Positions 1 to 38,119 of a stretch of 38,119 bases of DNA are shown here, in pieces. The notes beneath the pieces were generated by a model, which was not told the DNA's origin, searched no databases, and saw only the letters and a program-made list of their open reading frames with translations. Each line of letters begins with the position of its first letter. The stretch's first letter is position 1. Position numbers and translations under genes: made by a program. The stretch comes from Chromatiales bacterium. GTDB lineage: Bacteria > Pseudomonadota > Gammaproteobacteria > Thiohalomonadales > Thiohalomonadaceae. The DNA lies in contig QKFD01000113.1 in NCBI GenBank assembly GCA_003251535.1, positions 1-38,119 of the forward strand, given 5' to 3'.

Positions 1-14
1 GGATAGATTACTGA

Positions 15-2231
15 TCAAATAATCAGCTCATCATCCTTGAGCCGGTCCCCCGCCTCGGCGCTGAAACCAAACCGCTCACTGTAGGCACCCGCCTGGTACT
101 GCACAAAAACCCCCTGCCCCGACAGCTCCAACAACACGCCATCCCGTACCAGCGCCTGCACGCTCTTCTCCGGCAGGTTGACAACGTAGCGCTGGGCGCG
201 GCGCAGCAGGCCGCGGTCCGGGCCGTGTTGGTGGAGCTGATCGATGATGCCGGCCCCGTTGCCGTAACGCACCAGCACCGGCAGATAGCTGCTATCGATG
301 AGCTTGAAGTGGGCGGCGGCGGTGGCGAAGTTGAAGTGGGGGAAGTCTTCGGGTTTGAGCGCATCGCAGATCATGTGTTTGTCGGTCAGGGGCCCGCGGC
401 GGCGGTAGAGCTGCTGGAAAAAACGCCCAAACTGGGCCGGTGCCAACGGGTCCTCCGCCTTAAGCAGCTGCCGGCCGGCATCGCACGCCTGGCGCAGCAC
501 CCCAGGGGGTGGCGCGGTGGGCGGCACAAACACCACCACCTGGCCGAGTCCCGGTAGCCGCCCCTCGCGGTTGCAGCGACCGGCGGCCTGGGCGATGGAG
601 TCGAGCCCCGCCAGGGCGCGGTAGACCACCGGGAAGTCGAGGTCCACCCCTGCCTCCACCAGCTGCGTGCTGACCACCCGCACCGGTTCACCGGCGGCGA
701 GGCGTGCCTTGATCTCGGCGATCCGATCGCTGCGGTGCTGGCCGCACATCAGGGCGGAGAGGTGGAAGGTGCCGGCCGGCAACAGCTCCGCCAGCAGGCG
801 GGCGTCGGCGCGGCGGTTGACGATGCAGAGCACGCTGGGGTGGGTCGCCAACTCCGCCGCCAGGTCGTCCCAAGCGCGCGGGGTACTGAGATCCGCTGGC
901 AGCGTTAGCTGCACCCGGCGCAGCGCCTGGTGTAGCTGCGCCGGGTCCGGCGCCAGTTCGCGCACCGCCTCTGCGACAAAACCGACGCCGCGGCAGGCGG
1001 CCATCCCCGCCAACGCCGGTTGGGTGGCGGTGCAGAAGAGAAAGCTGACGCCGAAGTGGCGGCTGAGTCCGCCCATGGCCCCGAGGATCGGCCGCAGCAG
1101 ATCCACCGGCAGTAGCTGCGCCTCATCCAGCACCACCACCGAGTTGACGATGTTGTGCAGCTTGCGCACCTGGCTGGTGCGAGCGGCGAAGAGCGACTCA
1201 AAAAACTGCACCGAGGTGGTCACCACCACCGGCGCGTCCCAATTCTCCGCCGCCAGCCGGCTCTGCGGCGTCTCATGGCGGAGATCAAGACTGGAGTGGT
1301 GCTCTAGTACCGCCTCTCTCCCCAGCGCCTCGCGGAAGGTGTCGGCGGTCTGCTCGATGATGCTGGTGTAGGGGATGACGTAGATCACCCGCCGCTTGCC
1401 GTGGGCCGGGTTGAGGGCGTGGTGGAGGGCAAAGGTGAGAGAGGCCAGGGTCTTGCCACCGCCGGTGGGCACGGTGAGGGAGAAGAGCCCCGGTGCCAAC
1501 GCCGCCCCCTCACGGCAAGCGGCCAGCACCCGGGCGCGCAGAGGATTGACCGTGCTGTCGGGCGCCTCGGCCTTGGCCTTGGCGGCAAGGCGGGCGAGAT
1601 AGGTGTCAAGCCGCGGCGCGAGCGAGGCGAGGGGCGGCCACTGCGTCCGGAGGGGGGCGTGCTCCGGCGTCATGTAGCCATCGGTGTCGAGAAAGTCCGC
1701 ATCCACCAGGCAGGAGAAGAGCAGCCGCATCCAGAGGGCCGGATCGTCGCCACGGGGGCGGGAGCTGGGGGCCGCTGCCGCCAGCAGCGCCGCGGGCGGG
1801 GTGGCGGCCAGGGTGGCCTCATAGGGTGTCCGGTTAGCCAGGGTGGCGTTGGTACCACCCTCCCAGTCCTTGAGCCCGGTGTGGTGGGCGCTAATCAGGG
1901 CGGCGATCGCCTGCGCCAGCTGCCGCTCCGCCCGACCGGCGCTGAAGCGCGCCTCGGCATGGAGTGCGCCGGCGGCGGCGTGGGGCACCTTGCCGGGGTG
2001 CTGCTCTAGGTGGGCCTCTGGGTCCTTCAGCGCCGCCATGCGCTGCTGGAAGGCGAGCTGATATTTACCGAGATCGTGCCAGAGCCCCAACAGCTCCGCC
2101 CAATCGCCGGCCCCAAACGGCTCGGCGAAGCGGCGGGCAAGGGCGGCGGTAGCGTGCAGATGGGCATGGAGATCATGGGGCGGTTCAGCGCTAGCGGGGC
2201 GGATATGGGCGACGGGTCCGGGGGTGTCCAT
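15..2231 (-). CDS. cas3: CRISPR-associated helicase/nuclease Cas3, probably type I-C
   Basis: Cas3 is recruited by Cascade to target DNA, nicks it with its HD nuclease and degrades it while translocating with its SF2 helicase. The 738-aa protein shows the HD set: H52-D53 in LWHDLGK, H83, H115-H116 and D177 in LVDADFLDTD. Helicase motifs are the Walker A PTGGGKT (about 255-261), DEAQ (369-372), CTATQPAL (400-407) and motif VI QAAGRCNREG (548-557). Every catalytic motif is intact. Length and the wording of the motifs fit type I-C Cas3, but the subtype is an inference because cas5/cas8/cas7 are not in the window. The gene is read leftward and ends 14 bases from the edge, so the rest of the operon should lie off the left end with cas3 as its first gene. 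An AGGAAGG ribosome site lies a few bases upstream of the chosen ATG. Confidence 0.93.
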   Translation of the reverse strand: MDTPGPVAHIRPASAEPPHDLHAHLHATAALARRFAEPFGAGDWAELLGLWHDLGKYQLAFQQRMAALKDPEAHLEQHPGKVPHAAAGALHAEARFSAGRAERQLAQAIAALISAHHTGLKDWEGGTNATLANRTPYEATLAATPPAALLAAAAPSSRPRGDDPALWMRLLFSCLVDADFLDTDGYMTPEHAPLRTQWPPLASLAPRLDTYLARLAAKAKAEAPDSTVNPLRARVLAACREGAALAPGLFSLTVPTGGGKTLASLTFALHHALNPAHGKRRVIYVIPYTSIIEQTADTFREALGREAVLEHHSSLDLRHETPQSRLAAENWDAPVVVTTSVQFFESLFAARTSQVRKLHNIVNSVVVLDEAQLLPVDLLRPILGAMGGLSRHFGVSFLFCTATQPALAGMAACRGVGFVAEAVRELAPDPAQLHQALRRVQLTLPADLSTPRAWDDLAAELATHPSVLCIVNRRADARLLAELLPAGTFHLSALMCGQHRSDRIAEIKARLAAGEPVRVVSTQLVEAGVDLDFPVVYRALAGLDSIAQAAGRCNREGRLPGLGQVVVFVPPTAPPPGVLRQACDAGRQLLKAEDPLAPAQFGRFFQQLYRRRGPLTDKHMICDALKPEDFPHFNFATAAAHFKLIDSSYLPVLVRYGNGAGIIDQLHQHGPDRGLLRRAQRYVVNLPEKSVQALVRDGVLLELSGQGVFVQYQAGAYSERFGFSAEAGDRLKDDELII

Positions 2232-2519
2232 GGGGGCCTTCCTGAGAGTGGGGCCTCGTCAGGATAGGCTGGACTCAGCGAGGGCGTCACCTGCCAACCC
2301 AGGGCCGGACGCGGGCTACCGGCTAAACCTTATAGCGGAGAGGCCCCACGCTCCCGCACCATCGGGCGGGTCCATTTGGGAGGAGAATTCGGAATGCAGC
2401 CATGACTATGGGCAGTTGAAGGGGAGATAGCTGAACCTATCTGCACCGCCCTCCCAAGCAAGCTTGTCCTGATCCCACACGGAGGCGAGTCAGGCGCTCC
2501 CGAGGCGTTTACGGATGGG
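2232..2519. other. Intergenic region upstream of cas3
   Basis: This 288-base stretch separates cas3 from the small membrane-protein pair. I see no convincing gene, CRISPR repeat or strong terminator in it. A weak minus-strand -10 candidate (TATAAG, at 2329-2334) precedes cas3 but has no good -35. The cas promoter is therefore expected here but not located. Confidence 0.5.
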
Positions 2520-3035
2520 TTAACGCACTCTGTCAGAGGATTCACTACCTGCCCTCTGTATCCGCTCTTTTAGGGCGCTCATCAGTTCATCAAGAACATC
2601 ATTTGGAATACCGTTCAATGGTAATAGCGCGCCCGTCCCGTCGAGGACGATGACGCGCTCCACGCCAAATTCGCGCGTCACTCTGAGGCTTTTGAGAGTC
2701 TGAAGGTCTGCCTTCATGCCAGCGCCATAGCACAAACTGTAGCCGTCTAATCTAATCGCTGTTCTCGGTGCCGAGCGGGCCACAACAAGACCGACGCCAA
2801 TGGCCGATATCAGCAAGCCGACAGCGATTGGGTACGCTTTCAGGGCAACCAAAATAGAAGCGATGGCAAAAGGGATCCCGGCGGCGGCGGCCACTCTAGC
2901 CACAAGGTCTGCGGCCAACGGACAGGCACTCACCCACTCAAAATTACGCATCCCGGCCCACTCAGCTCTAACTTCACCAGGAAGCCCCCTCCAGCGTCCA
3001 GGGAGTCCTCCAGGGTACCACCCCGCCAACGCCAT
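2520..3035 (-). CDS. Small membrane protein with PH-like C-terminal domain
   Basis: A 171-aa protein whose function I do not recognise. It has two adjacent hydrophobic segments (about residues 42-60 and 64-76 from this start). A soluble tail follows, with the pattern IRLDGYSLCYG, then LKSLRV, then LPLNGIPNDVLDELMSALKERI. That layout (membrane pair, short beta strands, terminal helix) resembles bacterial PH-like proteins of the STM3941 kind, but this is a weak memory-based match. The start chosen is the ATG at 3035, 8 bases after the stop of the preceding gene; the frame stays open up to 3203, and M29 (2951) is another possible start. No clear ribosome site is seen, so translational coupling is plausible. 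It probably forms an operon with the 108-aa gene upstream. A frameshift splitting one original gene is an alternative. Confidence 0.5.
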   Translation of the reverse strand: MALAGWYPGGLPGRWRGLPGEVRAEWAGMRNFEWVSACPLAADLVARVAAAAGIPFAIASILVALKAYPIAVGLLISAIGVGLVVARSAPRTAIRLDGYSLCYGAGMKADLQTLKSLRVTREFGVERVIVLDGTGALLPLNGIPNDVLDELMSALKERIQRAGSESSDRVR

Positions 3036-3043
3036 CCGACGGT

Positions 3044-3370
3044 CTAACAGGTCACTCCCATACGGTCCGACGCCAGCTTTATTGACGCAAACCCAGTGAA
3101 CCCAATATTCAAAATTGGAACCTCTATCATCAGTAAAAGCAGACCCGCAGAAACACCAAGAAACAGAACGATAGATCGATCCAAGGTACTGGCTGCTCGC
3201 CAACCGTAGCCGGCGCTGACGAGTGCAATGAGGATCCCCAGGCTGACCAACCGCACACTGCCTCCCCCAAAGAACAGTGCGGCACTGGCCAGCGCCGCAG
3301 CGGCCGAAAGCATCTCTTTTACGCTACGAGGGGTCACGCGGTGGTGTTGGGGCGGGCGGATCAGCGCCAT
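3044..3370 (-). CDS. Small hydrophobic membrane protein, unknown function
   Basis: A 108-aa protein with a short basic N-terminus (MALIRPPQHHRVTPRSVKEM) and then three hydrophobic stretches at roughly residues 22-35, 39-55 and 66-92, predicting an inner-membrane protein. No motif points to a function. It is followed 8 bases later by the 171-aa membrane protein, so the two probably form a unit. No strong Shine-Dalgarno sequence precedes the ATG, and the start is uncertain. Hydrophobicity and adjacency are what support it as a gene. Confidence 0.45.
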   Translation of the reverse strand: MALIRPPQHHRVTPRSVKEMLSAAAALASAALFFGGGSVRLVSLGILIALVSAGYGWRAASTLDRSIVLFLGVSAGLLLLMIEVPILNIGFTGFASIKLASDRMGVTC

Positions 3371-3574
3371 TCACTAGGCGCCCTATTGTTGTTCTAAAGC
3401 AGCGGGTTTCTATATCAAGTCAGCCAGTTCACCCGACCGGCCGGGGACGATTTATATTTGGCCCAAGTCTCCGTTGGCCGCACCACTTTTCTCGGTTTAA
3501 TTTGCGGAGATCCCCTTGCAAACTATTTAGGTCGTTTCGTCCGTCCTCCGCCGCTTCTAGTACGCGCCGTCGCC

Positions 3575-3609
3575 CTCCCCGCGGCACTGCTCGGCAGTAC
3601 CACGGGGAG
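3575..3609 (-). terminator. Hairpin just after the alpha-2-macroglobulin gene
   Basis: CTCCCCG (3575-3581) pairs with CGGGGAG (3603-3609), and inside it ACTGC pairs with GCAGT around a TCG loop. It begins about ten bases past the stop of the leftward gene, the place expected for a terminator. It lacks a T-run, so intrinsic activity is uncertain. Confidence 0.4.
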
Positions 3610-3618
3610 ATCTGTCCC

Positions 3619-6600
3619 TCAACGATAAAACGGCGGTGGGTAAGGGTAGGGTAACCCTGGGGCGGGCGGTGGCATGGCCCCTGCGGGGGGCATGGGGGCG
3701 GTGGCAGGGGCCGCTGGGGTGGGGTTAGGCGGTGCGCTTTGCAGCTCCTGTTCCGCGGCTTGGAGCACCTCCGGGGCCACTTCAATGGTCCGTCCTGCGG
3801 CGCCAAAGGCGCGCCGCTCTGGCCGGTACATCTCTTCGATGAAGGGCATCGCCCACTGGTAGCGACCGGGGGTGACTACCCGTAGCAGGTAGTAGAGTTC
3901 CAGCGGCTGCCAGGAGTGGAGATCGGCCGCGACGACGAAGCGGTCATCCCGGAACTCTAGGTGATCGATCTCCTGGTTATTGGCCATTGCCTGGAGATCG
4001 AGTCCCGGGATCTGCATCCCTTCCAGCGCCTGGGCGTGGGCCAGATTCTGGTTCTCCAGTTCGAGCCCGGCTGGCAGCATGTCCACTAGCAGTGCATCCC
4101 GCATCGACTGGTTGACGTCTACCCGAGTCCGCGCCAGCAGCAACTCGCCCACCACCAGTGGCCTATCGCCAATGGGGGTGCCGCTGGTGTCGTAAAGCTC
4201 GCGCAGGATGGTGATGCCGTCGTCACCGTCGGTGGGGGGGGCGGCGTGCGGGTATCCGGCCACCTCCAGGGAGAGATAGAGCGGGCTATCCTGGCGGGAG
4301 GTAAAGCTCACTCCTTGGCGTAGCGCCTCCGGGCTCAAGCTACGGCGGAAGGTACCGGTAACCGCCAGCGGTTCCCCCCGCTTGCCAGTGGTGAGGGTCC
4401 CCTGCCACGCCTTCTCGGAGCTGAGGGCAAGGCCGGCCAGGAACAGGGCGTTACGCTCCTGGGTGCTGAGCCACTGCCGCTGCCGTAGGCGCTCGGCCAG
4501 GGAGCTGATCAGCCACGGTAGTTCGGGGCTCTTGACGTGGTAGCGATCGAGCAGCTGGATGATGGCAGCGAGGTTGCGTAGCTGACTGCCGTAGTCACCA
4601 TAGAAGCCGTAGTAGCGCTCCTTTTGCCCCTTCTCGCGGGCAATCCCCGCCTTAATCGCCTCGTTCGCCCGCCGCTCGTCCCCCCCCAGCTTGAGGGCCA
4701 GGCCGAGCTGGACCAGGGATAGCCCATCGCCCCCCTCCGACTGGTGTTGGTCGTAGAGGGTGCGCAGGGTGCCGAGGGGCGCTCGGCCGGCCCGCGCCAG
4801 CACGTAGCCGGCGTAGGCACGGGAGGCAAAGGCGAAGGCGGGGGAGCTATCGCCCTCCTCCACCGTGAAGCCAAAGCTGTTTTGCAGATGGTTGGCCAGC
4901 GCCTCCAACGCCTTGTCCAGCATCGGTGCCGGCACGGCGTAGCCACGGTCCCGCGCCTCTAGCAGGAAGTCGGTGACATAGGCCGAGAGCCAGGGGTTAC
5001 CGGCCCCATCGCCACCCCACAGGCTGAAGGCGCCGTTGGGGTGCTGTTTGCCGGCCAGCCGCCCCACCGCCCCTTCGATCCACTCGCGCCGCTGGCTGTC
5101 GGCCACCGGATCCAGGAGGAAGCGGTTCTGCGCGGCGCTATCGGCAAAGAGCAGCGGGAAGGCGCCGGAGGTGGTCTGCTCGGCGCAGCCATAGGGGTAG
5201 TGGAGTAGGGTCTTCAGCAGCCGCGCCAGATCGAGCGGCGGCTGCGGTGAGACCAGCAGTTCGACCTCAATGGTGGCCGGTAGCAGCCCCTCCAGCAGCG
5301 CCGGATCGGCCACAAACTGGCCGCCAGCGGCCAGCGGCTCGCGCACTGCCCGCACCAGGCCAGGGTATGGGGGACGCACCGCCAACTCCCACTGACGGCG
5401 GATGTCGATCCCCTCGCCGCTCACCGCGAGTTCCAGCCGCCCGACGCCAAAGGCCTCGGCCCCGCTAATGGGGAAGGTGAGGCTCCGCCGCTCGCCGTCG
5501 GCCAGTTGGATCTGGCGCTGCTGCTCCGGTAGCCCTACTGGGGTGACGCCCCGCAGGGTGACGGTAAGGTTCTGCTCATGGCCGCTCAGGTTGTGGAGAT
5601 CGAGGGTGGTCACGGCGTGGTCACCGGCCCCCAGAAAACGCGGGGTACTCAGCTCGGCGATGACCGGCGCCCGCACCACCACCTGCCGCTCGGCGGCCCC
5701 GAAGCGGTCGGCGGTGAAGGCGACGGCCATCACCCGCAGTTGGCCATTGAAGTCGGGCACTGGCAGTTCAACATGGGCCCGCCCCTGGCTATCCAGGGTG
5801 ACCGGGCCGGAGTAGAGGCTGACGATCTTCACCTCCGCATCCGGCTTGCGGCTCCCCTTCTTACCGCCGATATCGCCGTCACCACCGTAGCTGAGGGTGG
5901 CGGTCTTACCGGCCATCTTCTCCACTACTCGATGGTAGAGATCGAACAGATCGGCACCGTAACCGCGGGGGGCGAAGAACCAGTCGAAGGGATCGGGACT
6001 CTGGAAGTCGGTGAGGGCGAGGATCCCCTCATCCACCGCGGCGATGGTGACCATCGCGCTCTCCCCGGCCGCCCCAGGCACCGCCACATCCACCGCCAGT
6101 GGCCGCTCCGGCTCCATCCGCTCGGGGGCGGTCAGCTCCACGGCCAGGCGACGCTCACCCCGCTCCAGCGGGAGATGTTTGAGGCCAACGGCGCGGGCTG
6201 GGGTTGCTTTGTCAACAGCGCCAGCGCCGCGCAACACCAGGGCGGTGACGTAGAGGTCATGGCGGGTCCAATCGGCATCGATGGGGATCTCCACCGTCGC
6301 CCCCTCCGCTGGCAGCTCCAGTCGCCGCTGCCACAACACCCGATCCCCCTCCACGGTGATGAGGGCGTGGCCCCCCTGGGGTGGTACCACCTGAACCTTG
6401 GCCACCTCACCCGCCTTGTATGCGGGGCGGTCCAGGGTGAGGGTCACCTGATCGGGCCGGGCGCCACCCTGCTCGGTATCCTCCCATGACCAGCCTGCCT
6501 CGAACCGATAGCGGGTGGTGAGGCCAGTGACGGGATCGAGGATCTCCAACCGATAACGGCCCCACTCCACCGGCAGGGTCAGTTGGCCACGGCCGCCGAC

Positions 6601-8583
6601 GGGGAAGGAGAGGTTCTGCCGCACCACGGGGTAGGCCAGCTCGCTATATTGGCGGCTCCAGCCGCTGCCCGGCTCAAACTGCCAGTAGTAGTCCCGTGAC
6701 TCCCGAACCAGCGCCACCTCTAGGTCGTTGGCCGCCAACAGCTCGCCCGCCGCATTGGTGCGGATCACCTCGAAGCCCACCTGGGTTTCGGAGTCGCTCT
6801 CATCCTTATCGAATAGCGGCCGGATCCCCACGAGGGTATCTGCCGGCCAGATGGACCACTCTAGGGAGCGGGCCACCGGCCGGCCTCCCGCCTCAAACAG
6901 CTGGGTCCGAATACGGGCGGTCAGCGGGGTGGTGAGGTCGCCCTCCCACGGCTGGAAGCTCTGCTGATAGTGACCCGCCTCATCCAGGGTGGCGTCAAAC
7001 AGCTGCTGCTCCTGGCCGCGGGGAATACCATCGGGGTTGCCAAAGCGGTAACCGGGGAACTGCTCCAACAGCTCCCGCGCCGGCCGCACCAGCAGATCAC
7101 CCGTGACCCGGGCGCCGGCCGCCGGTGCGCCATAGAGGAAGTCTCCCTGGATGTCGAGCAGCGCCTCCTGCCCGGCGGTGAGGGCCGCGGCCGGTGTGGT
7201 GAGGGTGAGCTTCATCCGCTCGGGGAGGAACTCCTCCACCAGGAAGCTATAGAGGTGGTCAGGGGTATTGCTCTTGGGATCCACCCGCAGCTCCAGCTGC
7301 CAGCGACCGGTGGGGGCATCGCTGGGGATGGCGAAGCTGTGGCTGTAGTGGCCTAGCTCGCCAGCCGGTAGCACATATTCGGCCGCCAGCTTGCCATCGG
7401 CCCGGATAAGCCGGGCGTTGAGCGGCAGCGGGGCGCTGGCGCGACCGTCACTATCGCGCAGCAGGGCGGTGACATCCACCGTCTCCCCAGGGCGATAGAT
7501 ATCGCGGGGGCCGTAGGCGTAGATCTCCAGCGGCCGCTGGGGCCGTCCGGAGATGGCAAATTCGGAGAGATCGAGCGCCGGCCCGGCAAGGCCAATGAAG
7601 GCCAGCTGCTGCCCATGCTTGCCCAACAGGACGGAGGCGCTGGCCTGGGCTGGCAGGGTGGCGCGACCATCCACATCGGTGAAGATGCGCTGTGCCAGCG
7701 GCTTGCCCGTGCTGTCGTACAGTGCCACCTCCACGTCAGGCAGCGGCGCCCCAGTGGCGATGGAGGCGGCAAATAGCTCCAGCTGTTGGGGGAAGCGGCG
7801 CAGATGGAGACCGATATCGCTGACCGTGAAGAAGGCGGTCTGGGCGTTGTACTCGAAGCTGCCGGGGCGATTTAGCACCGCTAGATAGAAGCCAGGTGCC
7901 GCCAACTGTGGGATCTGCCCCACCGGGATGTGGGAGATGGTGCGGCGGTTGGGCTCGCCATGGGTATCGAAACGGGCGAGATAGACGCTCTCCAGCCCCT
8001 GACTCACCTCATTCAGGTACCAGCGGTCGAGGGTGCCACCATTGGCCACCTGGAGCGCCAACTCCTGCATCTTCTCCACCGGCACCCGCAGGAACTCCAC
8101 GTCCACCGCCGGCACATTGACGCTCACCACCGGCAGGCCGTCGGTGAGCCCCGCCGGTAGGATGAGCCCCTGGCTGGCAAATCCGGCCATCGGCATGATG
8201 GGCTGGGTCTTGACGTTGAACGACTGGTGGCCCGGCAGGGCGCGGCCGTTCTTGGCGGTCAAACCACGCCGCACCAGGACCACATAGTCGGTCTCTGGAT
8301 CGACATGGGGGAAATAGAGCACCTGGCCGTTCTCCCCCAGTACCCAACCCCCACTCACCACCTGGCCAGCGCGGCTGACCTCAAAGAACGAGTCGTGGCG
8401 CTTGCTCCCATCGAGGGGATCGGAGAGGACCACCGCCAGGGCCGGTGCCCCGTCGTAGGTGCGCTCGACCACCTGCTCCACCTTGAGGGACAGCGGGCCA
8501 GCGGCCTGAGCCAGGGCGGAGTAAAGCCAGAGGGCGAGGAGCCAGAGGGATGCGAACACCGGAGCGGGCCGAGCGAGACGCAT
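3619..8583 (-). CDS. Bacterial alpha-2-macroglobulin (YfhM/ECAM-type protease trap)
   Basis: A periplasmic giant protein that, by family analogy, traps attacking proteases through a reactive thioester after bait-region cleavage. The thioester motif is visible as YPYGCAEQTTS with the cysteine at residue 1133; enterobacterial homologues carry CLEQ and animal ones CGEQ. At 1654 aa it matches the length of E. coli YfhM (about 1650). The start is the ATG at 8583 because AAGGAG lies 8 bases upstream and a signal peptide follows (MRLARPAPVFASLWLLALWLY, then ALAQAAG). The open frame extends 42 codons further upstream but without these features. Unlike the usual lipoprotein forms I see no lipobox cysteine. 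The C-terminus is a Pro/Ala-rich tail ending in PYPPPFYR. The usual partner pbpC (PBP1c) is not adjacent on either side. Confidence 0.93.
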   Translation of the reverse strand: MRLARPAPVFASLWLLALWLYSALAQAAGPLSLKVEQVVERTYDGAPALAVVLSDPLDGSKRHDSFFEVSRAGQVVSGGWVLGENGQVLYFPHVDPETDYVVLVRRGLTAKNGRALPGHQSFNVKTQPIMPMAGFASQGLILPAGLTDGLPVVSVNVPAVDVEFLRVPVEKMQELALQVANGGTLDRWYLNEVSQGLESVYLARFDTHGEPNRRTISHIPVGQIPQLAAPGFYLAVLNRPGSFEYNAQTAFFTVSDIGLHLRRFPQQLELFAASIATGAPLPDVEVALYDSTGKPLAQRIFTDVDGRATLPAQASASVLLGKHGQQLAFIGLAGPALDLSEFAISGRPQRPLEIYAYGPRDIYRPGETVDVTALLRDSDGRASAPLPLNARLIRADGKLAAEYVLPAGELGHYSHSFAIPSDAPTGRWQLELRVDPKSNTPDHLYSFLVEEFLPERMKLTLTTPAAALTAGQEALLDIQGDFLYGAPAAGARVTGDLLVRPARELLEQFPGYRFGNPDGIPRGQEQQLFDATLDEAGHYQQSFQPWEGDLTTPLTARIRTQLFEAGGRPVARSLEWSIWPADTLVGIRPLFDKDESDSETQVGFEVIRTNAAGELLAANDLEVALVRESRDYYWQFEPGSGWSRQYSELAYPVVRQNLSFPVGGRGQLTLPVEWGRYRLEILDPVTGLTTRYRFEAGWSWEDTEQGGARPDQVTLTLDRPAYKAGEVAKVQVVPPQGGHALITVEGDRVLWQRRLELPAEGATVEIPIDADWTRHDLYVTALVLRGAGAVDKATPARAVGLKHLPLERGERRLAVELTAPERMEPERPLAVDVAVPGAAGESAMVTIAAVDEGILALTDFQSPDPFDWFFAPRGYGADLFDLYHRVVEKMAGKTATLSYGGDGDIGGKKGSRKPDAEVKIVSLYSGPVTLDSQGRAHVELPVPDFNGQLRVMAVAFTADRFGAAERQVVVRAPVIAELSTPRFLGAGDHAVTTLDLHNLSGHEQNLTVTLRGVTPVGLPEQQRQIQLADGERRSLTFPISGAEAFGVGRLELAVSGEGIDIRRQWELAVRPPYPGLVRAVREPLAAGGQFVADPALLEGLLPATIEVELLVSPQPPLDLARLLKTLLHYPYGCAEQTTSGAFPLLFADSAAQNRFLLDPVADSQRREWIEGAVGRLAGKQHPNGAFSLWGGDGAGNPWLSAYVTDFLLEARDRGYAVPAPMLDKALEALANHLQNSFGFTVEEGDSSPAFAFASRAYAGYVLARAGRAPLGTLRTLYDQHQSEGGDGLSLVQLGLALKLGGDERRANEAIKAGIAREKGQKERYYGFYGDYGSQLRNLAAIIQLLDRYHVKSPELPWLISSLAERLRQRQWLSTQERNALFLAGLALSSEKAWQGTLTTGKRGEPLAVTGTFRRSLSPEALRQGVSFTSRQDSPLYLSLEVAGYPHAAPPTDGDDGITILRELYDTSGTPIGDRPLVVGELLLARTRVDVNQSMRDALLVDMLPAGLELENQNLAHAQALEGMQIPGLDLQAMANNQEIDHLEFRDDRFVVAADLHSWQPLELYYLLRVVTPGRYQWAMPFIEEMYRPERRAFGAAGRTIEVAPEVLQAAEQELQSAPPNPTPAAPATAPMPPAGAMPPPAPGLPYPYPPPFYR

Positions 8584-8760
8584 GGGGGATTCTCCTTGGG
8601 AGTGGGGACAGAGACGAGGCAGCGCGCCCGATGTTAATACACTCCAGTGAAAGAGACACCCGGGCAGATGATTCTCCCCCGATGGGCGGCATAGGTGGGC
8701 GCAGGTCACATAGAGGGGTTAGAATTGCGCCCCCGTTTTGCTACGGATGCGAGATCCGCC
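8584..8760. promoter_or_regulatory. Divergent promoter region, alpha-2-macroglobulin / ppx
   Basis: The 177 bases between two divergently read genes must hold both promoters. The leftward gene has an AAGGAG ribosome site at about 8591-8596. I cannot assign -35/-10 boxes with confidence. Confidence 0.5.
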
Positions 8761-10272
8761 ATGTCCCAACCCGCTGCCGATCAGCCCCCCGTGGTCGCCG
8801 CTGTCGATCTCGGATCCAATAGTTTTCACATGATTGTGGCGCAGCCACTGGATGGAGAGCTGCGCATCATCGACCGCCTCCGCGAGCCGGTCCGCCTCGC
8901 ATCGGGCCTCGATGCCGACAATCAGCTGGCAGAGGATGCCCGACAGCGGGCCCTCGCCTGCCTCTCCCGCTTTGGTCAGCGTCTCGCCGGGATGCCCTCG
9001 GGGAGTGTACGGGCGGTGGGTACCAACACCCTGCGCAAGGCCAAGGGGACCGATGACCTACTGACCCGCGCCGCCGAGGCGCTCGGCCACCCCATCGAGG
9101 TGATCGCTGGGCGTGAGGAGGCGCGACTCATCTATCTGGGGGTCTCCCACAGCCGCCCGGCCCTGGATGGCCGCCAGCTGGTGATGGATATCGGCGGCGG
9201 CAGCACCGAGTTCATCATCGGCGAGCGGTTTGAGCCGCTGCTGATGGAGAGTCTGTTCATGGGCTGCGTCAGCATGACCCAGGCCTACTTCGCCGACGGC
9301 ACCCTGAGCGAGAAGGCGATGAAGCGGGCAGAGATCGCCGCCGGTGTGGAGCTGCAACCGATCAAACGCCCCTTCCGCCAGCTCGGTTGGCAGGTAGCGG
9401 CAGGGGCGTCGGGCACCATCCGCGCCATCGGCGAGGTGGTGCGGCAGATGGGTTGGTCTGAGGGCACCATCACCCGTGACGCCTTAGTGCGCCTGCGGCG
9501 GACGGTGGTGGAGTTGGGTCATGTCAATAAGTTATCGACCCTCAAGGGGTTGCGGGAGGAGCGGGCGCCGGTGTTCGCCGGTGGCCTGGCGGTGCTTCAG
9601 GCCGCCTTCAACGCCCTTGAGATCGAGGAGATGGCGGTGGCCGACTGGGCACTGCGCGAGGGGCTGATCTACGATCTCATCGGCCGCATCAACCACGAGG
9701 ATGTGCGCGAGCGGACCATCCTCGGCATCTGCCAACGCTACGGTACCGATGTGGAGCAGGCCCAGCGCATCGACGGCACGGCCCAGACACTCCTGCATCA
9801 ACTCGCCCCGGCGTGGGGCATGGTGGGTGAGGAGTGCGCCTCACAGCTGCTGCACTGGGCGGCGCGGTTACATGAGATTGGCCTGGTGGTGGCCCACAAC
9901 CAGTACCACAAACACGCCGCCTACCTCATCGAGAACGCCGATCTGCCTGGCTTCTCGCGCCAAGAGCAGCACCTATTGGCGCTCCTAGTGCGGGTCCATC
10001 GCCGTAAATTTGCCGATCCCCTGTTCAAGGACCTGCCCAAGGGCCAGAGTGAGCGGGCGGTACGCCTGGCGGTGGTGCTGCGCCTGGCGGTGCTACTGCA
10101 CCGCAGCCGCAGTGAGCAGCCGCTACCAGCGATTGGGGTGGAGGCGAGCAACGGCCACCTCAGCTTGAAATTTCCCCCGGGTTGGCTGGATCAACACCCC
10201 TTGACCCAGGCGGACCTGAGCCAAGAGGCGGAGTATCTGACAGCGGCCAAGGTGGGACTCAGCTTCGAGTAA
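8761..10272 (+). CDS. ppx: Exopolyphosphatase
   Basis: Ppx removes terminal phosphates from inorganic polyphosphate in the cytoplasm. The 503-aa protein has the sugar-kinase/Hsp70-like phosphate-binding signatures: AVDLGSNSFHMIV near residues 14-26 and MDIGGGSTEF near residue 142. A C-terminal HD-like region follows (LHWAARLHEIGLVVAHNQYHKHAAYLIENA). Length agrees with E. coli Ppx (513 aa). The start is the ATG at 8761, where family-like sequence begins, although the frame is open 22 codons upstream. The usual partner ppk is not adjacent. The gene ends 25 bases from the convergent ectC, with only a short G/C stem between them. GppA is a paralogue of similar layout; the full C-terminal domain and length fit Ppx better. 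Confidence 0.9.
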   Translation: MSQPAADQPPVVAAVDLGSNSFHMIVAQPLDGELRIIDRLREPVRLASGLDADNQLAEDARQRALACLSRFGQRLAGMPSGSVRAVGTNTLRKAKGTDDLLTRAAEALGHPIEVIAGREEARLIYLGVSHSRPALDGRQLVMDIGGGSTEFIIGERFEPLLMESLFMGCVSMTQAYFADGTLSEKAMKRAEIAAGVELQPIKRPFRQLGWQVAAGASGTIRAIGEVVRQMGWSEGTITRDALVRLRRTVVELGHVNKLSTLKGLREERAPVFAGGLAVLQAAFNALEIEEMAVADWALREGLIYDLIGRINHEDVRERTILGICQRYGTDVEQAQRIDGTAQTLLHQLAPAWGMVGEECASQLLHWAARLHEIGLVVAHNQYHKHAAYLIENADLPGFSRQEQHLLALLVRVHRRKFADPLFKDLPKGQSERAVRLAVVLRLAVLLHRSRSEQPLPAIGVEASNGHLSLKFPPGWLDQHPLTQADLSQEAEYLTAAKVGLSFE

Positions 10273-10297
10273 CCCCCGGAGAGGGGGGAAACCTCCC

Positions 10298-10687
10298 CTA
10301 CTCCGCCGGTGGATAGGCGCCGTCGGCGTCGTGGACCTCTTCACCGGTCACCGGGGGATTGAAGACGCACACCAGATGAAGCTCGCTGGTGGCCCGTAGC
10401 AGATGCTCGTCGTGGTTGTTGAGGGCGTAGAGGGTGCCGGGGCGGATGGGGTGGATGGTGCCGTTGGCCAGCTCCTCGATCTCCCCCTCCCCCCCGACGC
10501 AGTAGACCGCCTCTAGGTGGTGCTTGTACCAAAGATGGGTCTCGGTACCGGCGAAGATGACGGTATCGTGCATGGAGAAGCCCATGCCATCCCCCTTCAA
10601 CAGCAGCCGCCGGCTGACCCAGTGGCCATTGGGGTCACGCACATCCCGCTCGGTGCCGAGGGCCGCTTGTAAAGTCCGGACAATCAT
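10298..10687 (-). CDS. ectC: L-ectoine synthase
   Basis: Catalyses cyclisation of N-gamma-acetyl-diaminobutyrate to ectoine, the last step of the pathway. The 129-aa protein is a small cupin of normal EctC length, with the diagnostic N-terminus MIVRTLQAALGTERDV, the block ETHLWYKHHLEAVYCVGGEGEIE (about 49-71) and NNHDEHLLRA (about 90-99) carrying iron and substrate ligands. Its ATG overlaps the end of ectB by 4 bases, indicating translational coupling. It is the last gene of the ectABC unit. No ectD (hydroxylase) or ask (aspartokinase) follows; ppx arrives convergently instead. Confidence 0.97.
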   Translation of the reverse strand: MIVRTLQAALGTERDVRDPNGHWVSRRLLLKGDGMGFSMHDTVIFAGTETHLWYKHHLEAVYCVGGEGEIEELANGTIHPIRPGTLYALNNHDEHLLRATSELHLVCVFNPPVTGEEVHDADGAYPPAE

Positions 10688-11961
10688 GCGGCACTCCCCC
10701 GCAGGTTGGCATCCTTCCGCTCCAACAGCTCGCCAATCACCTCATCAATAATGGTGAGCCCTTCACGCAGGGTCTCCTCGTCGATGGTGAGGGCGGAGAG
10801 GAACTTGAGCACGCTATCGTCAGCGCCGGCCAACTCGATCAGCAGCCCCCGTTGGAACGCCTCCCGGCTCACCTCACCGGCAAAGCCTGGACGTGGGATA
10901 TCGAGCCCCCAGACCATGCCAACCCCCCGCACCTTGGCCTCCAGCGAGCTGTACTTGGCGGCGATGCGATTCAGCTCCTCGGCCATGATATTGCCCTTGT
11001 AGGCAACGGCCTCGGCGAGGTCGAGGTTATCCCAGTAGCCAAGGGCCTGGGTGGCGGCGACAAAGGCGAGGTTGTTGCCGCGGAAGGTGCCGGTATGCTC
11101 CCCCGGTTTCCACTGGTCCAGCTGCGGCCGCATCAGCAGCATCGCCAGCGGCATCCCACCGCCGATGGATTTGGAGAGGGTCACCATATCGGGGTGGATC
11201 CCGGCACGCTCGAAGCTGAAGAAGGTGCCCGTGCGGCCGTTGCCCACCTGGATGTCGTCAATGATGAGCAGGATATCGAACTCCCGGCAGAGCTGCTCCA
11301 GCTGCTGCAACCAGCTGATGGAGGCGACGTTGATCCCCCCCTCCCCCTGCACCGTCTCGACAATGACGGCCGCCGGGAGATCGACGCCGCTGCTCTTGTC
11401 TGAGAGGAATTTGCGCAGGTATTCGATGGTGTTGACCTCCGGTCCAAAGTAGCCGTCAAACGGCATATGGACCGAGTTCACCCGCATCCCAAAGAACTCG
11501 TCACGATAGAAGTTGTTGGCGGTCACCGCCAACGAGCCCAGGGTGAGGCCATGGTATCCGTTGGTGAAAGCGATGATGTTGGAGCGCCGCTTCACCAGCC
11601 GCGCCAACTTCAGTGCCGTCTCTACCGCGTTGGTGCCCGTCGGGCCGGTGAACTGGATTTTGTAGTCCAGATTGCGCGGGGTGAGGATGGTGTCCTGAAA
11701 CTTCTGGAGAAAGATCTTCTTCGCCACCGTCGCCTTGTCCAGCCCATGGACAATGCCATCCCGCTGGAGATACTCAATCAGCGCGGCGCTGATGAGCGGG
11801 TTGTTGTGGCCGTAGTTGAGGGTGCCGGCGCCGGCAAAGAAGTCGATGTAACGCTTGCCCTGCTCGTCATGCAGCAGGGACCCTCTGGCGGTGTCAAACA
11901 CGGCGGGGAAGGAGCGGATATAGCCGCGCACTTCCGACTCAAGCTGTTCAAAGATCCGCAT
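10684..11961 (-). CDS. ectB: Diaminobutyrate--2-oxoglutarate transaminase
   Basis: A PLP enzyme that converts aspartate-semialdehyde to L-2,4-diaminobutyrate, the first dedicated step of ectoine synthesis. The 425-aa class III aminotransferase shows FTGPTGTNAVETALKLAR (104-121), IIDDIQVGNGRTGTFFSF (233-250) and the PLP lysine K264 in TLSKSIGGGMPLAM. Length is typical of EctB. The start ATG at 11961 is preceded by TAAGGAGATTATCCG, a strong ribosome site. It lies 12 bases after ectA and overlaps ectC by 4, giving a compact ectABC operon. Confidence 0.97.
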   Translation of the reverse strand: MRIFEQLESEVRGYIRSFPAVFDTARGSLLHDEQGKRYIDFFAGAGTLNYGHNNPLISAALIEYLQRDGIVHGLDKATVAKKIFLQKFQDTILTPRNLDYKIQFTGPTGTNAVETALKLARLVKRRSNIIAFTNGYHGLTLGSLAVTANNFYRDEFFGMRVNSVHMPFDGYFGPEVNTIEYLRKFLSDKSSGVDLPAAVIVETVQGEGGINVASISWLQQLEQLCREFDILLIIDDIQVGNGRTGTFFSFERAGIHPDMVTLSKSIGGGMPLAMLLMRPQLDQWKPGEHTGTFRGNNLAFVAATQALGYWDNLDLAEAVAYKGNIMAEELNRIAAKYSSLEAKVRGVGMVWGLDIPRPGFAGEVSREAFQRGLLIELAGADDSVLKFLSALTIDEETLREGLTIIDEVIGELLERKDANLRGSAA

Positions 11962-11973
11962 CGGATAATCTCC

Positions 11974-12474
11974 TTAAATTCGTGGCTGACGAAGGGGGCC
12001 GACGCTGAGCAGCAGCTCCTCTTCGTGACCGTCGCTAAAACGCTCCCGATCGAGCCACAGGCACTCCGTCAGGGGCGCGGCGTGGCGCTCTGCCAAGCGG
12101 GCGAAGACCCGGCGGGAGGCGTCGTTGGAGGGGGAAACGGTGACATCCAGGTGGGTAACCCCAGCCGAGGCGGGGCACTCCAGTAGCCAAGCGACCATGC
12201 GGCTGGCGAGACCACGCCCGCGCAGTTCACCCGCTACGGCCATCTGCCAGACGAATAGCCGCTCCCCGTGGTCTGGCTGGCGATAGGCGGAGAGAAACCC
12301 CACCAGGCGTCCATCTAACTCCGCCACAACGCAGGTGCTGGCGAAATGGCTGCAAAGAAGGTAATAGGCGTAGGCCGAATTGAGGTCGAGCGGTGGGCTC
12401 GCGGCGATCAGATGGTGGACTTGGGCGCCATCGCTGAGGGTTGGATGGCGCAGGACAAGGTCAGCTTCGGGCAT
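11974..12474 (-). CDS. ectA: L-2,4-diaminobutyrate N-acetyltransferase
   Basis: A GNAT-fold enzyme that acetylates diaminobutyrate with acetyl-CoA to N-gamma-acetyl-diaminobutyrate, the second ectoine step. The 166-aa protein has the EctA substrate region HHLIAASPPLDLNSAYAYYLL (about 21-41) and the acetyl-CoA loop WQMAVAGELRGRGLASRMV (about 91-109). It is the first gene of ectABC. The ATG at 12474 has no good Shine-Dalgarno sequence, which is unusual for the head gene of a stress operon. A GGTCCG/CGGACC inverted repeat (12480-12485 and 12496-12501) sits just upstream in the leader and might affect translation; that is inference. Confidence 0.95.
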   Translation of the reverse strand: MPEADLVLRHPTLSDGAQVHHLIAASPPLDLNSAYAYYLLCSHFASTCVVAELDGRLVGFLSAYRQPDHGERLFVWQMAVAGELRGRGLASRMVAWLLECPASAGVTHLDVTVSPSNDASRRVFARLAERHAAPLTECLWLDRERFSDGHEEELLLSVGPLRQPRI

Positions 12475-12510
12475 CCATCGGTCCGGGTTGCTTGTCGGAC
12501 CCGCAGCATA

Positions 12511-12530
12511 TTACTTTGACGTCAAAATGT
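12511..12530 (-). promoter_or_regulatory. Palindrome and predicted ectABC promoter core; candidate EctR operator
   Basis: TTTGACGTCAAA at 12515-12526 is a perfect 12-bp palindrome between divergent ectA and ectR. On the minus strand a TAATAT -10-like box (12509-12514) directly abuts it, so the palindrome would fill the ectA promoter spacer, a usual place for a MarR-type repressor to block polymerase. The matching -35 is weak. Assignment to EctR is inferred from position and symmetry only. Confidence 0.5.
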
Positions 12531-12614
12531 CCATCACGGATGGCTCACCTGTAATTTGCCCAAGATACGGCTGGATATCGGGTTTACGACACTATTTAGA
12601 GCTTAGAACACAAA

Positions 12615-13229
12615 ATGATTATCGAGCGACATGAAGAGGTATTGGTGGCCCTGCGGCGCATCATTCGGGCGGTGGATCTCCACTCCAAGCGGCTCATGCA
12701 GTCGGTCGGCCTCTCTGGCCCGCAGCTGGTCCTACTGAAGACCTTGGCGCGGGAGGGGCCGCTCACCACCGGCCGTTTGGCCCGCCTCGCCAGCCTCTCC
12801 CAGGGGACCATCTCGGCCATCCTGGATCGGCTGGAGAGGCGCGGTTTCACCGCTCGCACCCGCTCCGAGAGCGACCGCCGGGAGGTGGTGGTCACCCTCA
12901 CTGACGAGGGTCGGCGCACCGTGGGTTCGGCGCCAGACCTGCTGCAAGAGAGCTTCATCCAGAGCTTTAAGGGGTTGGCCGATTGGGAGCAGACCCAGCT
13001 ACTGGCCTCCCTCCAGCGCCTGGCCCAGATGATGGATGCCGCCGATCTCGACGCCTCCCCCTACCTGGAGACACGACCGCTAGATGGTTCCTGGGAGGCG
13101 GGGGAGGAGAAGCGAGGTGCGCAGACGGCGGAGCAGCAGGGCCCACCCGCCATCAGTAAACCGCGCCGACGGAGCGGGGGCCGACGTCCCCAAGGGGGCC
13201 CCGAGGGCGGAGCAGAGCCCGCGGGTTGA
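12615..13229 (+). CDS. ectR: MarR-family regulator of ectoine synthesis, EctR-like
   Basis: A 204-aa winged-helix regulator divergent from ectABC, the arrangement known for EctR repressors in halotolerant methylotrophs and other proteobacteria. The MarR fold is visible: N-terminal dimerisation helices (1-45), helix-turn-helix LTTGRLARLASLSQGTISAILDRLERRG (50-77) and a wing with the MarR hallmark SESDRREVVVTLTDEGR (84-100). C-terminal helices run to about 150. From about 155 to 204 there is a low-complexity tail rich in Gly, Arg, Pro and Glu, longer than ordinary MarR proteins (about 140-160 aa). The ATG at 12615 has no clear ribosome site. It probably represses ectABC at low salinity, by family analogy. 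A read-through of a lost stop could explain the tail. Confidence 0.85.
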   Translation: MIIERHEEVLVALRRIIRAVDLHSKRLMQSVGLSGPQLVLLKTLAREGPLTTGRLARLASLSQGTISAILDRLERRGFTARTRSESDRREVVVTLTDEGRRTVGSAPDLLQESFIQSFKGLADWEQTQLLASLQRLAQMMDAADLDASPYLETRPLDGSWEAGEEKRGAQTAEQQGPPAISKPRRRSGGRRPQGGPEGGAEPAG

Positions 13230-13298
13230 GGTTTTTGCTGCGGCAGCGGGGGCGTCTGGCGGGCAGCGCCGGCAAGGGGGACGGAAACCCAAAAATTT

Positions 13299-13314
13299 CT
13301 TGTGGATCCACAAG
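13299..13314. promoter_or_regulatory. Perfect 16-bp palindrome upstream of the 388-aa gene
   Basis: CTTGTGGATCCACAAG at 13299-13314 is fully self-complementary and sits 60 bases before the ATG of the unknown gene. A TACAAT -10-like box follows at about 13328-13333, so the palindrome lies near the -35 position. This looks like a dimeric repressor or activator site; no factor can be named. Confidence 0.55.
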
Positions 13315-13373
13315 GATGATAGGGTTACTACAATGCCGCTTCGCTACTTTAAGAGAGCCTGACGGAGAGGCAG

Positions 13374-14540
13374 ATGCAGACCGGCCCGCGCGAGATAGTC
13401 ACCCCCTTCCGCCCCATTCCACTGGATGTTCCAGAGGGGATGAAGCCCAATGAGTTCTTCAACAGCACCGAAAATCTAAATGATCTGGTCCATAACAATG
13501 GGCTGTTGATCAACCCCGAAAATCTGCTGCTCTACCGCAAGGCGTTGGGCCACTCCAACGAGTTCGACACCTCCATCATCTACAACACCTCCCGCACCAT
13601 CCTCGATCCGCTGGGGCGACCGGTGCGGCGTACCCAGGTACCGGTGGAGGTTCGCCGGGTCTGGAATCGGATGAACCAGATCATCATCCAGTACATGCTG
13701 GAGCGTTACCCAGATCCCGGCCAGCATCTGCTGCTGGCCGGTGAGGCGAGCCTGGATGCCACCTGGCCCCTCACCTCCCCCGGGGTACCCAGCATCCGCA
13801 TGTTGCACAACCACTTCATCGTCTTCCCCATGGCCACCCTGCGTGACGCGGAGCTGGCCGACTCGAAGAACCCCAACCTCACTGACGGTGGCCAACACAG
13901 CCTGTTTCAGGCCTACATGCGCGATGTCTACCGCAAGTTCTTTGATCGCGCCCTCGATCTCACCCTCCTCAGCCCTGCCGCCAGCAGCGACTCCCGCATT
14001 GAGCTGACCGGCTATCCCCAGGGACTGCCGAGCTGGGAGATCCGCGGTGGCGTGGAGTCGCTAAAAGAGGTGCAGTTTTGGCGCGAATATGACGCCATCC
14101 TCCAGGGCTTCCTCGACTTCTACCGCTCATTCTTCAGCCAGGTCTCCACCCGCAACGCGCCGATGCTGCAAGATCTCTACTTCCCGCAGCAGGTGGAGGA
14201 TGTGCTGCTCAACGACAACGACTTCCTCGCCACCGCCAAGCGGGTACGCGATCGCTGCATCACCGACGCCAAATATGCCAACTCCATCCGTTGGCAGCCC
14301 GCCTTCAAGCAGCTCATCTACCGCAATGACGAGGGCAAGCTCATCGTCACCATCAGCCAAAACTCCATCGGCAACGCCATTACTGAGCTGCTCGGGGTGG
14401 TGGTGAAGCGGGTACCGGATGCCGACGCCTATGCCCAAACCGAGCCCGCCCTGATAGAGCGGTTGGTGGAGGTACGTCAACGGCTGGTGGAGGCCGATCT
14501 GGGACAGGGGATCGCCACGGAACACTGGGCAGCGCAGTAG
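13374..14540 (+). CDS. Conserved-looking soluble protein of unknown function
   Basis: I do not recognise this 388-aa protein. It has no signal peptide or membrane segment and is rich in aromatic and polar residues, so a cytoplasmic globular protein is expected. Visible blocks are PVRRTQVPVEVRRVWNRMN (about 83-101), PSIRMLHNHFIVFPMATLRD (about 139-158) with a paired H-x-H, and YRNDEGKLIVTISQNSIGN (about 318-336). The HNHFIVFP block could hold a metal or phosphate site but proves nothing. The start is the ATG at 13374, with GGAG nine bases upstream. Coding quality is good: normal codon use and a long uninterrupted frame. It is transcribed in the same direction as ectR but has its own promoter-like region with a perfect palindrome, so independent regulation is likely. 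Confidence 0.8.
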   Translation: MQTGPREIVTPFRPIPLDVPEGMKPNEFFNSTENLNDLVHNNGLLINPENLLLYRKALGHSNEFDTSIIYNTSRTILDPLGRPVRRTQVPVEVRRVWNRMNQIIIQYMLERYPDPGQHLLLAGEASLDATWPLTSPGVPSIRMLHNHFIVFPMATLRDAELADSKNPNLTDGGQHSLFQAYMRDVYRKFFDRALDLTLLSPAASSDSRIELTGYPQGLPSWEIRGGVESLKEVQFWREYDAILQGFLDFYRSFFSQVSTRNAPMLQDLYFPQQVEDVLLNDNDFLATAKRVRDRCITDAKYANSIRWQPAFKQLIYRNDEGKLIVTISQNSIGNAITELLGVVVKRVPDADAYAQTEPALIERLVEVRQRLVEADLGQGIATEHWAAQ

Positions 14541-14558
14541 GCATACTGCCTCGGTGAT

Positions 14559-14661
14559 GCCCCCCTAAACCACGGGGGGCGCCCAGGATGGGCAGTGCGA
14601 AGGCCCGGCCAAGCAAGACCTACCGACCAAGCTGCCCCCTCCACTCTAGGCGGAGGGGGCA
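14559..14661. terminator. Two G/C hairpins between convergent genes
   Basis: GCCCCCC (14559-14565) pairs with GGGGGGC (14574-14580), and TGCCCCCTCC (14633-14642) pairs with GGAGGGGGCA (14652-14661). They lie between the end of the unknown gene (+) and the end of the SRPBCC gene (-), where bidirectional termination is expected. Neither has a T-run, so they may only protect 3' ends. Confidence 0.45.
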
Positions 14662-14721
14662 CTGGGCCGTCGGCCGGGACGGGCAACTAGCAGGGACTAC
14701 TTTTCCGCTACTGATACCGTG

Positions 14722-15195
14722 CTATGCCGCTGCAATCATCCGCCCCGTAGTGAGGTAGTGCTGGATGGCCGCAGCAAAGTGCTGCATAAACTCGGCAAAA
14801 CTCTGCGCGGTAAACTCATCCACCACCGGCTCGCCCGCCGCCCCTATGGCGGTGTGGGCGTAGGTAATAGTGGCGCGGGTGTGGCCCTCTGGCTCGGGTT
14901 CGATAGCGATGGAGAATCGGCTCACCGTGGCCTCTGGGACAGTTCGATAGATCTCTAGCCACCGCTCCGGCTCATACCCGGTCACAACCCATATCGCATC
15001 ACTTGAGCCTTCGGCCTCGATAAAGATGCAGTCGCGCTCCATCAAACCGGAGTTGGAGACAACTAACTTGGGATCCCAGTCGGGGATCCAATCGGTCTCC
15101 CGCACGGGGCAGAGCAGAGGAAACACCTGAGCCGGTGTCCCATGCCAAATCTGCACCACACTGTGCTCCTGTCGCTTCGGCTGGATAATCTTCAT
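14722..15195 (-). CDS. SRPBCC-fold (START/polyketide-cyclase-like) protein
   Basis: A 157-aa protein with the helix-grip pattern of SRPBCC proteins: an early hot-dog-like strand (HSVVQIWHGTPAQVFPLLCP, about 11-30), central strands with DAIWVVTGYEPERWLEIYRT and a long C-terminal helix EFTAQSFAEFMQHFAAAIQHYL (about 127-148). Such proteins bind hydrophobic ligands in a cavity; the ligand here is unknown. The ribosome site GAGAGGAGAACTCC directly precedes the ATG at 15195. The leader contains a nested hairpin (15210-15271). It may be cotranscribed with the VOC gene upstream (stop at 15372), 176 bases away. Confidence 0.75.
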   Translation of the reverse strand: MKIIQPKRQEHSVVQIWHGTPAQVFPLLCPVRETDWIPDWDPKLVVSNSGLMERDCIFIEAEGSSDAIWVVTGYEPERWLEIYRTVPEATVSRFSIAIEPEPEGHTRATITYAHTAIGAAGEPVVDEFTAQSFAEFMQHFAAAIQHYLTTGRMIAAA

Positions 15196-15209
15196 GGAGT
15201 TCTCCTCTC

Positions 15210-15271
15210 AAAGGTATATCAGGGTCGGCGACGACCTCATCGCCGACCCACACCCTAGGCGGTATACCTTT
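15210..15271 (-). promoter_or_regulatory. Nested inverted repeats in the leader of the SRPBCC gene
   Basis: AAAGGTATA (15210-15218) is complementary to TATACCTTT (15263-15271). Inside it GGGTCGGCGA (15222-15231) is complementary to TCGCCGACCC (15240-15249) around an 8-base loop. The distal arm ends 15 bases before the start codon, next to the ribosome site GGAGAA. This could be an RNA leader controlling translation, or a double operator. No known riboswitch class is recognised. Confidence 0.55.
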
Positions 15272-15371
15272 AGACAGGTCAATCCAGCGTGCGCCACGGC
15301 CTGCCAGCCAACCCCACTATCGAAAGTCGCCTACCGTCCAGGCCAGTAGGTGCCATACATTGCGGCAAAAC

Positions 15372-15815
15372 TTAATCGACCGCGGGCCAGTGGTCGTGGC
15401 GCGTCCGGCGCTCTTGGCGATAGTTGGTGATCTCCAGGCGAGTCCCGTCGGGGTCAACGAGAAAAGTAGCCCAGTAGTCTGCGGCATATTCGGGATAGAG
15501 CCGCGCCTCGGTTGCCTCAATACCGTGGTTCCGCAGCGTGTTGGCCACTGCCACTACATCGGCAATCGACTCTACCCGCAAGCAGAGATGGTGCAGCCCA
15601 GGCCCCGATGTAGGACGGGCCGAAGAGGGATCGGCAGGTCGCAGCACATAGCCAAAGTGACGGTTGAAGTAGTGGATGTGGGGCGCTGCCGCCAGATCGA
15701 ACTTCTGCTTTTTAAATCCGAGCGTCTGACCCAGTAACCGATCGTAGAAGGGCTCTGCCCACCCCAGATCGGAGACCGCGATAAAGATGTGATCAATCCC
15801 GATGACCTCTACCAT
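15372..15815 (-). CDS. VOC-family (glyoxalase I fold) protein
   Basis: A 147-aa single vicinal-oxygen-chelate domain. It begins with the typical strand VIGIDHIFIAVSDL (metal ligand H9), has the second-half strand GLHHLCLRVESI (H75/H76) and ends with DPDGTRLEITNY (ligand E128), so the metal site appears intact. Members include lactoylglutathione lyase, methylmalonyl-CoA epimerase and resistance proteins; sequence alone does not choose between them. It lies downstream of ychF but is separated from it by a strong terminator, so it has its own promoter within 15816-15840 or is read through. The neighbouring small SRPBCC gene suggests the two act on a shared small molecule, which is inference. Confidence 0.82.
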   Translation of the reverse strand: MVEVIGIDHIFIAVSDLGWAEPFYDRLLGQTLGFKKQKFDLAAAPHIHYFNRHFGYVLRPADPSSARPTSGPGLHHLCLRVESIADVVAVANTLRNHGIEATEARLYPEYAADYWATFLVDPDGTRLEITNYRQERRTRHDHWPAVD

Positions 15816-15840
15816 CTTCCCCTCTCTCTAGGCCGCCCCA

Positions 15841-15883
15841 AACAGAGAGCCCCCACCGCTATCGACTTCAGCGGTGGGGGCTC
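15841..15883 (-). terminator. Intrinsic terminator downstream of ychF
   Basis: GAGCCCCCACCGCT (15847-15860) pairs perfectly with AGCGGTGGGGGCTC (15870-15883): a 14-bp stem with a 9-base loop. On the minus strand it is followed by TCTGTTT. It lies 50 bases past the ychF stop. Confidence 0.85.
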
Positions 15884-15933
15884 GGGGGGGGGGTGGCCGA
15901 CACCCTAGCCGGTCGCGGGAGCGACGGCCCGAC

Positions 15934-17025
15934 TCAGACGTTGAAGCGGAAGTGCATCACGTCGCCATCCTGTACCACATACTCCTTCCCCTCCAGGCGC
16001 AGTTTGCCGGCCTCTTTGGCCCCCGCCTCGCCCTTGAACTGAATGAAGTCGTTATAGGCGATCACCTCGGCGCGGATGAAGCCACGCTCGAAATCGGTGT
16101 GGATCACCCCAGCCGCTTGGGGGGCGGTGGCGCCGATGAGGACATCCCAGGCGCGCACCTCCTTCTCGCCAGCGGTGAAGTAGGTGTGGAGCCCCAGCAG
16201 CTTGAGGCCGGCGCGGATGACCCGGTTGAGCCCCGGCTCCTCCAGGCCCAGGGAGGCGAGAAACTCCGCCCGTTCGGCCTCATCCAACTCCACCAGCTCC
16301 GCCTCGATGGAGGCGCACACCGGTACCACCTCCGCCCCCTCCTCCGCCGCCATGGCGCGCACGGCATCCAGCAGCGGGTTGTTGTCGAAGCCATCCTCGC
16401 TGACATTGGCGATATACATGGTGGGCTTGACGGTGAGTAGGTGGAGGTCATACAGCATGGCCAGCTGATCGGCCTCTAGCCGCATCGCCCGCACCGGTTT
16501 GGCGCTGTCGAGATGGGCCTTGACCCGCTCCAGCAGCTCAACCCGGGCCTTCGCCTCTTTGTCACCGCTCTTGGCCACCTTGGCGGCGCGCTGTAGCCCC
16601 TTCTCCACCGTCTCCAGATCCGCCAGTGCCAGCTCGGTGTTGATCACCTCGACATCGCCCAGCGGATCCACCTTCCCCGCGACGTGAATGACGTTGTCAT
16701 TCTCGAAGCAGCGCACCACATGGGCGATGGCGTCGGTCTCGCGGATATTGGCTAGAAACTTATTGCCCAACCCCTCCCCCTTGGAGGCGCCTGCCACCAG
16801 GCCGGCGATATCGACAAATTCGATGGTGGTCGGCAGGGTCCGCTGGGGCTTGACGATGGCGGCAAGGGCATCGAGCCGTGGATCAGGGACAGCCACCACG
16901 CCGACGTTGGGCTCGATGGTGCAGAAGGGGTAGTTGGCCGCTTCGATGCCGGCCTTGGTAAGGGCGTTGAAAAGGGTGGACTTGCCCACGTTGGGCAGAC
17001 CGACGATGCCACACTTGAATCCCAT
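15934..17025 (-). CDS. ychF: Ribosome-associated ATPase/GTPase YchF (OLA1 family)
   Basis: YchF is a universally conserved Obg-related P-loop NTPase that prefers ATP, binds ribosomes and modulates stress responses. The 363-aa length equals that of E. coli YchF. Visible are the P-loop [11 protein letters not shown] (8-18), [22 protein letters not shown] (switch II), the altered G4 motif NVSED that relaxes guanine specificity, and the C-terminal TGS domain ending [14 protein letters not shown]. The start is the ATG at 17025, preceded by GGTAGGACCC; the frame runs 48 codons further upstream but family similarity begins here. Its frequent partner pth is not adjacent. Confidence 0.97.
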
Positions 17026-17256
17026 GGGTCCTACCGAAAGCTGAGGCGACCATACGGCCGCTATATGGATGGAGGCGGCCGCCCCCCACGCTACTGGGGA
17101 CCCGGCAAGAGGACCGGGTGAAACGACCGCGAAGGGCGCGATCATAGTCGAAGCGTCGCCGCGACGCACTGGTCACGCCCTGCGGCGCCCGTTGGGCGGC
17201 GAGATAGCGGCCCCAATAGCCGGCCCTATCACGACGCTGGAGGGGCCATAAATAGC

Positions 17257-17290
17257 AAAAAACCGCCCAGGTCACCCTGGGCGGTTTTTA
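17257..17290 (-). terminator. Bidirectional intrinsic terminator after the sulfur globule gene
   Basis: ACCGCCCAGG (17262-17271) pairs with CCTGGGCGGT (17276-17285) around TCAC. The stem is flanked by A-rich and T-rich runs on its two sides, so it works on either strand. It lies about 23 bases past the stop of the sulfur globule gene and ahead of ychF, insulating the two. Confidence 0.88.
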
Positions 17291-17312
17291 CGCTTTGGGA
17301 AGCGTGAGGTGC

Positions 17313-17765
17313 TTACTGAGCCTTAGGCGCAGCAGGGGCAGCATTGCGGTTTTCCCAAGCCTTCTGCGCCTCTTCCATCATCTTCTGGTGACGCTCCATC
17401 ATCTGCTTCTGGTGCTCTTCGAAGTTCTTACGAGCGGTCTCGTCAAACCCCGGGCCGTAGCCGTAGGGGGCGGCGCCATAGCCGTAAGGAGCACCACCGT
17501 AGCCGTAGGGGGCGCCGTAACCACCACCGTAGGGGGCACCGTAGCCGTAGGGGCCGTAGCCATAGGGGTTGCCGTAGTAATCGCCGTAGCCATTGCCGTA
17601 TCCACGGCCGCGGGCACTCATGTTGAAGTCGAAATCACCATCACCGAACATGTCGTTGAAACCGTTGCCGTTCCAAGGACCACCACCGCCCCACCAGGCG
17701 TTGGCGGAGGCAGAGGCAGCGATCAGAGCGGCGGCAGCGGCCAGCTTGAGGGTCTTCTTCATCAT
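17313..17765 (-). CDS. Sulfur globule protein, SgpA/SgpB-like, with helical tail
   Basis: Sgp proteins form the protein envelope around periplasmic sulfur globules in purple sulfur bacteria. This 150-aa protein has a signal peptide ([20 protein letters not shown] then ANA, cut before WW at about 23/24). The mature start [20 protein letters not shown] is close to that of Chromatiaceae Sgps, and a Gly/Tyr/Pro repeat region (about 54-106, units like PYGYG and APYG) follows. Unusually the last 45 residues form a charged, Met/Gln-rich helix ([21 protein letters not shown]) with an Ala/Pro end. AGGAG lies 8 bases before the ATG at 17765. A near-consensus promoter and a strong terminator flank it as a single-gene unit, consistent with high expression. 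Other glycine-rich secreted proteins are possible, but the N-terminal block favours Sgp. Confidence 0.85.
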
Positions 17766-17833
17766 GGGTCTAACTCCTGTTGTGGTTATTTGCTACAACT
17801 GCGAGAGATAAACGAGTGATCCGACGGGGAGCA

Positions 17834-17861
17834 ATTATATAAGAATATTCTGATATGCCAA
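17834..17861 (-). promoter_or_regulatory. Strong sigma70-type promoter of the sulfur globule gene
   Basis: On the minus strand TTGGCA (17856-17861) and a perfect TATAAT (17834-17839) are separated by 16 bases, in an unusually AT-rich stretch for this genome. The predicted leader to the ATG at 17765 is about 60 bases. Confidence 0.75.
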
Positions 17862-17908
17862 GAGAGCCCTGAAATAAAGTTTGTAAAATCATGACTTCGA
17901 GGCAGAAA

Positions 17909-17922
17909 TTGATTTATATCAG
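17909..17922. promoter_or_regulatory. FNR/ANR-like site upstream of the sulfur globule promoter
   Basis: TTGATTTATATCAG matches the FNR consensus TTGAT-N4-ATCAA at nine of ten positions. It is centred about 88 bases upstream of the predicted transcription start of the sulfur globule gene, and just past the stop of the next gene. CRP-family sites share this form, so the factor is uncertain. Confidence 0.45.
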
Positions 17923-17924
17923 TT

Positions 17925-18335
17925 CTATGACTCACTGTTTTTGATCTGAGCGCAAAAATCCCCCGAACGGATCCGCGCACGCCCCTGGGTAGGGCGCTGA
18001 TAGAGGTAGCACCAAGCCGCGATACACCGCCCACCGGTCAGGGTGACCGGCCAAGACTCCCGCCGGTACTCCGCGGTGGCGTCACCATCACACCCCTCAT
18101 AGACGTCGAGCCAGGCCGGAGGTTCGCTAGGCCCGTCAAAATAGTAGAGGTCCCCCACCACCACCCCGCGCCCGGCGACTAAACCGGGGTAGTGGGTGAT
18201 GCGGTAGAGGCGCCCTTCAACCTGTGCCCGTCCCAGCCAACGCGCCTCCCGCCCGAGCCGGCGCGCCATGGGGTGGGGATATCCCCGGCGCAGGGTGCCG
18301 TAGACAAAGAGGTGACACCCCGGCCCCTGCGCCAA
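17925..18335 (-). CDS. Gamma-glutamylcyclotransferase-like protein (YtfP/GGCT family)
   Basis: A 136-aa protein with the GGCT-like fold signature HLFVYGTLRRGYPHPMARRL (about 8-27), whose YGTL loop binds the gamma-glutamyl group. The DVYEGCDG segment (about 77-84) supplies the likely catalytic glutamate. Family members release 5-oxoproline from gamma-glutamyl amines or peptides; the substrate here is unknown. The start lies 6 bases after the purL stop on the same strand, so it is probably cotranscribed with purL. The C-terminus after about residue 120 (RSGDFCAQIKNSES) is not typical and runs into an AT-rich intergenic stretch. Confidence 0.82.
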   Translation of the reverse strand: MAQGPGCHLFVYGTLRRGYPHPMARRLGREARWLGRAQVEGRLYRITHYPGLVAGRGVVVGDLYYFDGPSEPPAWLDVYEGCDGDATAEYRRESWPVTLTGGRCIAAWCYLYQRPTQGRARIRSGDFCAQIKNSES

Positions 18336-18341
18336 ACGAGA

Positions 18342-21300
18342 TCACCCAAGCCAGCGGCGGGCGTTACGGAACATCCGCAGCCAAGGGCCATCCTCGCCCC
18401 AACCCGCCGGCCGCCAAGAGAACTGCACCGTCCGGAATACCCGCTCGGGGTGGGGCATCATGATGGTGAAGCGCCCATCCTCAGAGGTGAGTCCAGTCAG
18501 CCCCAACGGAGAGCTGTTGGGGTTGGCGGGATAGATCTCGGTAGGGTCGCCGCGATTGTCCACATAACGCATGACCGCTAGATGACGGCGCAGCGCCTCC
18601 TCCGGCGGGTGCTCGGCGCGGAACTCCGCCCGCCCCTCGCCATGGGCAACGGCGATGGGGATGCGCGATCCCTCCATCCCGGCGAGGAACAGTGAGGGCG
18701 ATTTCAGCACCTCCACCAAGGCCAGCCGCGCCTCAAACTGCTCCGAGGCGTTGCGTACAAAGCGGGGCCAGTGGTCGCTACCCGGGATCAACTCGCGCAG
18801 GTTGGACATCATCTGGCAGCCGTTGCACACCCCGAGGCCAAAGCTGTCACTACGGGCAAAGAAGGCGGAGAACTGATCGCGCGCCTGGGGGTTGAACAGA
18901 ATGGACTTGGCCCACCCTTCGCCGGCGCCGAGGACATCGCCATAGGAGAAGCCACCACAGGCCACCACACCTTGGAAGCCTGCAAGGGCAATCCGACCGG
19001 CGATGATGTCACTCATGTGGAGATCCACTGCGGCAAAACCGGCACGGTCAAACGCCGCCGCCATCTCGATCTGCCCATTGACCCCCTGCTCACGCAGGAT
19101 CGCCACCCGCGGCCGGGCGCCGGTGGCGATGTAAGGGGCGGCGATCTCCTCGGCTGGATCAAAGGTGAGATGGGCCTGTAGCCCCGGGTTGGCGGGATCG
19201 AGCAGGCTCTCGATCTCCTGGCGGGCACACTCGGGGTTATCGCGTAGCGCCTGCAAGCGATAGCTGGTCTCAGACCAGGCGGTATGGAGGTCCAGCAGCG
19301 CCTCGTCCAGGATCGGGATCCCGCCGTGCTGCACCTGTAGCCGCCCGCCATCACTCAACTCACCGATGACATGGCTGTGGTGCTTAAGGCCGGCGTCGGC
19401 CAGCCAGGCCAGCACCTCGTCGGTATCCTGGTGACGGACCTGGATGACCGCCCCCAACTCCTCGTTGAAGAGGGCGGCGACCGGATCATCCCCCAGGTCA
19501 TCGATGCGCACATCAAGGCCGGTGCGGGCAGCAAAGGCCATCTCGCAGAGGGTGACGAACAGCCCGCCATCGGAGCGGTCGTGATAGGCCAGCAGCAGAC
19601 CACGACCATTCAACTCCTGTAAGGTGGCAAAGAAGCGTTTGAAGGTGGCGGGGTCGTCCAGATCGGGGGTGTGGTGGCCTAGCTGGTTGTAGATCTGGGC
19701 CAGGCAGGAGCCGCCGATACGGTTACGTCCCTTACCGAGGTCAATGAGGATGAGGTCGCTATCCCCGCTGGTGCACAGCTCCGGCGTGAGGGTTTTGCGC
19801 ACATCCAGCACCTGGGCAAAGGCGGTGACGATGAGCGAGATGGGGGAGATCACCTGCCGTGACTCCCCCTCTTCGCGCCACACGGTGCGCATAGACATGG
19901 AGTCCTTGCCCACCGGAATGGCGATCCCGAGCGCCGGGCAAAGCTCCATGCCCACCGCCTTCACCGCATCGAACAGGCCGGCATCATCGCCGTTGTGGCC
20001 GGCGGCGGCCATCCAGTTGGCGGAGAGTTTGATATCGCCGATCTTGCCGATGCGGGCGGCGGCGATGTTGGTCAGCGCCTCGCCCACCGCCATGCGGGCA
20101 GCGGCGGCCGGCTCCAGGATGGCGAGCGGGGTGCGCTCGCCCATCGCCATCGCCTCACCACTGTAGCTATCGAGGCCGGTGGCCGTCACGCCACAGTCGG
20201 CCACCGGTATCTGCCACGGGCCCACCAGCTGATCGCGGGTCACCAGACCACCCACCGTGCGGTCACCGATGGTGATGAGGAAGCGCTTGTCGGCGATGGT
20301 GGGAAGCTTGAGCAGGCGGTAGGCGGCGTCCCGCGGTGAGACGGTGCGGGTATCAAACTCCGGTTTCCGGAACGGCCGATGGCTCGCCTCCCGCAGCATC
20401 TTGGGTGGCTTACCCAGCAGCACCTCCATCGGCATATCGATGGGGGTGGTATCGAAGAGCGCATCCCCCAGTACCAGCTGCTGCTCGGCGGTGGCCTCGC
20501 CGATGACCGCAAAGGGGCAACGCTCCCGCTCGCACAGCTCGACAAACTGCTCCATACGCTCTGGATCGATGGCCAGGACATAGCGCTCCTGCGCCTCGTT
20601 GCTCCAGATCTCCATCGGCGCCATGCCGGGCTCATCATTGGGGATGGCGCGCAGCTCAAAGCGGGCACCGCGCCCCGACTCATGCACCAGTTCTGGCATG
20701 GCGTTGGAGAGACCACCGGCCCCCACGTCATGGACGGAGACCATCGGGTTGGCTGCCCCGAGCGCCCAGCAGCGATCGATCACCTCCTGTGCCCGCCGCT
20801 GCATCTCCGGGTTGGCGCGCTGGACCGAGGCGAAGTCGAGCTGTTCAGAGCTGGCCCCCTGGGCCATGGAAGAGGCGGCACCGCCCCCTAGGCCGATGAG
20901 CATGGCGGGCCCCCCCAGCACCACCAGCTGGGCGCGGGCGGGGATCTCCCCCTTCTGCACATGCTCGGTACGGATATTGCCGATACCGCCGGCCAGCATG
21001 ATCGGCTTGTGGTAGCCGCGCACCTCCGGCCCCTGCGCCCCGGGCACCTCCTGCTCATAGGTGCGGAAGTAGCCGTTGATGGCCGGCCGGCCAAACTCAT
21101 TATTGAAGGAGGCCGCCCCGATGGGCCCCTCGATCATGATGTCGAGGGCGGAGACGATGCGCCCAGGCTTGCCATAGTCCACCTCCCATGGCTGCTCGGC
21201 CCCGGGGATGCGTAGATTGGAGACGGTGAAGCCGGTGAGGCCCGCCTTGGGTCGGGCACCACGGCCGGTGGCCCCCTCGTCACGGATCTCACCACCGGAG

Positions 21301-22238
21301 CCTGTGGCCGCACCCGGGTGGGGCGAGATGGCGGTGGGGTGGTTGTGGGTCTCCACCTTCATCAACAGCGCCACCGGCTCTCGGTGGTAGCCATACTCGC
21401 CGCTCTGGGGATCGGGCCAGAAGCGCCCCGCCTCCGGCCCCGCCACCACCGCCGCATTGTCTTTATAGGCGGAGAGGATGCCGTCTGGGCTGGCGGCGTA
21501 GGTATTGCGGATCATCTTGAATAGCGACTGCTCCTGCGGCTTGCCGTCGATGATCCAGTCGGCATTGAAGATCTTGTGGCGGCAGTGCTCGGAGTTGGCC
21601 TGGGCGAACATCATCAGTTCGACATCGGAGGGGTTACGCCCCAGGGCGGTGAAGTTGTCTACCAGATACTCCATCTCATCTGGAGCCAGTGCCAACCCCC
21701 ACTCCAGATTGGCCCGCGCCAACGCCTCACCGCCGCCGCCCAAGATATCCACGCTGCGTAGCGGGGCCGGCTCGGTGTGGATGAATAGCCCCTCGGCCTC
21801 CTCCAGGGTATCGAAGACCACCTCGGTCATCCGATCATGCAGCGCCGCCTTGAGATCGGCCACGGCATACTCCGACAGCGGGCGAGCGTCGATACAGCTG
21901 ACATGGAAGGCCGTGCCGCGTTCAATACGCCGGACCCGGCTCAAGCCGCAGTTATGGGCGATGTCAGTGGCCTTACTGGACCAGGGTGAGATGGTGCCAA
22001 GCCGCGGGGTAACCAGGAGTAGGCGACCTGCCGGCTCCTCCGCTGGGAGGGCGGGACCATAGCTCAGCAGATGGCCGAGAACGGCCTGTTCGGCCTCGGT
22101 AAGGGGCTGTTCCAATTCGGCAAAGTGGACAAACTCCGCATAGAGGCGCTCCACCTCAGGCACCCGTTCACGGATGCGCTGCAGGAGTTTTTCGGTACGG
22201 AAAGGGGAAAGGGCAGGACTACCACGCAGGATGAGCAT
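18342..22238 (-). CDS. purL: Phosphoribosylformylglycinamidine synthase (FGAR amidotransferase)
   Basis: Fourth step of de novo purine synthesis: FGAR + glutamine + ATP to FGAM. This is the long single-chain proteobacterial form, 1298 aa against about 1295 in E. coli. In order: the N-terminal PurS-like region, two AIRS-type halves with the ATP/phosphate block [20 protein letters not shown], and a C-terminal class I glutaminase domain. The glutaminase nucleophile is C1138 in GVCNGCQMM, and the domain ends with the [10 protein letters not shown] triad segment. All motifs are intact. It is read leftward, followed after 6 bases by the GGCT-like gene, and is divergent from the RDD gene with 117 bases between. 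The start ATG at 22238 has a weak ribosome site. Confidence 0.98.
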
Positions 22239-22355
22239 GGGATCGGGGGCCTCGGATCAGCTGGGTTCGGTGACGCACCAATTGGACCGCAAGGGGCCCG
22301 AAGGGCACAGCGAGCCGGTTATTATATCCGCCCCCCAGCGGCTTGAGGTGCCTCA

Positions 22356-22808
22356 GTGACTCCACTCATCCCCCCAAATACCACCCGTTGCGGCCTGCTA
22401 CGCCGCTTGGCAGCGATCACCTATGACGGGATGCTACTCATCGCCCTGCTGTTCATCGCCGCCGCCAGCACCCTGCCGTTCACCGGAGGGGAAGCGGTCA
22501 AACCCCACACCCCGTGGTTCACACTCTATCTATTAGGGATCTCGTACCTGTTCTTCGCCTGGTTCTGGGCCCATGGCGGTCAGACCCTGGGGATGCGGGC
22601 CTGGCGTATTCAGGTGATCGGCCTCGATGCCACCGCCCTCACCGGGTGGCAGACGCTGATCCGCTTCTTGGGCGCCCTACTCTCCTGGCTACCGTTCCTC
22701 GGTTTTGGCTACCTCTGGTCACTCTTCGACCGCAACGGCCTCGCCTGGCACGACCGCCTCTCTGCAACCCAGCTCGTGGTGATCCCCAAGCCGGAGCGGC
22801 GTAGCTGA
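22356..22808 (+). CDS. RDD-family inner-membrane protein
   Basis: A 150-aa membrane protein with three hydrophobic spans (about 24-42, 54-70 and 100-123). The RDD-type signature appears as LLRRLAAITYDGMLL near residues 15-29, where the usual Arg-Asp-Asp is spread as R-D. The linker HGGQTLGMRAWRIQVI (about 74-89) and the terminal block DRNGLAWHDRLSATQLV (about 125-141) are typical. RDD proteins are poorly understood; some take part in ion transport. It is monocistronic, divergent from purL and convergent with the DauA-like gene, with a long hairpin after it. Confidence 0.88.
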   Translation: MTPLIPPNTTRCGLLRRLAAITYDGMLLIALLFIAAASTLPFTGGEAVKPHTPWFTLYLLGISYLFFAWFWAHGGQTLGMRAWRIQVIGLDATALTGWQTLIRFLGALLSWLPFLGFGYLWSLFDRNGLAWHDRLSATQLVVIPKPERRS

Positions 22809-22837
22809 TCCACCGCGCTGCCCAGCGGTGGTGAGGC

Positions 22838-22878
22838 GCTCCCTGGCACGGATAGCGCGGCTAAACGTGCCAGGGAGC
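22838..22878. terminator. 13-bp stem hairpin between convergent genes
   Basis: GCTCCCTGGCACG (22838-22850) pairs perfectly with CGTGCCAGGGAGC (22866-22878) around a 15-base loop. It lies between the ends of the RDD gene (+) and the SulP transporter gene (-). No T-run follows, so it is a likely bidirectional or 3'-end-protecting element. Confidence 0.6.
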
Positions 22879-22891
22879 GGAGGCCACTCAA

Positions 22892-24679
22892 CTAGGCCGA
22901 GGGACCCACCGCAGGGCTCCCCGTCTCCGCCGCGGGGCTGCTCCCAGCGCGCCGCTCGCGGATCCGCTCTAGCGCCTGCTCCAAGGTACGACAGATGGCC
23001 AAGCGACCGGGCAGATCCTTGATCCCGGCCTTCTCCATCGCCTTGGCCGGCTGCCGCTGTACCCCCACCAAGATGACACACGCCCCTTGATGGTGGATGC
23101 GCTCAATGAGGGAGTCGAGGGCGACTAGGCCAGTGACATCCATGGCCGGCACCCCAGCCAGGTCCAGCACCACCACTGCATCCTGCTGGCCGATCTGCTC
23201 CAGGGTGCTCATCGCCTTCTCTGCTGCGCCAAAAAAGAGCGGGCCGGCGATCTCATAGACCTGCACGCGCTCTGGTAGCTCGGCACTCCACCGCTCGTGG
23301 CTCCACTCCAGCCGTCGAGTATGGGTGATCTCTGCCATGCGCCGCATGAAGAGGAAGGCGGCCAGCACCACCCCCGTCCCCACCGCCACCACCATGTCAA
23401 AGATGACCGTGAGACCGAAGCAGGCGAGCAGCACCACGATATCGCTGCGGGGCGCCACCTTCAGGATGTGCATAAAATGTTTGGCTTCGCTCATATTCCA
23501 GGCCACCACCAACAGTAGGGCCGCCAAGGCCGCCATCGGCAGATAGGCCAGTAGTGGGGCGAGGCTCACCACCGCCGCCAAGACCAACAGCGCGTGGACG
23601 ATACTGGAGACGGGGCTCTTGGCCCCAGCACGGAAGTTGGTTGCTGAGCGGGCAATGGCGCCGGTGGCGGCAATACCGCCGAAGAAGGGGACCAGCATGT
23701 TACCCAAGCCCTGCCCCAACAGCTCGGCGTCCGGGTCGTGACGGGTTCCGGCCAGGCCATCCACCACCACGGCACAGAGCAGAGACTCGATCCCCCCCAG
23801 CACGGCGATAGCAAAGGCGGGACCGATCAGCTGCTGGATAAGTTCGGTGCTCAACTCTAAGGGCTGGCCATTGGCACCGGGGAAGTGCCATGGCAACACC
23901 GGCAGGGGTGGCAGAGGGGGGATCCCCTGACCCACCAGCGTCCCCGCCTCATAGTGAAAGCGGGAACCGATGGTAGCAACAGAGAAGCCATCCACCACCA
24001 ACCCAAGCCCCCACGCCACCACGGCCCCCACCAACAACGCCACCAGATGGCCCGGGATGGCGATCTTCAAACGGGGCCAGCCGATGAGAATGGCGAGGGT
24101 GAGCAGACCGATGATGAGATCTGGTAGATGGGTGGTCGGCAAGGCCGCCAGCAGTGCGGCCACCTTCGGCAAGAAGTGCTCCGGCAGTCCCGCCACCTCC
24201 AAACCCAGCAGATCTTTTAGTTGGAGCGAGGCGATCACCACGGCGATCCCTGCGGTGAAACCTGTCGTGACAGGATATGGGATGTACTGAATGAGCCGGC
24301 CCATGCGGGCCATCCCCATCACCGTCAACACCACCCCCGCCATGAAGGTGGCGATCAACAGCCCCCCCAGACCGTGCTGTTGGGCAATGGGGTGGAGGAT
24401 GACCACAAAAGCGGCGGTAGGTCCAGAGACCGAAAGCCGGGAACCGCCCAGGAGGGCGATGATGGCACCGCCAATAATAGAGGTGTAGAGACCATGTTGA
24501 GGCGGCACCCCGCTGGCTATGGCGAGGGCCATGGCCAAGGGGATTGCTACGATGCCAACGGTAATACCGGCCAGCAGATCGGCCTTGAAGTCACTACGGC
24601 GGTAACCGGCCTGTAAGACGCCACGTAGCGCCGCCGCAAACTGGAGATTGAGCGCATGTTCAGCCAGGGTTTTGATCAT
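22892..24679 (-). CDS. dauA: SulP-family transporter with STAS domain, DauA-like
   Basis: A 595-aa inner-membrane anion transporter. The N-terminus DLLAGITVGIVAIPLAMALA and the blocks SVSGPTAAFVVIL (about 83-95), GIESLLCAVVVDG, LLGQGLGNMLVPFFGGIAAT and VVAWNMSEAKHFM match E. coli DauA (aerobic C4-dicarboxylate transporter) very closely as remembered. About 11-14 membrane spans are followed by a cytoplasmic STAS domain (about 455-565) containing VVVLDLAGVPAMDVTGL. SulP relatives also carry sulfate or bicarbonate, so in a sulfur oxidiser those substrates should be considered. The ATG at 24679 lacks a good ribosome site; a hairpin with a T-run lies just upstream. The tail is a low-complexity Ser/Pro/Ala end. 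Confidence 0.85.
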   Translation of the reverse strand: MIKTLAEHALNLQFAAALRGVLQAGYRRSDFKADLLAGITVGIVAIPLAMALAIASGVPPQHGLYTSIIGGAIIALLGGSRLSVSGPTAAFVVILHPIAQQHGLGGLLIATFMAGVVLTVMGMARMGRLIQYIPYPVTTGFTAGIAVVIASLQLKDLLGLEVAGLPEHFLPKVAALLAALPTTHLPDLIIGLLTLAILIGWPRLKIAIPGHLVALLVGAVVAWGLGLVVDGFSVATIGSRFHYEAGTLVGQGIPPLPPLPVLPWHFPGANGQPLELSTELIQQLIGPAFAIAVLGGIESLLCAVVVDGLAGTRHDPDAELLGQGLGNMLVPFFGGIAATGAIARSATNFRAGAKSPVSSIVHALLVLAAVVSLAPLLAYLPMAALAALLLVVAWNMSEAKHFMHILKVAPRSDIVVLLACFGLTVIFDMVVAVGTGVVLAAFLFMRRMAEITHTRRLEWSHERWSAELPERVQVYEIAGPLFFGAAEKAMSTLEQIGQQDAVVVLDLAGVPAMDVTGLVALDSLIERIHHQGACVILVGVQRQPAKAMEKAGIKDLPGRLAICRTLEQALERIRERRAGSSPAAETGSPAVGPSA

Positions 24680-24980
24680 GGGGCACCAACGAAAAAAGGC
24701 CGCTTTGCGACCCGTTCCCTCTCCTCATCCGCGAGCAGAGTAGACTGCTCAGTCTACTCTCGTGCCAGCCGCGCACAAGGGTATCCCCCCATTTCCCACT
24801 CTGTTATCAGGGAATAGCCACCGCCCCGTGATGGTGCTCACAAAAGCGCCACCTCCCCATGGCCCTAGAGCATCTGTCCCCCTATGCCCCCCCACTCCAG
24901 TGCGATGATGCGGTAACTTCGCTCCACGTCATGCCCTGGCCCTGACCCGCCGCCACTGCCCCATTGTCGAGATCCCCGTA
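24680..24980. promoter_or_regulatory. Divergent intergenic region with two hairpins
   Basis: This 301-base stretch lies between dauA (-) and the secreted protein gene (+). It contains AGAGTAGACT (24737-24746) pairing with AGTCTACTCT (24751-24760), and nearer dauA a minus-strand stem GGTCGC/GCGGCC (24698-24712) followed by six Ts (24692-24697) that looks like a weak intrinsic terminator inside the dauA leader. No gene is seen. Confidence 0.5.
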
Positions 24981-26450
24981 ATGTCCAAATTGGTACCTAT
25001 CTGCTGCGCCATTGCCCTGATCCTCCCTATGGGCTTCACCGCTGCCCTACCACTGGAGGGTAACGTCCCCGCCATCTTTGGCATCGGGGTCGCGGCCGAT
25101 AGCGATAGGCCACAGATGGTCGATTCCATGCCGATCACCTACTACTACCAATACTTCACCGCCGGCTTCGACTACGGCTGGGGCGACTGGAACTCACCCG
25201 AGTACGCCTTTGCCGACATCTGGCTTGGGGTGGGCGAGAGCAATGGTTGGTTCCCGGTGATCACCTACTACCAGGTGGTCCCTTCCGACAACAGCTGGAT
25301 GGATCCCCCCACCCAACAGTTGACCAATACCAGCAACATGGCCAACTACTATGCCGATTTCCGGGCCCTCCTGGATAAGATCGCCGCCTATGACAAGCCA
25401 GTGATTGTCCATCTGGAACCGGATCTGCTGGGTTATTTTGAGCAGTGGGCCACGGCCAGTAACCCCAACGACCCCGATCCCACCTCCATTCCCGTGGCGG
25501 TGGCCTCCTCCGGCTACGCGGGGACCAGCGGGTATCAGAACAACGCCCGCGACTTCTTCCGCTTTCTCCACCACCTGCGTGACACCTATGCCCCCAAAGT
25601 GATACTCGGCTGGCAGGCATCACTCTGGGCCAATGGCACCGATCTCATCGTTAATCAGGGTGATCCCGTGGTGATAGCCAACGATATTGCGACTTTCTGG
25701 GGCAAGTTTGGGGTCACTCCCGATGTGATCTTCAGTGAGTTCTCCGATCGTGACTCCGGTTTCTACCAGCAGCAGGGTAAAGATCGCTGGTGGACCGATG
25801 CCGATTTTGATCGCCAGCGCACCTTCCTGAGCCAGTTCACCACCCTGGTGGGGAAGAAGGCGATCCTGTGGCAGATCCCCATCGGCAACACCTGGTATCG
25901 CGCCTGCAACAACACCGATCACCACTATCAAGACAACCGCGCAGAGTACTTCTTTGAGTCGGTCCTCAACGGCAATGGCGATATGACCCATCTCCAGGAG
26001 TATCGGGATGCGGGCGTGGTGGCCCTCCTCTTCGGCCAGGGAGAAGCGCGTCAGACCCGCTACTGGGATGTGGTAGACAGCGACTTCCCTGCCCTACCTG
26101 ATGGCGTCACTAACCCGGCCCCGATCAATAACGTCGCCAACAAAAGCGGCCACGACAACACCCGCACCTCCCTCAACGCCGACAACGACGGCGGCTACCT
26201 CCGCGCCGGGATCACCGCCTACTACCAATACGGCGCCCTGCCTTGGAGCGATAGCTGCAACGGCACCACCGTCACCATCACCAACCAAGACCTCTCCGGC
26301 ACAGTCACCTGCACCGCCACCACCTCCATCACCGCAGGCCCTGCCGTGCAGGTACTACCCAACGCCAACGTCAACTTCCACGCCCCGACCATCCAACTAC
26401 TGCCCGGCTTCACCACCCAGACACCCACCTATTTCCGCGCTGGCCAATAA
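24981..26450 (+). CDS. Secreted TIM-barrel-like protein, possible glycoside hydrolase
   Basis: A 489-aa exported protein. It has a signal peptide (MSKLVPICCAIALILPMGFT then AA, cut at about 22). The main domain (about 30-400) is rich in Trp and Tyr and has alternating strand-helix blocks as in glycoside hydrolase barrels: ITYYYQYFTAGFDYGWGDW, VIVHLEPDLLGY (E146, D148) and DVIFSEFSDRDSG. AILWQIPIGNTWYRACNN follows. E-P-D resembles acid residues in some cellulase-type barrels, but I cannot name a family. The last 67 residues form a separate beta-rich module with TATTSITAGPAVQVLPNANV and QLLPGFTTQ, a pattern found at the C-termini of secreted adhesive or sorting proteins. No clear ribosome site precedes the ATG. 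A C/G hairpin (26462-26485) follows the stop. Confidence 0.75.
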   Translation: MSKLVPICCAIALILPMGFTAALPLEGNVPAIFGIGVAADSDRPQMVDSMPITYYYQYFTAGFDYGWGDWNSPEYAFADIWLGVGESNGWFPVITYYQVVPSDNSWMDPPTQQLTNTSNMANYYADFRALLDKIAAYDKPVIVHLEPDLLGYFEQWATASNPNDPDPTSIPVAVASSGYAGTSGYQNNARDFFRFLHHLRDTYAPKVILGWQASLWANGTDLIVNQGDPVVIANDIATFWGKFGVTPDVIFSEFSDRDSGFYQQQGKDRWWTDADFDRQRTFLSQFTTLVGKKAILWQIPIGNTWYRACNNTDHHYQDNRAEYFFESVLNGNGDMTHLQEYRDAGVVALLFGQGEARQTRYWDVVDSDFPALPDGVTNPAPINNVANKSGHDNTRTSLNADNDGGYLRAGITAYYQYGALPWSDSCNGTTVTITNQDLSGTVTCTATTSITAGPAVQVLPNANVNFHAPTIQLLPGFTTQTPTYFRAGQ

Positions 26451-26461
26451 CACCTGCCGGC

Positions 26462-26485
26462 ACACCCCCCGCAGCCGGGGGCGTG
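26462..26485 (+). terminator. Hairpin after the secreted protein gene
   Basis: ACACCCCCCG (26462-26471) pairs with CGGGGGCGTGT (26475-26485) with one bulge, starting 12 bases past the stop of the + strand gene. It lacks a strong T-run. Confidence 0.5.
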
Positions 26486-26506
26486 TACTTCGCCCCTCCC
26501 CCCTAG

Positions 26507-26892
26507 CCGGACACCCATGCCAGCCACCAGCAGCCACGCATAGGCGACCGTCGCCACACAGCAAAGCGATCCGCTGAGGACCAACAAAAAGGCCCCGGCT
26601 AATGCCGGGGCCTGGTGGGCGGTGGCGCCAATCCACTCCCTAACTTTGCGACGCCTGAGCCAGAGGGAATCTTTACCTGGACACCCATTCATGGCTGCAT
26701 AGCGGTGACAGTAGCGCCCTCATCCCCGGCATTCTCTACTAGCAGGACATCCACCTCATGCAGCATTCCCTAGCAGGACACCCACCTCATGCAGACGCTG
26801 GACACCCATGCAAGCGGTTGAAATGCTTTCTCCTCTTCCTGGACACCCAACGTAACCGATTGGAGTGGAGTCGATGGAAAGAGGGGGGTTAA
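26507..26892. repeat. Long repeat, unit 1 (386 bases)
   Basis: Begins CCGGACACCCATG and ends GGGGGGTTAA before the next unit. It differs from unit 2 by an extra 31-base internal duplication (26742-26772 repeated from 26773), which adds the GGACATCCA variant, and by scattered substitutions. Confidence 0.88.
26585..26612 (-). terminator. Repeated intrinsic terminator, copy 1
   Basis: GGCCCCGGC (26591-26599) pairs with GCCGGGGCC (26604-26612) around TAAT, followed on the minus strand by TTTTTG. The stem is identical in all three copies. Confidence 0.8.
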
Positions 26893-27257
26893 CCGGACAC
26901 CCATGTCAGCCATCAGACACCGCACATAGGCGACCGTCGCCACACAGCAAAGCGATCCGCTGAGGACCAACAAAAAGGCCCCGGCTAATGCCGGGGCCTG
27001 GTGGGCGGTGGCGCCAATCCACTCCCTAACTTTGCGGCGCCTGAGTCAGAGGGAATCTTTACCTGGGAATCTTTACCTGGACACCCATTCATGGCTGCAT
27101 AGCGGCGACAGTAGCGCTCCCATCCCCAGCATTCCCTAGCAGGACACCCACCTCATGCAGACGCTGGACACCCATGCAAGCGGTTGAAATGCCTTCCCTC
27201 TTCCTGGACACCCAACGTAACTAATTGGAGTGGAGTCGATGGAAAGAGGGGGGTTAA
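26893..27257. repeat. Long repeat, unit 2 (365 bases)
   Basis: Same order of elements as unit 1, without its 31-base insertion but with its own 14-base tandem duplication GAATCTTTACCTGG (27053-27066 and 27067-27080). Confidence 0.88.
26971..26998 (-). terminator. Repeated intrinsic terminator, copy 2
   Basis: Same hairpin as copy 1: stem halves at 26977-26985 and 26990-26998, with the T-run on the minus strand at 26972-26976. Confidence 0.8.
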
Positions 27258-27416
27258 CCGGACACCCATGCCAGCCCTCAGCTACCACATAGGCGACCGT
27301 CGCCACACAGCAAAGCGATCCGCTGAGGACCAACAAAAAGGCCCCGGCTAATGCCGGGGCCTGGTGGGCGGTGGCGCCAATCCACTCCCTAACTTTGCGG
27401 CGCCTGAGTCAGAGGG
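27258..27416. repeat. Long repeat, unit 3 (partial, 159 bases)
   Basis: Holds the first part of the unit: CCGGACACCCATG, the palindrome, the terminator hairpin and CGCCTGAGTCAGAGGG. It stops 15 bases short of the M48 protease stop codon, so it forms that gene's 3' region. Confidence 0.88.
27334..27361 (-). terminator. Repeated intrinsic terminator, copy 3; terminator of the M48 gene
   Basis: Stem halves at 27340-27348 and 27353-27361, with the T-run on the minus strand at 27335-27339. At about 70 bases past the M48 stop it is the natural terminator of that gene. Confidence 0.85.
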
Positions 27417-27431
27417 TCACAGACGGGGTAG

Positions 27432-29300
27432 TTAGCGCAACCGCTCCCCTGCCCGCTTCACCTTCTCCGCTACCCGATCCTGCTTACCACCCATCTTGAT
27501 GACATAGCTCTGACCAGGAAGGTCTAGCAAGGCCACCAGCCGCTGCTCTAGCTTGGGGGTCCGCAGCTTACTCTCGTAAGCAACCACAAATAGTGGCCGT
27601 TCCGGGTGGTGATTGAGCCGCTTACGTGCCAGATAGAGGCGATCAACCTCATCCATGTTCCGCAGCCGCGCCCGCACCTCACGCACCTGCTCGCCGGAGA
27701 GCTGCGCGGGCTCGAAGGCGTCGGTCACCCGCACAGAGGCACGCTCACGCTCCGCAGCCTGTTCAATCTCTTGCTGCTGCTGCGCCCGACGTGCCCAGTT
27801 GCGGCGCTCCAACTCGTTACCGACCCGCTCGAAGTACTCCATCGCCAACCGACTCGCCTCCAGTACCAGCCCCTCATGTTCGGCGGCATGGCGGATGAAG
27901 ATGACACCGCGCGGATCATCCCGGGCGAGGAGCAAGCGACCCAAGGCCAGTTCCCCTTGGGGATCGGAGGGGCAGCGGCGGTAGTAGGCGTAGTAGAGCG
28001 AGAGTGGGTCCTCTTGCAGCTCTGCAGAAAAACGCTCCGTCAACTGGGCCCGCTCCCACAACGCCTCGGGCAACAGGGCATCGATCTCCATCTCAGCCAG
28101 CCGATCCAGTCGCTCACGGGCGGCCTGCACCTCGATGTAGCGCTCCTGCCACTCCACCTGCTCCTGCTCTGCCCACGCCTCGTCCATCTTCTCCAACAGA
28201 CGGTGATAACGGCGTTCCAGCCACACCTCGGCAGCTGTGCGCCGCATCGGCTTGGGGATCTCCGGAGGGGCCCCCAGTGCCGCCAAGCGATCACGCAGGG
28301 CTGGGTGGCTGTCAGTGAGACCGGTGTCAGTTTCGGTAGCGGAGGAGATACGTGCCAGTAGCTCTGCGCGTTGCGGCCGGTAGTCACGGAGAAAGACGGC
28401 AAGCCGGCTATAGGCATCGGCCACTGGCCCAGACTCCTGATCCGCCAAGGCCCACAGCGGCTTCCAAAACTGCTCCTCTACCACGCTACCCTTCAGCTCA
28501 CAGCTCACCAGGGCCATAGCGGTGGTCTCCTTGGAGGTGATCTCCGCGGCCACCGCGTCAGCCTCATACTCAAAGCTACGGGCCAAAACAAAGCTGTAGG
28601 CGCCAAAGTAGGGGGCATACCACTCAAAGAACTGCCGCATCCAGCCCCCACCCCAGCTCTGGTCACCGGCATAGGCGTCCATCACCCGACGCCAGTTATC
28701 CCGTGCCTTATAGAGCCAGCGGTTGGAACCACCATGGTTGGAGGAGAGGTGACCCAACTCATGGGCCAACACCGCACGGGCCTGGCTTGGGGTAAGTGCC
28801 ATCAGCAGCTGGATCCCCAACACCAAGGTGTTGTAGTTCCAGCCTAAAGCACCCAATCGGGGAGTTTGGACAATGGCGGCATTGAGATCGGTGCTAATGC
28901 GTACCTCGTGGATACGAGGGGTAGCAAGCTTAGTCGTCAGGGCGTCGATCTCTTTATAGAGCGCCGGGGCAGCACCTCGGCTCACCCGATAGCCCTGGGG
29001 CGGTTCTACCCGGGCCCACAGGGCACGCGCGAGAACAAAGACTAGAATAGCAATAGGGAAGATGGCCGCCTTGCTGAACAGCACATCTAACAAGGCCGTC
29101 TCGGAGTAGACCGACCAGACATAGAGTCCCAGGACGGCCACCAAGGCCGCCGCGGTCCCCACAAGCACCGCGTGCCCCAGAACAGCCAGCACCGTCACTC
29201 GCCGCCGGTAATTTGACGGATCATCCCGGCTGGCCTGCTCGGCCTGTTCGACAAGTTGCTGGAATCGCTCCAGCTCCTCGGAGTTGAATGTCTCAGCCAT
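27432..29300 (-). CDS. M48-family membrane metalloprotease
   Basis: A 622-aa zinc protease of the HtpX/Ste24 type. Two membrane spans near the N-terminus (about 36-66 and 74-95) precede the catalytic domain. The zinc motif is HELGH at 180-184, and a further glutamate ligand is expected in SFEYEADAVAAE (about 243-254). The C-terminal 300 residues are helical and charged, with a TPR-like segment (LSLYYAYYRRCPSDPQGELALGRLL) and then RERASVRVTDAFEPAQL, so they may mediate substrate or partner binding. HtpX itself is about 290 aa; this is one of the long M48 proteins with a C-terminal extension. Likely role: quality control of membrane proteins. Its 3' end abuts the repeat array, which provides its terminator. 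The GGAG ribosome site is about 10 bases upstream of the ATG. Confidence 0.88.
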   Translation of the reverse strand: MAETFNSEELERFQQLVEQAEQASRDDPSNYRRRVTVLAVLGHAVLVGTAAALVAVLGLYVWSVYSETALLDVLFSKAAIFPIAILVFVLARALWARVEPPQGYRVSRGAAPALYKEIDALTTKLATPRIHEVRISTDLNAAIVQTPRLGALGWNYNTLVLGIQLLMALTPSQARAVLAHELGHLSSNHGGSNRWLYKARDNWRRVMDAYAGDQSWGGGWMRQFFEWYAPYFGAYSFVLARSFEYEADAVAAEITSKETTAMALVSCELKGSVVEEQFWKPLWALADQESGPVADAYSRLAVFLRDYRPQRAELLARISSATETDTGLTDSHPALRDRLAALGAPPEIPKPMRRTAAEVWLERRYHRLLEKMDEAWAEQEQVEWQERYIEVQAARERLDRLAEMEIDALLPEALWERAQLTERFSAELQEDPLSLYYAYYRRCPSDPQGELALGRLLLARDDPRGVIFIRHAAEHEGLVLEASRLAMEYFERVGNELERRNWARRAQQQQEIEQAAERERASVRVTDAFEPAQLSGEQVREVRARLRNMDEVDRLYLARKRLNHHPERPLFVVAYESKLRTPKLEQRLVALLDLPGQSYVIKMGGKQDRVAEKVKRAGERLR

Positions 29301-29611
29301 GATTTTGCGCTCCGACCCCCGTCAACAAACCGCGCTGCGGGGACCTTATATTGTTTAACCATGCCCCTGCGACTATCCATAGAGGCGATGGGGTTCATCA
29401 GATTTGGCTTAAGGATAAAGCAGAGCCACTCCATCAGAGAGCGACGCGGTTCACCAAAACCAACAGTCGGGCCATCTGAGACACCATTCAGACACACTAC
29501 CCAACCACCACTCCTAGCTCCATTGTTTACAGTTCCCTAACTACCCTCTCCTCGCGGCGGGTGCTAACCTGCGCCCCCTCGGGGCCGCGCCCCACCTCAC
29601 CTACGCCTCCT
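29301..29611. promoter_or_regulatory. Divergent intergenic region, M48 protease / GH17-GT2
   Basis: 311 bases with locally lower GC. A minus-strand TATAAG box at about 29346-29351 could serve the M48 gene but lacks a good -35. No RNA gene or repeat is recognised. The frame of the + strand gene is open back to a GTG at 29561, so part of this stretch could be coding if that start is used. Confidence 0.4.
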
Positions 29612-32254
29612 ATGACCAAATCCGGTGTCGCCATTGCCCTGCTCCTGGCCCTCCTAACTGCAACACTTTGGGGAGTACTGAACCGACCCGACCAAGATGA
29701 ACCCCCCTGGCCCTCGCGTATCCAGGGCTTCTCCTTCTCGCCACTGCGGGCCGACGACGACCCCAACCGGGGACTCTGGCCCACGGAAGAGGAGGTGGCC
29801 GCCGATCTGGCGCTACTGTCAGGCAAAACCCATGCCGTTCGTACCTACTCGGTGGAGGGTCCGCTGGCCGCAGTGCCGCGCCTGGCCCGGGAGCAGGGGC
29901 TCAATGTCACCCTGGGGGCCTGGATTGGCCCGGACCGGGGCGTCAACGAACAGCAACTGACCCAGGCGATCGCGCTGGCCCGCCAAAATTACCACAATGT
30001 CATCCGTGTGATGGTAGGTAACGAGACATTACACCGTGCCGATCAACCGCCGGAGCAGCTCTATGCCTACCTCGATCAAGCGCGGGCGGCACTGGAGATC
30101 CCGGTCAGCAGCGCCGAGCCGTGGTACATCTGGGAGAAGTACCCGGAGCTGGCTGAACATGTCGATTTCATCACCCTCCACCTACTCCCCTACTGGGAGG
30201 GCAAAACGGTAGATGAGGCGGTGGATTATGCCTTGACTCGGTATAACCAGATCAAGGAGCGCTTCCCCGACAAGAAGATTGTGATTGGCGAGGTGGGCTG
30301 GCCTAGCAACGGGGCAACCTATAAAGGGGCAGTCGCCTCCGAGGCCAATCAGGCCAAGTTCCTCCGCCGCTTCTTGGCGGTGGCGGAGGCGCAGCACCTT
30401 ATCTATTACGTGGTGGAGGCGTTTGATCAGCCCTGGAAGGAGTCTATTGAGGGGGCGGCAGGCGCCTATTGGGGGGTATACGACGCCGAGCGGCGACAAA
30501 AATTTGCCTTCACCGAGCCGGTGGTGCGGATGCCCCAGTGGCGTGAGTTGGCCGCCATCTCCATCGTCGCCGCCCTGGTTATCCTGGCCCTGCTATTCCG
30601 CGACAGCGCCGGTCTCAAATCCACCGGCCGCGGCTTTCTCGCCCTGGTGGTCTACGCCACCGCCACCGTCGCCGTGCTGCTCACCTACCACTACACCAAC
30701 CGCTACATGTCCCTCGCCACTGCGGGGGTCGGGGTGATGCTATTTCTAGCCATGCTGGGGGTGATTGTGGTGCTCCTGGCAGAGGCCCATGAGTGGGCCG
30801 AGGCGCTCTGGCTGCGGGTGTGGCGGCGTCAAAGTGCAGCACCGGTGTTAACTGATGACGAGCTGCCACTGGTCTCTATCCATGTCCCGGCCTACAACGA
30901 GCCGCCAGAGATGCTCAAGGAGACCCTGGACGCCCTAGCTGCCCTCGACTATCCACGGTTTGAGGTGGTGGTGGTGGACAACAACACCAAGGATCCCGCG
31001 GTGTGGCAGCCGGTGGCCGAGCACTGTCAGCAGTTGGGCGAGCGGTTCCGCTTTTTCCATGTCGATCCGCTCTCTGGCTTCAAGGCAGGCGCCTGTAACT
31101 ATGCACTGCGGGAGACCCACCCAGAGGCCGAGGTGATCGCCGTTATCGATAGCGACTACCTCGTTCACCCCCGCTGGTTACGCGACTTGGTACCCCAATT
31201 TGCCGATCCAGCCATGGCCATCGTCCAAGCGCCGCAGGACTACCGAGATGGCGATGAGAACGCCTTCAAAGCGATGTGCCTGGCCGAGTACCGGGGCTTT
31301 TTCCACATTGGCATGGTCACCCGCAACGAGCGCAACGCCATCATCCAACACGGCACCATGACCATGGTGCGACGCCGCGTGCTGGAGGAGGTGGGCGGTT
31401 GGAGCGAGTGGTGTATCACGGAAGATGCCGAATTGGGTCTACGCATCTTTGAAAAGGGCTATGCCGCCACCTACCTGCCCGTCAGCTATGGCCGGGGCCT
31501 CATGCCCGACACCTTTATCGACTTCAAAAAACAGCGCTTCCGCTGGGCCTATGGTGCGGTCCTGATCATGCGCCACCACTTTGCCCAGCTGATGGGGCTG
31601 AGGGCGACGCACCTCACAGCTGGCCAACGCTACCACTTCCTTGCGGGGTGGCTGCCCTGGCTGGCCGATGGCTTCAACCTCATCTTCAACCTAGCGGCCC
31701 TACTCTGGTCCACCTTGATGTTGTTCAACCCGTTCCAGTTCTCCGCCCCCTTGGCGACGGTGGCGGTCTTCCCGCTGGCGCTGTTCGTCTTTAAGGTGTT
31801 GAAGATGTTCTTCCTCTACCGCCGTCGGGTGGCGGCCACCTGGCGTCAGAGCATCGCGGCCGCCTTGGCGGGGTTGGCCCTCTCCCACACCATCGCCTTG
31901 GCGATGCTGGCGGGCTTTATCACCCGAGGCATCGGCTTCTTCCGCACCCCGAAACGGGCGGCCACCAGTGGCCTACTCCGGGCCCTACTCGATGCCCGTG
32001 AGGAGAGCCTGATGATGGTGGCGTTGGTGCTGGCGGCCACGGCGGTACTCCATCAACAGCTCACGCTACCCACCCGTACCGGGGAGACGTTGATCAGCTT
32101 TGATGCCCAGGTCTGGATCACCCTGCTACTGGTCCAGACCATCCCCTATGCGGCGGCGCTATTGGTCTCGCTGATCAGCGCCCTACCGAAACTCCCAGCC
32201 CGCTGGATTGGCCCGATGGGTGAGATGAGTCGTCACCCTGCACCATCGACTTAA
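29612..32254 (+). CDS. NdvB-like GH17-GT2 beta-glucan synthase
   Basis: A fusion of a periplasmic GH17 domain to an inner-membrane GT2 glucosyltransferase, as in Pseudomonas aeruginosa NdvB, which makes cyclic beta-1,3-linked glucans. From the ATG at 29612 (880 aa) the order is an N-terminal anchor (MTKSGVAIALLLALLTATLW), then GH17 with acid/base E138 in MVGNETLHR and nucleophile E227 in VIGEVGWPSNG. Three or four membrane spans (about 313-392) lead into GT2, with VSIHVPAYNEPPE (about 421-433), DSD 513-515, TED 603-605 and QRFRW 641-645. C-terminal spans follow. All catalytic motifs of both domains are present. A GTG at 29561 is an alternative start, but it adds only a Pro-rich stub. Neither start has a good ribosome site. 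Periplasmic glucans fit osmoadaptation, as does the ectoine locus. Confidence 0.9.
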   Translation: MTKSGVAIALLLALLTATLWGVLNRPDQDEPPWPSRIQGFSFSPLRADDDPNRGLWPTEEEVAADLALLSGKTHAVRTYSVEGPLAAVPRLAREQGLNVTLGAWIGPDRGVNEQQLTQAIALARQNYHNVIRVMVGNETLHRADQPPEQLYAYLDQARAALEIPVSSAEPWYIWEKYPELAEHVDFITLHLLPYWEGKTVDEAVDYALTRYNQIKERFPDKKIVIGEVGWPSNGATYKGAVASEANQAKFLRRFLAVAEAQHLIYYVVEAFDQPWKESIEGAAGAYWGVYDAERRQKFAFTEPVVRMPQWRELAAISIVAALVILALLFRDSAGLKSTGRGFLALVVYATATVAVLLTYHYTNRYMSLATAGVGVMLFLAMLGVIVVLLAEAHEWAEALWLRVWRRQSAAPVLTDDELPLVSIHVPAYNEPPEMLKETLDALAALDYPRFEVVVVDNNTKDPAVWQPVAEHCQQLGERFRFFHVDPLSGFKAGACNYALRETHPEAEVIAVIDSDYLVHPRWLRDLVPQFADPAMAIVQAPQDYRDGDENAFKAMCLAEYRGFFHIGMVTRNERNAIIQHGTMTMVRRRVLEEVGGWSEWCITEDAELGLRIFEKGYAATYLPVSYGRGLMPDTFIDFKKQRFRWAYGAVLIMRHHFAQLMGLRATHLTAGQRYHFLAGWLPWLADGFNLIFNLAALLWSTLMLFNPFQFSAPLATVAVFPLALFVFKVLKMFFLYRRRVAATWRQSIAAALAGLALSHTIALAMLAGFITRGIGFFRTPKRAATSGLLRALLDAREESLMMVALVLAATAVLHQQLTLPTRTGETLISFDAQVWITLLLVQTIPYAAALLVSLISALPKLPARWIGPMGEMSRHPAPST

Positions 32255-32290
32255 CAGCGAACAACGGCGGTGATCCGCTCCAGCGTGGCC

Positions 32291-33397
32291 TCATTCGGTA
32301 ACGGCGCGCTGGAGCTGGTCAAGCCGCCGCCGGTTGGGCCGCAGTAACAGTAACCAGATGAGTAGCAGTACCAGCAGGGCGGCGGCGGTTAATGCCGCCA
32401 GGCCATAGAGGTGGTTACGACGACGATCAGCGGCCTCCGCCTCATGCCCTACCTCTAGCACCGCCTGGCTGGGCTGGCTGGGGTTGTAGTGGACGGCCAC
32501 TGTCGTCCCCGCTGGATAGCGGGCCACAATCGCCTCAGCCCCCGCCTGCTGGCGAGTCGGCTGATAGGGAAACCACAGCCGCTCCCCCTGCCAAACCCGC
32601 TCTTGCACCTGGTAGCGATAGGCCACCTCAGCGCGAAAATAGCGTTGGGGTCCCCCTTTCCCACCCCCCTGCATGAACGACACCACCTCGGAGCGGGTGA
32701 CAACCCCTGCGGCCGCTGGCCAGCCACGGCTCACCTCAGCCAGCTGCAACGACTCCGTGGCCTGTTGGATCTCGGCCACGAGAAACCATGCCCCCAAAGC
32801 AAACGTCAGCCCAATAGAGCCCAACAGCAGGTGAAATAGCCGACCCACCTTGTCCCCCTCAGCCCTCAGCTGAGGCCGCTGGAGCCAGCGGGCAAAGATG
32901 AGGCGCTGCGCGCTGCGGATCAGCAGCCGGCCATCACGATTGGGGGTAAAGAGAAGCTCCACTGCTGAACGCCCCACCGGCGGCAGATTGAATTTGCCGC
33001 TCTCCAGTAAGGCCGCACGCGCCCGTCCCCCCTTGGCCCCCTCCTCCAGCAGGACCAAGAAGCCGTTGAGGCCGATGGCGTTGTCGAAGGTCAACAGGGC
33101 CGGTTGGGGGTTGGCCTCGGTCAGGAGCAGCTGGCCGATGCGCATCCGCTCCTGTTGCAGGCGTCCCAAATGACCGTGTAACCAGCCAAAGCCGGCCGCT
33201 GCTACGGCACAGAGCAGGGTCATGGCGGCCCCCAGCCAGGGATCGATCCACCAGGCGATGGCCCCGCCCGCCAGGGCCAGCAGTAGCGTCAACGCCGCCA
33301 CCACTCGTAGGAGCCCTAGACCTACCCGGTCTAAGCGATGGAGGGGGCGCAGTTGGGGGTGGAGCGCCCCCTCGGTCAGATCATGGGAGCGCGACAT
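32291..33397 (-). CDS. DUF3592 membrane protein
   Basis: A 368-aa inner-membrane protein. Two spans near the N-terminus (about 31-51 and 54-74), a central cytoplasmic-looking region, a span at about 190-208, a DUF3592-type beta domain (about 225-317: GVVTRSEVVSFMQ to TVAVHYNPSQPSQAVLEVG) and a final span (about 330-350) are visible. The pattern YRYQVQERVWQGERLWFP followed by ARYPAGTTVAVHYNP is typical of DUF3592. The function is unknown. It starts 6 bases after the stop of the M50 protease gene on the same strand, so the two are almost certainly one operon and may be a functional pair. Confidence 0.85.
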   Translation of the reverse strand: MSRSHDLTEGALHPQLRPLHRLDRVGLGLLRVVAALTLLLALAGGAIAWWIDPWLGAAMTLLCAVAAAGFGWLHGHLGRLQQERMRIGQLLLTEANPQPALLTFDNAIGLNGFLVLLEEGAKGGRARAALLESGKFNLPPVGRSAVELLFTPNRDGRLLIRSAQRLIFARWLQRPQLRAEGDKVGRLFHLLLGSIGLTFALGAWFLVAEIQQATESLQLAEVSRGWPAAAGVVTRSEVVSFMQGGGKGGPQRYFRAEVAYRYQVQERVWQGERLWFPYQPTRQQAGAEAIVARYPAGTTVAVHYNPSQPSQAVLEVGHEAEAADRRRNHLYGLAALTAAALLVLLLIWLLLLRPNRRRLDQLQRAVTE

Positions 33398-33403
33398 GTT
33401 TGA

Positions 33404-35239
33404 TTACCAGAGCTGTTGCCACACGGTCCACCCCAACAATAGGAGTAGCAGGCTGTAAAGCACCCCCCCGAGGCGCCAGCCCCACACCACCTTGGCGGGG
33501 CGTTGCGGGAGGGGTACACCGTCGCTGCTGTCGAGCAGTAGGTAGTAACCATCCAAGGGCAACCACGGGTGGAGGTTGAGCAGGGCGTAGCCGTAGGAGG
33601 TCGCCACTAGGATGAGCACTGCCTCATGGGGTAGCCACCAGCCACCCACCAAAGTACCGAGGGCCGCAAAGAGTAGATTGCTGGCACTCCCCGCCAAATT
33701 GACCACCATCCGCTCACGGGGGGGCGCCAACCAACTCTCGGAGGTGTCGATGAAGAGCACGGGGTGCCAGTAACGCCAACCCACCACCAGCGCCGGCACA
33801 CTGCGGCCCTGCCCTTTGGCGGCTAAGGCATGACCCAGTTCATGCCAACCGGCGGCGTTGAGCAGGGCGAGGAGAAAGCCCACAACCAGCTGTGGCCCAC
33901 TGCCTGTAATGGCAGGCAGCATCCCCTGCACCACCAGCGCCACCGCCAGCCCGCTGCCCAGGAGTGTGACCAGGGCGAGCAGCGGACGCCCGACCATCCC
34001 AAAGAGGGGGGCGCAGATTCGATACAGGCGACCCACCCAAGGGTCGATCCCGCTAATACTCCACTGCCACACCCAACGCCAGCGCAACCCCGCTGACGGC
34101 GCCCGCCGCTCTGTTGGGGTCTCTATCCCTTCACCCTCTAAAAAGCCTTCGCGCGCCAGGTCGATCAGCTGCTCAGCAAAGCGTTGGGGAGAGAATGCCC
34201 CGCCGGATTTGAAGTAGTCCACCACGATCTCGCGCAGGGTATGGCGCCCATCGAGCCGCTCCCACAGAAAGCGCCCCAGCGGACCCAGCCGGAGGTAGGC
34301 AACGCGGTGTGGATCCCGCAGCACCGTCACCACCTCCCCCTCTGGAGTGGTACGGGTATGGACCTCCACCTCTGCCCGTCGCTGGAGGGTGCCACGATGG
34401 CGCAACAGCTCCGCCACCAATCGATCGCCCTTGCCAGTGGCCTCCAGGGCAGCCAGTAGGTCGGTGCGACGCAGCACCAAGGTCTCGCCGTCACTCTCTG
34501 CCCGCACGGTCGCCGCCCGCGGGCCAGCGGAGATGAGCGCCACCTCGCCAAACAGGGTACCTGGGGTGAGTTCGGCCACCACCCGCTCCCCCGGCTCACC
34601 GGCCTGCACCACCTGCGCCCTCCCCTTGGTCAGCAGATGGCACTCCTCCCCCACCTCACCTTGGCGTACTAGAGCTTCACCTGCGCGGAATGGGCGGCGC
34701 TCTAGATCCCGTGCCAGCCGTCGCAGACGGTCCGGTGGTAGGCGTAGGAAGGGCGCCGCCTCCCGCACAAATTTAATGCGTAACAGCAGCTCTCCAGCCC
34801 GGGCCCACGCCTCTCGCAGCTCCGAGCCCTGGCCTAATACCTGGGCAAATACCTCCCCAGGTAGCATCAGTGCCGTCAAGGGGGTCAAGGCGGTCACATC
34901 GGCGTGCCGGCATAGGTCTCCGGCCAGCAGCGCCAACTCCCCAAACCACTCAGCGGTACCCAACAGCGCCAACGGTACCTGCTCGCCCCCGGCCCAGGTG
35001 GTCACCTCGGCGTGCCCTTCGAGGATCAGGTAGAAACTATTGCCCTGCTCCCCCTCCCGCAGCACCTGCCCGCCGGCGGGAAATTGCACCACCTCAGCCG
35101 CCTCCGCCAGCTCAGCCAACACGGCTGGAGGCAGTTCACTAAACCCTGGCAGAAAGGCAACCCACCGCGCCCGCTCCTGGAGATCGAGCGGCACCGCACT
35201 GCGCAGGTCGTATCTCTCCGGCCCCACCTTCGCACCCAT
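33404..35239 (-). CDS. Double cyclic-nucleotide-binding, PqqD-like, M50 membrane protease fusion
   Basis: A 611-aa multidomain protein. Two cyclic-nucleotide-binding domains come first (about 30-150 and 162-285). The second has the complete phosphate-binding cassette FGEVALISAGPRAATV with R241; the first has FGELALLAG but DLCRHADV in place of PRxAxV, so it may be degenerate. Residues about 300-375 resemble a PqqD-like winged helix (LRLGPLGRFLWERLDGRHTLREIV). The rest is a polytopic M50 (site-2 protease) domain with HELGH at 466-470 and NLHPWLPLDG at 555-564, which provide the zinc ligands. By family it would cleave or process a substrate in or at the membrane under second-messenger control; the substrate is unknown. 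It is the first gene of a pair with the DUF3592 gene, and lies 93 bases after a lipoprotein gene. Confidence 0.85.
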   Translation of the reverse strand: MGAKVGPERYDLRSAVPLDLQERARWVAFLPGFSELPPAVLAELAEAAEVVQFPAGGQVLREGEQGNSFYLILEGHAEVTTWAGGEQVPLALLGTAEWFGELALLAGDLCRHADVTALTPLTALMLPGEVFAQVLGQGSELREAWARAGELLLRIKFVREAAPFLRLPPDRLRRLARDLERRPFRAGEALVRQGEVGEECHLLTKGRAQVVQAGEPGERVVAELTPGTLFGEVALISAGPRAATVRAESDGETLVLRRTDLLAALEATGKGDRLVAELLRHRGTLQRRAEVEVHTRTTPEGEVVTVLRDPHRVAYLRLGPLGRFLWERLDGRHTLREIVVDYFKSGGAFSPQRFAEQLIDLAREGFLEGEGIETPTERRAPSAGLRWRWVWQWSISGIDPWVGRLYRICAPLFGMVGRPLLALVTLLGSGLAVALVVQGMLPAITGSGPQLVVGFLLALLNAAGWHELGHALAAKGQGRSVPALVVGWRYWHPVLFIDTSESWLAPPRERMVVNLAGSASNLLFAALGTLVGGWWLPHEAVLILVATSYGYALLNLHPWLPLDGYYLLLDSSDGVPLPQRPAKVVWGWRLGGVLYSLLLLLLGWTVWQQLW

Positions 35240-35332
35240 GAGACACCTTTAGCCCACATTTCCCAACGGCCCTAGGGTACTACGGCAACGTTAGCGAGAC
35301 CCATCCCTAGATGGCGCGTCCGCCAGGGGGTA

Positions 35333-36367
35333 TCAATACGCGGTTGCCGGCTGCCCCTGACAGTACTCCAGGCTAGTGACCTCAATGGCGCGGCCAACCA
35401 GCTCCGCCGCACAGGCCCTGGGAGGGGCGATAGTGGTGGGACTGCCGCACTCGCCCTTGCCCCAAGGGGCGTACTGGTTGGGGACGATATCTGAGTGGAA
35501 GAACTGGTTCGGGACCCGCATCTTCATGCCACTATGCAGGCCTAACGAGTCGGTGAGTTGATCGCCAATACTCATCAACCAGAAGACCTGCTCGCGCTGG
35601 GTCAACGCCTCGCGGATGACATCTTTATAGGCGACCGTCGATTGATCAGGGAGATCACAGGTGAGCTGCTGTGTGTTGCGGGAGAAGTGGGTATAGCGGC
35701 GGATCTGCTCGTCACTGAGCTGTAGATGGTGTTTCAGCCACTTTGCGGTGGGTGGCACGCTCGACGCGCTACAGGCCCGGGCGGTGATGAAATAACAGGC
35801 CAGTCCGTCTTTAAAGCACCAGCGCTTGGCAAACTCCACCACCCCCTCTATGGCCGGCCCATCCCCCTTGGCATCGGAGTCGGGCGCCCCGCTAAACTCC
35901 AAGGTGTTGTCGATATCAAACATCAACGCCGGCGTGAATCCCTGCCGCCGCAATTCGGCATAGAGGCCGGTGCTCCGATACGACTCCATCAGGCGATCCA
36001 TCTCCACCACCAAGGTCGAGATATCCTTGGCGTATTGGGACTCCTGGCCATAGTGGGCATAGCCGTCACGCCCCTCCACCAGGGCGTAGTACGCGGTATA
36101 GTCGCTCTCCGCCATGAGTGGGCTGCCATTGTAGTGATCCGTAGGGAGGCAGCCCTTGTCCCCCTCACTACAGCGCGCAGTGATGCAGAGCTTTTCGCTA
36201 CCACTCAACTGGGTCGGCTCCCCGACACGGACCTGGAGCTGGCTTTTGGCCTGGGTCATCTGGCGATATAGCGCCAACGTATCCACTCCCCCCTCAGCAG
36301 CGGGTGGAGTGCTGGCACAAGCGGAGAGTAGCAGCCCACAGATCGGCAACAACACGGCGCGCTTCAT
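35333..36367 (-). CDS. HAD-family (class B acid phosphatase-like) lipoprotein
   Basis: A 344-aa periplasmic phosphatase candidate. The start is the ATG at 36367 because AAGGAGG lies 7 bases upstream and a lipoprotein signal follows (MKRAVLLPICGLLLSAC, lipid cysteine C17). HAD motifs are complete: DIDNT (D151, D153, T155), the threonine of FITAR at about 195, the lysine in VAYKDVIRE at about 248, and GDQLTD (268-273). Family members hydrolyse phosphomonoesters such as nucleotides. Several cysteines outside the core suggest disulfides. It is the fourth gene of a leftward run, 44 bases after the SH3-like gene. The true substrate cannot be read from the sequence. Confidence 0.85.
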   Translation of the reverse strand: MKRAVLLPICGLLLSACASTPPAAEGGVDTLALYRQMTQAKSQLQVRVGEPTQLSGSEKLCITARCSEGDKGCLPTDHYNGSPLMAESDYTAYYALVEGRDGYAHYGQESQYAKDISTLVVEMDRLMESYRSTGLYAELRRQGFTPALMFDIDNTLEFSGAPDSDAKGDGPAIEGVVEFAKRWCFKDGLACYFITARACSASSVPPTAKWLKHHLQLSDEQIRRYTHFSRNTQQLTCDLPDQSTVAYKDVIREALTQREQVFWLMSIGDQLTDSLGLHSGMKMRVPNQFFHSDIVPNQYAPWGKGECGSPTTIAPPRACAAELVGRAIEVTSLEYCQGQPATAY

Positions 36368-36411
36368 ATACAACCTCCTTTTAACAGTCCCTATGGCGCT
36401 TCCCCGCCCCG

Positions 36412-37152
36412 TCAATCCCCAGCAAAGAAGAGCCCCTCGACTACCTCTGACGCTTGGGTGGATTCAATCTTTACCCAGCCCAGCAGCCCAAACGGGGTAC
36501 GGAGGAGATAGTAGTCACCATCGGCCAGTACCACGGTCAGTTCGCTCCCAACCGGGAGTGACGCCACTGGCTGTTGCAGCGTCTGGCTGGCATAGAGGGT
36601 GAGTGCTACCTTGGCGCGGGAGGTGAGATCGACTGCGAGATAGGGTTGCGGCGTCTCCGCGATGACCCCGTCACGCAGTTCAAACTTGCGGCGTCTATCG
36701 AACATGCTGTTGCTATGGCCCGCGAGATAGAGCGCGCCATTGCCGGGGATGTAGAGTTGGGTCCCCGGCAGGCTAGCGAGGGGCTGGGCGCTATCGCCAG
36801 CCGCCAGATCGGCCTCCCGGTAGAGATAGAAGGTGGGATCGACACTGGGGCCGGCATCATAATCCACCACATACCACTCATGGGCGCCGACACTCAGGTG
36901 GGTACGCAGGGCGCGGATCACCCGTGGGATATCATCGCACTGACACTCAGCGCGCCACTGGGCCCCGAGATCGATATTGAGCGGCTGCGCCAAGGCGGGA
37001 TTGAAGTGTACAACCACCGGCTCTGTCACCGGCGGAGGCGGCCGATCCAGCTCCAACTGCCGCAGACCGCCAAAGGGCTCCGCGGCATAACTGCTGGTGA
37101 CCACCCAAACCCCTAGCCACACCTGCCCCGCTCGCCTCCACCAGCTACCCAC
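36412..37152 (-). CDS. Exported protein with SH3-like C-terminal domain
   Basis: A 246-aa protein of unknown function. A signal peptide is likely (MGSWWRRAGQVWLGVWVVTS then SYA, cut before AEPFGG). The middle holds the pair ECQCDD, a possible disulfide, and PGTQLYIPGNGALYLAGHSNSMFD. The C-terminal 60 residues look like a bacterial SH3 domain (SLPVGSELTVVLADGDYYLL then GLLGWVKIES), often peptidoglycan-related. The start is a GTG at 37152 with GAGGGGG shortly upstream. It is 57 bases after the HD gene on the same strand and precedes the phosphatase lipoprotein, so a common envelope role is plausible but unproven. Confidence 0.72.
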   Translation of the reverse strand: MGSWWRRAGQVWLGVWVVTSSYAAEPFGGLRQLELDRPPPPVTEPVVVHFNPALAQPLNIDLGAQWRAECQCDDIPRVIRALRTHLSVGAHEWYVVDYDAGPSVDPTFYLYREADLAAGDSAQPLASLPGTQLYIPGNGALYLAGHSNSMFDRRRKFELRDGVIAETPQPYLAVDLTSRAKVALTLYASQTLQQPVASLPVGSELTVVLADGDYYLLRTPFGLLGWVKIESTQASEVVEGLFFAGD

Positions 37153-37209
37153 GGTGCCCCCTCAAGGTTAGAGTTACCCACCCATTCATCTGCCACGCCT
37201 AACGACGGC

Positions 37210-37854
37210 CTACCCACGCCCTTTGGCACGGTAGTGCTGGAGGAGATGGGCCAAATTGCTGCGGGCAGCCCCTTCAAATTGACGCTGAAACTCGGGCAGT
37301 TGGTAGAGGGTGGGACGCTCCAGCAGGCGATGTAGCAGTTCACCCCGCACGGCATAGAAGGTCTCATCCGGCACAAAGGCGTACTCATAACGAATCGCCG
37401 CCTCGTAGCGCTCGAAACGCTCGGTGCTAGCGCCGAGGATGGCAAGGTCGATATCGAGCAGCAGCGCGCAATCACCCTCCGCCAGCGCCTGCCCCTCGCC
37501 ATGGGTCGTAGCCAAGATGAGCTGCTGAATACGCTCTGACACCACCCCCGTCGGGGCGTCCAGGCGCGCCAGACACAACGCGGCGCTACGCGCCTCGTTG
37601 TCGCTGCGCCGCGGGTCGTAGATGGCGTCGTGATACCACACCGCCAACTCCACCTCGGTGGGGAACATGGCAAGTGAGGCGAAGCGGTCGAGCAGCGCCA
37701 GACACTCCCCCACATGCTCCAAGGTGTGGTAGGCACGGTGGGGCTCACCATAGAGCCCCACCAACTCGCCCCATGCCGTGGCAGGCAGGGCCTTAGAGCC
37801 GAGCCGCTGCCGCAGGCCAGACCAGCGCTGCGCCAGTCGCTGGAGGTAGGGCAT
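37210..37854 (-). CDS. HD-superfamily metal-dependent phosphohydrolase
   Basis: A 214-aa cytoplasmic HD-domain protein. The metal-binding set is visible as YHTLEHVGECL (about 41-51), VWYHDAIYDPRRSDNEARSA (H74-D75 in the HD pair) and ATTHGEG followed by LLLDIDLAILG (about 128-138). This corresponds to a widespread family annotated only as predicted HD phosphohydrolase. The ATG at 37854 overlaps the TAA of the upstream coiled-coil gene (TTA/CAT share base 37854), so translation is coupled. The TAG at 37210 is 57 bases before the next gene. The nucleotide substrate is unknown. Confidence 0.85.
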   Translation of the reverse strand: MPYLQRLAQRWSGLRQRLGSKALPATAWGELVGLYGEPHRAYHTLEHVGECLALLDRFASLAMFPTEVELAVWYHDAIYDPRRSDNEARSAALCLARLDAPTGVVSERIQQLILATTHGEGQALAEGDCALLLDIDLAILGASTERFERYEAAIRYEYAFVPDETFYAVRGELLHRLLERPTLYQLPEFQRQFEGAARSNLAHLLQHYRAKGRG

Positions 37855-38119
37855 TACTCGCCGGTCTGCCGCTTCAACCCCTCCAGATTCTCCCGCGCCC
37901 GCTCTATGTCGTAATACTTGCGATCCTGCTCATAACGCTTGTTATCTTCGCGGCGCTGCTTCTCTAGCGCCTCCCGTTGCTTATTTAGCGCCCGATCCGT
38001 CTCTTTCTGACGCTGTTCCTGCTCACGCCGCTCCTGCTCATGGCGTTTACTCTCCTCACGGCGCTGCATTTCCAGCATCTCTCGCTGCTTATTCAGCGCC
38101 CGATCGGCTTCTTTCTGAC
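37854..38119 (-). CDS. Coiled-coil protein, 5' end off the window (partial)
   Basis: The frame is open from the right edge (QKEADRALNKQREM...) to the stop at 37854, giving the last 87 residues. It is almost entirely charged helix made of a repeated unit of about 36 residues: QKEADRALNKQREMLEMQRR recurs as QKETDRALNKQREALEKQRR, the latter ending RYEQDRKYYDIERARENLEG. Such Arg/Glu/Gln-rich sequence forms a long coiled coil. An internal ATG at 38078 exists, but the repeat clearly continues past it, so the real start is off the window. It overlaps the HD gene start by one base. The N-terminal domain needed for a function is not in view. Confidence 0.75.
   Translation of the reverse strand, partial: QKEADRALNKQREMLEMQRREESKRHEQERREQEQRQKETDRALNKQREALEKQRREDNKRYEQDRKYYDIERARENLEGLKRQTGE

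Follow-up and report, generated by a model that had tools for sequence, protein, structure and literature searches.

Enzymes of the Y1/HUH type cleave single-stranded DNA, keep the 5' end attached to a tyrosine, and then join it to a 3' end again. Of the described groups, TnpA-Y1 subclass 2.3 resembles the enzyme considered below in protein length, in the motifs NHYH, WE, and YVDLNP, in the occurrence of several copies per genome, and in its frequency in Gammaproteobacteria. According to the sections of Quentin et al. (2018; PMC6006769) on this subclass, its members have a median length near 325 amino acids, an HuH motif NHYH, a W motif WE, a Y motif YVDLNP, core insertions, and an extended C-terminal tail that contains a conserved serine, and neither automatic nor manual search yielded REP-like sequences at genes of subclasses 2.1 and 2.3. 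No biochemistry for subclass 2.3 was found in our literature search. The TIRtrons (TIRYT) are comparable in layout, with a Y1 gene between terminal inverted repeats (TIRs); in the sections of Di Nocera et al. (2013; PMC3733652) used here, some TIR families recur through the genome, dimers and clusters included, some TIRs share the core GGGGWSAS, and we found no mention of duplications that start at a TIR. The same sections of PMC6006769 assign 20 of 26 TIRtron examples to subclass 2.1. REPtrons and REPINs of the REP/RAYT system likewise combine a Y1 enzyme, a repeat-flanked gene, and non-autonomous intergenic copies, REP sequences carrying a GTAG or GTGG foot on a stable hairpin, and IS200/IS605 elements have subterminal hairpins at both ends. 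The TAACTGA direct repeats of Beggiatoaceae are also short and intergenic, occur in gammaproteobacteria and other phyla, and are of unexplained origin in the sections of PMC4679880 used here, but they are 7-bp direct units that, in the principal genome of that study, mostly sit immediately before start codons; the words "transposase" and "RAYT" do not occur in the main text of that paper. Literature searches returned nothing, by title and the start of the abstract, on TGGGTGTCC or GGACACCCA in connection with a transposase, and nothing, by title, on HUH enzymes and tandem repeats.

The locus compared here with these systems belongs to a 38,119-nucleotide stretch of a Chromatiales genome, analyzed whole and referred to as the window. 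Between the stop of a plus-strand ORF (26450) and that of a minus-strand M48 peptidase gene (27432), 11 exact copies of GGACACCCA lie on one strand within 26509–27268, against a mean of 0.40 and a maximum of 2 in 100 shuffles of the window, and a variant, GGACATCCA at 26745, makes a twelfth (Table 1). On the minus strand the word reads TGGGTGTCC. The copies are carried by two full units and a partial one, with start-to-start distances of 386 and 363–366 bp, so that the array and its unit structure are as first described in the original prediction. Matched blocks of units 1 and 2 are 92–99% identical, and over 177 bp the third copy reaches 76%, the reason being that its homology runs out at about 27416. 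Neither unit length (386 or 365) is divisible by three, and the DNA-level role proposed for the array is supported. CRISPR had been excluded from the outset, rightly: CRISPR arrays have 24–48 bp repeats and regular unique spacers, whereas here a 9-bp word recurs at irregular spacing and the sequence between words is itself repeated.

Table 1. Features of the array and its neighbors in the window
Feature	Position	Strand	Basis
Solo array of TGGGTGTCC ends; full units of 386 and about 365 bp, partial unit of 159 bp	26507..27416	-	sequence, unit comparison
TGGGTGTCC copy; outer end of array here	26509..26517	-	word count
TGGGTGTCC copy	26679..26687	-	word count
Variant copy TGGATGTCC	26745..26753	-	sequence
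TGGGTGTCC copy	26776..26784	-	word count
TGGGTGTCC copy	26800..26808	-	word count
TGGGTGTCC copy	26841..26849	-	word count
TGGGTGTCC copy	26895..26903	-	word count
TGGGTGTCC copy carrying duplication scar	27079..27087	-	word count, duplication scan
TGGGTGTCC copy	27142..27150	-	word count
TGGGTGTCC copy	27166..27174	-	word count
TGGGTGTCC copy	27206..27214	-	word count
TGGGTGTCC copy	27260..27268	-	word count
14-mer tandem duplication, proposed nick/fill-in scar	27051..27078	-	TRF 27051-27080, duplication scan
Terminator-like hairpin, unit 1, carried along	26590..26613	-	terminator scan
Terminator-like hairpin, unit 2, carried along	26976..26999	-	terminator scan
Terminator-like hairpin adjoining M48 gene, probably original copy	27339..27362	-	scan; position
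GGCGACCGTCGCC palindrome, passenger	26543..26555, 26929-26941, 27292-27304		word count
M48 peptidase gene, convergent neighbor	27432..29300	-	ORF and domain search
489-codon ORF, convergent neighbor, no Pfam match at E <= 0.001	24981..26450	+	ORF, Pfam

Two features of the array had been overlooked: a strong minus-strand terminator-like hairpin in each unit, and a 14-bp tandem duplication that directly abuts a copy of the word. The array copy adjoining the M48 stop is probably the original one, and the unit therefore includes the M48 gene's own tail. A word stands at the outer end of the array. The junction between units is located about 11 nt beyond one, which misfits a simple cut at the word, and we therefore ascribe the 365–386-bp units, with the M48 gene's terminator, to what was probably ordinary tandem duplication. 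The terminators thus multiplied may reinforce the end of transcription at this locus. The three hairpins would also fit selection on the cluster for terminating transcription or processing RNA between convergent genes, with the word as a passenger; we regard this as very improbable, given that the unit of the window is unmatched elsewhere in the genome although the word recurs in other arrays, and that Rfam returned nothing at gathering score in the window. The search of the host genome for the full unit, which had been proposed as a check, came back empty, the 931-bp block having no second match in the assembly. The GGCGACCGTCGCC palindrome, present once per unit as claimed, had been read as a RAYT-linked motif; because the block that holds it is single-copy, it looks instead like local sequence carried in the unit. 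An assembly artefact has next to no probability: some other arrays of this genome do run to contig ends, but this one lies mid-contig, is bounded by single genes, and has units that differ by 1–8% in matched blocks and by a 14-bp duplication. The array locus is not shared by any of the 19 other genomes in the family sample, 2 of which carry relatives of the M48 gene (35% identical). Two paralogs of the M48 peptidase are present in the host genome (C85:62010–63848 and C100:5689–7518, 52% and 43% identical); when plasmids were searched with the protein, none of the 6 records returned reached 60% identity. Elsewhere in the window, at 17454–17568, are short tandem repeats whose units measure 15 and 21 bp.

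In the 4.63-Mb host assembly, TGGGTGTCC occurs 147 times compared with 29 for the reversed control, so that, by the density check first suggested, the word exceeds chance elsewhere in the genome. Many of its places are clustered (among the 100 of 147 listed), either as exact short units of 15–20 bp (clusters C3, C25, C27, C57, C16, C105, and C116) or as longer, irregular clusters (C30, C40, C46, C53, and the window). The sequence between words varies between the clusters inspected, C27 and C105 being alike, and because it differs in this way and the block of the window is single-copy, the arrays seem to derive for the most part from sequence already at each site. Those that reach contig ends (C25, C57, and C116) indicate that such arrays are hard to assemble.

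Regular TGGGTGTCC arrays are directly adjoined by 5 of the 12 copies of TGGGGTCAGA in the host genome, the reversed control of TGGGGTCAGA numbering 2. At all five (C3:24485, L033; C25:65, L034; C57:33797, L042; C105:10656, L301; C116:69528, L303) the layout is TCTGACCCCA, a few bases, and then the TGGGTGTCC array on the same strand; a variant, TCTGACCCCG, is found at C27 (L035). Since TGGGGTCAGA conforms to GGGGWSAS, the core described at the ends of other Y1 elements, two types of Y1 element may interact at these places.

The original prediction held that the word resembles motifs near REP-associated Y1 transposases and that no transposase is present. The second statement is correct for the window, but the genome holds, by profile search, at least 6 copies of a subclass 2.3-type gene, which were found only through a profile built from array-adjacent genes. 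This profile (330 positions) gave 7 matches at E <= 1e-10 (13 rows at E <= 10), 6 of which come with an N-terminal end and an upstream flank of their own (C65, C34, C75, C124, C40, and the end of C38). The C65 and C34 genes are complete or nearly so, with open frames of 336 and 327 codons for the two complete copies; those at C75, C124, C40, and the end of C38 are cut off where their contigs stop, which is to be expected of repeated genes, and C48 holds a fragment. The search for a Y1 gene with the same flanks, also suggested at the outset, thus succeeded, the word lying just outside the copies at C65, C34, C40, C38, C75, and C124 and pointing outward on both sides of the C65 gene. The first candidate, C38:15950, the only host Y1 gene found by Pfam, was rejected: we judge it 2.1-like by its NHVH and FIELNP motifs, and its locus lacks the word. 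In the profile search it forms the next row (E 1e-9).

Elements with this transposase that end in TGGGTGTCC measure 1.1–1.3 kb and encode a Y1 (HUH) enzyme of about 330 residues, which by length and motifs, rather than by the published profiles, fits TnpA-Y1 subclass 2.3. In a 14-row alignment, N70, H71, H73, W162, E163, Y183, D185, L186, and N187 are invariant, P188 is nearly so, and the residue at the third place of HuH is variable (most often Y, otherwise F, L, V, or P); a long segment separates HuH from Y, and an invariant S204 follows Y, which may correspond to the core insertions and the tail serine of the subclass. NCBIfam REP_Tyr_transpos matches all 14 sequences at E <= 0.001, member 1 falling below its cut-off, Pfam Y1_Tnp matches 3 of 14, and the PDB gave no match by sequence. 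The AlphaFold model (mean pLDDT 78.7, pTM 0.81) predicts an HUH Y1 fold: its best Foldseek match in the PDB, and the sole one at E <= 0.001, is the REP transposase 4er8 (E 5.7e-5, TM 0.56 by target length), followed by ISDra2, a Sulfolobus transposase, and IS608 at E >= 0.016.

To avoid circularity, we picked loci by protein profile from the host genome, 56 relatives, and 369 genomes of the class, using part of the listed matches (86 loci, 72 distinct hits, and 64 complete genes). The profile derives from array-adjacent genes and may favor lineages that use this word, and some stretches of the host and of G055 were picked with their words already known, the protein searches returning the same genes. 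In the 600-bp flanks, the commonest outward 9-mer is TGGGTGTCC itself, found at 35 of the 64 genes (33 upstream and 18 downstream) and pointing inward at 2; the exact word is absent from 29 of 64, which counts against its generality, and it stands on both sides of only part of the genes. Some genes that lack it have a two-sided variant, for example TGTGTGTCC, TGGCTGTCC, TGACTGTCC, or TGGGTGTCT, and the outward words TGGGTGT and TGGNTGTC are found at 45 and 51 of 64 genes, respectively. By hand count, 20 of 33 genes have their first upstream copy 66–85 nt ahead of the first aligned residue, and 12 of 18 have the first downstream copy 178–210 nt past the stop. An inverted match of at least 8 bp with TGTC on both sides occurs at 33 of 62 genes versus 4 of 62 in the same-strand control.

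Homology between gene copies of the same genome ends within −15 to +12 nt of the end of a TGNNTGTCY word at 29 of 55 ends, against a chance of 1%, and within −3 to +1 at 9 of 55; 26 of 55 end away from any TIR-like word, which is evidence to the contrary. The comparison was limited to pairs of at least 82% identity and 250 bp and to ends away from contig and locus edges, and 20 of the 55 ends come from one genome, G338. Three copy comparisons in the host genome stop exactly at ...GTGGATGTCC. From the flank counts and these homology stops, TGGGTGTCC is, as judged from sequence, the outward-pointing terminal inverted repeat of a repeated element. The proposed association with REP-linked enzymes therefore stands: the word flanks a Y1 family here and in other phyla, but it is not a REP, lacking the foot and showing no hairpin excess. 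Folding beside the word averages z −0.17 relative to shuffles over 46 upstream and 38 downstream stretches (below −2 in 5 of 46 and 1 of 38), nor are hairpins in excess within 110 nt inside the word. As folding does not exceed that of shuffles, recognition is probably linear, unlike that of REP or IS200, and a REP identity was rejected in favor of a linear inverted terminal repeat. The TIRtron core GGGGWSAS is found in neither TGGGTGTCC nor its complement GGACACCCA. Relative to subclass 2.3 as published, with no REP-like sequence in the sections of PMC6006769 cited above, the differences are thus a linear inverted end of about TGNNTGTCY and solo arrays.

Arrays with three words within 5–35 bp of each other were sought in named genomes, giving a sample of at least 115 stretches. 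The Y1 transposase (about 330 residues) is encoded, whole or in part, at 32 of the 115 array loci sampled, and at 28 of these 32 the words within 400 bp of the gene are outward 124 times and inward 4 times (hand sums). The contigs with a gene beside arrays are labelled Gammaproteobacteria, Myxococcota, Acidobacteria, and Phycisphaerae, many being metagenome bins. Arrays of TGGGTGTCC also occur in a bin labelled Klebsiella pneumoniae, possibly wrongly (CAMAXW01; L049, L069, L084, and L094), with a subclass 2.3-like gene at L084.

Across the 369 class genomes, close-packed words (5–35 bp apart) were found in 23, of which 19 carry the gene, and the reversed pattern is close-packed in one genome, G231. 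The gene, called at E <= 1e-60, is present in 51 of 369; counting against the association, 32 of these 51 are without close-packed words and 4 of the 318 gene-negative genomes have them (G172, G303, G331, and G382). The resulting table (19/32/4/314) gives a Fisher p of 1e-14. Among the 56 relatives, the median ratio of motif to control is 1.51 with the gene (n = 10) versus 0.77 without it (n = 46), with p 0.003, or 0.009 without the host genome (gene at E <= 1e-60); four of the ten with the gene (G009, G014, G017, and G029) have a ratio below 1, and their missing motif enrichment also counts against the association. In these searches, close-packed words and the gene go together across genomes. 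The association could also arise if the element inserted by pre-existing TGGGTGTCC arrays of another origin or function, such as binding sites of a host protein, a reading that would accommodate both the 4 genomes with close-packed words and no gene match and the 83 of 115 array loci that have no gene within the stretch covered. We hold it to be unlikely: the spacing between word and gene is similar from case to case, with the word pointing outward on either side, and the homology between copies often includes the word. A word that lies within shared homology at a recurring position travels with the element.

The 14-mer doubled beside a copy of the word in the window raised the question of whether such duplications are general. 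We scanned for near-tandem duplications with a minimum length of 7 bp and with the word in neither copy, since repeats holding the word had dominated a looser scan. The scan covered 910 distinct contexts that are not independent (several per genome or array, with the 127 hits below falling in 76 loci). Duplications start at −3, −2, −1, and 0 of the word's end 28, 14, 40, and 27 times, compared with a mean of 4.6 per position from +5 to +39, and starts at −5 to 0 are found in 127 of 910 contexts versus 16 of 3826 random anchors in the same loci. The protein-selected loci gave 20 hits at −3 to 0 in 113 contexts, one context being counted three times, and the host genome gave 6 in 67. In the window, the scar is present at 1 of 11 exact copies, which counts against the proposal; this duplication can be read as starting at the base that follows TGGGTGTCC, and its maximal repeat starts at −2.

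Shuffled 9-mers have a duplication in 6 of 549 contexts. Among single-base variants, for which the counts are small, changes of position 4 to A or C keep duplications (TGGATGTCC, 9/71; TGGCTGTCC, 7/78), as does position 9 changed to T (4/65), whereas duplications are nearly absent after changes at positions 6, 7, and 8 (0/30, 0/45, and 1/42; 1/117 in sum) and absent after changes at position 2 (0/24). Changes at positions 1, 3, and 5 still show them (5/59, 6/48, and 3/37), counting against a strict consensus, so that the core is not sharply TGNNTGTCY. The better-tolerated base changes match the TIR variants on gene flanks.

The period of the duplications is 7–18 bp, with a peak at 11–13; background duplications have much the same periods, and the period is therefore not diagnostic. 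The doubled unit tends to end in TCC, as if a second site resembling the first, or help from microhomology, were behind it; since a duplication starting at −3 looks the same as one whose unit ends in TCC, the cut base is uncertain by about three positions. Slippage and unequal crossing-over acting alone, on a duplicated intergenic block with a common word and no enzyme, would account for the TCC ends, which microhomology slippage also predicts, for the background-like periods, and for 365–386-bp units that resemble ordinary segmental duplication. It would leave aside that the same word recurs in arrays of many genomes with an excess of duplications at its 3' end, that variants at positions 6–8 nearly abolish this excess, and that close-packed words track the gene, and we accordingly give it a low probability. 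The short duplications at the 3' end of the word suggest the cut site of an enzyme and the mode by which the arrays grow.

We propose that the enzyme recognizes the word as a linear single strand, with a core of about TGNNTGTCY, and would nick it at or near the 3' end of TGTCC. From the free 3' end, some 7–18 nt would then be added by a polymerase, with the enzyme still holding the old 5' end; once this displaced end was rejoined, the word would be followed by a doubled stretch (word-X-X). Where the copied stretch itself holds a word, the product would be word-X-word, and repetition would build arrays as a by-product of the enzyme acting in trans. In the window, one or more seed words in the tail of the M48 gene would have undergone small duplications, and blocks of 365–386 bp would later have been doubled, most simply by slippage or unequal exchange. 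We consider it likely that the locus is, overall, a solo array of same-orientation TGGGTGTCC ends produced in this way, by a subclass 2.3-type enzyme through nicking, fill-in, and religation, with later doubling of blocks. The broader proposition, that subclass 2.3 TnpA is a site-directed amplifier of local DNA that nicks TGGGTGTCC-type single strands at TGTCC, fills in 7–18 nt, and religates them, is more tentative, and we put it at somewhat short of an even chance.

Subclass 2.3 had been described without a REP-like partner. A recognition word, an expected cut position, and a countable scar make the activity of the subclass directly testable. If the proposition is true, it would represent a Y1 activity distinct from transposition that continually makes intergenic tandem repeats in several phyla, and it would offer an enzyme-based origin for a class of bacterial intergenic tandem repeats.
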